Shown here piece by piece: positions 1 to 64,000 of a stretch of 64,000 nucleotides of DNA. The position numbers were made by a program, and so were the translations under genes. The notes under the pieces are model-generated. The model ran no database searches, had not been told where the DNA came from, and saw only the letters and a list, made by a program, of their open reading frames with translations. The DNA lies in NCBI RefSeq assembly GCF_000003815.2, contig NC_049981.1:29459535-29523534 (forward strand). Reading direction: 5' to 3'. Origin of the DNA: Branchiostoma floridae (taxonomy: Eukaryota > Chordata > Leptocardii > Amphioxiformes > Branchiostomatidae). Position 1 is the first letter of the stretch; every line of letters begins with the position of its first letter.

Positions 1-409
1 CTGGCTTCTGACATGGATCTACGATCTCCTATAGAACAAAGACCGATAACTTGTAGATACCCCCGAATTTGTCCAAAAATCCATCAAAATCCACCCACAG
101 CAAAGCCAGATTAAGAAGCACTAGCCATACTGAATGGGAAATTTAGATCACAGACGTCACATAATTCAATCATCAGGCGAGTAGCCGTCAGCACAACGCA
201 CGATTCAAACAGTGAGACAGCTCTAAACTATGACAGACTTTTTATGTAAAACAAGTGTCAACTTTACTTTGGGGTATATTTTTTATTGTAGGCATTTGTA
301 TTTTTAGTGTAGCTTTTCTTTGACAGCCAGAGGTTGAATTGCAAGAAGCTTACAGTGGGCAACTTATATTAGATCAAAGGACTTGTCACGCTTATCTGTC
401 ATCTAGATG

Positions 410-755
410 CAGGGCTCGAAATTCATTTTTGGGATTAGGTGCACTGGTGCACCCAGCTCAAAAAATTGGGTGCACAAAAAAAGTTTTGGGTGCACCACTT
501 GAATTTACATGTAAGTAATAACCTAATAATAAAACTTAGTTATAAGCTATCAAATTCTTAAACAAGTACCATGACAGACATCTTTATTATCTTTCTAACA
601 CTCAGATGTCAAGAATATGATGTATACTTGTATACTTTGGTATTTTGGTATCTTTACATACAGAAACCTAAGAAAATATTTGAGAAAATAATTGGGTGCA
701 CATCTCCAATTTTGGGTGAACCTGGGTGCATATGCACCCAGTATTTCGAGCCCTG
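410..755. mobile_element. MITE with CAGGGCTCGAAAT terminal inverted repeats
   Basis: The left end CAGGGCTCGAAAT is mirrored by ATTTCGAGCCCTG at the right end. The 5-mer agatg flanks both sides (405-409 and 756-760) and may be the target-site duplication. The interior carries several copies of a GGTGCACCC-like motif and no credible ORF. Elements with the same termini lie at 40110-40466 and, as a fragment, near 62061-62199. The superfamily is not resolved; a hAT-type origin is an inference. Confidence 0.75.
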
Positions 756-1063
756 AGATGCTTCTACCATAAACTGGGACTGAATTCAGAACTCTGTTTG
801 TAATAAACAATGCAAATGTCAGTCAGATAGTGTCAACACAGGTGTCGCCTATATTCGCCAAAAAGCAGTTAACGTTACTCATTGACAGTCAGATGTTTCA
901 ACTAGCATCCACTAGTTTTCGTCAGTGACACTGGAGAAATCCTGTTGGAGCAAGATTTTAAATCCTAGCTGTAAATTGATACACAAACGAGATCTAGTTG
1001 GAGAACAGGTTTATCCTAACTGTGAATTGATATGTAAAAAGAGGAGGAAGACGATTTTTGATA

Positions 1064-1421
1064 GTCCAAAGCAGGGCTCTAGCCAGCTCGAAATTTTTTT
1101 CCGTCAGCCAATTCCCATTGTCACGAAAACACTATTCCAGGAGTTACAGAGACTGAACTGAGACCTTGAAAAACGGGTTTTTAATGAGATTATTGTATGC
1201 AAAAGGGCGCCGACACACTTCGTCAACAATCATAACAATAGCAAAACAAACAGTGTTTGGCTTTTACGGCAAAGGACGACGTCCGCAAGCCGCCTGTAGC
1301 TTCCACCAAGGATTTTTGTCTGTCCAGGTTGACGGATTGGTTTTAAGATTTTTCCGTCACATGCAGCAAATTTCCGTGAATTGACAGAAAAACGGACGCT
1401 GGCTAGAGCCCTGGTCCAAAG
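1064..1421. mobile_element. hAT-like MITE (342 bp) with 8-bp TSD
   Basis: The element 1072-1413 begins CAGGGCTCTAGCCAGC and ends GCTGGCTAGAGCCCTG, a near-perfect terminal inverted repeat. The 8-mer gtccaaag is present immediately outside both ends (1064-1071 and 1414-1421). An 8-bp duplication with CAGGG termini is typical of hAT transposons. Short ORFs inside on both strands have no recognisable transposase motif, so this is a non-autonomous copy. Confidence 0.88.
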
Positions 1422-1669
1422 ACAACAAGAGTTAGGCAAGTTAAGACTATGAGTTAATCAATCTTCATTGACGTGTCACCAGTATTGATATTTACAATAT
1501 ACAAAAGCAGGTATTGCCTCAACAATGGACAAATATTGTTCCATGTGTTTATCAATACTATACAATGGCAGGATGCTAAATATAAGTACTATATATAGAC
1601 CTTTATCTGCAACAACAACAGAGCCTTGTCTGAGTCTTGTACTTGGAAGACTATTATGACAGTCAATAA

Positions 1670-1983
1670 CCCACTCACTCATCACCCACTCCCACTCACT
1701 CTATCAGTCTTACTCACTCACTTACTCACTCACTCCTACTCACTCACTCACTCAATCACAATCACTCACATTTATTCATTCATTCATTCATTCATTCATT
1801 CATTCACTTAATCACTTAATCACTTAATCATTCATCACTCTCTCACTCATTTATTCATCATTCCACTTACTCACTCATTCACTCACTCACTCACCCACTC
1901 ACTCGCTCACTCACTCACCCACTCACACACTCACTCACTCACTTGCTCACTCACTCACTCACTTGCTCACTCACTCACTCATT
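1670..1983. repeat. (CACT)n/(CATT)n microsatellite
   Basis: About 310 bases of imperfect CACT/ACTC tetranucleotide repeats with an internal CATT-rich block around 1774-1806. Open frames through it are artefacts of the repeat. Confidence 0.95.
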
Positions 1984-2534
1984 ATCTGGTTTATTATCTG
2001 TTGTTCCCCATCCCATGAGGGTTAGATTTAATAGAATAATTTGTAGGTTGATATAACTAAAAAGGCAACATTAAAGAGAAAATGCCTGCGTGTTTTGCTC
2101 ACAGCAGTTTCCCTTCCCAGCATTTTACAGAACCAATATACATGTTAGGTATACAAAAATATTTACTGGAACATCTAATATGCTGATGTCAATGGTAGTT
2201 ATAAGCTCTGCTTAGTTTATGACAGAAAAAAAATAGGAACAAGAAAAAGAAGGACACATCAGCAAAAACACCTAATTTCTAGACCAAAGTGGCAAAAAGT
2301 TTCAAGGTTGAACTTCTTAAGTCGAGGAAGTCAGCCAAGCAGTTTACATTGCTGAGACGTGGCAAGTTCAAGAGAAAGGAATTGTATAAGGCACTCAAAG
2401 GCAATCAAGAACAGCTGTAAGCTCTACTCAGAACTTCAAAAGAACCACCATCTTAAACATCGTGTATAGGAGTCTTTATACAAACAACACTGTCCAGTGA
2501 GCTCCAATGCATTGTACTGTTGTTACAATTATCC

Positions 2535-2561
2535 AAAGAAAGAAAGAAAGAAAGAAAGAAA
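2535..2561. repeat. (GAAA)n microsatellite
   Basis: Short run of perfect AAAG units. Confidence 0.85.
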
Positions 2562-2679
2562 AATTGCTGCCACCCGCTTATTCAGATCCCATTCTTCTGA
2601 TCTATACAAGTCGAGTTTTCAACGAAATGAGAAGCCCAAGGCAGATCAAAGATGGCGATAGAGTATCAAAGACCTTTGA

Positions 2680-3223
2680 TCGGAAAGTCAACAGGTGGTG
2701 GATAGGAACCCAGTATATATATAGCAACAGATTTTTGTGAATTCAAAGGGACCAAGAGGCCTGAAAGGTAGAGGTGGGTACCAGTACATCGCAATCAGTT
2801 TTCAAGAAAAAAACAGTCCTGAAAAAAATCAGTGGACCGGATCTTGGACCAATTAGAAAATGAACAGATTATATTGGCAGGCGTTGACTCTAGGCGTTTT
2901 GTGGCTTACTGGCCGAAGAAAATAACAAGAGCGAAGTAAAAGAGAGTTGTCTTGATAATCATTTTTACCAAGTTTCTACAGTCGCACTTGGTCGAAGTTA
3001 ATGTTGTTTACATGAAGATAGGATTTTAAAACTTCAGTGGAAGCCACAGAATCCTTAGAAGCAAAATGGGCCATTGTTCTGGTACAAAAATTTCTGGACC
3101 TGGACCGGACCTGCCGACCTTAATTTTCTGTATCAAAAACCTGTGATCTGAAAGTCAACAGGTGGTGGATAGGGAGGGGGTGGTGGATAGGGAACAGATT
3201 TTCGTGATTTTGAAGGGACCGTG
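2680..3223. repeat. Pair of dispersed direct repeats (~75 bp)
   Basis: Segments 2680-2752 and 3149-3223 share gaaagtcaacaggtggtgga, then a cagattttTGTGA-like stretch and aagggacc. The second copy contains an extra ggtggtggatagg unit. They look like remnants of the same interspersed element or a local duplication. No gene is seen in the sequence between them. Confidence 0.6.
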
Positions 3224-4517
3224 TTCAGCATGTGGCTCAATTCTTTAGTGACAAAAATGATGGATGGAAGTAGTAATTCATGAACTTGAAGCTCTATAAG
3301 CAACCCTCTCCTAAAAGCTACTGCCATAAGTGGTGTAATTAATGTGGTATTCACCCGTTAATAATCACCATACACGGAAGGAGACTCCTATCAGGGGAAA
3401 TATAGGACAATATTTTTGGACATAGATAAGCTTAAAGAACTGTGCTGTTATTAGTCAATGTAGTAACAACTTTTTTTGGAAAAAAATCTTTGCTCAGGTC
3501 TAGGGACAACATGTACATGTACATGTAACCTTACATATCATTTTGTTTTTACATTTTCAATTCTGAAATATAGGAAGTAAAAAAAGTATGGCTCTTGGTG
3601 GCCAATGTTGGCACATTCATGATGGTATATCGGCACACCAAATCCGTGTGGTTTTTGGCACACTTTTGACAGATTAACCTGCCAGGTACTATCCTACATA
3701 GTTGACTGGCTCTCCCTTTTTTGCCAGTGGTCACTTTGTAGGGTGGTACACTTGCTAGGGCATATAACAATAGAACCAGATAGTGACGGAGAGAGGGAGG
3801 GAGGTAGCGAGTGAGTGAGTTAGTGAGATATTGAGTGAGTGATGAGTATTATGTATCTGAACATAGACAACTTTCTGCATTCAATTTAATAGAGCGCCCA
3901 CCCTACGTTTACTTGAATGTTACTTTATTGACAAAAGAAGAGCCATGTGTATGTGTAGTTAATATATTGTTTGGTATACCCTTAATTTTAAGGGTTAACT
4001 ACCATATGGTCTATTTTTGTTTTAATGTTCTGTCAAAAAAGTTTGGGGAAATGTAGTATTCAAGTAGTAGTAATTACATTTTTTCAGCTCAGAATTAGCT
4101 ACACTGGCTACATATATGATTTCTTAATACTTGATTTTAAACAAAATTGGCATTTGATACAAATAAATGATTATTTCCTCACTTTTGTTATGAGTTCTAA
4201 CAGTACATGCATCACAAATTAAGGCTGTTGTGAAATCCACCTGGAGAAGAATTAGATCATGGCTGAGTCAAGAAAGACAGAAAAAATTGAATTTGATTTG
4301 ATCAACACAACCGTTCATAACATAGTTATAAAATGGAAATCCAAGAGATATACTTTCAGTGCTTTATGCATACGTCAATTCTGTCTGTGATTTGACTGGG
4401 TGTGTCATACAATTAAGACTATGCCCACCCATCCAACTGTCATTGTAATGTAAGTAATTACCATGATCCCCCTTTTGAAGAAGTCCATACACGACAGACA
4501 ACAGCATAAAACCATAC

Positions 4518-4760
4518 TTAGGCCACACAACTTTAATTTGTTGGTTTTCGGATTTTTTCAGAAAACCCTTTACTGGAAAAACATAATGATATTGAAGCCT
4601 GAGGACCAGGTTGGTGCCTTGGTGCACTCAGTTCTATGGGGTGAATACAGTCATATCCAAGTTTTTTACCCTACCCTCTAGCTTTAGGGTGTTCTCTTGC
4701 TATATTTTCACTTGTAGTTTTATAATCCGAGAACAAATAAATTAAATTGGTATGGCCTTA
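4518..4760. mobile_element. Short TIR element, TTA-flanked (Harbinger-like size of TSD)
   Basis: The element 4521-4757 starts GGCCACACAACTTTAATTTG and ends with the approximate inverse (ttaaattggtatGGCC). The trinucleotide TTA sits at both edges. A diverged relative with the same layout lies at 60667-60917, and single ends occur near 38120 and 56180. A 3-bp TWA duplication suits PIF/Harbinger elements; this assignment is inference. Confidence 0.7.
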
Positions 4761-5172
4761 CAAAACAAATACAATAGAATAAGCTGAGGTTTACATCTAC
4801 TAGTCAAACTTAAGATGTTCCTAAAATTCTGTACAATTTGCACAGCTTTTTTGCATGTATTCTCTACTTCATGATATGATCATTATCATAAAATGTAAAG
4901 CTGATACAAATTACAGTATTTTGAAAATACAATATTCCTAATGACAATAAATAAATGTTATGTTTTTGTCAATGGGAGTGGCTGAGATATAGTTCTCAAT
5001 AAGTCGTTGAAACCCAATATTACACTCAGAAAGGGAATTGTGGAAATTATTGTACTAATTGTCTATCTCTTAAGGGATCATATAAAACTATGATATAGAA
5101 AACACCAAATTTTGCCCACAAATTGCTAAAAGTACTGACAGTGTTCAAAGAGAAATGAATTTTGCAAATATC

Positions 5173-5272
5173 NNNNNNNNNNNNNNNNNNNNNNNNNNNN
5201 NNNNNNNNNNNNNNNNNNNNNNNNNNNNNNNNNNNNNNNNNNNNNNNNNNNNNNNNNNNNNNNNNNNNNNNN
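5173..5272. other. Assembly gap (100 N)
   Basis: Exactly 100 N, a conventional placeholder for a gap of unknown size. Confidence 0.99.
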
Positions 5273-6279
5273 AATATTAATGCATGCACTCTAATGCCTC
5301 CCTCGTTTATAATTTTCCATTATCAGTAATGCTGCTTTCCTCTTGAGGTTTAAAGAGAAGATCATGTTTCTGCATCCCACGGTTTCCAATGAATACGAAT
5401 TAAAAAACAGACAGAATATCATCAAAACAAAGGACTTGTTTGAAATAGGATGGTATTATTGCTCTTACTCGTTGAATATAAAAGTCTTTGTAGAAATGAC
5501 CACCATTAAAATCATTGTGCCATTTAGCAAAAATATTAGTCAATAAATATGTAAAATAATAATGAATATGAATGAATAACTATGAGTACTGGATGGAAGA
5601 TTCTGGCTAAATTCATGAAAACATTTCTGTAATATTTTTTCATTCATGAACACTCTTTATCCCAGCTTTCTTAATGACATACAAAAGTCTCCAATAATGT
5701 CGGCCTGACGTAGAAAACGCTCATCCTGACATGCACCTCACAGTTTCATATTTAAAACCAACAACATCCTCTCAACACCTCGCCTTCTCACTTCCACTTA
5801 CAAGTGACGCTCTGTGGACGACACAGAACTAAAGCTAGCCAATGACACGTCTACATATAAACCCTCCACCACCGCACCATCACCCATTTCACGAAGGTTG
5901 AGTTCTGCGAACGCTTGTTAGTTCTTGCAAATGCACCAAAACTACAGTACGCATACTTAACACAATGAGCCACAAAGCCTTATCTGTTTATCATCTAGTG
6001 CCACGAAATTACACCAGGTTTGCAGCCAACATAATATCACTCAAACCCCCAGCCTGGCAAATACATTACCGGCATGTTTACGCACCCTATTATGCTTAAT
6101 GCATCCAGTGCTGTGTTCATGAATAGGGGAAGGTGTGGATCTTCCCTGCTGCATTATTTTATGAAAACGAGTCACATGAATGGATTTGTATTCATCGCAG
6201 ATGCACACACTACCCGGCCGTGGCTTTATATATATATATCATCCAATGGATACAACAAATGTGCTAATTGCCACAAATA
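5273..6279. other. No gene recognised
   Basis: AT-rich to mixed sequence without a convincing ORF, splice-bounded exon or terminal-repeat element. A (TA)n run near 6227-6239 marks the approach to the GC-rich island that follows. Confidence 0.5.
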
Positions 6280-6490
6280 CCCGGCCCAGCCCAGATTTAG
6301 AAAACAGTAGCCCTTTTGTCTACCGCATACCATCCCCCGCTCGCACAAGCGGTTTACTACAGGACATACGCAGGGATATACGTAACTACTTCAACAGATT
6401 AGTGTGACATCCATCCATATTGCACGGGGGTAAATATCGAGGGCTGGAACTATCTTGCCACCTACCGGAGGGCGTAGCCGACAGGAACAC

Positions 6491-6598
6491 CTTGATGCAC
6501 CTGCTGTATTGCTTGAGGTTGACGTTCTGGAGGCTCCCCTTGAACACGGCCTCCATTCGGCTCCTGCTGCCCTGGGCGGTCCCCCCGCAAGCTGCCAT
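6491..6598 (-). CDS. Possible first coding exon, unknown product
   Basis: Reading leftward, an ATG at 6598-6596 in a good context (GGGATGG) opens a frame that begins MAACGGTAQGSRSRMEAVFK and continues to a possible donor, AAG|GTGTTC, after 6491, exactly 36 codons from the ATG (phase 0). The stretch is CpG- and GC-rich compared with its AT-rich surroundings, as expected of a promoter-proximal exon. If no splice is used the frame runs on to a stop near 6386. I do not recognise the family. No downstream exon could be identified toward lower coordinates. A candidate exon on the opposite strand lies 160 bases away, so one or both calls may be wrong. Confidence 0.25.
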
Positions 6599-6755
6599 CC
6601 CGAGTCTTAAAGACGACGACGACTTCGCAGAGGAGATGTTGCTTCTCGTGTGTGCCCTCCCGTCTCTTCTTGGATCACCCCTCCTCTTCTCCCTCACATC
6701 CTCCTGATGGGGAGAGACGGTCTCCGAGCATCACTCATCTTTTTCCTCCTTGCAG

Positions 6756-6825
6756 CCCGAATCAGGAGTCAGCGCCGGGATCTGTGTACGTACGGGAGAG
6801 AACAGTCAACGTCGTGATCCAACAG
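6756..6825 (+). CDS. Possible internal coding exon (70 bp), unknown product
   Basis: A pyrimidine-rich tract ending TTTTTCCTCCTTGCAG is followed by a 70-base segment ending CAACAG before GTAGTG, an acceptor and donor pair that both fit consensus. One frame through the segment is open and protein-like, reading NQESAPGSVYVRERTVNVVI, with codon phases 1 at entry and 0 at exit. The next in-frame codons past the donor also stay open. The flanking 6.3-6.9 kb is GC-rich. The family is not recognised and no partner exon was found, so this rests on splice signals and composition only. Confidence 0.35.
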
Positions 6826-6929
6826 GTAGTGCGAGAATCACCTCGACACAGGTGTGCAGAGAGGGACGGTAATTGCTTGGCTGATAAATCAGGCTGCATC
6901 ACAGCCACATCCTACCTCCCTGCAGGGGG

Positions 6930-7969
6930 TCATTAGCATAAGTGGATTATACCAAGTCAGGAGGAGACGGGGGTGATGCTTCATTCTTAAGGGAGTGACA
7001 TGCAAAGAAAACAATTGAAGTGCTGTATAAAATAAGAATCGGCCTAATAAATCACTTTGTAACAGTACCATTGCATAAAATATTGGGTGCAAAAATGTAA
7101 GGGGACTGTTTTGTGCCAACAATATATTGTGCAAACATGGATTTACTAATACGGCAAAATCCCTAGGGGCATTTATGAGTGTTATGATGATTGTTGACGT
7201 CAGTCTGTCCTTTAAATGGCTGTATCACCCCATAAATCAGATCCGGTTAAGTGCACAACAGACGGCAGAAATTTCTTGTTTGCTGAAAACATGAAAAATG
7301 ATTCCATTTGAACTTTGCATGGTAATATTTGCAATTTCCAAAAAAACACAGTGACAAATCCTGAGACGCCGTCAACAGGTATGATAGCTTTATAGAAAAT
7401 TTTAAAAAATTGATATTTACCATGTAGATTAAAACATTAAACCATTGTGGTTAGGCCACAACAAATATCTGTTGCTTCTTGCATTTCTTCCGAAAAAAAT
7501 TAAACCAACAGTTCAGAGAAAAATGCAAATAAATTCTTTTAAAGGGTCTGGGTGAAGATATGCGGCTCCAATAACACAAAAAAATTTGACAAATTGATTT
7601 GTTACTAATGTTCGAAATAAAAGGCATTGTTTTTAGACTGAAAATAGTATGTGTATGTGGCTCTGAATGGTAATATTTACAGGTTTACAATAGTACAAAC
7701 AACTGTTACATCTTTATCAGGACTTTTTTGTTTGTTTTTTTAAATGAAAAAAAAGGGACAGGCGAATCTGAAAAACTGACGTAAAATTAACTTCAGTTTA
7801 TGAAAGAGAGAATAATACAGCTCTGATGCAAATTAACTTAAACCAGATTACAAGTTATGGTAGTTCAATCACCATGTTTACCATGATGCTTACAAATGGG
7901 ATTGTAGCGAAACATTCAGAATGTTCAATGTCTGAACAATAAGCAAATCTGTTGATACCAGCTTCACAA
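6930..7969. other. No gene recognised
   Basis: AT-rich sequence with short ORFs only; no paired terminal repeats or RNA gene seen. Confidence 0.5.
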
Positions 7970-10115
7970 TTAACATGCATTGGCATAATACCGGTCATAA
8001 GCCTTATACCGGTCGATTAAAAATAGTGGAACTTAAAGAGATCTACACATGCAACAATAGTTATTTCTGAGGTATGCACACTTCAGACATCTAGGTGTCC
8101 AATACATAATTTACAAAGCATCGATAACAATGCATTCGAAGACAACAAGGCCAAAAGTTTTCAGGTCATTTTCGGGGCAGGCGAGCTCGTCGTGGGACAA
8201 ACACACTGTCACGTTCATCGCCAAATTTGTAGATAATAATCACATGTGCTCACGGCATAAGACGAGCATGATTCAACAGCAATCTTGAATTTCTTTTGGT
8301 GACCTACAACTCGTGTAAAAGTGTGAGGAACCGTTGCATTATCGCCCGGATCTACGGCTGAATGGGTCAAATTGAACATACGCCGCCATTTTCCCGCCAT
8401 TTTTAATGCTACGGCCAGCAGTAAAGTTTTACGTCATAGCGGTTGTGACGGACCAAAATTAAAAGAAAATTCTTGTCAGTATACGCCCACTTTCTCATGA
8501 CTTTTTGTATGCTCATGCAGATTTTTGTTTTGTGCAACTACTAACAGGAAAGAAAGGAACAACAGAGGATGTATAAAGGTACATAGCGGCAGTTAATTGT
8601 GCCATGTTTCGTTCGGCCGGTATAGTGCACCCCCTTCCAACCACGCGCCCGTTCTCCGTGCAATTCCGCGGTGTGTTCCAATTACGATATTATGTTTTTA
8701 GCAGGACCAGAGAGACAAAATAATTTACACAGAAGAAGTGGCAAAGGTAAGCTGTAACAGCAACATGTACCTGGAGAAAATGATGCGTTGATCATTTGCC
8801 AAATTAGCATTGCTTGAGAAATTGCAGTAAACCGACCGGTATTATGCCAATGGATGTTAACATGTTAATTAGTTAGGAAGATGCTAGGTGAAAAAAATCT
8901 GTGCTACACTTTTGCCATTCATTTGTTCTCAGCTGAAAAACAAAGATTGACATCACACATGATGACAAATCAAAGTCTCCAATATGGAGCAATAAAAAGG
9001 CACAAAAATTAATGTAACATACAGAAATTTAGCAGTTGCCCATGAAGACAAAACTGAATTTAATTTAAAAGAATTGTTCAACTAAATAAAGGAGCATCAA
9101 CATTAATTTTGACCATACCCATAATGCTAACCTTTATCTGCAGAATAACCTATATGCATTGTTTTTGGTATACAGGGATATCAAATCTATGGTGCAAGGT
9201 AATTGGTGCAATATTTTGTAAAAGATATAACATCTATTATCATAATACCGGTACATTTACGACGATTTCTCTAGCCATACTGTTTTGACAAATTGTCAAC
9301 GCATCATTTTCTCCAGTTACATGTTGCTGTTATAGGTTACCCTTGCCACTTCTTCTGTGTAACTTTTCTGCCACTCTTGTCCTGCTAAAAGCGTAATATT
9401 GTAATTGTAACACGCCGCGGAATTACACGGCGAACGGGCGCGTGGTTGGGAGGGGGTACAAAATACCGGTAGGAAGAAACACGGCACAATTAACTGCCGC
9501 TATGTACATTTATACATCCTCTGATGTTCCTTCCTTTTCTGTCAGTAAATGCATAAAACATAAACCTGCATGAGCATACAAAATGTCATGAGAAAACGGA
9601 CGTATACTGTCAAGAATTTTCATTTAACTTCTGTCCGTCACAACCGCTATGACGTAACACTTTACTGCTAGCGTAGATATAAAAATGGCGGGAAAATGGC
9701 TGCGTACGTTCAATTTTGCCCATTCAGTCGTAGATCCGGGCTATTATGCAACGGTTCTTCACACTTTTACATGAGTTGTAGGTCACCAACAGAAATTCAA
9801 GATTGTTGTTGAATCATGTTCGTCTTGTGCCGTGAGCATGTGTAATTATGATCTATAAATTTGGCAATGAATGTGACAGTGTGTTCGTCCCACGACGAGC
9901 TGCCTACTCCGAAAAAGATACTGAAAACTTTTGGCCTTGTTGTCTTCGAATGCATTGTTATCGATGCTTTGTAAATGGTGTATTGGACACCTAGATGTCT
10001 GAAGTGTGCACAGCTCAGAAATAATTATTGTTGCATGTGTAGATCTCTTTAAGTTCCAGTATTTTTAATCTACCGGTATAAGTCTTACTACCGGTATTAT
10101 GCCAATGCATGTTAA
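7970..10115. mobile_element. Large foldback element, TTAA-flanked (~2.1 kb)
   Basis: Two arms of roughly 875 bp (about 7974-8848 and 9239-10111) are inverted copies of each other around a ~390-bp spacer. The outer ends read CATGCATTGGCATAATACCGG and its inverse. Both edges touch TTAA (7970-7973 and 10112-10115), the target site and duplication of piggyBac-type elements. The arms differ by scattered substitutions and small indels, arguing against a trivial assembly mirror. CCGGTATTATG motifs recur at the inner and outer ends. No transposase-like ORF is present, so the element would need enzyme supplied in trans. Confidence 0.82.
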
Positions 10116-10334
10116 CGTTAGTTCACCTTTATCCGCAGGGTATTACCTATATCCGTTGTATATAAAAATAGGATATTTGGGGATCGTTAAGTCGATGGAC
10201 GGTAGTTTCTCATTGCAATATCTTAAAAATGTTGACATTTGAAACCCACATCGTTGACCCGAAATCTCTGAATACCCAGCTTTTTAAAACAAAGAATCTA
10301 GGGTACCCAACAGAAAAAGGTGAAACTAGCGTTA
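10113..10334. mobile_element. Palindromic MITE family A, copy 1
   Basis: Starts TTAACGTTAGTTCACCTTTATCC and ends with a degenerate aaaaGGTGAAACTAGCGTTA. The core contains the family's mirrored segment (gacggtagtttc...gtttgaaaccca-like). It abuts the right end of the foldback element, sharing the TTAA. Confidence 0.75.
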
Positions 10335-12261
10335 GCCATCAACTGCAAGATGCAGAAACGAGTCAGTGAAGGAGGGGTAACGTATCCTCCTTAGGAGTGA
10401 CAAAAATTCTGCCATAAAATTGATGATGATTATAAAAAAATATTGCAATTTGAAACCACTGTTTGCTTGTCTTGAACTTTAACATGCTGTTTCTAAAAAC
10501 AATGGATTACCATGAGGATGAAGGTAAATTCCGAGTCACTGAGAGGTTTTAAGATAATAACTCATTGTAATAAGTTCAAACTTTTTTAAGTAAAAGAATA
10601 TTTCAGTCACTTAAGTTTTGAATTATTCAAACAATTAGAAATGAAAGTTTGAACATGTTTGAACTTATTCAAATTTGTTGGAAACATTGAGAAGGTAATG
10701 GTACAAATATCTCTTTGCAATTTGCAACATCTATGTGTTTTTGTCATTAACACGGGACATGTTCAAACAATTGCGTCATTTTTTCACTCCATAAATACTT
10801 TTATAGCCCTCATAAACAAAGCTGCTATGCTGACTCCATTGTTTGGTTCTTGTATTTTTAGATTTTCTATAGTAGACACTGGTGGCGCCTTTGTGAGAAG
10901 GTAGCAGACACACGTAATTCCCGGTACTTGGCAGGGATGTGTGAATTGCCTTCTTCCCAGCCCACTGCCCCAGTTACAATGTATCAAAAAATGAACATTG
11001 TATCAATGTTCAATGTATCATTGTATCAATGTTTGAACATGTTACAACAAATGATGAATCTATGTTGGAACAGATTAGAAACCAACAGAAATAAATGTAT
11101 TTGGTGTTAGAATGTTTCTAACACGTATCACTACTTACAGTAGAAAATATTTCTCACTTCAACTGATGTTAAAGTTATAAATAGATTAACTAATGCAGTA
11201 GAAGCCGTTTAATTGCACAGCCTATTTGCCAGCATATTTCATGCAATTATCCAAGCTGGACCGCACAATCAACAGAAGTGTGCGTTAATCCGTTGTGCAA
11301 TCAACTGGCTTCTACCGTAGTTACTTATCACAGTTAGATCATTGTTAGGAAGATTTGCAAAATGTTTGAACAAAAGGTGAGAAACCCCTATACCCACACC
11401 TGGTAATGTGGAATGGACGATCTGATCAATTCTTGCTGCCTGCCCTTGAGCATGCATACATGTATTATACTGCATCTGTTTCTTTTTGTTCTATTTATGG
11501 CCAGAGTTTGTTGAGGACTTAACCCTAATCCCTCTGGTAGACGGCTGCTGATACCAAGGTAAACTTCCAGCAGAAAAAGACCTGCCAACCTAAACATAGC
11601 TAACTGACGCATTTGTATTTTTAGCCTTAAAAGGCTAAATAGAATATCTGGGTGGAAGGCTGTTTCAGACCAGGCAGAGCCCTCTGCAGTGTTAACATTT
11701 TTCGTCGTTGTCTCAATTCAGCCGAGCAATTCTAAGCTCTGTGGTGAGTGTGGTGATGGGCAAATCAGGCAACAAAATGAACTAGGGAGCCCAAACATGC
11801 ATCACTTCTTCCTTACATCACAAGCTACATATCTACCACCAAAAATTCAAGACCATAGCATTGATGTCCGGGTGAAAAGATACAAAAAAATGTAAGTTCT
11901 GCTGCAGTACTAAGGTCACACACCAGGGGGCCCAGACATACAAATAACACACAGGCCAAAACCATACCTCTATTTTCTATAGAAGTAATGAAGGCAAACC
12001 TGCTAGGAACAAAAAATCAGACTTTAGAGATCCTAATGTGTTAACGTTAGATTAATCTTTTGCCTTGCTGCAAAAACTGCAGTGAAAATGGGAATAATGT
12101 GCTTTTATCGATCAAAGAAATCTGATTTATCTGAATATTATTGAAGAATAGATGCCACTAATATAATACCGTGACAGCGATGTTATAATGAATATGTTGC
12201 AAGTGAATTCTAGTCATACTTTATTGTTTACCTTGCTTTTAGTGCCACACATTAAAAGTCA
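10335..12261. other. No gene recognised
   Basis: AT-rich sequence with short ORFs only. A cluster of imperfect hairpins built from ATTGTATCAATGTT-like words lies at 10980-11045. No RNA gene or paired transposon ends were recognised. Confidence 0.5.
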
Positions 12262-12440
12262 ACATGTTTCCTAGCTGTCATTGGGCATGATTTTACAGTC
12301 CTCAGCCCCCATTTTACGTCCATTCCAAAAGACAAGTGCAGCCCCAACTGAGATGCCCTATCCAGGATTGAACCAGGGTTTCCTAGTTACCAATTGGAAC
12401 CAGGAGCCAGACAGCTACCAGTTGAGCTACAGGGACATCC
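12262..12440 (-). mobile_element. tRNA-derived SINE
   Basis: On the minus strand the head reads like a tRNA: TAGCTCAACTGG (12419-12430 inverted) fits the A box of a Pol III promoter and GGTTCAATCC (12365-12374 inverted) fits the B box, with normal tRNA spacing. Downstream comes a GGGCATCTCAGTTGGGGCTG body also present at 45300-45330 on the plus strand. Repetition of the body shows this is a SINE rather than a functional tRNA gene. Confidence 0.75.
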
Positions 12441-13105
12441 TTAGTTTAGTCATACCAAAAATGCTGATTAATTGTTTACTCAAGAACCGAATATGATAGT
12501 CATGTCCATGATTTCAAGAATATAAAACATTATGTACCATGCAAAAGGGCTAGATTTTTTTTTACCATCAAACCTGGTTACTAACTATTTTAGCTGTAGG
12601 CTGAAATAAAACCGAACTGGGACTGGTCCAAATTTAAGGAAGAAGTTGAAAAGTACCTGAATATTGATTGCTCTTTTATGACAATTCAAAAGACATAAAA
12701 CGGACAATTATTAGTACTTGATCGAAAGAACAATGCTGCTTTAGAATTTTCCCTTCCCACTCATTGTTTTGGTGCTCATGTTATCAATTTATTTTCAACA
12801 TTACTGAATTCGTAAATATATTTTCATCAATTTGGTGTCATTATGTTCATATTTTTTTGGACATTCTCAGTCTCATCAAGCAAATTTCCGTCCTGAGATA
12901 GAAGGATGGATTCCTATTTCAAATTTCCTATTTTCAAATTTAAAAGAAAATGGACCATCTCAACCAAAATAAGCTCTGATAGATGATACAAATGAAGTAC
13001 AGGAAACGAACATCAGTCTTTTAATGACCAATTCCCTGTCTGCTGCCTACATGAATGTGTGGCTGGACGGAAAATGCCTGTTGTCTGAAAAGAGATTTCT
13101 GAACA

Positions 13106-13384
13106 NNNNNNNNNNNNNNNNNNNNNNNNNNNNNNNNNNNNNNNNNNNNNNNNNNNNNNNNNNNNNNNNNNNNNNNNNNNNNNNNNNNNNNNNNNNNNNN
13201 NNNNNNNNNNNNNNNNNNNNNNNNNNNNNNNNNNNNNNNNNNNNNNNNNNNNNNNNNNNNNNNNNNNNNNNNNNNNNNNNNNNNNNNNNNNNNNNNNNNN
13301 NNNNNNNNNNNNNNNNNNNNNNNNNNNNNNNNNNNNNNNNNNNNNNNNNNNNNNNNNNNNNNNNNNNNNNNNNNNNNNNNNNNN
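13106..13384. other. Assembly gap (279 N)
   Basis: Run of 279 N, a sized gap. Apparent ORFs crossing it have no meaning. Confidence 0.99.
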
Positions 13385-14572
13385 CTTAAGACGCTCGCAC
13401 ACACCGGTCAAGAGGAGTGAAGATGCTCACCCAAGAATTGGAAGGTACTGCCCTCCGCCATTGCTGCATCAAACAGGGCCATTACGTATTCTCCCCACAT
13501 TCAACCTTGCCGCCTCCTCTCTTCCCCTTGTACACACCGAAGGACAGCCAACAATTTATTCATGCTTAGCAGGATCATGGCCACAGATGCGCAAAACATC
13601 GCATGTTTAGACGGACGAGGATTCAATGCGTGCCTCCTCTAAATCAATACAAATTGTATCACCGTATTGTTCTGTGTTGAAAATGCAACATTGCACCCCA
13701 GCTGTATAATTTCTACCACAGCGGCTGGCTTGAGCATCAATCAATTTCTGTCTTGTTGATGTCTGAAAATGATTGAACGCGCCAGGAGGAAAATTGCCAA
13801 AAATCATTTTGTAACGTCAACACGTTGCAAGGTCATACACGTATGTCTCAGTGTCCGTGTATTTGGGCCGTATCAAATTGCGCCATGTAAAATATGCCAT
13901 GATGATAAAATAATGATTACTGGTGTTGATTCAAACATATTGGATTTTATAACTGGTTGAGATAGTAACGTACTCCTATCATGACCTCATACACGAACAA
14001 TTACAGAAACAGCTTTATCAATAATCTTGAAACCCATCAACAGGATGTATCTGAAAAGGTTGTATATGATTCTGAAAATGCTTCAGGAACTCCTCAGTGT
14101 TTGAAACAACAAACCAGACTAATGACTCTTAGTATCCAGTCTTTAGTAGCACTTCTTGGTTCTTGGGTTTTTCCAGAATTAATTGCAAGAGCAGGTGAAG
14201 TTGAATAAGACTGCTAAAAATGAAAAAAAAAAAGCATCCTGTCATGTGATAGCACTCAATGCTAAATTGAAAGGCAACCTTTTCAATCAAATACATAGTA
14301 GTAATGTTTACCTTCACAAAATTGGTCTGGTCCAATAAACTACGGTTCTATTACATAATATTTCTGAAATATATTTTAAGGAGGACGAGAACATTCTGTA
14401 ACAGTTTGTGTCAAAATATGAGCATTTCATATCCGGGATGAATATTTATCTTATTTACATGAGATTTAAAAGTAAAGTGAACCAGAAATTGTTCAGGACA
14501 TGTACTGTGTTTATAAATGAACACACATGTAATGAGATGGAATGATAAAAAGCTTCACTGGAGTGGTCTTTT
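13385..14572. other. No gene recognised
   Basis: A moderately GC-rich stretch to about 13620, then AT-rich. No splice-bounded coding exon could be supported. Confidence 0.45.
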
Positions 14573-14810
14573 TAACGTTAACTTTAAGTTCACCATTATC
14601 AGCGGGGTAACCTACATTGTATACCTGTTGTATTTCAAATCAGAGTATCTAGGGATAAAATGTTGACGAACGATGATTTCATGACTGAAATGCTTTGAAT
14701 TTGAAAACACTTTGCAATTTAAAACCATCGCCCTTGGACTTGATATCCCTTCACACCCCATTTTTAAATACAAAGTATATCTATTAGGTAATACCCTGCA
14801 CTAAAGTTGC
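14573..14810. mobile_element. Palindromic MITE family A, copy 2 (diverged)
   Basis: Begins TAACGTTAACTTTAAGTTCACC, then cagcggggtaacctac as in other copies. The centre pairs ttgaatttgaaaaca with caatttaaaaccatcg. The right end is degenerate (ctaaagttgc). Confidence 0.6.
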
Positions 14811-14823
14811 ACAACCACATGTT

Positions 14824-15117
14824 TTATTCACATTTTTCAAAGTTTTCTTTTACACTGCAGTTATCGAAATAAAAGGGGTCCCTGAGCTTTTTATGTTTGG
14901 GACTGTTACATTTAGCAGTGATACCTAATAATATCATAACTGCAACTGCAAAATAGAACCAGTCAAAACTGCCCTGAAGAAGGTGGCAGACGGTCATCAA
15001 AATGCCAGCTTGAATAATACAGTTGGTTACAAAGACATTGTTATCCAACGACTTACTAACATTAGTAACAACCTCATGAAACAATTCACGAATGGAACAT
15101 ATTTTTGAAAAATACAT
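14824..15117 (-). CDS. Hypothetical small membrane ORF or terminal exon
   Basis: A 97-codon frame with two hydrophobic stretches: roughly residues 30-48 (FVTNCIIQAGILMTVCHLL) and 52-67 (FDWFYFAVAVMILLGI). These are followed by a basic, Cys-containing tail. The stop codon lies inside GAATAAAAC, so a canonical AATAAA polyadenylation signal overlaps the end of the frame, which fits a terminal exon. It lies between two copies of MITE family A. I do not recognise the family; the amphipathic-helix-plus-membrane-segment layout recalls ninjurins, but no diagnostic motif supports that. It may be a chance ORF. Confidence 0.3.
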   Translation of the reverse strand: MYFSKICSIRELFHEVVTNVSKSLDNNVFVTNCIIQAGILMTVCHLLQGSFDWFYFAVAVMILLGITAKCNSPKHKKLRDPFYFDNCSVKENFEKCE

Positions 15118-15143
15118 AATTATACTACATGGGCAGTTAGTAT

Positions 15144-15357
15144 TAATGCTAGTTTACCTTTATCCGTGGGGTAAACTATATCCATTGTTTAGGGATAATA
15201 TCAAGTGGATGGACAGTGGTTTCAAAGTGCGATATTTTTAAAATACAGCTTGTTTACCAACCTAAAACCACCGTCCGTTGCATTGACATCCCTAAATACC
15301 CACTTTTTTTAAACAGCAGATAAAGGTTACCCCGCGGATAAAGGTGAACTAGCGTTA
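15144..15357. mobile_element. Palindromic MITE family A, copy 3
   Basis: Left end TAATGCTAGTTTACCTTTATCC; right end GGATAAAGGTGAACTAGCGTTA. The interior carries ggacagtggtttcaaa and the mirrored aaaaccaccgtccg. One of the better-preserved copies. Confidence 0.85.
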
Positions 15358-15661
15358 CTCTCTTGGTAAACCATTAACAACACATGATTCCATCTGGTGT
15401 AAGCCCAGTACTACTTCCTGTTTAAAATACCATTTCAGCTAAGCACTTTCCAAAGCTGACCCACCTTTACAGGGGATACACTACTTGTGCGTTTATAGAA
15501 GAGCATTATTGGGTTAGCAAATATTTAAACTGTACTGCCCTTATATGTAACCATTGTTTGGAAGAAGAAGGTCAGGTCTAATTCGGTGAGCCTTTTAGTT
15601 TCCCTCCCATATAAAAACTCTGAAACCACTGGAAAGGACACATTTGCAAGCAAGTGAAAAA

Positions 15662-15878
15662 TACTGTAAATGCATGTAAGTTTGCGGGGATTTAATTTCG
15701 CGGTAGCGGGAAAAACAACTTTTCGCGGTGGTTTTAATTTCGTGGTAGCACGATGCACTGTACAGTAGTCTCGTACTGCCATAGAAAAATGTTTGCGGTG
15801 GTTTTAAGTTCACGGTGAAGCGGCCACCGCGAAAACAGCGAACATTAAACCACCGCAAAAGTTTCTGCATTTACAGTA
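15662..15878. mobile_element. TA-flanked MITE with CTGTAAATGCA termini
   Basis: The element 15664-15876 starts CTGTAAATGCA and ends TGCATTTACAG, with TA on both sides as in Tc1/mariner insertions. The interior is rich in GCGGTGGTTTTAA-like words in both orientations (TTTCGCGGTGGTTTTAATTT near 15720, ccaccgcaaaa near 15851). ORFs crossing it on the minus strand are translations of the repeat. Confidence 0.82.
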
Positions 15879-16420
15879 TTCCCATCATCCAGTTTAATAA
15901 TAAAGGTTTTTTAAAATAATGTTTGATGATTGAATTGCACTGCCTCTGATGTCAACTCATAACAGATAAATTTTTATGGCCTGAAATTTGGTATTTATTA
16001 TTTTAATGCCTCCTTTCAATTGAAAAATCAAAGATCATTGTATATATGTCAACAGAACTCACATGTAACTTACAAATCATTGGTTTTGTTTTCCAAGTTC
16101 CAAGCCTTCCTTATGCTCTATGAAAATATGCATTGTGTGATGTCATCATGCGGCACTCCTGGGGTATCTTAATCCTTAAATTCATTAACATTACTGTCAT
16201 ATATCATATATCATGCATTCACGTGTAATAATGTAATACGCTTAGGGGCCTTTGTTATAAGAATCAAGATTCAAGGAAGCCTCTATGTTTATTGGCTTGT
16301 CGCATTTAAAACCTGAATTAAAAACCAATTTATAAACATATAATCAAGGCTTAATGTCGACACATTACACCGATAATCTGACACAATAGACAATATGATT
16401 TTACATCAAAACCACATACT

Positions 16421-17059
16421 GGGCGGTCTGCCTAAATACCACAAACGACCACAAACGACTCGGAAATACCACAAACGACCACAAACGACTCTAAAATGCA
16501 GTGTATATGGGTCAAAGACCTTGTGTGGCGCTCTGGAGACATTGTTTACACATTTATAAATTTAAAAAACGCAGCAAGTCCTGCGTATTCACCAGTTATT
16601 TCAAGTTAGTCCGCCGGTTTCAAGATCGAAGCGATTCTCGGCCGCCATGTTGGATCGCATGGAGCCTGCATGGGGAAGTTCTCGATACCTTCCACGGCTC
16701 CATAGACGACAGGACGATAAAACTATGGACGCTGTTGGTTCATAGATTATAGCATGGCACTATTCTATCATTGTCAACTTATAAAACTTGTATACTAAGT
16801 GTTTTTCAGCCTCAAATGTAAGCAAGCACGATCCAACATGGTGGCCAAGAATGGCTTTAATCTTGAAACCGGACTAACTCGAAATAACTGGTGAATACGC
16901 AGGACTTGCTGCGTTTTTTAAATTCATAAATGTGTAAACAATGTCTCCAGAGCGCCGAACAAGGTCTTTGACCCATATACACTGCATATTAGAGTCGTTT
17001 GTGGTCGTTTGTGGTATTTCCAAGTCGTTTGTGGTCGTTTGTGGTATTTAGGCACACCC
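16421..17059. mobile_element. Foldback element with repeated units in its arms
   Basis: Arms 16430-16657 and 16829-17053 are inverted copies. Each outer end starts GCCTAAATACCACAAACGAC and contains two tandem copies of accacaaacgaccacaaacg. A ~170-bp unpaired spacer separates the arms. Subterminal tandem motifs of this kind are typical transposase-binding arrays. No coding capacity is seen. Confidence 0.82.
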
Positions 17060-17859
17060 CATACTGGGTGCTCCTAACTGTAAATGATTGTGCAAATACT
17101 GGCAGTTATATCAAGAAACTGCCTAAATTACCATGTTTCTTTGGGACCTCAATTATAAGCTACCCACATACCAAAATTCATACAAAGGCAACATAAGGAT
17201 CTTGAGCTATAACGTTACGTATAACGCAAAGAAAGACGCAATGAATAAAGGTTAACTTGTGTTAGGTGCAGATTTTAACACAACCAAAACAGCGCTCAAA
17301 TCAGAGGTGGACCTTCTTCCGGGAGTTAAGAATTGTTTGCCAGAAATGTTTTAAGTGATGGGAATTCTAATCATTGAACTGGTATGATACTGGCGGACAC
17401 CAAATTCTTGATCGTGAACACCACTTATAATACTAACTTGTTCTTGAGCAAATAATGAGCAGTCTGAAAAGAATTTAGTGAGAATTATGATTATGATAGA
17501 CAATCAACTATGAATAACTGATAAAAGAAATAACAATCATGGTATTTTTGACATACAATGCCCTATTCAAGTTATTGTACAAAAGAGTTAAAGTTAAAGT
17601 GCAAACAGTACAGTTTAACTGTAATATTCGTATGTTTGCTCCAATAACATTATCAATAGGGGCTATGGAAACGCTGGATTTTTTGCTCAAGAAGGTAATC
17701 AAATTCGTGTCAGAATACAATACGGTGTGTTGTTCCATTCTGTACCCCTAGAATACATCTAGAGACACTCCCACGTTGTGAAATATGCAAAATAGAGCGC
17801 GCTTCCACATTGCATTCAGTTTTCGAGAAAACCCCTTCATACCCTCTCATCGGATTGGT

Positions 17860-18123
17860 TTTGCGCGGAAGAGATCGCGGTGGCTTCTCGCAAATGTGCG
17901 CGTGATTTTGCCCGATCGCTAGGCTCAGATCGCGATCCATACGGCGTAACAGCCCCTACAAATGCTTCGTTATAAGATCTACGACTACCAAAGACGTAGG
18001 GTTTGGAAAAGTACCATTAAACCTGCAAACCTTTTGTGGAACCGTCTGCTGTTGTTGTTCGGAGGTTCAAGATTTCCGCCATGATGGTGACGTCACCGCA
18101 ATGTTTTCCGGTCACTGCCCAAT
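17860..18123. promoter_or_regulatory. Promoter-like region with perfect CRE
   Basis: Contains GGTGACGTCACC (18086-18097), a palindromic CREB/ATF site. Inverted CCAAT boxes occur at 17864-17868 (ATTGG) and CCAAT at 18119-18123, in a CpG-rich setting (gcgcgg, tcgcgg, gatcgcgatc). No convincing first exon is attached on either side; the minus-strand frame to the right is produced by a microsatellite. It could drive a non-coding transcript or an upstream exon of the DUF229 gene; this is speculative. Confidence 0.35.
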
Positions 18124-18129
18124 CCGATA

Positions 18130-18249
18130 ATGAGTGAATGAATTGACGAATGAATGAATGAATGGATGAATTAGTGATTGAATGAATGGGCGAATGAATG
18201 AATAAATTAATGAATGAACGAATGAACGAATGAATGAATAAATAAATGA
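18130..18249. repeat. (GAAT)n microsatellite
   Basis: Imperfect tetranucleotide array of GAAT/TGAA. It encodes an Ile/His/Ser-rich pseudo-protein on the minus strand that should not be annotated. Confidence 0.95.
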
Positions 18250-18477
18250 GAATGTTCCCAGTAAAGTCTCTCTTCTGTGTAGTGTCTTCTTTTTTTTGTC
18301 GCTTTGTATTTACTTGCTGTAGGCTGTCCTTTGATTTTTTGCGTGAAGAACTGAGTTTTCTCTCGTCGAGTAACCCCACCCCAACCCTCTCTGAATCAGA
18401 GACAGCTGTGTTTGCCTTTGTGTGGATGACGTTAGCGCCAGAGACGCATGCGTGCTTGTGGGAGAGGTGTTCAGCAC

Positions 18478-18628
18478 CAGGGACAGACATGTATGTTTTA
18501 TATAGTAAGCGCCATATTCTGTTGTTAAAATGCAGTCATGAAACCGTACTTGTAACTGGCACATTGTATGTAAATTCTGATACTTTCCAATAAAGCTTGT
18601 ATAAAAAAAAAAACAGGGACAGACATGT
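18478..18628 (+). mobile_element. Processed retro-insertion with 15-bp TSD and poly(A)
   Basis: The 15-mer cagggacagacatgt occurs at 18478-18492 and again at 18614-18628. The 121 bases between them end with AATAAA (18589-18594), an 8-base spacer and a run of A's ending at 18613. This is the hallmark of LINE-mediated insertion of a 3'-truncated polyadenylated RNA. The insert (about 110 bp without the tail) has no ORF and looks like the 3' UTR of an unidentified transcript. The surrounding sequence holds further copies of ttcagcaccagggaca (near 18470, 18690, 18728). Confidence 0.85.
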
Positions 18629-18790
18629 TTATCTGACACCTTAGTTACGCTACAGGTAGCTTTGTGCGTGTGCTTGAGGGGGTGGTATTCAGCACCAGGG
18701 ACATGTGTGTTTGACAGTGAACGGCGTTCAGCACCAGGGACAGGCATGTTTACCTGACAAACTAGTTACGCTACAGGTAGTTTTGTGCCC
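18613..18790. repeat. Local direct duplication
   Basis: The segment from cagggacagacatgttTatctgac to ggtagctttgtgc (about 18614-18668) is repeated at about 18737-18788, both copies containing agttacgctacaggtag. Confidence 0.75.
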
Positions 18791-19044
18791 CGGGGATTAT
18801 CGAAAGTGTGAAAAGGAATGAAAAGGAACGAAGTACGTCTCGACGCACGTCACTCGCACAGTTGCGCAAGTATGTGGTCTGCACGCCACGCCTGACCGTG
18901 AGCCGGTTGTGTGCATCGTTCGTTGTGCAAGTGGTAAGTGAGTTGAACGTGCTTACAACGTACAATCGATATCTCTGTGCGATTGGACGTTACCGTATGC
19001 AGACCCTACATACACGTGCTGCGTATGTACGATGTCCTTAATCG

Positions 19045-19209
19045 TTAACGTTGTACAGGGCACGCGCGTAGCCCGTACTGTGGCTCGTACGAGTGGCGAA
19101 TCAGCAGCCCGATGGCAGAGAAAGTTCAACACGCACGTAGAGTTCTACGGCGTGTCTGCGTGCTCTCAAATCCGTTGGATTTAGTACGGAGGCGGCACTA
19201 GCCACTTAA
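19045..19209. mobile_element. Left fragment of an older TTAA MITE, split by a foldback element
   Basis: The sequence from ttgtacagggcacgcgcgta onward is a diverged copy of 21811-21950 inside the intact MITE at 21727-22023. It breaks at TTAA (19206-19209), where the foldback element begins. Its other half resumes at about 21648 and ends GTGCTCTTAGC at 21722. Confidence 0.7.
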
Positions 19210-21647
19210 AGGTGGGTTTACACCTGCGTATATTTTCAAGTGCGCGTGAGTTCCGCATGAAATTTTGTCAATACGCGGCCGAACGCCCAACATTTGGAAT
19301 TTTTTTTGGAATAAATTAAATTGTACGTCGAGCCCATCTGGCGTTTGAATTACGACTTCAGCGTTTTCATTTCGCATGAGATGCGTATGATTGCAACTGA
19401 AATGCGCAACAAAATTTTCCGTACTGCGAATAGATTCGTATGGGGTATACGTATGTTGGGCGTTTTCCGGACGCACACAACGTCTACCGACCGCATGCCT
19501 GACGCACCTGGTGCTAACTGCATTCCAAACGCATTTCAGGTGTGTCAGAGGAACAGTTTGTGTTACATATACTTTTGTTTGCGAGCATTGCCAATAGAGT
19601 ATTTTTGTTAGAGGAACCCTTTGTACTACGTATGCCTTTGTTTACAGGCAGTGCAAGTAGAACATTGACAAGTAAACAGTGAAGAGGATTTTTTTATTCA
19701 TTTGCGAAGCAATAAAGCAGTGACACTGTGCTTTTACAGAAATGTGGGCGATCATTTACCTTAAGAAATTATGTGCACTGTTAAGATTATGTTTGTTTTC
19801 ACTTTGTCCTTAATGATTTCCCCTATCATCTTAGTATTTCAACTACTATAAAAATCACACTCATACACACCACAAAACGTATTCAAGATCTTTATCAAAC
19901 ACGTAAATTAAGCAATTATGAAACCTTACGCCCTCTTTCAAAGTTGTAATATGGCTCTATATTGCACCTTTATATCATGTGGTTCTACACACAAAAAAAA
20001 GTGCCATTATCAGCAAATTAAGTCAAATATCTGTTACACAAAATGGCACGTGTGTCACACAAATTGACCCAGTGGGTGTTGCATGACTTGAATGCGCNNN
20101 NNNNNNNNNNNNNNNNNNNNNNNNNNNNNNNNNNNNNNNNNNNNNNNNNNNNNNNNNNNNNNNNNNNNNNNNNNNNNNNNNNNNNNNNNNNNNNNNNACT
20201 GACATCATAGCGGTGTAAGACAAATCGTTTTTAGAAAGTTTCACGAACGCAGGCAAACGAAAATATACGCCGAGTTCGCCTGATAGTTTTGGACATGCAC
20301 AAAACTATCATTCGTACGCAGTTTGGTGCCCAAAACGTTATGGATGCGCAATACAGTGGTCCCACGTCGGTCGATTGCGCTATGAAGACGCTACATGTTT
20401 GTGCTTTATACGCAGTAATACGCGGATATCGCGGTATTGCGAGTACATAGCGTTCTTACAGCGCAGACACAACGCACCATGAGCGACCGTATAACGAATG
20501 CACACATAGATCACGATTTAGTACCGTGCGTTCTGCAATCGCTTTGCGCATACTACGCGTCCTGATAGCGTGATCGACGCACACTCCAGATCATGTTGGA
20601 ATAAATACGAAGGTGCATCTGAGTCCAGACAAAAAAAAAATCATTTCAAGATGGCAGATCCAGGCCAGGACCGACGAATTTGTACCGGGGGCATAGAAAG
20701 ATGGTCACAACTTGCAGGACACCATGAATGTAACTGGTCCCAACAGAGCCTCTAGGGACGGGAAGATGTAGAGGGACCTGCTCAAGCACTGGGTCAATTT
20801 GTGTGACACACGTGCCATTTTGTGTAACAGATATTTGACTTAATTTGCTGATAATGGCACTTTTTTGTGTGTAGAACCACATGATATAAAGGTGCAATAT
20901 AGAGCCATATTACAACTTTGAAAGAGGGCGTAAGGTTTCATAATTGTTTAATTTACGTGTTTGATAAAGATCTTGAATACGTTTTGTGGTGTGTATGAGT
21001 GTGACTTTTATAGTAGTTGAAGTACTAAGATGATAGGGGAAATCATTAAGGACAAAGTGAAAACAAACACAATCTTAACAGTGCACATAATTTCTTAAGG
21101 TAAATGATGGCCCACATTTCTGTAAAAACACAGTGTCACTGCTTTACTGCTTCTCAAATGAATAAAAAACTCTTCACTGTTAACTTGTCAATGTTCTACT
21201 TGCACTGCCTGTAAACAAAGGCATACGTAGTACAAAGGGTTCCTCTAACAAAAATACTCTATTGGCAATGCTCGCAAACAAAAGTATATGTAACACAAAC
21301 TGTTCCTCTGACACACCTGAAATGCGTTTGGAATGCAGTTAGCACCAGGTGCGTCAGGCATGCGGTCGGTAGACGTTGTGTGCGTCCGGAAAACGCCCAA
21401 CATACGTACCCCATACGAATCTATTCGCAGTACGGAAAATTTTGTTGCGCATTTTAGTTGCAATCATACGCATCTCATGCGAAATGAAAACGCTGAAGTC
21501 GTAATTCAAACGCCAGATGGGCTCGACGTACAATTTAATTTATTCCAAAAAAAATCCAAATGTTGGGCGTTCGGCCGCGTATTGACAAAATTTCATTCGG
21601 AACTCACGCGCACTTGAAAATATACGCAGGTGTAAACCCACCTTTAC
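19206..21647. mobile_element. Large foldback element (~2.4 kb) flanked by TTAA/TTAC
   Basis: Arms of about 860 bp (19210-20074 and 20787-21643) are inverted copies with outer ends AGGTGGGTTTACACCTGCGT. TTAA lies on the left and TTAC on the right, consistent with a TTAA duplication that has since mutated on one side. The ~710-bp centre is CpG-rich and includes a 100-N gap. Short ORFs are mirrored in the two arms, as expected from the inverted repeat, and none resembles a transposase. The element interrupts an older TTAA-flanked MITE. Confidence 0.82.
20098..20197. other. Assembly gap (100 N)
   Basis: 100 N inside the spacer of the foldback element, a place where hairpins commonly break assemblies. 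Confidence 0.99.
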
Positions 21648-21722
21648 GCATCCCAAAAGATAGCCCACGTTTTGACACGTTGACACCACGCAGTTGCACG
21701 TACGGTGGGTCGTGCTCTTAGC
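21648..21722. mobile_element. Right fragment of the split TTAA MITE
   Basis: About 75 bp from atcccaaaagatagcccacg to gtgctcttagc match 21950-22023 of the neighbouring intact copy. It ends at the TTAA (21723-21726) that is also the left flank of that copy. Confidence 0.75.
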
Positions 21723-22027
21723 TTAAGCTAAGGCACAACCCACCGTACCTGCACTTTGTCCGTAGGCTTTTTTGGGAGGCCACGTCCGCCACGTATTTTT
21801 GAAAACGTTCCGGCTGTACAGGGCAGGCGCGTCGCCCTTACTGGCACGTACGGGGGGCCAATCCGCACTGGCCGATGGCACACAGTTTTGCCTGTACGTA
21901 AAGTTCTATGGCGTATCTGCGTGCTCCCAAATCCGTCGGATTCCCTACGGATCCCAAAAGATTGCCCACGTTTTGGCACGTAGACAGCACGCATTTGCAC
22001 GTATGGCGGGTTGTGCCCTTAGCTTAA
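21723..22027. mobile_element. piggyBac-type MITE (297 bp) with TTAA TSD
   Basis: The element 21727-22023 starts GCTAAGGCACAACCCACCGT and ends with the inverse (ggcgggttgtgcccttagc). It is flanked by TTAA at 21723-21726 and 22024-22027. TTAA duplication with short terminal repeats is characteristic of piggyBac-mobilised MITEs. Overlapping open frames on both strands are translations of the element. Confidence 0.88.
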
Positions 22028-22029
22028 AG

Positions 22030-22215
22030 GAATGTATAAGGATATATCATACATAATATGCAGAAATAGATTTGGTTTAGACGTTATTCCCTTTTGATTT
22101 ATCTATGAATATCATTTCCTTCTTTGTTAAGTATGTTTATGTATACCACTACTACTTAACTCTGTATGCAATTAGCCCTCGGGCATGAATTTGCAATATA
22201 AAGATTATTATTATA
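22030..22215 (+). mobile_element. Possible LINE 3'-end fragment
   Basis: A stretch ending ctcgggcatgaatttgcaatataaagattattattataa resembles the 3' end of CR1/L2-type LINEs, which finish with an (A)TTATT-like short repeat after an AATAAAG-like word. No reverse-transcriptase reading frame remains. Confidence 0.35.
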
Positions 22216-23777
22216 ATGGGAAACGATGCATTATGCAAGTTAGATCCTGATTTGCACAATGCGTATCTACGTTTCCCACTGCTCTTGGACATATTGCCTC
22301 AAGTCAATTACTGAAAGACAGATGAATGGGTTAGATAGCATCTTACAACCACGTCTGACAGGTAAAGGGGTTACATAGCATCTACGTATACTGGCCACGT
22401 CGGACAGGTTAACCGGTAAGACAGCATTTACAGATCACGTCACAATTGTCTGTTACAGATCAGGGTACTTAACGTATCACAGTGACACGGTCAAGTCAGG
22501 TCAGCGCTGCAAACTTGAAGATCTCTGACACTGTCACAAATTGTTTGTCACAGGTGGGAACCTATTTACTGTCCATATTCTACGTGAAGGACTGAATGAA
22601 GGATATTTGACGTCGCTGTGAACAGAGTTTGAAAAGCTTCAAGACATGCAAGTTATCACACATATAACGTTAAGTAGCTATAATTTTAGAAAGGATGTAC
22701 TGATATCTCCTCCACATAAAACGACCAAAGCTCCACCCTGAAAGAATTCTTCTGGTTTTCAAAATGGCGATGTACTCGGATGTGACAAAAACCATGTTCT
22801 CGGTGTCACAGACGGTGTAGTGTATTTGGGGGGAAAACACATGTAACGTTATGTGTCAAGGTGAGGTACAATTGGTGGCGTAAGACGCTGTAGTCCAGCA
22901 TCGCAGTATGGCTGAGAATACGTAGTCTGGGTTATCACTAGCCTCTCTCTCGCTCAAGCAAGGTAAGCTGGACATTCTGTTAGTCTCTACCAGACTAAGT
23001 ACGCTGGCTTCAGTTTAGCCAACGAAGGGTTTTATCGGACAGGAGGGTGAATGTTACCCTTCCCGCGAACTGACTCTCCTGCCCAAATATTCCCCTTTTG
23101 GCCGAAATCTACGATCCATCCCCCCATAGGAAGGTCTGCAGAAGGCTGACGGTTTGTTCTTTGCTTGTCTGTCCGGCAAAAACAATCTGAAGAAGGAAAC
23201 TTCGTATAATTGTGAAAGGGGAGAACCTGGCACTTAAAAATAGCGATCATTCGGTTTAAAAAAAATGCTCAGCTCATCAGGCTACCTACTGATGATCATA
23301 ATGTGGTAAAACACCACAGGGCCAAATTCAGCCAAAGCCGATTGTAAGTGTAAGAGAGGAAAGGCCGATTGGCGTGGTTGTTTTGCGCTACTTGAACTCC
23401 CCATAAGCTACATGCTACATTGAATCAGTGACCTGTTAGTCTGGGGTCTTATCGTTGAGACCCTCAGGCTCTTTTGCCGGTGTCAACCCCACTGAAAACT
23501 CGCAAGTATGTCCTCGGCTCGGTTTTGTGATGAGGTCAGATCAGCTCACGCACAAGACGATTGAAGTGAGTTTTATTTTGTTATGTTTATCTTTCTAATT
23601 ATATCGGAGATGTGTGTAGTGGATTGATCTGACATACGTGTGTCATTGTACGCATGTAACCTTTCTGACCCTTGCGACAATCTGTTTAAGGTACCGCCCA
23701 GGAGCCTTTTGTCCCTACGAGTCTTGGCTTTTGAGCTTTTTTCTACCCTCTACACTGTCTAACCAACTGGAAAAAAA
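22216..23777. other. Upstream region of the DUF229 gene, no exon recognised
   Basis: Mixed composition. The area 22930-23010 contains a loose inverted pair tagtctgg/ccagacta. A tRNA-like word gattcaatg (minus strand, near 23425) hints at a decayed SINE. Any 5' untranslated exon of the downstream gene may lie here, but I cannot place it. Confidence 0.4.
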
Positions 23778-23876
23778 AATCTTGAGATGTTTTTCAAGAT
23801 TCTTGACACTTAATGAAATAACCTCAAGATTCTTATGAAAAATCTCAAGATTAACTCAATACATCTCAAGATTTAC
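23778..23876. promoter_or_regulatory. Cluster of TCTCAAGATT motifs
   Basis: Within 100 bp, the word CTCAAGATT occurs three times on the plus strand (near 23823, 23843, 23864), with caagattcttga near 23795 and the inverted cttgagat near 23780. Spacing is about 20-40 bp. The cluster is 300 bp upstream of the DUF229 coding frame. It could be a protein-binding array or a decayed minisatellite. Confidence 0.4.
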
Positions 23877-24136
23877 CACAAAATCTCTCACAGTGATAGG
23901 CTGGAAATGGTTACAGTTATCTTTTTTCATTATAAATACTATATCAGATTAATATTATCCATTATTACTAGGCTGGTATAGATTCAGTCTGTATTCAACA
24001 TGTGACATTCATCTTGCCCATGGCTTGCAGGCAAGCACGGTGGAATCTTCAAATATGATGTTGGGGAACCACTGTGCTTGTGTGTACCAGTTTGTGAACA
24101 ATTTTTACCAATTCTCTTACAAACCCCACCTCCATT

Positions 24137-24150
24137 CCGTATCCTTCAGG
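24137..24150 (+). promoter_or_regulatory. Candidate 3' splice site ahead of the DUF229 start codon
   Basis: The run accccacctccattccgtatccttcag|g ends in a good acceptor (AG at 24148-24149), 28 bases before the ATG at 24178. If used, the coding sequence starts in the second exon and the open frame upstream is intronic. A weaker acceptor-like ttgcag lies at 24025-24030. Confidence 0.45.
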
Positions 24151-24177
24151 TTGAAGACGTTGAAATCTGAAGACGTT

Positions 24178-26409
24178 ATGCGGATCTTCAGGTACACCCA
24201 ACGATCTTATTTCGTGGTGTTGACTGTTGGGTTCCTTCTTTTGTCCGTCTACGTCCTTGAGATGAGGAATCCCCTGGAGGGCACGTATAGAACAGCTGAT
24301 GAGTTAGACACGACTCGCGTTGCCGGCGGAGTGGACCAAGCTGTGAGGATGACTGTACGGAAAGATGCCTCTTCCGGTCCCGACAAAGCGCCTTACATCA
24401 CAACAAATGAGATTGGCAAAGCTTCAGCGGGAAATGGGGAACGCACAGCAGACAATAGTTTAAACGTAGTACGTTTACAAAAAGCCGTGCCAACAACATC
24501 CACAGAGGCAATCGATCGACCGTTATGCAAATATCCGGACTTACAGATGGAAAGCTCAGAATTCAGCCATCTTTTTGAAAAAATAACAAACTTGAACTGC
24601 GGGCATGCCCCTATCAACTACCTAACATATTTAGACGGGAACATGCGGACGGATGAATCTCCGTGGGATGTAGTCAAACTAAACTCCAGTGCCCTCTTAC
24701 CGACACAGAAATTACTCAACTGCACGTACAGTACTATTAGTAGGAGATTCGGTGATTTCAATATCAGCTATACCATTTTGCACACAAAAGTATTTGTATC
24801 CAAGGAAGAAACTATGCAATTTCCATTCAAAGACGAATTCAGTAAGATTACCTGTTTCTTAGAAGAGGACGTCTTTAACAAAAGACAACAAGATTGGGTC
24901 AAAATCATCATAGAACACAACAACATGTTTGTGCAGGTAATAAGGAACGATTCCTTCGTTAAAGACAAAAAGGCGGAAATAGAGAAAAAAGGCCGAATGA
25001 AGAAGGCCATTGGACATGGTATGAACGTGCTCATGGTCGGGGTAGACTCGACCTCGCGGATGAACTTCATGCGAAAACTGCCCAAAACTTTCCAGTACTT
25101 CACAGAGACTCTGGAGGGTCACGTCCTGAAGGGTTATCACGTGATCGGTGACGGCACAACAGCCCAGTTCATTGCCATGTTGTCAGGGTTTCACGAGGAA
25201 GAGCTACCCAACGCGAAAACGGGAATGGAAAATGCAACGACCTGCGACGTATTTCCGTTAGTCTGGAAAAGGTTTAGAAGGATGGGCTACACGACCATGT
25301 ACGGAGAGGACGAACCGCAAACTGGAGCGTTCCAATATCGTTTAAAAGGCTTTAAAAGACAACCAACTGATTACTACATAAGGCCTTTCTGGGTGGCCCA
25401 AAAAGATTTAAAGTTTAAAGAGCGGTTCTGTTTTGGAGCAACCCCTAAGCATCACTACACACTGAAGTACGCACGCGATTTTGTGGAAGCGTATCATGAC
25501 ATACCCAAGTTTGCAATTGCGTTTCACACCGAACTCAGTCACGGCAGTTTGAACAGGGTGCAAGTTGCCGACGAAGACATTCTGACACTCATCAAATCAT
25601 GGAAGGACAAAGGCTACCTCAACAACACCGTTTTAATTCTTTTTTCTGACCATGGAGCCCGCTACGGTCGCCTTAGGCAGCTGCTTCAAGGTCGACTGGA
25701 GGAGAGGCTACCGTTCTTTGGAATCGCTGTTCCTCCTTGGATGAAGGAGAGTCATCCTGAAATCATCCGGAACCTCAAGATAAACGAAGAACGTCTGACG
25801 ACGGCGTTCGACTTCCACAAGACGCTGCAACACGTGCTGGACTATCCCGGCGACCCCTCCGGTTTCCAGGGACGCGGCCTCAGCCTTTTCCAGGAGATCC
25901 CGCTGAACCGAACATGCGAGGACGCCTCCATTGCCGACCACTGGTGCACCTGTCTAGAGTCCGTACCAGTCAACAAACGGAACAAACTACTTCGACAAGC
26001 AGCAGGTTTTGCAGTCTCCCACATGAATCGTTTGACAGCAATGCACCGAAAACTTTGTACTAAGTTGTTCCTGAAGAATATATCTCACGCAGAAATTATC
26101 AAACCCAACCGCAATTTACTACTATTTGGTGGCAGTGACCCGTTGTCTCGAGAGGCATTGTTTGATAATGGTAAAAACCTTACTGTCCCCTTTCTAGACT
26201 TTCGAATCACGTTGGAAACTGGACCGAATGGTGGAGCATACGAGGTGTCAGTAAGGAAATGGCTCTCTGATGAGAAGACTGAGATAACGGCAGACATCAG
26301 TCGCATCAACGCTTACGGAAACCATCCCAGCTGCATACAGGACAAGTTTCCTCATCTCAGGAAATTTTGCTTCTGCAGAGAGTTCCTGAAACCTGTATCT
26401 CCAGAGTAA
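24178..26409 (+). CDS. DUF229 family, alkaline-phosphatase-like type II membrane protein
   Basis: A 743-residue single-exon protein. Residues 1-10 are short and basic, and residues 11-27 (YFVVLTVGFLLLSVYVL) form one membrane segment, giving a type II signal-anchor layout with the bulk in the secretory lumen or outside the cell. A Cys-containing N-terminal region precedes the phosphatase-like core. The core shows GVDSTSRMNF (D290, S291), GDGTTAQF (D325, T327/T328, the expected nucleophile region), YGEDEPQTG, HTELSHG (H450, H455) and SDHGAR (D491, H492), then LEERLPFFG. This order matches DUF229 (Pfam PF02995), part of the alkaline phosphatase/sulfatase superfamily whose metal ligands are Asp/His. 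A late NRTCEDASIADHWCTC segment is also usual for the family. The substrate is unknown. The frame stays open upstream to 24025, with in-frame ATGs at 24055 and 24058, but no ATG at its 5' end. The ATG at 24178 is preferred because it places the membrane anchor at the N-terminus and follows a good acceptor. Confidence 0.9.
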   Translation: MRIFRYTQRSYFVVLTVGFLLLSVYVLEMRNPLEGTYRTADELDTTRVAGGVDQAVRMTVRKDASSGPDKAPYITTNEIGKASAGNGERTADNSLNVVRLQKAVPTTSTEAIDRPLCKYPDLQMESSEFSHLFEKITNLNCGHAPINYLTYLDGNMRTDESPWDVVKLNSSALLPTQKLLNCTYSTISRRFGDFNISYTILHTKVFVSKEETMQFPFKDEFSKITCFLEEDVFNKRQQDWVKIIIEHNNMFVQVIRNDSFVKDKKAEIEKKGRMKKAIGHGMNVLMVGVDSTSRMNFMRKLPKTFQYFTETLEGHVLKGYHVIGDGTTAQFIAMLSGFHEEELPNAKTGMENATTCDVFPLVWKRFRRMGYTTMYGEDEPQTGAFQYRLKGFKRQPTDYYIRPFWVAQKDLKFKERFCFGATPKHHYTLKYARDFVEAYHDIPKFAIAFHTELSHGSLNRVQVADEDILTLIKSWKDKGYLNNTVLILFSDHGARYGRLRQLLQGRLEERLPFFGIAVPPWMKESHPEIIRNLKINEERLTTAFDFHKTLQHVLDYPGDPSGFQGRGLSLFQEIPLNRTCEDASIADHWCTCLESVPVNKRNKLLRQAAGFAVSHMNRLTAMHRKLCTKLFLKNISHAEIIKPNRNLLLFGGSDPLSREALFDNGKNLTVPFLDFRITLETGPNGGAYEVSVRKWLSDEKTEITADISRINAYGNHPSCIQDKFPHLRKFCFCREFLKPVSPE

Positions 26410-26830
26410 AGTATAGAATAGTGAACTTTTTGCATTCTCTACATTTCACAAATATAAACTTTGGCCGATAGAATAATGAGATTGCCAATTACAGAGGTCC
26501 TTTGATGAAGGTTACCAAAGAAGATATTGAAGGAATTTGTGATTAATGTTTGGCCTTTTTTTTAAGAACCAGGTTTTTACTTTTTCCAAAAAATCAATTA
26601 CTTGGGTGCAGTCCCAGAAGACGTGTAAACATGTCTCCTCCACCATAAGGCAAAATGAGCATAATGGGCTTTTAATATTAACGCATTTCCAATATATAAT
26701 TACGTATTATCTAAAACTCATAGAAGTATATACTGTTTTCCATAGAATAGCGGTATCAAAGAGGTACAGCCATGCCATTTGTACATTTTGCAGTATGTCA
26801 ATCAACTTTTCAGACACAAGAAAATGTCTG

Positions 26831-26836
26831 AATAAA
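26831..26836 (+). terminator. Possible polyadenylation signal of the DUF229 gene
   Basis: AATAAA about 420 bases after the stop codon, the first canonical hexamer I see downstream on this strand. No cleavage-site evidence. Confidence 0.35.
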
Positions 26837-27029
26837 TCCTTTAATATTTCCATCTTTTTGGTATTGCAGTAAGTAATTGTAGATATTATTAGACACTGGA
26901 CCATACATGTATATAAAACACAATTCATTGTGTAACATTATTGTACAATCAATATTCAAACTATCGTTTACAAATATAAGACGTCTATTAACAAAAGATC
27001 ATAGGCTTTCCTCCAACTTGTATGTTTGA

Positions 27030-27145
27030 GTTCATCCATAAACTTGTCTTTCCCAAGGGCACAGCACTGGGGCCATGGATTCTAACCAATGACCTTTAGA
27101 TTCTAGGCCAACAACTCAAGCACAAGACCGCCTTGCCGCACCTGC
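27030..27145 (-). mobile_element. SINE-like fragment
   Basis: Read on the minus strand: tgcttgagttgttggcc (A-box-like), then ggttagaatcc (B-box-like, one base off GGTTCGAATCC), then a body containing gtgctgtgcccttgggaaag, a word type found in tRNA-derived SINE bodies. Decayed relative to the 12.3-kb copy and of another family. Confidence 0.5.
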
Positions 27146-27686
27146 AACTCTGCAACTCTCTGAAATCAAGGTTGTGACGTGGTTAGCTTCTTGCTGCAGT
27201 ACTTATAATGATGAAAAGAGGTCGCTTTTGATCCAGGCAACCGAAGCATTTTATTGAAGTGTTTTTAAAAGTAATGGTAAGATAGTAGAAGTGTAAATAT
27301 AATAACTTACAATGTTCTTACAATGTTCTCTGATTTATGATTTGTGAATAAAAATGTGGAAAGAACCTAAGCCTGTCACTCATCGTGGTATAAGCGGCAC
27401 TAATGTTCTTCGACTTGATGATAGCATTTTGATTGACTGTTGCATTGTACGAGATACAGCCGTACTGAGCTTTTGCTACAAAATAAGATTCCTGTATTAA
27501 TATCGCTAGCCTGGGCGCCATCCGAGTACAGGGCCTGTCCAGGGCCGGTAGAAATCGGATTATACCCAGGCTAAAGTTTCGGTACATTAGCTTAAATTCG
27601 ACAAACAAGATTGAAGGAATGTTAAAACAACATTTTATTTCAAATTCACCGCAGAAATCAAACTCGTTCCCAGCAATACCATTCGT

Positions 27687-27874
27687 TTAACTTTACTATA
27701 AGTTATTCGCCATGTAACCCAACGTTTTATCCGTTGTTTTGAAAAACAGTTTAATTAGGGATATCAAGTTGACGGACAGTGGTTTCAAACTGCAAACTTT
27801 TCACAATATTGCAATTGCAATCTGTAAAAACAACGGATATAGGTTACCCCGTGGATAATGGCGAACTAGCGTTA
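27687..27874. mobile_element. Palindromic MITE family A, copy 4
   Basis: Left end decayed; the centre has tcaagttgacggacagtggtttcaaactg mirrored by a shorter right half. Right end ggttaccccgtggataatggcgaactagcgtta is typical of the family. Confidence 0.75.
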
Positions 27875-28105
27875 TCCATCTATGAGAGTAACGTTGAAGC
27901 TACAAATCGTCGAATCAAACGTTGCAAGTACCCCACACCGGTTTGTCTGAGGACAGTGTGTGCCCAGAAACGTGTCCCGCCGGTGAATCGTCTTGTGTCC
28001 AAGCAGGGGATTTCCGTCCGACAAAACCGGGGTACATGTATATGATAGAAATCTTTATTGACACAACAAAAGTACAGCAACTTTCGTAAGGTCTATATCA
28101 ACTAT

Positions 28106-28335
28106 TTTCCACTAGACGGCGATCGCGATGCGCTCTCACTGCGACCTAAATAGGATATGTGTAACATTTGATTTCATACTGGGTACATCATACAGCATGT
28201 AAAGTGTGACTGAGAGGACAGCAAATCACGCAAAGTGTTAAAAAAAGCGATTCTTTTCTATAAAATTCGTTGAGCGATCTGTCAAATTTTATGTCGCAGA
28301 GAGAGCGCGGCGAGGGCGCCGTCCTAGTGGAAAGG
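28106..28335. mobile_element. TIR element with TTTCCACTAG(G)ACGGCG ends
   Basis: Left tttccactagacggcgatcgcgatgcgctctc is mirrored by gagagcgcggcgagggcgccgtcctagtggaaa at the right. The ~230-bp length and lack of ORF indicate a MITE. The arms are CpG-rich while the centre is AT-rich. No clear TSD. Confidence 0.72.
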
Positions 28336-28384
28336 GGCTCACGTTTTCGGCTAAGCACATCAGGTCACTCCTACTCCTGTTGAT

Positions 28385-28500
28385 AAGTGTGTTGGGTTCT
28401 TTTACGTGCAGAGGTTTGACAGTTGAGGCTAACACTTGAAGCTAACCACCACCCCTTACACGGAACCACCGGCTTGATGTCCCCCACCCAAACGAAAATG
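28385..28500 (-). mobile_element. Retroelement-derived repeat fragment
   Basis: On the minus strand it reads gacatcaagccggtggttcc, then gcacgtaaaagaacccaacac. This is a pattern of many invertebrate interspersed repeats (GGTGGTCCCGTG...ACGTTAAAGAACCC type). A plus-strand relative is at 37840-37960. Confidence 0.45.
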
Positions 28501-28553
28501 TGACGCAATCTTCCCAAATCATCCGGATCCCCTGGTTGGAGAGTAGAGAATCG

Positions 28554-28726
28554 TTAATCTCCAAGCAGACCCTTCGGTGCCATAAGATAGTATCAAAAGC
28601 TGGCAGAGGAGTGAAGCCGGCCTAGGAGTGTGTTTGGCTACCGGTGCCCGTCTGACTCCCTTTGGCCGGCTACACTCCTTGACCAGCTTTGATACTATCT
28701 TGCAGGATCTACTTGGAGATTAGAGC
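28554..28726. mobile_element. MITE family B (CTCCAAGCAGATCC termini), copy 1
   Basis: Starts TTAATCTCCAAGCAGACCC and ends ggatctacttggagatta. The interior pairs aagatagtatcaaaagctggcagaggagtg with cactccttgaccagctttgatactatctt. Confidence 0.85.
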
Positions 28727-30257
28727 TTCACATCTACCACTGAAAAGGAAGATACGACGTAATCTTCACAATCATTCCCTGCTTTAATAGAGAATTCGAA
28801 TCGCTACTGCTCTGGAATTTCCCGCCACAGGCACAAAGGCACAAGAGGAAACCTGCAAGTTGCTAGTCACGTTTGAGTCGGTTCTTCTTTCCCGCTATCA
28901 ACAGGAATGTCAAGGACGAGATAAGGATATCTTAACCTGGTGATTAACGAGATCATTAATTCTAACACCGGTGCAAAGACCAAGTGGATGGAGTGTTCGC
29001 CTTGCATTCGAGAATAATCCTTATTAAATAGCTTTGAAATGGTACATGCTGCTTTCTCTGCTTAGCACTCAGCACTAATGAGGGAAAGTATTAGACTCGC
29101 CCATGCTGTAGTGGCTTGCACAAATGTGTGGCCAAAGGGCTACAGAAATAGAGATGATGGGCGCCATCCCTAAGTATCTGTTACAGATGTGGCGGGCAAC
29201 TTTTACCCTGGCTTGGAGTACAGATATAATGTTAGTGTTCTCTTTCGACGTATTTGTTACTTTTGTATCTATGTGACCAGTATAAGTACCCTTCGACTTA
29301 AAACTCCAGCTTGGCAGACACGCGGCGCGGCAGCAGCTGGTTATATTACACTGACACTGAACGTCCTGTCACACCTTTTAAAGTTGTGCGTTAGACCCCT
29401 ATGTGATTTGTCGGGTATGGCATACAGACAAAAAAAGCAAAACTCACCTATTATTTGCAAGTTAGAACAAGTTCTCCTGTATTTTTCGTTTCTGTTTTTT
29501 TTTACTTCAGTCTTATAATACTTTTGCATAGATAGAACTTATTGGGGGTCAATGACCTCTAGTGGAAGCTAGACTCAGTCAATGTCCTGAGGGGTTCTCT
29601 AAACATCGCCCTGGTGGTAATTTTGCGGTGATTCGTAAGCAGCGCATTGTCAGAAACTCAGCGGATTCACACAAAAACAAACCAACGGAAGATCTGCAGG
29701 TATATCCGACCGTTATCTCGTGTTTATTTTGATTCTGGTGTATCCAGTCGGAACAGGTACATGAAATCACGATGACTAACTTCATGGATACCCCCCGGGG
29801 CAGGGCCTGGCTTCTGTCAAGGGCAGCCAAACTTCCCGCCGTCACCGTTCAGACATCCTCTGTCGTCTGCTGCCCACCTGGCGGTGTTCTAGTACTTCTA
29901 CCAACTTTCGTCTGGGTTTTGTGTGCTGAAAAGTCTTGAAATGCCACAATCTGATGGTTTGGACTCTATCTTTTCATTCTGTTGAAACCTGTTCAAGAGG
30001 GAAAATGGGAGAGCGCCTACAACAGCATATTGCGCGTACGGTCACGTCATCTACGGTTTTATCAGAACTGCAGTCTTGAAATGCGACAAACTTTTTAGTG
30101 CACAAAGTTCTGTCTTCTCTGATTTCACGTCAAAAGTAATCTCTTTTATTTCTGATATGCAGACAGCGAACAATTTGTTATGGAAGTTTGTAAGAAACGG
30201 GTTCTTCCTCCTATACTATGCCATGAGTACCAAAATATCAGTACAGGTCAAATAGTC
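28727..30257. other. No gene recognised
   Basis: Unique-looking sequence with short ORFs in several frames, none with recognisable domains or paired splice signals that I could support. Confidence 0.45.
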
Positions 30258-30634
30258 TAACGCTAGCTATATAAAGGGTGTTACCTGGATGTCAAATCTT
30301 CATCGACGTAGAAGTCTACCTTTATCCACTAGATGATCTGCATCCGTTCTTAAAAAAGGGGGTATTAAAGGATATCAATTCGTACGGTTGTTTCAAATTG
30401 CAACATTTTCCAAATATTGCAGTTTGAAACACTGTACGTCGACTTCGTAGATCCATGAATACCCCTTTTTGTGTTTTTCAAAATACAACACAAGCTTTAC
30501 TGACTCGACAAAAATTACAGTGACTTTTGTATGGTCAAATATAACAGTCAGAATAAATCCTTAAATAAAACTCTACTAATTCTTAAAACAGATGTAGGCT
30601 ATAAAGGTGGGTAAAGGTGGACTAGCGTTACTCA
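30258..30634. mobile_element. Palindromic MITE family A, copy 5 (enlarged)
   Basis: Outer ends TAACGCTAGC and gtggactagcgtta. The core hairpin caattcgtacggttgtttcaaattgc/gcagtttgaaacactgtacg is clear. Longer than other copies because of extra unpaired sequence at both sides, possibly later insertions. Confidence 0.7.
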
Positions 30635-31679
30635 ACAGAGGCCAACTGTTTATCCCCAGGATTACTAAGATGCACTCTCCCCTGAATACCTCTTTACAAT
30701 TACGTTAGGGTGTGTTTGTTTGTTACGTGTACACTGGCTAATAACAATGCTGAGATGTAAGATTACAGTCCTGGGCGGGCGTTTACTGTAAATTACTTAG
30801 CGGTGAGGTAGGGTTGTCCATTTATAGCTGTCCACGAAACCAGGTAAATAAGTGCATTTGCAGAGTAGACGATTCCACTTCTTTTACAGGCTGTGGTCTA
30901 CGTGGTCTTGTCATATCCGATAATCGCAACCATTTCGCATAACCGGTCCATATGATTATCCCTTTAAAAGATTCAAACATTCAACTGCGATCGATTGCTC
31001 GTTTGCTGTTTCCATTGTTGGCTGTTGCTGTAAAGTTACAGTGAATTTCTTTGTTGCCATTTCTAAACGATAATACGAAGTGAAAAGTCAGGAGACCAGT
31101 TTTGGGCACTGACGTAAGTTGATCGGAGATAACTGAGGTTACTTTGCTAAGATATGACGACTGATGTTGGTTTTAAAAGATTGTAATTTGTATTCAAAAG
31201 GAAAACAATTATCGGGAACAGAGTTCCATACTTTTATAGGTAGCTATTACATTTGTTTATAGAACACTAAGTAACGTTAGCTCGGACACCACATCTTATA
31301 ACGTCATCGTGACGAAGCAGAAACGTCACTATTCTAATTTCTATGATGACGTGTAACCGCGCTTTCGAGAAATTTCTCAATCCACCGTTTTTCATCATAT
31401 GCACATCCTATACACAATTGTGTTTTCCGCTATTCAGAGCTCCACGTTTGACTTGTTTTGATTCCACTACTGGTGTAACCATTGAAGACATTTTTCCTTG
31501 TTTATCTTTTAAGTCCTAAAAACAATGTAACCCTGTTAACGTTAAATGTTTACACAAAGACGACAAGGTGTTCTAGCGGTGGGGTCGTGGCCAATGACAC
31601 GTTGACTCACATCCTGGCATTGGCAAGGGAGGGGAGAGATGATTACGTGACATCCTCGTTTGTTCGAGGTTTCAACAAG
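30635..31679. other. No gene recognised
   Basis: No ORF, RNA gene or transposon ends that I can support. Confidence 0.45.
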
Positions 31680-31823
31680 CAGAGGTTAGGCTCCGGCTGT
31701 TTTTTGGACGTTTTCTAGTCGTTTTTGTTGGGCTTTCTATTTTGTATTGTATCTTGCTGTGCCAGAAAGCCCGATAAAAACGACTAAACACACGCCAAAG
31801 AACAGCCGGACCCTAGCCTCTGC
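31680..31823. mobile_element. Hairpin MITE family C, copy 1
   Basis: Left arm gcagaggttaggctccggct...tcgtttttgttgggctttct is mirrored by agaaagcccgataaaaacga...agccggaccctagcctctgc. The arms of ~60 bp leave a loop of about 20-25 bases. Related to 32697-32847. Confidence 0.82.
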
Positions 31824-32696
31824 TTGGAGAGTAGGCTTCACCAGGGTTTTCATCAAAGTGCTCCGATGCCCGGCAGCTTGCGTGACGCAAGGAAGTGCCA
31901 CGAAATACACACGACACATGACGACATATTATGGGTTGCGGTGACGTAAATAGACACACCTAAGCTGCGGGATGTTACACAACAATTCGGTGATGTGCAC
32001 TTTGCGGTCTTTCAGGTGGATGCGTCATCTTTCCCCCTGGAGCTCTGCGGTTTGGCTTGTCTATCGCCCCTCATTCTTTGAACGTTAATTCTACACTTTT
32101 GTTAGAGGATCAAAGAGAATTTCTTTGACGCAATGGAACATCTGTCCATGTTGCACGCAATTCGTAACGTTTTAAAAAGAAAACATTAGCTTTGTCATCA
32201 GAAATAGCAGGTGCTCTGTCCCACGTCATATAGAACGATGAGAAAGAACAGGTAGATACATGTACATTCTCACACTTTGCCTATAGTGTGACTTCAAACA
32301 GCTAGACCCACGCGGTTTCCATCAGTCTATATATATAAAACAGAAACAAATACGTTGGGCAAAAAGGCAAGGTACGGACACCAGATCTTCCGGCTACCGA
32401 AAGCAGGAAACACAACACCGAATGTAGCAAAGGACGTCCCTTTCCTACAAAAACAACCACCAGGGCAGAGCTTAGAAAATCGCACGTGGTTTGAATAAAT
32501 GTTTGGTTTAGCCAACGTCCGCCAGGCCAATACTGGGCTACTCGCCAAGACTTTCGCAAGAGGAGTAGCTTAGTTTCACTTTGCTAGTCTCCACCAGTCT
32601 CTTTCGGGGATTAAAAAAAATAGTTACTGTCGAAACTGGCCACAGAAGTATAGCGTAAACTAGAATTCTACTCAAACTCTACAATAACAGTAGAGG

Positions 32697-32847
32697 TTAT
32701 GCTCTCGTCTTGTTTTGGACGTCTTTCATGCACTTTTATCGGGCTTTTTTCGGCTGGTGGACAAAAGGAAACCCTGAGTGACAAAATTATGAAAATAGAA
32801 AGCCCAATAAAAACGTATGAAAGACGTCAAAAGCAAGCCGTAGCTTG
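32697..32847. mobile_element. Hairpin MITE family C, copy 2
   Basis: Left ttttggacgtctttcatgcacttttatcgggcttt is mirrored by aaagcccaataaaaacgtatgaaagacgtcaaaa. It shares the TCGGGCTTT/AAAGCCC core and the following cttggagagta with copy 1. Confidence 0.78.
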
Positions 32848-34171
32848 GAGAGTACTAGTATATGATTCATATTCACATTCCTTCGCCATTGTCCGAAGGG
32901 GGCGTGGAAAGTCACAATGCTAGTTCCCGTGACTGTTATATATCCGCTAATCTCTAAACAAATGTATTGTTATGGCTCCGTGTGTATACATCCCCTGGGT
33001 GGTACGGTTTTTATAATAGACGAGATGTGGTGAAAACAAACAACCAAACAAACAGGTGAACAAAGGGAATTGAAACAACACGAATCTGTGGAATTTGTCA
33101 CAACTGCATAATGACACGTAGTCATTCAAGAAACTACTACTAGTATACGGACAATTGTTAATTGTAGGAAAGTGCGAGAAATTACTGAAGCAGTAAAATT
33201 AAACACATTGAAACAAATGAATAAATTAACGAGAAAGAAAAGGAAAAGACAAAAACAAAGAGAAAGAAAACAGAAATGACATGCAAACTCGAACGTAGAT
33301 ATCAGTGAATTTATACAAATAGCGAAACAAACAAATGAAAATTATAATTTCGCTTTTCAAAGTCGGTCAAGAAAAAAACTTATTGATTTTCGTATTGAAG
33401 CTACCTTTGGCAAATGCAAATGCTCCTCATGTAATTCCAGACAACACACAGGCTTTGTTGGATACACTATAAATATGCATGACAACCTGTTACCCCTTCA
33501 ATTGTTCGTCCGGACGCTTTAAAATACATGTTAAACTGGTGATGTGGCCTGTCCGCCCGGCCTGTGTGGTCACCGTGACGCAAAGACCGCCCACATTAAG
33601 ACCACCTTTCAAGCACCACACGTCACCTGCAAATGGGCAAAAGACCTGTTACGGCCATTGTTTGAGTAGCCGTAGGTTTAAGTGGTGCGTGTGTTGTTGC
33701 CGCCAGGTAAAAGAAATGACCACGCCCACAAGATTTTTTGACCCAAATGCAAATGTGTATAATTACGGTTGACTTTTGCCTTTTGGGCCCCCAAGAAATT
33801 TGCTTATAATTGTTATTGTCTTAACTCTATTGTTTGTAAACGCCCTTTTTGCCATGATGCCATTATTTATTAACCAAAAATAAGAAGACTGTGGTCTCTA
33901 CGTAACCCTTAAGTTTGGTACGCGCTGATTTTACAATGAGTCAGAAATGCCAGGGTTATTACACGTTTTCCTTTGAAGTTCTCCTTTCAAACACCGTATT
34001 CGCTTTGAACTTTTTTTCTTGCGAAAGCGTTCAAACGCATAGCCCAAAGGAACCGTAAATTCTGTTTTTCTTTCATCATATAACTAAATTTTTAGATGAA
34101 ACAAGGGTAAGAATGTGTTTAAGACAACAAAGCTACTTTAAGATCACTTAATGTGAAACATTTGATCTGAA
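32848..34171. other. No gene recognised; distal upstream region of the neuregulin-like gene
   Basis: AT-rich with A-rich patches around 33180-33300. No supported exon. TAACGTTA words occur near the promoter. Confidence 0.45.
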
Positions 34172-34207
34172 CAAGGAGCTTTCATCAAGAAAGATGAAAG
34201 CACCTTG
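34172..34207. other. Perfect-arm hairpin upstream of the neuregulin-like promoter
   Basis: caaggagctttcatc (34172-34186) pairs with gatgaaagcaccttg (34193-34207) with one mismatch around a 6-base loop. It could be a chance palindrome, a small RNA precursor or a transposon relic. Confidence 0.4.
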
Positions 34208-34499
34208 ATCTGAATCATTGCATTATCCTCTCACTAACGTTTATTATGCTAATGCAGTTTATTGACACATTAACACTTTACATAACGTTATAGCAGCTAC
34301 TAGTAATCTAGACTAGACAGACCGCCTTGGACTAGCAAATCTTCATGCAGAATGTTGACGTATAAACTGTCCATGGAAAATTATCTTATTTGCACTAACG
34401 TAACGTTAGACAGAGCATGAACAATTCCTTCCGTACACCGCTACATGAAAGCACAACAGCGAATCGTCCGAAGTGTGTTGACTTTGTGTTTTGTTAACT

Positions 34500-34765
34500 G
34501 CCCGGAAGTGAGTTTGGAAATGAGAGGGTGCCCTGCCCATCCACGTGACGTAACTTCCGGCCCGGACGGCGCTGGTGTGGGCAGGCTCCAGTGGTAGTGG
34601 CAGCGGCGTGCCGAGTTCGATCCCCGCCCCCGCAACCACACACAACTCCCCGGAAAGTCCCCGATTGCGGAGAGACATGAACTGGCACGGGGACCACCGC
34701 CACATTGTCGTCTCGTCACCAAAGAGGAAGCACCACCAAGCCGATCGCGAGTCGCTGCCGCGGAC
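34500..34765 (+). promoter_or_regulatory. CpG-rich TATA-less promoter and 5' UTR of the neuregulin-like gene
   Basis: Sharp rise in GC and CpG directly before the signal-peptide exon. Recognisable sites: CCGGAAGT (34502-34509) and ACTTCCGG (34553-34560), two ETS-family sites in opposite orientation; CACGTG E-box (34542-34547); and TGACGTAA CRE-like site (34546-34553) overlapping the E-box. No TATA box is seen. Transcription probably starts near or after 34560, leaving a 5' UTR of up to ~200 bases; the start is inferred. Confidence 0.6.
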
Positions 34766-35240
34766 ATGTCGAGGTTAAAGAGACTGGAACCCGCGACCCT
34801 TCAACTGCTCGGGTGTGTACTCGTGTCGGCCCTGCTGTTGTCGGCCGTGCCACAGTCCCGGGCATGCGTCCCCCCACAGGGCGAAGGAGTCCGGACAAGT
34901 CCTGAGTGGCTAGCCTACCAGTCCCCCATCGTAGTCGACGCCAAAGTCGCGGAAACCCTGTCCCCAAACCCGGATTCCAACAGATACAACGCGACTTTTT
35001 CAATCAGGAATTTGAGAAGAAACGTTTTCAAAGGAGAGCTCTCCGGTCGGAGTAAAGTCATCACCGTAGCCCAGTTCGGAGCTGAGAAATCTTGTGTGGA
35101 CCTAAAGAAGGGCCAGAGATACTTCCTGTTCTTGGACCCGTTAGAAGAAGGATCGGACGTATACAGAGTCCACTTCAACCCGGTCTTATTCAACAAGAAA
35201 GACCAGAAAAAAATCAAGAAAGCTGTGTGCAAGGGTTGCG
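34766..35240 (+). CDS. Neuregulin-like first coding exon (type II/GGF-like N-terminal domain)
   Basis: Encodes about 158 residues before the splice. Residues 10-33 form a signal peptide (hydrophobic LQLLGCVLVSALLLSAV, probable cleavage after SRA, before C34). The mature part has Cys 34, 110, 155 and 158. It ends with KSCVDLKKGQRYFLFLDP, then LFNKKDQKKIKKAVCKGC. The order SC-x-LK-x-x-x-RY-x-x-F-x-(E/D)P followed by KK-x-V-x(n)-CK-x-C matches what I recall of the region before the Ig domain in type II (GGF) forms of vertebrate neuregulin 1 and 2, secreted or membrane-tethered ErbB ligands. The exon stops inside a Gly codon at a GTAAGT donor (phase 1), the phase expected for joining to an Ig exon. 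Without splicing the frame would run to 35359. An agrin NtA- or NTR-like secreted domain is the main alternative, since it has similar Cys spacing. Confidence 0.72.
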
Positions 35241-35246
35241 GTAAGT
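35241..35246 (+). promoter_or_regulatory. 5' splice site of the neuregulin-like exon
   Basis: GTTGCG|GTAAGT is a strong donor located exactly after the CK-x-C motif. Codon use and similarity stop there; downstream codons (Cys/Phe/Leu-rich) no longer look like secreted protein. Confidence 0.75.
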
Positions 35247-37839
35247 GTTTTTCTTGTTTTTTGGTTCTAGGTACCGTGTTGCGATCAGGTTTCGTTCGCC
35301 CCGCGGCGTTGAAATCTACAAAAGTCCTCCGTTTCTGTGGATTGAACAATCATGTTTAGGGAAAGCCTGTGTGTTTGTGGAGACACACAAGTACAAGGTG
35401 AAGCCCCCGACTGGCTCTTCCCTCTCCCGCACTTCTTCTGCTTCCTCAGAAACTTCAGGAATTGTTGTGCAACTTTTTGTGATGTAAGTCGGTGTGGGGA
35501 GGGGGGCAACAATTATCACACCTTGGGGAACACCTGTGAAAATTTGCACATCAACACCTTTACAGGTAGTCTGTGCAGGTATATTCTTTGCTTGGCGTTG
35601 TCTTGGATAGTTCTCTGGATGGCATTGAACTTCGTGTCTCGTAGGCAGGTTTTTCGCGGTCGCTCGTTACATGCTGGAGCAGTGCGTGAGGATTTTCCTC
35701 TTAAGGCGTAGTTGTGTTTCCATAGCGATCCATCATTTTAAAGGGCGGCATACGGATTTTCGTCCAATTGGCATATCGTTCCCCGGGTTTGGGTCGGGGT
35801 GGCGGCGCCAAATTGCGAAATGGGCCCTAGCATTTCCAGTTCATTGTCCCTGCCTATAAAATAGCTTTGCGGCTGATTTTGTATTCCGCGCACAGCGTGG
35901 GCCATATTAAACAAAGCTCAATCTGTCGCGGCATTGCGTTCAGCCTATTCAGGGAGATTACGAGGGACTACTCAGGGACCATATCGGCCCCCCAGAGTGG
36001 GGAGCTGACAAATTTGAATCTGCGGCAAATAAAATGAAATGATCCGCCCAGTTTATTATTCGGGGAGACCTTCTTTTTTTTTTTACTCTGGCATAGTGAT
36101 CAAGATAATTTCTCGCACGGCTGCGCTAGATCAATGGTGCAAAAATTGACCGCCTAAAAGCTCGGGGTAAAATATAGGCTTATCTCCTGGGGGATCAATG
36201 ATATGGGAACTCTGAGCGCCCGTTTTCGTCGAACTTGGCTTGCCATCAAATTGAATTCGATAGGGTCGCCGGCAAATGGAAATCCGCTCGATTTGAAATA
36301 CAAAAGGTGGAGAAAGCTACGCGGCAGATAAAGGCTTCTGGTTTCAATATCTAAATTAGCTACCTGAGACGCATGAACACTGTTCGCTTGTACCGATAAA
36401 ATACCGCTGTATTGACCGTGTCTGAAAGAATAGGCGTTACCGTTAATTACAGTACTCCCAAAATGTTGAAATATATAACGCTACATCATACATGGCTTAT
36501 TTCTGGGTGGTGTCTATCTTCTTTTCCTTTCTTTTCTTTTCTTGAAGTTGCAAGAAGCTGAGGGTGGTGCTGTACTGTATAAATATTACTTCATGTAGTT
36601 TCCTGAAGTGCCGCCTCCCACCCAAATATACCGAATACCTTTAGCATGCTGTAGTACACAGTCACCACCTCCCCCTCCCCATCAACTCGGCCACTGTTTA
36701 CATGTTTGTTTACGTTCCTCTCGTTGCCAAGGACGACGCCTCTCGGAACAGCAGCTAGGTTTTTGTGAAGTACTTACCTGGCCACTGTTAACAAAGCCTT
36801 CCTCATTCCCATAGTCTTAGCAAGAGCTTTCGACTTCCCAGTCTTGCGCAATCAGATCATCTGAGAATGACCTAACACTACAGGGGCTTCCCCCTCCCCC
36901 CAAGGAAAGTGTAGTGTCATTATGAACTTGCGTAGTATGGTGGTAGTGTGCTAGACTGAAATGGCAGGTTTGGTTTTACGAGAAGTTTCCGCTCTCCAGC
37001 GAGCTTTTCTTGACATAGGGAGTAATTCCTTCCGTTCTGTGAGGGTTGGGATTTGCTTGTTCTGAGTTGTACACCCTCTCTAGATGGACCGGAACCTCCT
37101 ATATTTGTTTTAGTGGGGCAGCCTCATTAAACGTAACCTCCTTGGCACTGTGAGTGAACAAGTTTTACCTGTATCGCCCCCTTAATGTCTGCAAAGGGTC
37201 CCAGGGGAAGTTTTGTTATATTGTCTTCCATCATCCATAATATATGGCTTTCCTGATATCTGCTTCTGTATAGCTATTTAATGAAATTAAAGCAAGTAGT
37301 TGCGATATGACTTATTCTATTAGAGCTCTTAGATCTTTATACACTGATTATATACTGAAAAATGCCTACTGTTATGTTAGAAAATTCTAACTAATAACCT
37401 GTAATATTGTCAGATTCACAGCAGAGTGTAATTGATTAGAGATGCCAAAAAGAAGCAATAATAACTTCTGTTTGATGTTTATTCTTAGCATTCAGGGGAT
37501 GTGTGTTTCTAAAAATAACAATAACATTGGACCAGTATTGGTTTAAAGGGATGTCCCTCCCCTTCTTTCCCTGGGTTTTGACCCTGGCTGATCCTAAGTA
37601 AATAAAATTTGGACTGCCCCAGCGGGCGACCACAAACTGGGAGGCTTTTTTTGGACCAAGGTCGCTCGTGTCGTGCCAGAGGTTGTGTTCTACCGCAGTT
37701 GGTTGGGCGCTCCTGAAATGTTGTGGTTTATCGATGTGTTCTACCACTTTAATCCATTTAAACTCCGCTTCTTGCCAGATCTGGTTCGAATTTTGTGGAG
37801 CCAGCGGTCTGGTTTCACTCCCGGACTTGGAAAGAGTCG

Positions 37840-37960
37840 CATCGTCCTTTCGGATGGGGATGTACCAGAAAGCCGATGGGCCAGTGCCTGATTAAGCTTG
37901 AATGTGGTGTCAAAACTCTGCAATTAAAAGAACCCAAAGCAGTCACTCAACTTTTCGAGA
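37840..37960 (+). mobile_element. Retroelement-derived repeat fragment
   Basis: The sequence catcgtcctttcggatgggg...gcaattaaaagaacccaaag follows the invertebrate repeat pattern TTTCGGATGGGACGT...TTAAAGAACCC. The related minus-strand copy is at 28385-28500. Overlapping ORFs in three frames have no domain. Confidence 0.45.
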
Positions 37961-39714
37961 AGAGTAGGGATTCACCTAGGGTGCTTCCCTGAAAACGCAA
38001 GCTTTATGAAACAGCATTGTACTACCACTAGCTACCTCAGTCAATGAGCAGTTTGACTGTTTTACCTTACCCTTTTACTAGTTTAGTCCTTTTTGCAATG
38101 TTCAAAAACTTTGTCATAAGGCCACACCAATTTAATTGATTGGTTCTCAGATTTGCCTCTTCATCTCTTCAAAAATTCTCGAAGAAATTAAGTCATTCTG
38201 GGCAAAATGATAAAAACTACTGGCACGTTTATAGCTTTGTTTAGTTTGTTAGCTGTAAGGTTCTGTAGCACTCATGAAATGTTACTGTTAATGTTCATTC
38301 ATTTGTTTAAATCCCTTTTGAGCTAGAATTCCTGATCATATATGATACAAAACTTGACTTCGTACTTTAGAAGGGTGCTAAGTTGAATGTATAGGTATGA
38401 TAATTAGTGTAGCGCTAGTAGCATTCTTGCTGTCTGTAATTTCATGACCCCATTCCCCCTGTTGTTCCTTATCCAGTAGACGCCACCGTCCTGCCATATC
38501 GACCACATGTATGCAGGCAATTCGCATAAAAGTGTTTGACAGATGAGCTATGCAGATCAGTGGCATCTGCAATATTTTAATCTTTTACCCGTATGTTGTG
38601 TGTCCTTGTTACGTAAAAATCTTGATACTGTCAAAAAGTGCATGCATATAACTATATTATATAGTAAGTTTATTTCAAATTCTTGCCTGTGGGCTAATTG
38701 CAGGTAACATGAGAGATTCAGACAAAGTAAAAACAATATCAAAGGTGTCTACTCTAGTCTAAAACTAGTAAAAGCTAACTCTAGATCATGGGTTATTGGG
38801 TTCGACTCCTTTTACGAAGTGCATGGATGAAATGGCCACTTCTCTACTGTTTAACCAAATTTCTAGAAAACATATATTTAATACTTTGTAAAAGGATTGA
38901 TAACTCATAATGCTAATTTTTTGTCTTCTGACTCGGAAATATGTGGTTGATTCATTTCACCAATTCTGTTGTCTTTTGATATCTATTTTTCAAGTCTGTA
39001 TTCTTTTAATATTGCCAAATTGCAAGCTTGAGATGTAACGTTATGTATATAGTTGAGTAGAGTAGAGTAGTTTCAGCCTGGTAGGAATATATTTATTGGA
39101 AAGGTAGCCCTTTTTATTTAAGTTACTATTTGGCATTGACAATTGATAGTGATTAAATATTTATAGACTATTTCTCAAATGCTAGGAAATTGTATATACA
39201 TACTGTACATACGTGTGAACAGCATGTATATATATGTTAGTTGATTTAAATTTGTATGGCTACATATATAGAATATATTTATTACGTAGACTATATTGGG
39301 CCAATATATCTGGCTTTACCATCAGCCAATACTACAAAAAGCTCAGCTGATAAAAGCCTATTAAAAGCACCCATCTAAATATTCCAGATGGCATATGCAT
39401 TAACAGGGAAGGCTCCAGTATTTTTATACCGTCCAAGGTCTATTGGCAGCCCCCTTTAGCCCACTGGGATATTACTACATGTGTAGTTTATATATCCTAA
39501 AAGGATACGTAAACTTGCAATTAGCCGGTAATTTACTTAAGGGCCTGTTATTTTTGGCTAAGCACTCACTCTATTTTCTTAACCATATTGATTTTGAATG
39601 AAGTGGTGTGAATTAATAAACATTGTGATTGGTTCATTGAGTAACGAGAAAATTGGTGAATAGCATTAGAGAAAGCCCCCCCTCCCTGCCCCCTCCCCCT
39701 TGGAATCAAAAGAA

Positions 39715-39830
39715 AGTCAAGTCAAGTCAAGTTTATTCATTATTGCACAACGATTGCATCAGGTACAATGTAATTTTTGTATGGCAAATAACATGTATTA
39801 CTAAAAAACTACAAACTAACTACATTAGTA
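39715..39830 (-). mobile_element. LINE 3' end with (TTGAC)n tail, minus strand
   Basis: On the minus strand the segment ends ...aatgaataaacttgacttgacttgac, an AATAAA-like word followed by a pentanucleotide tail. Non-LTR retrotransposons of the CR1 type end in short simple repeats of this sort. No coding part remains. Confidence 0.5.
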
Positions 39831-40109
39831 TACTAATCTAATATCACTACTTGATACAGAATATCGTGGTATAGTTCATTTCACATTGTTAAATGCGGCT
39901 AGTACTAGATGGGATTGCGGAAAAGCGCGCTCAAGTTTCTGAGATCCCACAGGATCACCCATAGAGATGGGGCCTAAAAATAACAGCGGGCCAGCTGAGG
40001 TTAAAAAGTCCTGCCTGCCTGCATGACCCTGTTGATAGAGACGTGGGGGCACCCCAGGGCCCACTCACCCCCCTATCAGGTGTCTCCCGCTCAACTGTTT
40101 GAACATTGT

Positions 40110-40466
40110 CAGGGCTCGAAATACCACCTGCATGTCCATGTTAGTGCAGGTAAAATTGGAGCTGGGCAGGTATTCCTGGTGTCTACCTGCACAGGTCCAT
40201 GTACTAACTGGGTTTTATACATAAATGTCCTATGATGTAGCTGTACATGGATTGTCATTAGCTCAGTCGCATTGGCTGTTACCACCTAATAGTATGAAGT
40301 TTATAACAAAAGAATAAGTAGCAATGGTTCCTGAACAATTTCAGTATGATCCATACTTCCTAAATTCAGAGTGGTGCAAGTAAAACTTGTCTGGTGCAGG
40401 TAATTTTTCAATGTTACCTGCACCAGTGTAGGTACATGTATGCACAAAAAAGTATTTCGAGCCCTG
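40110..40466. mobile_element. MITE with CAGGGCTCGAAAT termini, copy 2
   Basis: Starts CAGGGCTCGAAATACC and ends gtATTTCGAGCCCTG. The interior is rich in TGCAGGTA/TACCTGCA words in both orientations. The flanking sequences are themselves repeated: aactgtttgaacattgt at the left and aactgtttgaacactgt at 40492-40508 at the right. No clear TSD. Confidence 0.8.
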
Positions 40467-42419
40467 TATAAACTTCAAGCGTCTCCTGCGGAACTGTTTG
40501 AACACTGTTGATAAGGCCTCCGCGCCACGCCCAGCAGTTTGTCGTCCAGGACGCCTACACCGTGGGAAAAGACGTCGTCCACGTGTATAAAAAAATGTGT
40601 TCACTTGTAACTATATGCCAATGTTATATGCACCGTAATTAGTAAATCTAGTACTGCTGTTGTCCTGTGATTTCATTAATTAGAATTAGAAGTATTGTCT
40701 TTTATTTGTTATATTAGTTATGGAATTTTTTGTTAATTTTTCTTTTTTAAAATGTTAAAGCCTAACGTTTTGGCAAAATATTGTCAGACTAATTATTAAT
40801 AATTTTTTTATTGATCAAAGATTTTTGTTACCCCTTACCCCTACAAGATATGCCCCTTATCTCAAATGCATGTGCATGTATGTGCCGTGTACTTACTAAC
40901 GATCACTAACGAGCTAATAAGCTTATCATCATATCATCTCAACTGGAAAAACACTGCAAAATACTGCATCATTAGATTCAGACTTAATAAAGTAAAGATC
41001 ATTAGCTTCAGATGCCATTAAAAGGCATACTGGGTCATTAATTTAGTCTGGTCATGTATTTGTGTTTTGTTTAGGGTGATTATCTTGTTTTTCATACCAG
41101 TTTCTAAGGTAAACATTTTCCTCACCCCAATTTTTCACCGGGGAGAACAGCCTGCCCCCGAGTCTCCTTTGATCTGTGCTAAACACATCTTCATAAGGCA
41201 GCAGTTTCCTTTTTTAAACTACAGACAGTTGTTCAGTGAGCAGAGACACTGCCGACATGCCACCCACAAAAAAATATGTCAGCGCATCCCTTCAGAAGGG
41301 GGCCTGGTATGCCAACAAAGTAATCCGACACCGCCAGACGTCATCACTTCTGTAGGCACCGACCACACTATCGCTTTCCAACCATTGTTAGTTTTACTCA
41401 AGTGGCTAGAATTCTTGTCCTGCGATTGGGAACTTTTGTTTGTAGAACACATTATGATACCACTGTTGCATATGTCACCGTAGGGTGGGGATAGGAAGTG
41501 AGCAGTGGTGGTGTCCCGGAGTTAGATAGGATTAATTACATAAAGGGGGCGGCAATTGTGTGATGCCGGGTTTCCGCTATGTCTTACCCCGGCATTTCCC
41601 TCCATTCAGTTATTGTGGTGAAGGGTACTGTGTAAAAAGCCGTTCAATTTCGTCGGAATTTGCACCCGGGCCCGTATTTCACACAGATGTAGACGGGGGT
41701 GACACAAATGGTCTGGTTCCAAAAATGGCCGGCGGACGGACGAGCGTTCCAAATGGCGCTGACCCTGTTTTGGCCGCGCTGCCCCGGCGAACGCCCCTCG
41801 TCTTTATCGTCTAATCCCGAAGAGCAGCTGCGGCTCTCGAGAAATAACACGGCAGAAAACTGCACAGCTTATGACAGTCTTTTTACAGGCTGGTTTTCTT
41901 ACAGGCGACCTTTATGACATGATGTGCTTTACAGCTAAGTGTGCGTCTGCTTTATAGATCAACACCATCCCAGTTGGGACGGGGACAATCAAAATGTAAT
42001 ACTCCATGTCAAGGGTTTGACATAAATATTACTTGCATTTTACAGCTGCAAATGAAAAAGGGAGAATGGTTGTACTGTTAGGATCAAATGTCATTTGGAA
42101 GTCCATTTATAACCCTTTATGACAAGCAGTCTTCAATTCACCCCCCCACCAGCATTAAAAAAGTGCCTTCATCTGTGATGAGTGACATATATATACATAT
42201 GTTGGTACATTTAGAAATACTAATGCCAACAAAGAAGGAATAAGTTTATATTTTCCAACTTCAGTCACTATCCATTTTGATGGATGGCAACATCAGTGAA
42301 ATGAAAAAAAAGTTATGAGACTATTAAATCAGAACAAGGAGGTTAAAGAATCACAGGAGAGAGCTCAGTCATTAACACCCCACTGCGGGCTATTGTTCAG
42401 ACCCTCCGGGCCCATTGTT

Positions 42420-42700
42420 TCCGCTATCCGGCGGCGCGTCTCTGATGACCATCATGGCCGCGGGGTTTCCCGCCATTTCTGATGAGCCCGGACGTGTCAG
42501 CCAATCACATGAGCCCAGCCATGACGTCATGCACCGCGATCCCGGCCGAGGACGACCGAGGGTTGCCGAACTGTGAGCGAGATGAGCGCAGTTTCCGCAG
42601 ATTTCCTTATTTGGGAAGCGAAGGTGACGTGTGCAAACAGTACTGTTGTGGAGAGACCAAGATGGCGATCATGTCGATACTTGTTTCGGCGCTGTGCGAC
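42420..42700. promoter_or_regulatory. Promoter-like CpG island inside the putative intron
   Basis: A sudden GC/CpG-rich block carrying CCAAT (42501-42505), a perfect ATGACGTCAT (42521-42530) and AAGATGGCG (42659-42667, a YY1-type downstream element). CCAAT-16 bp-CRE spacing is typical of strong TATA-less promoters. The orientation of the CCAAT box and the downstream AAGATGGCG suggest rightward transcription starting around 42560-42670, but leftward or bidirectional firing is possible. A 76-codon frame (42482-42712) overlaps the island but has no recognisable domain. Confidence 0.5.
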
Positions 42701-44750
42701 CAAGTTGAGTGAATTTACAGGCATTTTTGTCGCTGTATCCCCGATTTTTTTGTCTCAGAATTATGAACAATATTCTCTACTTCATGTGTCTATTAAAAAA
42801 TTATTACGCTTGCCCCGCAAAAGAGACTTTTTTTCAACGATAGTAGTGGGCTTGGGTGTGCCAAATAAGTATTTGTTGTTGCTGTTTGCGATCGATTTTT
42901 GCTGTTCGTGATGCATGAATTTTGTACTCTGAGGGCTCCGTGGATGTTCATGGCAATGATGGGAAGCAAGATGATATTTCCGAGGAAATTTATTTTGTCG
43001 GTATTGAGGGAATTTTTGCCTCACGAGGAACGCAATTTTTTTACACAGATGGCTTGATATCTTAATTTGACAGACTTGAAAATAAAGTTGCATAGCGTTT
43101 CTCAAGCTTCTTACAAATACTATGAAATAGCTCCGTGTGTCCTGGGCTATGAAAGCCGACCCAGCGTTCTTCTACACCGCGTGACTTGTTGTTACACACA
43201 TTTCTGTGGCCCGTGGGGAACTATGCTCGCACTTGCCTCAGGCGAAGTATCGTCACTATTGATATCTGTTTCCTTAGTAAAAGTAGCGCTGTATTTAATG
43301 AGAATCATCCTCAAAATCGCTGAAATCCCGGCCCCAAATCGATGTTCCTGGACGAGTGATGTTGAAACTGACTCGTAAACAAAGGCCCACGCTAGCCTGG
43401 CGAGATGCAGATTGGGGCAATTAGCACTTCGATGTGATTCACACTCGCGGCAAAGATCGGAACAATAGGAACGCTCTCCTCTCTTTCTTTAACCTCCTTG
43501 ATCAGAATGATGTCTCTCTATTACATTCAAATTTATCTTCATTAGATATTATGTACCATATTGGGCATAAAAACAAGCACAGCATCAAGGCTGCTGATTT
43601 TTCATTTAAGAATGTGACCTCAGAATATGTAAAACAGTGCAGTCTTTTCTTTGTGTGGAGTGTTTATTGTTCTTCTACCAGTGTCAATAAAGTCATGTAG
43701 ATAATATTACATCTTGTTTTATAAATGCTTGCACATGTAGATGATTTGTCAGATGATACAATACAAAAGTCAATACAAAAGTGAATGTAAATTGAAGAGA
43801 ATAAAGCTTGCTCATCTCTTTATCTCGCTTTTAGAATTGTTTCCAGCTTCCTTCTAGTCTGAAACGTAGGACTGATATAATACTAAAGTAAACAGTTGCA
43901 ATATTAAATAAAGGACACCAGCTGCAAGTGCCAACATGATAATGGCATTGATTATTTCTTTTAGCGCCAGGGGGATAAAAGTGGCTGCGAAATTGACAGT
44001 GTCACATGTTTGTGTCATTGTATCAATGGTAGTCTCCATTGTGAAGAGTTGGTCTATTTATTTATTCATCTTCAAAATATCTTGGCTAACCCCTCAACCT
44101 AGCCTGGATACCAGACTCTGGCCAGACCTCAATGTCTATGGTGCATGTGTTAAATAATTGTACAAGCTAACTCTACACAAGCTAACATAAAATTGATTCG
44201 GATTGAACAAGCTACTCTAGTTCAAAGCACATGGTAGAACTATTTTCTACCAAAAGTTGTTTAAACTTGACACAGACATATGAAACACGTGTGGACTCAG
44301 TATAGCATTTGATATACTTCTATATATTTCATTTTTAATCTGATAGCCATCGCAGGTAATTAAATTTTGAAGTCCAAAAGTCTCCCAGTATGATTCATGG
44401 GGCCCATATGGACCGGTGGCACGAATACATTGTGAGGATGAAGCATGGTGTATACATGTAAAGGATGGCTGCGTTATTCCTTCCACGGATATCACAGAGC
44501 GACGGATTCCATTCTTACTCCCCTGTTACCCCTGTTGCATGATTGGGAGGGATTTGGCTGGCGTACCAGACATGATGACAAATTAATATAGTGACTGAAA
44601 CAGTTTTGGCACAGTTGTGCATGGGTGGGGGGTGATTATGATTTTAATTAAGAAAGACCTGTTAATCCCCAGTTCAATGGAAATGCTGAGAAGGGAGTGG
44701 TCTCCAGGGACTTGTGTTCAGGGGATCGCTGGCAAGTACTGGCAAGTAGC

Positions 44751-44923
44751 TAATCTCCAAGCAGATCCTAGAATGGTATAAGATAGTACCAAACTGGCCA
44801 AGGAGTGTAGTCAGCCAAGTGGTGTCCATTTGCCATGTAGCAAAACACACTTCTAAGCCGGCTTCACTCCTTTGCCAGCTTTTGATACTATCTCATGCTA
44901 CCGTAGGATCTGCTTGGAGATTA
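44751..44923. mobile_element. MITE family B, copy 2
   Basis: Starts TAATCTCCAAGCAGATCC, ends GGATCTGCTTGGAGATTA, with the mirrored aagatagtaccaaactggccaaggagtg interior. Confidence 0.88.
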
Positions 44924-44925
44924 CT

Positions 44926-45255
44926 AGAAGCAGCAATCTCAAAGCAGACCCTACGGTGCTATAAGATAGTATCAAAGCTGGCCAAGGCGTACAGCTGAAC
45001 AAAGGGAGTCAAACGGGCACCGGGGTAGCCATACACTCCTAGGCCGGCTGCACTCCTTTGCCAGCATTTGATACTATCTTATGCTACCGTAGGATTAGAT
45101 TGGATACCAGACCCCAACCTCATTTCTATGGTATCCGATAAATTTCTAATTCTATCGTATCCGATAGATTTCTGTTGTATAGGATAGATATTTTTGAGAT
45201 CGGGTTGTTTGGGGATCTGGTAACCAGACTCGCATATAGGATCTGCTTGGAGAAG
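44926..45255. mobile_element. MITE family B, copy 3, interrupted by another MITE
   Basis: Left end aatctcaaagcagaccctac at 44934. The right half proceeds to accgtaggat (45083-45095), then breaks and resumes with taggatctgcttggag near 45237. The foreign ~140 bp between begins ggataccagaccccaa and ends with the inverse ggggatctggtaaccag, and the taggat word is duplicated at the joints. The octamer agaagcag flanks the whole copy on both sides. Confidence 0.75.
45095..45236. mobile_element. Small MITE nested in family B copy 3
   Basis: Terminal words ggataccagacccc / ggggatctggtaacc are inverted relatives, with internal tatccgata repeats. Joint duplication taggat suggests a ~6-bp TSD. A related single end (ctggataccagactc) lies near 44105. 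Confidence 0.62.
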
Positions 45256-45261
45256 CAGCCT

Positions 45262-45400
45262 CTGTTGGTAACCGGAAGAGCGCAGTTCAAATTCAGGGAA
45301 GGGCATCTTGGTTGGGGCTGCTCCCGTCTTTTCAAAGGGTCGTAAAATGGTATCCGGTGTTCGAGGAGGTGCCATATGCACGTTAGCAACCCTTCCCTGT
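45262..45400 (+). mobile_element. SINE fragment, same family as 12262-12440
   Basis: ttggtaaccggaagagcgcagttcaaattcagg, then gggcatcttggttggggctgctcccgtcttttc...gtaaaatgg, collinear with the minus-strand SINE at 12.3 kb. The A-box part is missing, so the copy is 5'-truncated. Confidence 0.65.
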
Positions 45401-47579
45401 AAAAATATGCCTCAAGTTCCACTAGGTACTACAAGGTGAACAAGAAGAACTGGTTGTTTTGGATATGATTGCATAATGGTTATTGTCTGGATACTTTCAT
45501 TCATGTACAATCAACTTTGTATCTTTCAAAAATGGCGTAGCAAAAAACCTTTCATATGTTGTGACAGAAGAAGTTAATGACTTGAACAAAATTTTCAAGG
45601 AAAAGGAAAATATAGCACAAGATGAAAGAGGCTGTTAGGTTAAAAAAATCTTTGCACCAAGATCAAGATTCAGATTTTTTACATGTGAATATGAAGGGAA
45701 GATGCCCACCTGCACATACCTGACACACTTATGTTATGCATGACATAATAATTTGGGCAGGTTTAATTTCCGTGTTGGCGCACCAATTTCCTTGTTCCCA
45801 TATCTCCAACATCGCACCAGTGCTAGCTTCATCTCCTGTCTATTTGTGGAATTCGGACTCCCGCCAGACAATCGATGACAAGCATGCGGTTTCAGTTTTT
45901 TCAGTCGTGATTGAAAGAGGAGAGAAAATACAACTAGAACTAGTACTGGAGGAAAACTAAATAACTCTGTATGAATTTCTTGAGTGAAAAAAAATTAACA
46001 ATCATTTTGTACTTCAATTGTGAGATATTTTTTGTTCTGCTTTGGATTTGTCCCCCTCCCATGCACAAAGTGGAATAACCCATTTGAAAACAAGGCTCAA
46101 GTTTTTGGTGCTCTTTACCAAAGTAAGTGGTGGAACGTGCCATTGTTTTCTTAGTGGGATGAAATGTTAAGTTATTATCACACAGGAATCTAATACAGGC
46201 TTTTTGTGGCTGACAGACAAAGAAGAAAAATGCTCAGGAAAAAAACACATCCTGTGAAACACATTCTTGACAAAGCGTGTTGTATGTCTTTTTGTTCAAC
46301 GCTAAATGCAACGGTAGACTTTTGGATAGTGCATCATGCGTGCACTGTGTACAAAACACTGTATAGGAGGTGCAGAAAGACATCCTTGCACTAGAAAAAT
46401 AAACGCTGTATTCTTTCAGGGAAATTTCCTTTCAATGTGGGTACGTTCGCAAAATAATCACCCCCTACACACGTGCCGGAAAGGCCTTGAATAGTACAAC
46501 TGCATCTGTTGTTCTTGGGTTCCCACATACACAAGAAAGGCTGACTACTGATTCATCGTATATCTTGTTGACGTATGTTCTGTGTTTACAAACCTGTTTC
46601 CAAAGCTGGTTGAGAAGTTGTCAAAATACACGTTTGAATGCTATTATCAAGAATGTCTTTTCATTTACATGGCTGGATTAGATGGTGTCAGCATTCGGAT
46701 CATTTGTATAGAAGAAGAGTAAGTTTAAAAACAAAGTCACAGACAAGAACTAGTTGTAGAAGTTTTAATTCAAATCTTAGCTGATAATTGATATTATTAT
46801 TTTTTTGTTCAATGCCACCGATATTCTGGGAAGGTCTTCTTTCTTGTTTCTTCTTTCCTATAGCAGACTTCGGCCTGATCTATATAATATCTATCGGGTC
46901 TAACTGAAAGTTTCTTGGGGGCATGTTGGCTCTAGAGCCGAGGAGTTGGACTGTATACGTTCTGGAAACAGTCTAGCATCCTGGGTATTCATAGGTTTTT
47001 ATGCATGATCATGAAAGAGAAACAAGTATGATGTAAGATTTTAGAATAAATCAGGCAATGTGCTTCTTCCTTCTTGGGAAAACTTCCTACAGCGATTGGG
47101 TGACGTTATCTTTTGCTTGATACCAATGAGTCATTTTTCTGTGAATTTCGAGACATAGAATCCACTGTTTTTCATTCTTTTCTCAGAAATGGTGTAAAGG
47201 TATACGGTAAATCCTAATAATAGTACTATGACGTGAGTTAATGCGTAGTGCTTCCTTGTGCCTTCAGCATACATTAACTTCCTGCATATGATGCTGTAAT
47301 CAATGTTCACTACCGTACATGTTTGTATGTTGATCAATTGTAGATAGGTAACATCAACTCTCATTCTACCAGGTGCTATAATACCGCTTCATTTCAAAAA
47401 ATAATGTTGTTAAAACTTATAGAGGCCTTCTAAAGATTGTCTTGATATGTAACTTGAAGTATATATACCTCAGGATTACTGATGCTGTAATGTTACTAGT
47501 CTGTGTAACACAAACTCTCTTGTCTGGGGCTGCTATAAGTGCGATTAATCAAGTACATTGGTACATATCTTTAAATCAC

Positions 47580-47860
47580 TTTATAACTTCCACGGAAACA
47601 AATCATCCTTTTTTCCTCCACAATCCACCTAACAGGAGGAAGTTCCACGCTCAGAGCTTTTTTCCTAGAACAACATCGCTATGGAATAAGCTTCCACGGA
47701 CTTGCTTCCCCACAGGGTACAGCCTGAAACTGTTTAAATTAAGGGTAAACAAACATCTCTCTTCACAATTCAGTAATGTAACCCAAAACGCTTGAGTGGC
47801 TCCACGAGCCTTGTTTTGCGGTGACATCTAAGTAAATAAAAAATAAATAAAAAAAAGTTT
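47580..47860 (+). pseudogene. Truncated LINE: C-terminal end of a reverse-transcriptase ORF
   Basis: The frame ending at 47795 contains FHAQSFFPRTTSLWNKLP followed by a FK-x-R-V-N-K-H-L motif. This is the conserved C-terminal tail of ORF2 in non-LTR retrotransposons (R-x-x-S-F-F-P-R-T-x-x-x-W-N-x-L-P). The stop is followed by a ~60-base 3' UTR and an A-rich taaataaaaaataaataaaa tail. Everything upstream of about 47580 has lost similarity, as in a typical 5'-truncated insertion. The ORF's upstream residues (from 47442) are chance extension. Confidence 0.75.
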
Positions 47861-48177
47861 TCTCATGTGGCGGTATTATGGCATCTTGTGGAATTATGAG
47901 AGTCGACGTTAAACATGTGGCTACAAGTTGAAACAACTGTGGACCCCAGGCTATTATTAGACTGCAGGTGGCATGTATAACTAGTAGGAGATCTTCTTTG
48001 TGACAAGCAAAAGGTTGTGAGTTCTACGGTAATTTGACCTGTGACCTGCTCACCTGTGGGCGCGACTGTTTACCTGGTGTACACCTGGAATGCCAGGTAT
48101 CCCGTGGGGCCCACGTGTCCCCAACCGCTTCCTACACCCTTCTGAACAGAAGGGTCGTTAACCACACGTATTTACAT

Positions 48178-48810
48178 GTTACAGCCACAAACGGACACTT
48201 GTTTTTGTTTTAACTAGTTAAGCATGTCTTTTCTCCTTTGTGAGAGTGAATTTGTCAGTATGATATGCAGTTATATTTTTTTCCATGCATTGTAATACAG
48301 AGTCACTAGATATCACTTCAATTATTACAGCCGCAAACTGGACACTTGTTTTTGTTTTAACTAGTTAGCTCTTTAACTATGGTAGCATAAGATAGTACGA
48401 AAAGCTGGCAGAGGAGTGAAGCCGGCTTAGGAGTGTGTTTTGCTACCGGGGCAAATCATTAATGGACACCTTTTGGCTGACTACACTCCTTAGCCAGTTT
48501 ATCTTATGCCATTATAGGATCTGCTTGGAGATTACTAGTTCACATGTCTTGTATCCTAAAGGGAGTGTGAATTTGTCAGTATGGTATGCAATTATATTTT
48601 GTCCATGTGGTATATTAAAGAGTCACTAGATATCACATAAATTATTACAGCCGCAAACTGGATATCTGTCTTTGTTTTAACTACATGTAGTTGAGCATGT
48701 CTTGTGATGTTTCTGGAGTCTCATTTGGGAGAGTGAATTTGTCAGTATGATATGCAATCATATTTTGTCCATGTATTGTATTATGGAATCACTAGATATC
48801 ACTCAAATTA
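48178..48810. repeat. Three tandem ~148-bp units, the middle one carrying a MITE
   Basis: Units at 48178-48324, 48325-48644 and 48645-48810 each run ttacagccgcaaactgga... gtgaatttgtcagtatgatatgca... gtcactagatatcac. The middle unit is longer by ~170 bp because of the insertion at 48367-48534. The third has ~17 extra bases. Confidence 0.85.
48367..48534. mobile_element. MITE family B, copy 4, inserted in a tandem repeat
   Basis: Right end GGATCTGCTTGGAGATTA intact; left end decayed (agctctttaactatggtagc). The word (a)ctagtt is present on both sides (48360-48366 and 48534-48540), whereas the adjacent empty unit has it once. Confidence 0.8.
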
Positions 48811-48985
48811 TGAATTATTCATTTCAATTATCAGTGACACTACAGTATGGTTAATATAATTGTATCAAATTAAATCATTGTATATTTTCTCCAAAGGCCA
48901 TGTGAAATGGTAAATATTAATGTTACACCATTCGCTTTCTAAACTACAACTGATTTGATAGATATTTTGTTTGGTGTCATACAGG

Positions 48986-49616
48986 CTATAACAGGGAACG
49001 GGTTTTCTGCGCGTTAAAAATCTGCGCGCGCGTTAAAAATCTGCGCGTTAAAAAATTAAGTTGTGCATTGATAAATTCTTAGTCAGAAAAATGTGACCCC
49101 ATTATATGATTTTCCCTCTGCTACCTGAATTTTTGGTTTGAAAAGCCCCTAATTTTTTGGTCCCTCGGGAATAGGCTAATTTGCATATCCAGATGATATC
49201 AAAATCACTTGAATTTGACACAAATACATGGAAAAATTACTAATATGAGGCTTTGTGTTGTAAAATATAACTGCTTGAGGCTTTTCTCCATTCTACAAGC
49301 TTCATTTAATCTTTTCTCAAGCAGATTGTTTCACATGCAAATGTCAACCCTTGTTGCGCGTTAAAACTTAACATTTAAAAATCACTTTAAAACTCCTGGA
49401 ATATTTACAGAAAGGGATATTGTACTCTAGAATGCAACAATATGATACTTAATTTCATTTTGTGTTATCATCTTCATGCTTTTAAGTTAAAAACGGCAAA
49501 AAAGTTTTCAAATCCCGAGGGAACCAGCTAATTTGCATATTTTAACGCGCAGGTTTTTAACGCGCAAGTTTTAACGCGCAAATTTTAACGCGCACAAAAC
49601 CCCAACCCCTATAACA
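48986..49616. mobile_element. hAT-like element (615 bp) with 8-bp TSD and GCGCGTTAAAA arrays
   Basis: The 8-mer ctataaca lies at 48986-48993 and 49609-49616. The element between starts GGGAACGGGTTTTCTGCGCG and ends with the inverse of GGGTTGGGGTTTTGTGCGCG. Three GCGCGTTAAAA units sit just inside the left end and four inverted ones just inside the right end, a subterminal array of the kind transposases bind. A ctaatttgcatat word next to ccctcggga/cccgaggga occurs near both ends. No ORF of size. Confidence 0.88.
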
Positions 49617-50307
49617 GAGATCTTGTCTGTTGATATTATGTTGACTTCTTTGATTTTGGAATCTTGAATTGTATTTTTTGTGTATTATGAAGAAAGCAAG
49701 ACCTCTGACCTCCTCCAGCCTTGAAATCTTGAAAAAACGGCTTAGACCGAAGATGTATCAAAAAGGTTAGATAAAGGTCAACAAAGAAAAGAAAAGAAGA
49801 CTGAACTTTTCTGACGTAGTGGAATCCTTATCTGTATCTCAGCGTTTCCGGTCTCCCGTGTTTCCTATGACTGGGTCGTGTTGTGTGGAAACTTGATCTC
49901 TGCTGGAAATACCGTAAATTGTTGCCGAATTCAACATCACCCTGAGACAAAGATGTGGGATCTTTCAAGTGAAACCACAGTCATGGTGTCCCTTTACCAA
50001 ACACGTAAAAACTGTGATAGAAAATGTGTACGGAGTTCAAGCTTCTTATTTCTCTGATGCTCTTTTATCAACCTTACATATCGTCTGAATCAAATTGTAA
50101 ATTCCAACACAAAAATTGCAATTTGCAACGGATCCACTGCTTACTGAGTCACGTATTTGCATAACGTGACATCACAGAAGCAGTGGTTGCTCATTTCTTG
50201 CCAAAGACTGGAGTTGGACAGTCAAAAAGTCCCATTTTTATGTTGGAAATTACAGTTCAACCTTTATTGAGTTGTATATCAACACAGATGAACTTTCAAC
50301 TTGAACT

Positions 50308-50514
50308 TAATGCTAGTTCACCATTATCCGACTACAATCTATGTTCATTGTTTTTAAAATCAGTGTAATTAGTGATGTCAAGTCTACAGACGATAGTTCC
50401 AAACTGCAATATTCTGAAAATATTGCAATTTGAAACCACCGTCTGTCGACTGGATACCACGTTTTTTAAAGTAACGGATATTGGTTACCCTGCGGATAAA
50501 TGTGAACTAACGTT
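50308..50514. mobile_element. Palindromic MITE family A, copy 6
   Basis: TAATGCTAGTTCACCATTATCC at the left; ggataaatgtgaactaacgtta at the right; core gtctacagacgatagttccaaactgcaatatt mirrored by aatattgcaatttgaaaccaccgtctgtcgac. Confidence 0.87.
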
Positions 50515-51289
50515 ACAGATCTATGTTGTTACATATAAGCTTAGCTGCAGTTCGAGGTTTTGATGCCCCTAAAGCCCCCACAAACATTTTATACTTTAAT
50601 ATACCAGAAAGCTTGTGTACCCAGGGTTTTCGTCAAAGCTTTTAAGTCCGAACCATAAGGTCAGAGGAATATGCTGAAGGTCATGGCTTTTACAGGTGCC
50701 TAGTTCAGAGAAAGGTAATGCTCATGTTTTTTATGATTAGAATTTACTGTATTAACTGTATGTACTAAAGAGAGTCGGTCTGCCCTTTGATGTTATGCTG
50801 ATGGAAATTGCTTGTTAGCAGACAGAAAATTTGCCTTGGCGGTAAAAAAAGTCTGAGCTTTATGCAGCTGGCTTCATGACAGGAAATTGATGAAAATGTA
50901 CTTTTGCAAGGGTAAAATGACTACAAAATTGTACAAGAGTCAACAACATTGGCTCCCAAACAATGAGTAGTAGTAGGAGGACAGAAATATTGTTCAAAGT
51001 TGTAGACAGCCCTGGCTAGTAAGGAAATCTGCAAGCTTATATAATATAAACAAAAGTTGTGCTTCTACAGTAACTAGGCAGGCCTACGTTACCCATTATA
51101 CACATACATGTACTGCATTTTTTAGGAAAGGTCATTTACATTGACATTTATTTACACCTGTTTTATATGATTTCAAGACAATGTTTCATAGAATCCTAAG
51201 ATCATATTCACTGTGTCTTACAGTACTTGCTGGTTTAGGTAAAGGTAGTCTCATAGCGAGACTATTTGAGGCTGTAGGGGCAGTGGGCT

Positions 51290-51485
51290 GTTATCCATAA
51301 TCTCCAAGCAGATCCTACGGTAGCATTAGATAGTATCAAAAGCTGGCAGGGGAGTGAAGCCGGCTTAGGAGTGTGTTTTGCTACCGGGGCTATATGGCAA
51401 ATGTACACCTCTTGGCTGACTATCTCCTGGCCAGTTTGGTACTATGTTATGCCATTGTAGGATCTGCTTGGAGATAAGTTATCCA
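51290..51485. mobile_element. MITE family B, copy 5, with clear 8-bp TSD
   Basis: gttatcca occurs at 51290-51297 and 51478-51485. The element 51298-51477 (180 bp) starts TAATCTCCAAGCAGATCC and ends GGATCTGCTTGGAGATAA. This copy defines the family boundaries and its 8-bp TSD, so family B is best placed with hAT elements. Confidence 0.9.
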
Positions 51486-53601
51486 CTGTGTCTAGGACAC
51501 TGCACTGTATGGGAGGTGGAGCCCATCCCTCTCCTCCCACTGCATTTTACCTCCCCAACTTAAGTCAGGTGCCCATTTTTACACCTGGGTAGAGTGGAGA
51601 AAGTCTTACACTGGTATGCTTTTGTTGTAACAAATATACATTATGTATGAAAGAGTTTATTACCATTTTGTGCATCACCTTGGACATGCATGTATGCTTG
51701 GAATTTGAGATAACAGGTGTGCTTGTTTTATACCTGTCTATTGTCAGGTAAGGTGTGTTCTGACACCCGAAGAATGTAAGCTATTCGTAACAAAAAGAAT
51801 CGGCATTTTAATTCGTTATGACTCAGAATTTGTTAGTAGATAATACTCTGTCCGTAATAAAACACACATGCTTCTAAGTTGTATCATTGTTCCATTTTCA
51901 GATTAACCTAATACTGTAGTAAGTAAAGACTTATTAAAGTTCAAAAAGAAGGGTTGGCTTACTGTTTTCTGATATTGCAACAAAAAAAAATACATATTCT
52001 TAGCTGCCCCAATTCCCCCCCCCCCCCTCCCTTTTCTCATGTTGTGTAGGTCATGCCGTATTAAACGGAGTCGTTTGGGGTTACAGGCACAAAAGTAAAT
52101 GCTGATTTTAAATCCTCTGATTCAATCACCTGGAGTAAAGTTTAACCAAAGGTAAACCTGTATTTTAGACGTTACATTTCTTGCATAAGGACGTCGTCTC
52201 CTTTGATCAAAGTTTGAACCTTTGTTTATTATGTTGGTCAAGGTCTCGAGTTGTGTGAGCTTTGGTGAGAGTGGAGGAAAACAGCCATGTTGACATTCTG
52301 TGAGATAATTACTGGTAAGTGGGTGGGCCAGGTATGCCCAGATCAAAGCACGGCCGCGTGGGCTCCACTCTGATGTTGGCGGGCCATGGTAACACACCTA
52401 CTCGTGTGTTTATCATAGCTTTTAGGTCTGTACGAGTTGACTTGACCGCGTGGACCCCGAAATGCTTCTCTTAACATCGGGGTTGCAAGGGTTGAGCTGA
52501 CGCTGAGAGTGTCTCGTTTCTTTTTTGTTGTTTTTTACGCCTTTGGTTCAAAGACCGGGGTAATTCTTACAAGTATTGGTTTCAGGTGAAGTAAAAAGAC
52601 CTAATGTTTCAGTTACGATAAAGAAAAATACTGTGCAGACTTTTGCAGTTCAGCGTCTGTGTATTTCTCTGTGTCTGTATAGGAAATTTGTCTTTTGCTC
52701 GTTGTATCGACTATTCAACTCCCTGCCTTGTGTCTAGCGTTCGTTTTCCATATGTGCGGCTTCACAGAGGAACAAAGAATTGACTCCGCCCGAAGCACAG
52801 ACAAAAGCCATTCATATAATAGGTATTTAAAGAGGGCTATTACTGAAAGGAAGATTAAGCGGCGCAGTTGTGCTTAATTGCCGTGCCTATTGCGAAGGAT
52901 CGTTTTACTCCGATGCGAAAGTATGTCAATACTTCGCCTTCATTTCAAGCCGTCTCTTATTCATGTTGGGAAACTTGTAAGCATCTATTAGCTCCCCCTG
53001 ATTTATGTATGGGCTCTTTTGAAGTACACACATGTCTGCAGAAGCTGTCATTATCGCAGCAGTCCTTTTCTAGGGGCCAAGGGAAGGCAGTTTGGCAGTC
53101 GTTCGTACTTCTGATTCACTCCCAAATGTTTGTAAATTCTTTGGCTGGTAGTTGTGCCACAGTTAATTGAAACAAGGGGCATACAAATGTCACAATAATT
53201 CCTGTCTTTGATTAAAGCTATCGTTCTTGACTGACGTAGGACATGGTTTGCTGTATCCTGTCGTATTGATTATTACAGAAGTTAAGTTAACAAAATACTG
53301 TTATTCATCCGGAAGTGAAAATCCACATCTATTTGCATTCTTTCTTTTACAATACTGACTGGGTCATTTATTGTTGGGAAAAATGGTAATTGCTGGTCCT
53401 CAGTTTCATGTCTTTCTTAGTAAGTATAAACAATATTTTCATATCCTCATTCTGTAAAATTGTAGGATTCTGTAACTTAGTGTAAGTGTAAATACATGGA
53501 TTTTGTTTGAAAATTTAAACCAGATGAGTGTTCTACTGGGTACTTAGCACAAGTACAGATCAATTATTTACCTTTTATGTTATATAATTATTTTCAAGTT
53601 G

Positions 53602-53682
53602 CAGGGCTCCCTTGGAAATCAGTTTTTCAAAAATTGAAGGGACTACCCTACAAGATAAATGAATAAAAAAAAAAAGATACTC
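53602..53682 (+). mobile_element. LINE 3'-end fragment with poly(A)
   Basis: cagggctcccttggaaatcag...gaagggactaccctacaagataaatgaataaaaaaaaaa. The same 3' end in the opposite orientation is at 61675-61730, so this is an interspersed retroelement tail. Confidence 0.6.
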
Positions 53683-54515
53683 AAATGCCAACTGTTAATC
53701 AATCCCTGAGAACATTTGCACCTGTGATATTGTCGCTTCTATGAATATATTGTATGGAGACAATGTGCCAACTTGTGACAGTGTGTCGGAAGTAGAGCAC
53801 ACACAAAGACGGGTGGTAGACGCCCACTTGGTATTCCAGCTGAGGTTTTGGCGCAGTGCTATTGGGCACAGCTGGCACTTAGGGCGGGTAATGGAACGGA
53901 GTCGTTTCTGGAAATTGCAGCAAATTTGCGAGAAAGGAGGGACAAGAGTGTTCGGGCATGCTTTGTACGGGGACTACAGACGCACGCACACATCACACGC
54001 AAGGAGGTTTAAGTCTGGGGAAAATGAATAACAGTAGTCTAAATTCAATCTAAGGCTATGTAGGATTGGGAAGTGCTTAACGAATATGATATTTGTCTAC
54101 AATGGATTCTTTTGTAAATGTGAAAAGTCCCAGAAGAGCCAAAAAATCCCATAACCGCCTTTTGTAGAAAAGTCACCAAAGAATTCTTCCCACAGCGACT
54201 AAATCGTAAATGAATCATGCTTTGTTTATTGAAAAAAAAAGAAAAAAAGCAGTACAGTAAATTGTTCAAGTTGACTCCAGTTTTTGAAAGGATTTGGCAA
54301 AGTTTCCTGGGAGTTGAAACAAGGACATACATTTGTAATGCAGGTGACTCACTCTAACTGTGACAAAATCCAGCAACTTCCATGTTTTGTGTCTGGTTTA
54401 CTGTATGGTGGGGTCTGCTGGGCATCCCTTGAGAGCAAAAGTTTGTATCACAGTACAGAAGGAAGCTAGCAGGTGCCTCTTTCCACCAATTCTTAATCAC
54501 CGACACCTCTCTGAC

Positions 54516-55824
54516 TAAGGCCCACTTTACATTACGCTTTTCGCGTTAGCGGTAAATTTCCCGTTATCGGGACGCCGCTATCGGCACCTCTTTAGACACA
54601 CCGCCCGGAAATCTGACAGGACACCCGCGGCGCGCGGTGGAATGTAAAATCTTGGTGAAAGTCTACCCGTAAAGATAGCAGTTTTTTTTAGCTGCACGTT
54701 GTTATATTGAACAAACGTTAATTTTTTGTTTGCATACCGCTACCAAGTGATTGAAAATTCAAATACGTGACTTGCATGAGAAATACAAGTCCCTGACTAC
54801 GTTGTTGTTTCGCTGACACTTCCGGTAACTTCGACCACAAAATTTTCGATAAAAAAGCACTTAAAAACCCTTTCAAAGCGAACTGTTTGATAGAAGATCC
54901 CTTTCTTTCAGTGATGACCTGCTAAATTATGGCTACGTACTGAAATAACCGTGAATATACGCACAATTCCTGCAGGTATAATAACTACCTCGTACGTAAA
55001 AACTCAAGCTGCCAGCAGTTCATGTGGCGGGAATTTCCCCACCAATGTCATAGCAACGGCCACCACTGTCATAGCAACGGCCAATCGGAGACGCGTAATG
55101 GGATTACTTCATACAAAATTTGCAGAGATAGCGGCTTCTGGTTTCGGTACAACGTAACGATGTATTGCAGGAGAAAATATTCGGAATCGAACTTGTGTAT
55201 TTTTTTACAGGTCTTCCACGAAAATTGTGCAAAAGTAGGTCGTCCAAAAATGTGAGAATGAGACTATTTTTCGCTGACATCCCGCCTGCTTTGAAGGTTG
55301 ACTGCAGACCCGATTGACGTAAGAGCCTGCGTAGGTGGCCATTACGGAAAAGGCAGGCCGTGAAAACTATTTTTTCTGCGTAGTTCGGGTTGATTTTTGG
55401 GTTGACATTCATTCTACTAGTATATAAAAAAGTAACTATCGGGAGACTGTTTTCTTATCACTGTATTCTTACCCAGCGTTATGAACATGATCGCTGCTGG
55501 CAATTTTCCTCCAATGTTTTGCAAATCTGAGTTTCTGTACCCACCATTTTTTCGCGCCATATGCTAATAAGCGCGCGCTTTATGCTAAACGTCTAAACCC
55601 TGACTCCCGCTAACGCGAGCCCGACGTGTTCGCTTTATACGCAGTTTGGCGTTGACGGGGACTCCCGCTGAGCCTACGGCCGTACGCTTCGGAGTGGACG
55701 GGAGAAAATTTGACGATAGCGGGACTACGTTAACGGGAACTCTCTTTACACGGGGCTCCCGCTAACGCAGTCCCGCTAACGCCAGTCCCGCTAACGCGAA
55801 AAGCGTAATGTAAAGTGGGCCTAA
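54516..55824. mobile_element. Non-autonomous TIR transposon (1303 bp), TAA-flanked
   Basis: The element 54519-55821 starts GGCCCACTTTACATTACGCT and ends with the inverse (agcgtaatgtaaagtgggcc); perfect inverse repeat continues to about 35 bp (cttttcgcgttagcgg). TAA flanks both ends (54516-54518, 55822-55824). CCCGCTAACGC units are tandemly repeated inside the right end and, more degenerate, at the left. The interior has short ORFs (54951-55157 plus; 55104-55412 minus) without transposase motifs. The TAA duplication points to PIF/Harbinger or ISL2EU-type elements. Confidence 0.85.
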
Positions 55825-57023
55825 AAGTCTGGCTTTTTTCTGGAGATTGTCATCTCAAGGACAGGTGGAAAACCTGGTTTCTGTTACTTCTGAGAATGAG
55901 CAGATTATGTCATTTGGCACCTGCAGGGTTGTCTCCAGTATAGTCCTTCTGTACATGGACAGAAGTTTGCTTGTTCGGACCCAAAAAAATTTGCCCTGTC
56001 CGTCAAAAATATCTGAACTTCACAACATAAAACTAATGAAAATTTATTGTTTCTCAATTTGACATATCTAAGAATAGAAATCAACAACAAACAATGTGTA
56101 GGATGGAAGGAAAGACAGTTCTTGAGGTTCTAGTTCCTAAATCATGTTGATCTGCCAGGTCTGCGTTGGTTTTTCCAACTCAGAGAACCAACAAATTGAA
56201 ATTGAATAAGTGTGGCGTAAAAGGCTCTTTTGTATTTGATTTTATTTTAAATGTCACTTTTTGGGTCACTTCCCTGCTACCAACGGTCTCACCTGTAAAA
56301 AACAATTCCAGAGAAACTCCGACCTCTCCTCTAGCCTTAACCTTCTACTGTAATTTAGTGAAGAAAAGTTCACAGACCCTGTCTCGTTACCCGCAAGGGA
56401 GCGCGAACCCACAGACCCAGAAAATTGCCTGTTCTGTTGTTGCCTGCAGTTCCTGGCCCACCAGGGGCCTGCCTTCATTGATCCTTAGTGCACAGGTAAT
56501 TGAAAAAGGTGGTGCTCTAGGAGCAGAGGTTACCTGTGTATTAATAAAGCCAACATGATTGACATAGACCATATTTGTTACACCTTGCGCTCCGTTGTCG
56601 GACCAGCATAAAAGTACAAGAATGGTAGATTTTATTGATGCCAATATTATGCAGTCATGACTTTAATGTATGGATAAGAATATAAAAGGAACTTCTGGTT
56701 TATTGATTACACCCTAAGCACATTGCACAAGCACACAGTTATATAGAGTTTACATCAAAATGCAAAAGAAAAATTGTTAGTTGTGTTAGCTGGATGGGAT
56801 ATGTACACTAACCTTAGTTTACAAAAGGATGATTGGGCAATTCAATTGCCCCATATAATGTCACCAATGTAGCAATTGATGAATGGTCAGATTCAAGTTT
56901 CCTCCAAGTTGTCTGTTCTTATCTTTTCCTCTTTCTTTACTTTTTGCTTTGTTCGGGTAAAACATGTACCTTAGCATGGACTGACCCCTGGCCAATTTCC
57001 CGATTTTTTGTGCCGAATTCTAT

Positions 57024-57587
57024 GATCCCTGCTGAAAGGCCTGGTGGAGGCTAGTAGCATGGAGTCTGTTGAAACCTGTGTGTCCTTACTGCATGCCTTA
57101 GGATAGGACTGGCACACTTTGACAGGTACTTACAGACTTCATCTGTCACACCAGTAGGAGGAGCAGTAATCAGGACATCCTGGAATACCTGGTGGAGGCT
57201 AGTAGCATGGAGTCTCTTGAGTTGAAACCTGTGTGTCCTTGCCACCTTAGGACTGGCACACGTTGACAGGTACTTGCAGACTTCATCCTTCACACCAGGA
57301 GGAGGAGCAGTAATCAGGACATCCTGGAATACCTGGTGGAGGCTAGTAGCATGGAGTCTCTTGAGTTGAAACCTGTGTGTCCTTGCCACCTTAGGACTGG
57401 CACACTTTGACAGGTACTTGCAGACTTCATCCTTCACACCAGGAGGAGGAGCAGTAATCAGGACATCCTGGTCCCCCGCTGGGCTGGGGTTAGAGAGGCG
57501 CTGGTGCAGATGATTGTTTCCTGAAACATCCAATCCTTCTACAGTACAACAGAAACACTCACAAGTCTCTGCACAGTTTTTCCCCAC
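57024..57587 (-). CDS. Minisatellite (3 x 144 bp) with an open 178-codon frame, unknown
   Basis: Three tandem copies of a 144-bp unit (period measured from the aatcaggacatcc word at 57168, 57312 and 57456) lie at about 57024-57480. Because 144 is divisible by three, the minus-strand frame (57587-57051) repeats a 48-residue unit containing QDVLITAPPPGVKDEVCKYL, CASPKVARTHRFQLKRLHAT and SLHQVF. Outside the repeat, the N-terminal 40 residues are Cys-rich (AETCECFCCTVEG). The third unit is diverged. The unit differences are few, so the frame may be open only because the duplications are recent. I do not recognise a domain. It could be an exon of a minus-strand gene within the putative intron or non-coding repeat. 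Confidence 0.35.
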
Positions 57588-58925
57588 ATCTGTGAAGCTG
57601 ACAGCTTGTACAGCTTTTTTCTGTGTCTAGCTGGGAATTTTCTACAAGGCTTATTAGGCCATGTAGCTGTATTTTGTAGTTTGTGATACAAGTACTACTG
57701 TACTGTGTTACTGCTCGTGCACCACTCTGCTTTGCTCAGTGTGTCAAGGACAAGTTGTGTTGCTCCCAAACGGATGCGGGACTCTTTGCATGATGCGAGA
57801 TTGAGTGCGTGGTGGCTGGGTACTTCTACCATGATGAGGGGAGCGAGGAATTTTGAAGAAAGGGGCTGGAACAATACATAGGAATACTCCGAATAGGAAA
57901 ATCAGTTATCTTCAATACAAGCCTAAGCAAAGCTGTAATGTTCTACTAGCTATCAAAAAGTAATGATTCAAAACCTTGAGTTTGGCAAACGTAACATTTT
58001 TATTTACACCCACAATACAGTAAGTTTGAAAAAAACGTGTTTTTTTTTACTGCGTGTAGCTGTGCACACTGTACCATAAGTCTGAAGTCAGCGCTAGAGG
58101 CTGATAGATATTAATCACAACCAACTCTTTAACCTCCCCTCACTGACCCCGGAGCAAGTTTCAATAGACCCAACAGAGCAGAGCAGATGCCATCTGCTCC
58201 TCAAGTACTGAGGTAATAAGAGGCTCATTTGGGGGTTTATGAAGGAACGTAAATCTTCCATCATGTACATTTTGTAATGCTGGAGACTATTTTTGATTGG
58301 GGCTGTTGTAAAGCAACATTGGTGGTAAGACTAAGAGTTTTCTATTGTAATAAAGTCCATGTATTATTTAACAATAGATTCTACCTAAATCCTTTTTGAT
58401 GAAGTTAAACTATCAAAAATGTAAGGAGTCAAGGTTAAGTGCAAATGTGTTCAATCCATGAAATAACAGTGGCACATCACTGAAGGAACATCATGTAATG
58501 AAGTAGAAAAATGGATGTACAATGTACAGTGCATCAACAGCCCCGATTTCAGATAGGATTCGGATTCTGTTCTTGTAAGTGCCAATTTTTCTTTTCTTTA
58601 TGAAGTCGAGCTCAGAACATTTTCTATAGTAGAGTTCTCGATATCTCCTCGCAGGCCTCACCTCTGCAGAAGTTATGAGGTGTAAAAATGGTGTCTGCTA
58701 TAAAGTTAATTGGCTGTCTGCACAGTGACTACAGTTGGGAGCTGCGGTAGCCACAGGCCCTTTTACACGGCTGGCTGGCTGTCTCCTCCCGAAAGGTCAC
58801 TCTCAAGATAGGAGTCGAGGTCATAGAAGGTCGTCGTCGATCAGGATTAAGAATGTACGTCGTACATCATAGAAAAAGTATGGCCGAGGAACGTTCTGTA
58901 TGAAAAAATACTGTAGCATGCATGT

Positions 58926-59143
58926 AGCATTAGTTCACCTTTATGTGCGGGGTAACCCATATCCGTTGCTGTCAGAGTTGGGTATTTATGCATATTAAGT
59001 CAACGGATGAGAGTTTCAAACTATAATATTTTGAACATATTACAACTTGAAACCACGGTCTGTCCAGATGATATCCCTTAATACCATGTTGGTAAACATA
59101 ACGAATATAGGTTACCCTGCAGATGAAGGTAAACTAGCATTAA
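58926..59143. mobile_element. Palindromic MITE family A, copy 7
   Basis: gcattagttcacctttatgtgcggggtaaccc at the left, ggttaccctgcagatgaaggtaaactagcatta at the right, with the gagagtttcaaac/cttgaaaccacggtc core. Confidence 0.82.
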
Positions 59144-60663
59144 GTATATAGAGGTTTTTGCAAACTCACAACGTGAAAAAAAGTTTTTGTTCTGTCTTCT
59201 GCCTGCCAAGCATTTTAGGGCTACTTGTACTCACAATACAGTTATGGACTTATGGTTATGTATGGGATGCAACTGTTCTATCCGTCTGTAGCACCCTTCC
59301 CAAGTCTCTAGTAGGTGGTTTCTGATTGCTGTAAATTCATTACAGTACCAGTTTGTGACTATAGACTGAGTATAGTGCTACTGTGAACTCAAACCACCTT
59401 GAAATCGCGCGGTCACTCCATTTTCTCCTTACTTTAAAATTAGATCACAGTACCAGTCATTATAGCTATGCTGTTCAAGGTTTTTATAACAATATCTTTA
59501 GGTCAGCTCCAAGGAGATGATACTAGAAATTCCAAGAGTATATCTTTTTAGCATTGCGCATACAGTGTGACATATTTAGGTATAGAAAAATATTACGTTT
59601 GAAGTTTGCACACCTATGCTAGAATTTCACCTCATTTTTACCACTGCACTGAACATGCATGCAGTACTTCCTTCGTGTGACCTCAGGTGAAATATGTGTA
59701 AAATGCGGTTGGACAGCATGCGGTTAATGACCTGAGACTTGGCCGCCAAGTGTGAAAACTCCATCCTGATTCATCATGCAAGGTTGCCTGCACCTTAGGG
59801 GGGCATGGAGGGGTCTTCATATCCCAGTAGCTAGATGTAAATGATAAGGTGAAGGTATACTTTTTTTAAGCAGCTTGTGGTAGATGTAGAAAAGTTTTGA
59901 TGAGGCTTGCATTTGTTTGCTGTATGCCTGAATTTTGAAATTTCTATATAAGAAAAGGGGCACTTTTGTTGATCAAGACCAAGTGCTATTCTGCTAGGCC
60001 TGTGTATCTGTAGATACACTGTACCAGTACCCAAACCATACCTGTAAATTTGTTTAACAGGTGCAGGTACCTGTACCTAAACCCTTATAGTTATACCTGT
60101 ACTGTACCTGAATTTTGAATTTGAAATCAGAATCATTGGGCAACTGAATGTATTTTCTTTGACTATACAAAGATATTATAAGATTTATATCTAAATACAC
60201 TCAAGGCAAGTCACTGATAGCATGAGCTTAGTTTGACCTGGTATTTTTATGAGTCTATTTCTGTATTTTAATGACGGATTTCATGATGACAGCTCTGAGT
60301 CTGATATAGGAAACATGTATGACAAAGATTTGGGCCAAGATTAGCATTGATAATTGACATTTTCTTATCAAACATGATCCACTGTCAAGCTGGATGGGTG
60401 AGCCAGCCTTGGGGATAAGGATATCCTAATCTCAAGGGATTGTTTTATTTAGAGATTGAATTGTAGAAAGTAGGTACTGAGGGACGTAAATAAAATGTAT
60501 GCATTGCTAGCCTTGTCTGTTAGGCTAAGAGATCAATACGGAAAGTTCATTCCTTTTGAATGCAACGTTTTAGAAAGTGTAGCTATATTGTTATTAAGTC
60601 GTACATACAATGCATGTTTGGTACATTCTGGGATGTCCCAAGTAGTTTTCAGTCTGCTCGGAT

Positions 60664-60920
60664 TAAGGCTGTACCAATTTAATTTGTTGGTTCTTGGGTT
60701 TAAAATAAAAAATAAAAAGAATACGCTCAACACAACAGGAAAAAAACATAATGACAACAAAGCCAGAGAACCAGGTTTACGCCTTGGTGTACTCAGTTTT
60801 ATGGAGTGAATACAGTCACATTCAAGTTTTCCTTCCTGCTCTATGCTTTTATGATGTCTGCTTGCTACATTTTTATTTCAAGAAATCTGAGAACCAAGGA
60901 AATTGATTGGTGTGGCCTAA
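60664..60920. mobile_element. Short TIR element, TAA-flanked, relative of 4521-4757
   Basis: The element 60667-60917 starts GGCTGTACCAATTTAATTTG and ends with gattggtgtggcc; TAA at both edges (60664-60666, 60918-60920). Shares with the 4.5-kb copy ccttggtg(c/t)actcagtt(c/t)tatgg and gaatacagtca. An internal 104-codon frame is a by-product. Confidence 0.75.
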
Positions 60921-61674
60921 AGAAGACTCTGAAGCCTTCCGAATATGCCAATCTGGGGTATTATGTCTGGGTCTAGTCATTCCCCCCAGTCTGCCAACTT
61001 TGATGTCATGGTGATGGGTGGTGGTGTGGGGGAGAGGTCGCAGTGTTCGCATTCCCCGCTACCTTGTAACAAGTCAACAACACGGGGACAGCCTGTTCCG
61101 TAAGCCTGTGTGAACATGCATTAAGATGAGGGTCTGCATGCTCTTTTCCGTAAGGTGTAGGCAGCCTATTTTTATTTCCCATATCTCGGAGGGGTAAAAA
61201 ACATCTTACCTACGTAATTCGTAGCGAGGCGACAAATTTAGTGTAATTGCCTTTCTTGAGGGGGTTCTTCTGAATTCAGCGCAAAGCGTTGTCGGAACCC
61301 CCCATGCAGACCCTCTAAGATTTGTGTGATTGTGTGTGGACTGCTTTGCAAGAAATGTGACAGCCTTGTCCCTGCTCATACTTAACTACCTAACCAAGAA
61401 GGTTGTCTATTTAGTAGTGTTTGTTTGAACATGTGTAATGTATGTACAGTGTATGGATGAACAGCATACAAAATGTACGTGTAACTCAAGAAGCTATGTA
61501 GGGATTGTTGTGATGTTTGGTATGTGGCTAGGTCTTGCCCTATCGAAGAAATCATTAGGTTTTGGGCCCTCTGGCAGCTTTTGTTGGTATTGCAAGAGAA
61601 CTTCTGGACAAGCGCTGGTTATAATTTTCGGGTGGTAACGTTAAGAACATTATAGATAGTTCTTTATTTATTGA

Positions 61675-61730
61675 TCTTGTAGGGTAGTCCCTTCGGTCTA
61701 GCAGACTGATTTCCGAGGGAGCCCTGTGAC
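61675..61730 (-). mobile_element. LINE 3'-end fragment, minus strand
   Basis: Reverse complement reads cagggctccctcggaaatcag...gaagggactaccctacaagatcaataaataaag, the same 3' end as at 53602. Confidence 0.6.
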
Positions 61731-61949
61731 AATTTAATCAACATGAACATTGAACAATAATCATTGTTTTACTTGTCTGACTGGTTGGTTATTCAAAATG
61801 TTCGCTTTAGTATTTTCTTTCTGTGTGCTATTTTGCTTCTCAGCCAAACTGATGATTCTGAAACAACTTAACAGAGGCCAGAGAGGTTTGATGGGATTGG
61901 TTTTAGCACACTTCAAAGGCCAGCGGGCAGACAGAGACAGGCCAGGTAG

Positions 61950-62310
61950 AACACCCCTATTTAAATCCGACCAGAGGACAGTGGTGACCATGTCAGCTGC
62001 TGTGTCGAAGTGTGTAACTATGAAAAGTCTGTTTGACACAATGACAGGACATGTGTTAGTTACATCATAGGGCATTTATGTGTAAAACCCAATACATCGA
62101 CCAGTGCAGGTTATGGTGCAGGTAGACACCAGAAATACCTGCATAGCTCCAATTTTACCTGCACTAACCTGCATATACAGGTGGTACAGTATTTTGAGCC
62201 CAGACACCCCTATTTAAATCCGACCAGCAGAGAGTGCTGACCAGGTTAGCTGCTGTATGGAAGTGTGTAACTCTAAAGAGTCTGTTTGACAAGGACATGT
62301 GTTACAGCTG
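61950..62310. repeat. Direct duplication (~105 bp) flanking a MITE fragment
   Basis: acacccctatttaaatccgaccag...gtctgtttgac...ggacatgtgtta occurs at 61950-62057 and again at 62204-62307, about 85-90% alike by eye. Between them, 62061-62199 is the minus-strand left part of the CAGGGCTCGAAAT MITE family seen at 40110 (shared word gcaggtaaaattggagct), with only one terminus retained. Confidence 0.75.
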
Positions 62311-63472
62311 TGCTCTTATGTGGTTATCATCACTCTGATTAGTTTGCTTATCAGCATCAGCTGAAAGGAAGGGGAAACGATTCATCACAGGTATCAGCCC
62401 CGCTGACAAGCCAGCTCAAGATCTCCTCTGTGTTTCACAACCAGGAGGCTTTGATGTGCAGTGTGTGGGCTTCGAACCCCTAACCACCGCTTCTTAGCAG
62501 AGTTCCTGTTTTTGTGTACAAAATGTAAGTGTGTACGGGTTCGCGTCACCTTCAAAGGGGGGCTGGTCTGGTAAATGTCGCTGTTTTGCCAAACTGTGAA
62601 TCGTCGGTTTGGAAGAGTTACCTTTCATCTAAGTCCACGCCAAGCCTGTTTGTTTTTTTATGTTGGAGAAATCTGTATATTTTGACTAACAGCTTTCTTG
62701 TGTTTGAATTCCCTCCCAGTTTGTTGTAGATACATAGTACATTGATGTGGGATTGTTTCCGCAAATAGACAGAGGGACTAGAGAGTGGGTTGAGTTGTGA
62801 CATACATAGTTATTCATAGTTATTCATAGCTGTACTGCTAGCCTCTAACAGACTCCGCGGATAGGTGGTCTAATAGTAGAAATTACACAGAGTCAATAGT
62901 ACACTAGTACTAGTAGTAGTAGTCGGACGGTCAGAGGAGTTATTTCCTCACCATGCCGACTCTGCTGTCATATTCCCTCACTGACGTTTTCTTGTGACTT
63001 TTCAGTAGTTAGTCATAATTCTGAGTTTCGTCAGATTTGGTATATCTTCCATTAATGGATTTTTATTGCCAAAGAAATGAATATCTAATCGTGTCAGGTA
63101 CATACAGATATGCCTTCTGTAGATGTATAGTCACCTGGGTCCATTTGTCGTCGTGTTTTATTAATTCGACTGCCATGTAGGCAAGTCTGCTCAACTTGCT
63201 ACCGGGTATTATGGACTAGCTTTCTAATCAAAGCTGTTTCCAGGCTTCTGACTGAATGATGACGTTGTCGTTTGATTTGTGATCTGAATATTGATTTGAA
63301 AGAACATTCTGGTGGTAATGCTAATCCTGCTTTTGTTCTCTTTGTTGGGAAGAACACATGGCAATGTGTTCAGTTCTTTGTGTCCTTGTCACTTATTGTG
63401 AGTTACACATCCGGCCCTAGGGGCGTATGTATCATACAGTATCTTCCCACACAGCTTTCCAAGCTCCCGAAG

Positions 63473-63810
63473 GTGAAATGTCAAAGAAAAAATATTATCT
63501 AACCTAATTTTAAGACATCTGTACATGCGTTTATGATAATAAAAATATATTTAAGCTGACCAAAACATAGGTTAAGGATGTCTACTTTTGTCCTGAAAAG
63601 CTGGTAAGGTTTATCAGACCCTTTGAGCACAGCGAAGACTGGTGAAATGTCAAAGAAAAAAGATTATCTAGCCTTGTATTTTAAAACAACTGTACATGTA
63701 TGTATGAAATGGTATAAGTATATTTATCTGAACAAAACACAGGTTAAGGATGTCTACTTTAGTCCTGAAATGTTGGTAAAGTTTAATAGACATTATTAGC
63801 ACATACAGTA
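63473..63810. repeat. Tandem duplication, period 169 bp
   Basis: gtgaaatgtcaaagaaaaaa starts both units (63473 and 63642). The units share aggttaaggatgtctacttt and gtcctgaaa. Divergence is moderate. No ORF is conserved between copies. Confidence 0.8.
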
Positions 63811-64000
63811 GTACTGAAATCATTTGCTGATGCAAGACTCCGGATCTAGACAGTTCTTGCCAAGTTTTTCGGGCGTAGACAGTCCCCTCTGATCTGGAAA
63901 CCCCCAGCCCTTAAACTTTTTAAAGTTTTTTGTCCGAATCCTGTTCTTTTTTGCCCTTTGTCCTTTTCACATGCCAGTCAGCCTGTGTGTTGGCATCTGC

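Follow-up and report, generated by a model that had tools for sequence, protein, structure and literature searches.

Does the open reading frame that begins at position 34766 of a 64,000-nucleotide stretch of Branchiostoma floridae DNA (hereafter the window) open a cephalochordate neuregulin gene, and does its leader date from before the vertebrate neuregulin duplications? Both had been proposed in a preliminary description of the window. In the present study, these proposals were followed within the window and in the region beyond it, taken to 118.9 kb 3' of the first exon (about 90 kb of that outside the window, 154 kb searched in all). Window numbering is kept throughout and equals genome position minus 29459534. 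The human neuregulin baits (NRG1, NRG2) and the agrin, TIMP and PURA comparison sequences were approximate copies rather than database entries. Genome-wide searches covered 513,431,437 bases in 431 contigs and score the best candidates only.

Results

The first exon and its domain

The first coding exon occupies 34766-35240 on the + strand (475 nt, or 158 codons plus 1 nt). The frame is open from the ATG at 34766 to 35240 and is followed directly by a phase-1 donor (G/GTAAGT), as had been proposed. The preliminary limits, 34766-35246, were right at the start and too long at the end, where six intron bases were taken in, so that the last two residues of the 160-aa ORF protein (P0001) are non-exonic. 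The part of intron 1 inside the window runs from the donor GTAAGT at 35241 to 64000 in phase 1. The exon product consists of a hydrophobic leader (...PQSRA/C34), a domain of ~120 residues and a CKGC end. Read by eye, residues 1-33 (34766-34864) form a putative signal peptide ahead of Cys34, in line with the earlier reading, and cleavage is proposed before this cysteine. The motif SCVDLKKGQRYFLFLDP is present at 35090-35140, with the real spacing SC-x(2)-LK-x(3)-RY-x(2)-F-x-DP and not the SC-x-LK first given, and the expected KK-x-V-CK-x-C is found as KKAVCKGC at the end of the domain (35216-35239).

Residues 49-140 (34910-35185) belong to the NRG2_N family (PF25518), scoring 91.2 bits where the cut-off is 27 (E 4.9e-26) and aligning to profile positions 1-88 of 90. 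In the 513-Mb genome, one match was reported for the NRG2_N family (3 candidates scored) and one for the exon-1 protein (2 candidates scored); the window lies on contig C3. A GC- and CpG-rich, promoter-like stretch covers the gene start at 34401-35100 (maximum GC 0.62, maximum CpG o/e 1.02), one of three stretches in the 154 kb that pass the criteria used (500-base windows, GC ≥ 0.55, CpG o/e ≥ 0.8).

The gene model beyond the window

Seven further exons were identified downstream of the window and on the same strand: a pair encoding Ig, a pair encoding EGF, and single transmembrane (TM), juxtamembrane (JM) and cytoplasmic (ICD) exons, the last of these ending the series. The Ig-a exon (68573-68744, +) was a weak profile match with a phase-1 acceptor that fits exon 1, and the Ig-b exon (72077-72198, +; 122 nt) was found with a hand-made Ig profile run over phase-2 acceptors. 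The EGF-a exon (90069-90195, +) was recovered by a regex scan and by a profile built on human NRG1 and NRG2; a looser pattern yielded the EGF-b exon (95828-95901, +). The split exons had escaped the initial regex scans. The intron between EGF-a and EGF-b divides the EGF domain between its fourth and fifth cysteines. The NRG1/NRG2 profile gave the TM exon (102374-102476, +; 103 nt), reading of the ORFs gave the JM exon (103947-104055, +), and the ICD exon with its stop (105574-106320, +) had a weak BLAST line and was recognised by its tail. The human NRG1 counterparts of the Ig-b and TM exons likewise measure 122 and 103 nt. EGF-a has two possible phase-1 acceptors, at 90069 or 18 nt further, and the frame is kept with either. 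A Pfam search of two of the three forward frames over ~35241-50241, inside intron 1, found no family.

Joined together, the eight + strand exons give a frame of 642 aa to the stop, with GT-AG borders at all seven introns and exon end phases of 1, 2, 1, 2, 1, 2 and 0 that are compatible throughout. The start and stop codons of the gene lie ~71.6 kb apart. From the sequence, the predicted architecture is a leader, NRG2_N, an I-set Ig domain, a split EGF domain, a short stalk and a neuregulin-type TM helix, followed by a basic juxtamembrane stretch and a cytoplasmic tail. Two side observations concern this part of the locus. A possible furin-type cleavage site, RLRR, stands just before AEEIHQKR in the stalk at the EGF-b/TM junction (95828-95901/102374-102476), and we know of no such site in human neuregulin stalks. 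A long GGTT-type tetranucleotide repeat occupies ~90256-90500 and begins ~60 bases past the EGF-a donor.

Agreement with neuregulins, part by part

Pfam analysis of the joined protein placed NRG2_N (88.4 bits) and four Ig families above their cut-offs, I-set with 52 bits against 23.7. The order expected of a type II neuregulin, NRG2_N and then I-set, is thus found in one predicted chain, whose splice join was deduced from phase and splice sites. The Pfam EGF family scored 11.8 bits, below its cut-off of 21.5. The EGF part has the six cysteines of a neuregulin-type domain, and its top four PDB sequences are NRG1 (3u7u, E 3.7e-5, to 7mn5, 2.2e-4), followed by an EGF/TGF-alpha chimera and EGF from 1.3e-3; a further NRG1 chain, 1hae (E 0.0028), ranked under EGF chains. 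The Ig domain had a generic I-set look in the PDB, where Robo, titin and DCC lead and no neuregulin stands within the best 60 of 255 rows.

Each part was also scored by its best BLAST bits against human NRG1/NRG2, with 300 shuffles as the control. The juxtamembrane/TM segment reached 62.0 bits (shuffle maximum 22.3), the N-terminal part 44.3 (27.3), the EGF part 35.4 (21.9) and the Ig part 35.0 (24.6). The N-terminal and Ig parts are closer to NRG2; against NRG1 they scored 33.5 and 12.7 bits, the Ig value being below the shuffles. The TM exon is 75.8% identical to human NRG1 over 33 aa (E 4.1e-11). The cytoplasmic part as a whole was not significant (18.1 bits, shuffle maximum 27.3), whereas 10 of the C-terminal 27 aa are identical to human NRG1, a score equalled by none of 20000 shuffles; because the match is confined to these last residues, only the tip of the cytoplasmic tail is recognisable, and it resembles NRG1. 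The neuregulin cytoplasmic family PF02158 was unmatched in the joined protein (E ≤ 1) and in the genome search, the latter a weak test in that this profile is also silent in every control genome.

Taken singly, several exons score low. In the profile search with human NRG1/NRG2, only TM (2.8e-13) and EGF-a (0.0085) passed the inclusion threshold, Ig-a (0.53) and EGF-b (1.3) staying under it, and the last exon had only a BLAST line of E 2.8. The hand-made Ig profile gave Ig-b an E of 0.0026 among 313 phase-2 candidates and of 0.032 among all ORFs. At E ≤ 0.01 in the 154-kb region, human NRG1 found the TM exon only and human NRG2 exon 1 only, and the reversed-region control had no matches at this level. 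The exons are tied together as one gene by their order, strand, splice sites and frame.

A candidate second, type III-like first exon

The core of the type III NRG1 leader had one clear match in the 154 kb, at 79066-79191 (34.3 bits; E 1.1e-5, or 2.2e-5 composition-corrected), and none of 500 shuffled core queries reached this score (maximum 29.3). It was also the sole match reported at E ≤ 10 in the whole genome, with a modest E of 0.032 (one candidate scored). The match lies within a candidate alternative first exon at 78994-79387 (+), between Ig-b and EGF-a. Its ATG at 78994 stands in ACCATGG with an in-frame stop just 5', it encodes a membrane segment and LKWIWVDHIF, and its phase-1 donor at 79387 fits the EGF-a acceptor, giving a joined type III-like product of 517 aa. 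The exon matched no Pfam family at E ≤ 10, and the genome search with the exon itself reported one match (one candidate scored). The likeness extends over ~42 aligned residues of an approximate query, and the other support comes from position, phase and uniqueness. In human NRG1, the type III exon is located between the Ig and EGF exons. We consider it probable, if less certain than the type II start, that 78994-79387 is a second (type III) start of the same neuregulin gene.

Surroundings of the gene

An intronless 794-aa ORF lies upstream on the same strand (24025-26409, +) and is DUF229/sulfatase-like (DUF229 410.9 bits, E 9.4e-123 in Pfam). Among the 29 ORFs of at least 100 aa in the window, 12 others searched against Pfam had no family above cut-off. 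Beyond the window, an ORF at 147934-148458 (+) with KSRVFIGNLNT...GYAFVQY, under a CpG-rich stretch, resembles by eye an RNA-binding (hnRNP C/RALY-type) protein, and two adjoining long ORFs at 121943-124059 (-) resemble by eye pieces of a LINE-type element. The PUR genes, neighbours of human NRG1 and NRG2, were also sought. No PUR-NRG synteny was found, since all six PurA exon matches reported in the genome search lie on C16, and PURA matched nothing in the 154-kb region at E ≤ 1. A search of prokaryote contigs gave no relative, as expected.

Discussion

Thus, the sequence evidence indicates that 34766-35240 is very probably the first exon of a cephalochordate neuregulin gene, with an eight-exon frame that extends beyond the window. 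The earlier claim of a neuregulin leader of GGF type II is borne out by the NRG2_N family and by the Ig, EGF, TM and cytoplasmic exons downstream in compatible phases. The next exons in the gene model encode Ig and then EGF segments, rather than the non-Ig/EGF exons that the preliminary description had named as evidence against it.

Three other explanations were weighed. First, the locus might consist of two genes: one at 34766 whose product is a short, secreted protein with NRG2_N, and another, starting further downstream, for an Ig-EGF ligand. The 33 kb that separate exon 1 from the Ig exon would suit such a division, as would the type III-like exon, which suggests an existing downstream start. 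However, exon 1 and Ig-a are compatible at their junction, donor and acceptor both being in phase 1, the join reads ...CKGC-EKAPKIRG and resembles CKRC-ALPPQLKE in type II NRG1, and the genome search (3 candidates scored) reported no further NRG2_N exon. We regard two genes as very unlikely.

Second, exon 1 might belong to the agrin NtA, TIMP and NTR group and merely resemble neuregulin leaders, which we consider very unlikely. Agrin NtA aligns with the exon weakly and colinearly (Smith-Waterman z 3.8, 5 of 1000 shuffles as good). The hhalign score for NtA was 19.05, the highest of 60 shuffles being 17.78, at a probability of just 2.6%. The mature chain of TIMPs starts with Cys, and the proposed mature chain does so as well. 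Against this, NRG2_N was the sole Pfam family of the exon-1 protein at E ≤ 10. Agrin and TIMP chains were absent from the PDB matches at E ≤ 10 both for the single protein (3 unrelated chains, E 1.2-1.8) and for a 3-row profile (1 unrelated chain, E 0.89). Human NRG2 aligned with z 17.6, a score equalled by none of 1000 shuffles of residues 34-158, compared with 2.1 for TIMP1 and 0.9 for TIMP2. The comparison with agrin NtA and TIMP/NTR that the preliminary description had called for thus leaves NRG2_N as the best match in Pfam and NRG2 in direct alignment. As the immediate family of exon 1, NtA/TIMP was rejected at the level of family sequence, being far weaker than NRG2. The faint colinear signal might reflect an ancient shared origin of NRG2_N and NtA. 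The AlphaFold2 model of P0001 from a single sequence (mean pLDDT 41.4, pTM 0.23) was too poor for a judgement of the fold.

Third, an assembly artefact or pseudogene is extremely improbable, for although the 154-kb region contains five N runs, all of them are outside the span of the eight exons, and all eight exons are open, ordered and intact at their splice sites.

As a neuregulin gene with a type II leader, the locus can be compared with known systems. Like vertebrate NRG2 and type II NRG1 (GGF2), it has an NRG2_N leader, a CxxC end and a phase-1 junction to Ig, followed by EGF, an AEE..QKR stalk and a transmembrane helix. Unlike GGF2, it is without a long Ala/Gly/Pro-rich insert, and its cytoplasmic domain is divergent from those of vertebrate NRG2 and NRG1, with no PF02158 match. 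The candidate second start resembles type III NRG1 (SMDF, CRD-NRG) in being a separate first exon between Ig and EGF, in its membrane segment followed by LKW-x-x-VD-x-IF, and in a phase-1 donor fitting the EGF exon. In contrast to type III NRG1, the amphioxus exon is without a cysteine cluster ahead of the membrane segment, and its linker is unlike; this cluster gives the vertebrate type III domain (CRD) its name. Drosophila vein is not known to have an NRG2_N domain or the transmembrane part of a neuregulin. Vein is alike in being an Ig and EGF ligand, termed NRG-type in PMC4914847.

Several reports bear on the novelty of these observations. In Tables 1 and 2 of PMC4914847, B. floridae is credited with one EGFR and with five EGF ligands, one of them neuregulin-like; the latter is probably the present gene. 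The ligand classes of this survey are based on Ig and EGF domains, and type II or III leaders are not mentioned in its extract. In other papers, no clear Ciona or amphioxus orthologues are reported for the vertebrate Egfr ligands analysed, a set kept apart from the neuregulins (PMC2834686), Nrg1 is given a vertebrate origin in a list of neural-crest genes (PMC1868935), NRG1 is concluded to be present in zebrafish only among six selected proteomes (PMC3865767), and neuregulin is named in the reference list alone (PMC8672417). No paper on type II or III leaders outside vertebrates was found by title or start of abstract in the open-access literature; RefSeq annotation may already name this neuregulin gene.

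Herein, we propose how the gene would work. According to PMC8064692, vertebrate neuregulins bind their receptors through the EGF domain, type II NRG1 has a GGF domain plus Ig, and type III NRG1 is a hairpin processed by BACE1. By analogy, the amphioxus leader would direct the ectodomain to secretion, and NRG2_N and Ig would anchor the ligand or hold it in place extracellularly. Proteolysis of the stalk would release the ectodomain, and the EGF domain would activate the amphioxus EGFR. A second promoter before ~78994, which is probable but less certain, would yield a type III form that has an N-terminal membrane segment of its own and lacks Ig, acting as a cell-surface hairpin in contact signalling. 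Because a single EGFR is tabulated for B. floridae (PMC4914847), both forms may act on one receptor, without the division of labour among ErbB2, ErbB3 and ErbB4.

Evolutionary meaning

The earlier claim that the leader predates the vertebrate neuregulin duplications is supported by the one reported genomic NRG2_N match, which fits a gene from before these duplications. The type III start of NRG1 has a counterpart in NRG3, which has a type III-like start. We think it likely that a single pre-duplication neuregulin gene had both starts, type II (NRG2_N plus Ig, shed) and type III (membrane hairpin, contact), arranged as in human NRG1, and that the vertebrate copies then sorted them, NRG1 keeping both, NRG2 type II and NRG3 the type III-like start. 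The vertebrate-style set of leader, Ig, EGF and TM, probably with both starts, in a cephalochordate suggests an isoform system older than the whole-genome duplications. To our knowledge, amphioxus has no myelin and no neural crest. If the proposal is true, the contact form of neuregulin, which governs myelination, would be older than myelin, Schwann cells and the neural crest, and the roles of type II and type III forms could be tested in an animal for which one EGFR is tabulated (PMC4914847, Table 1).
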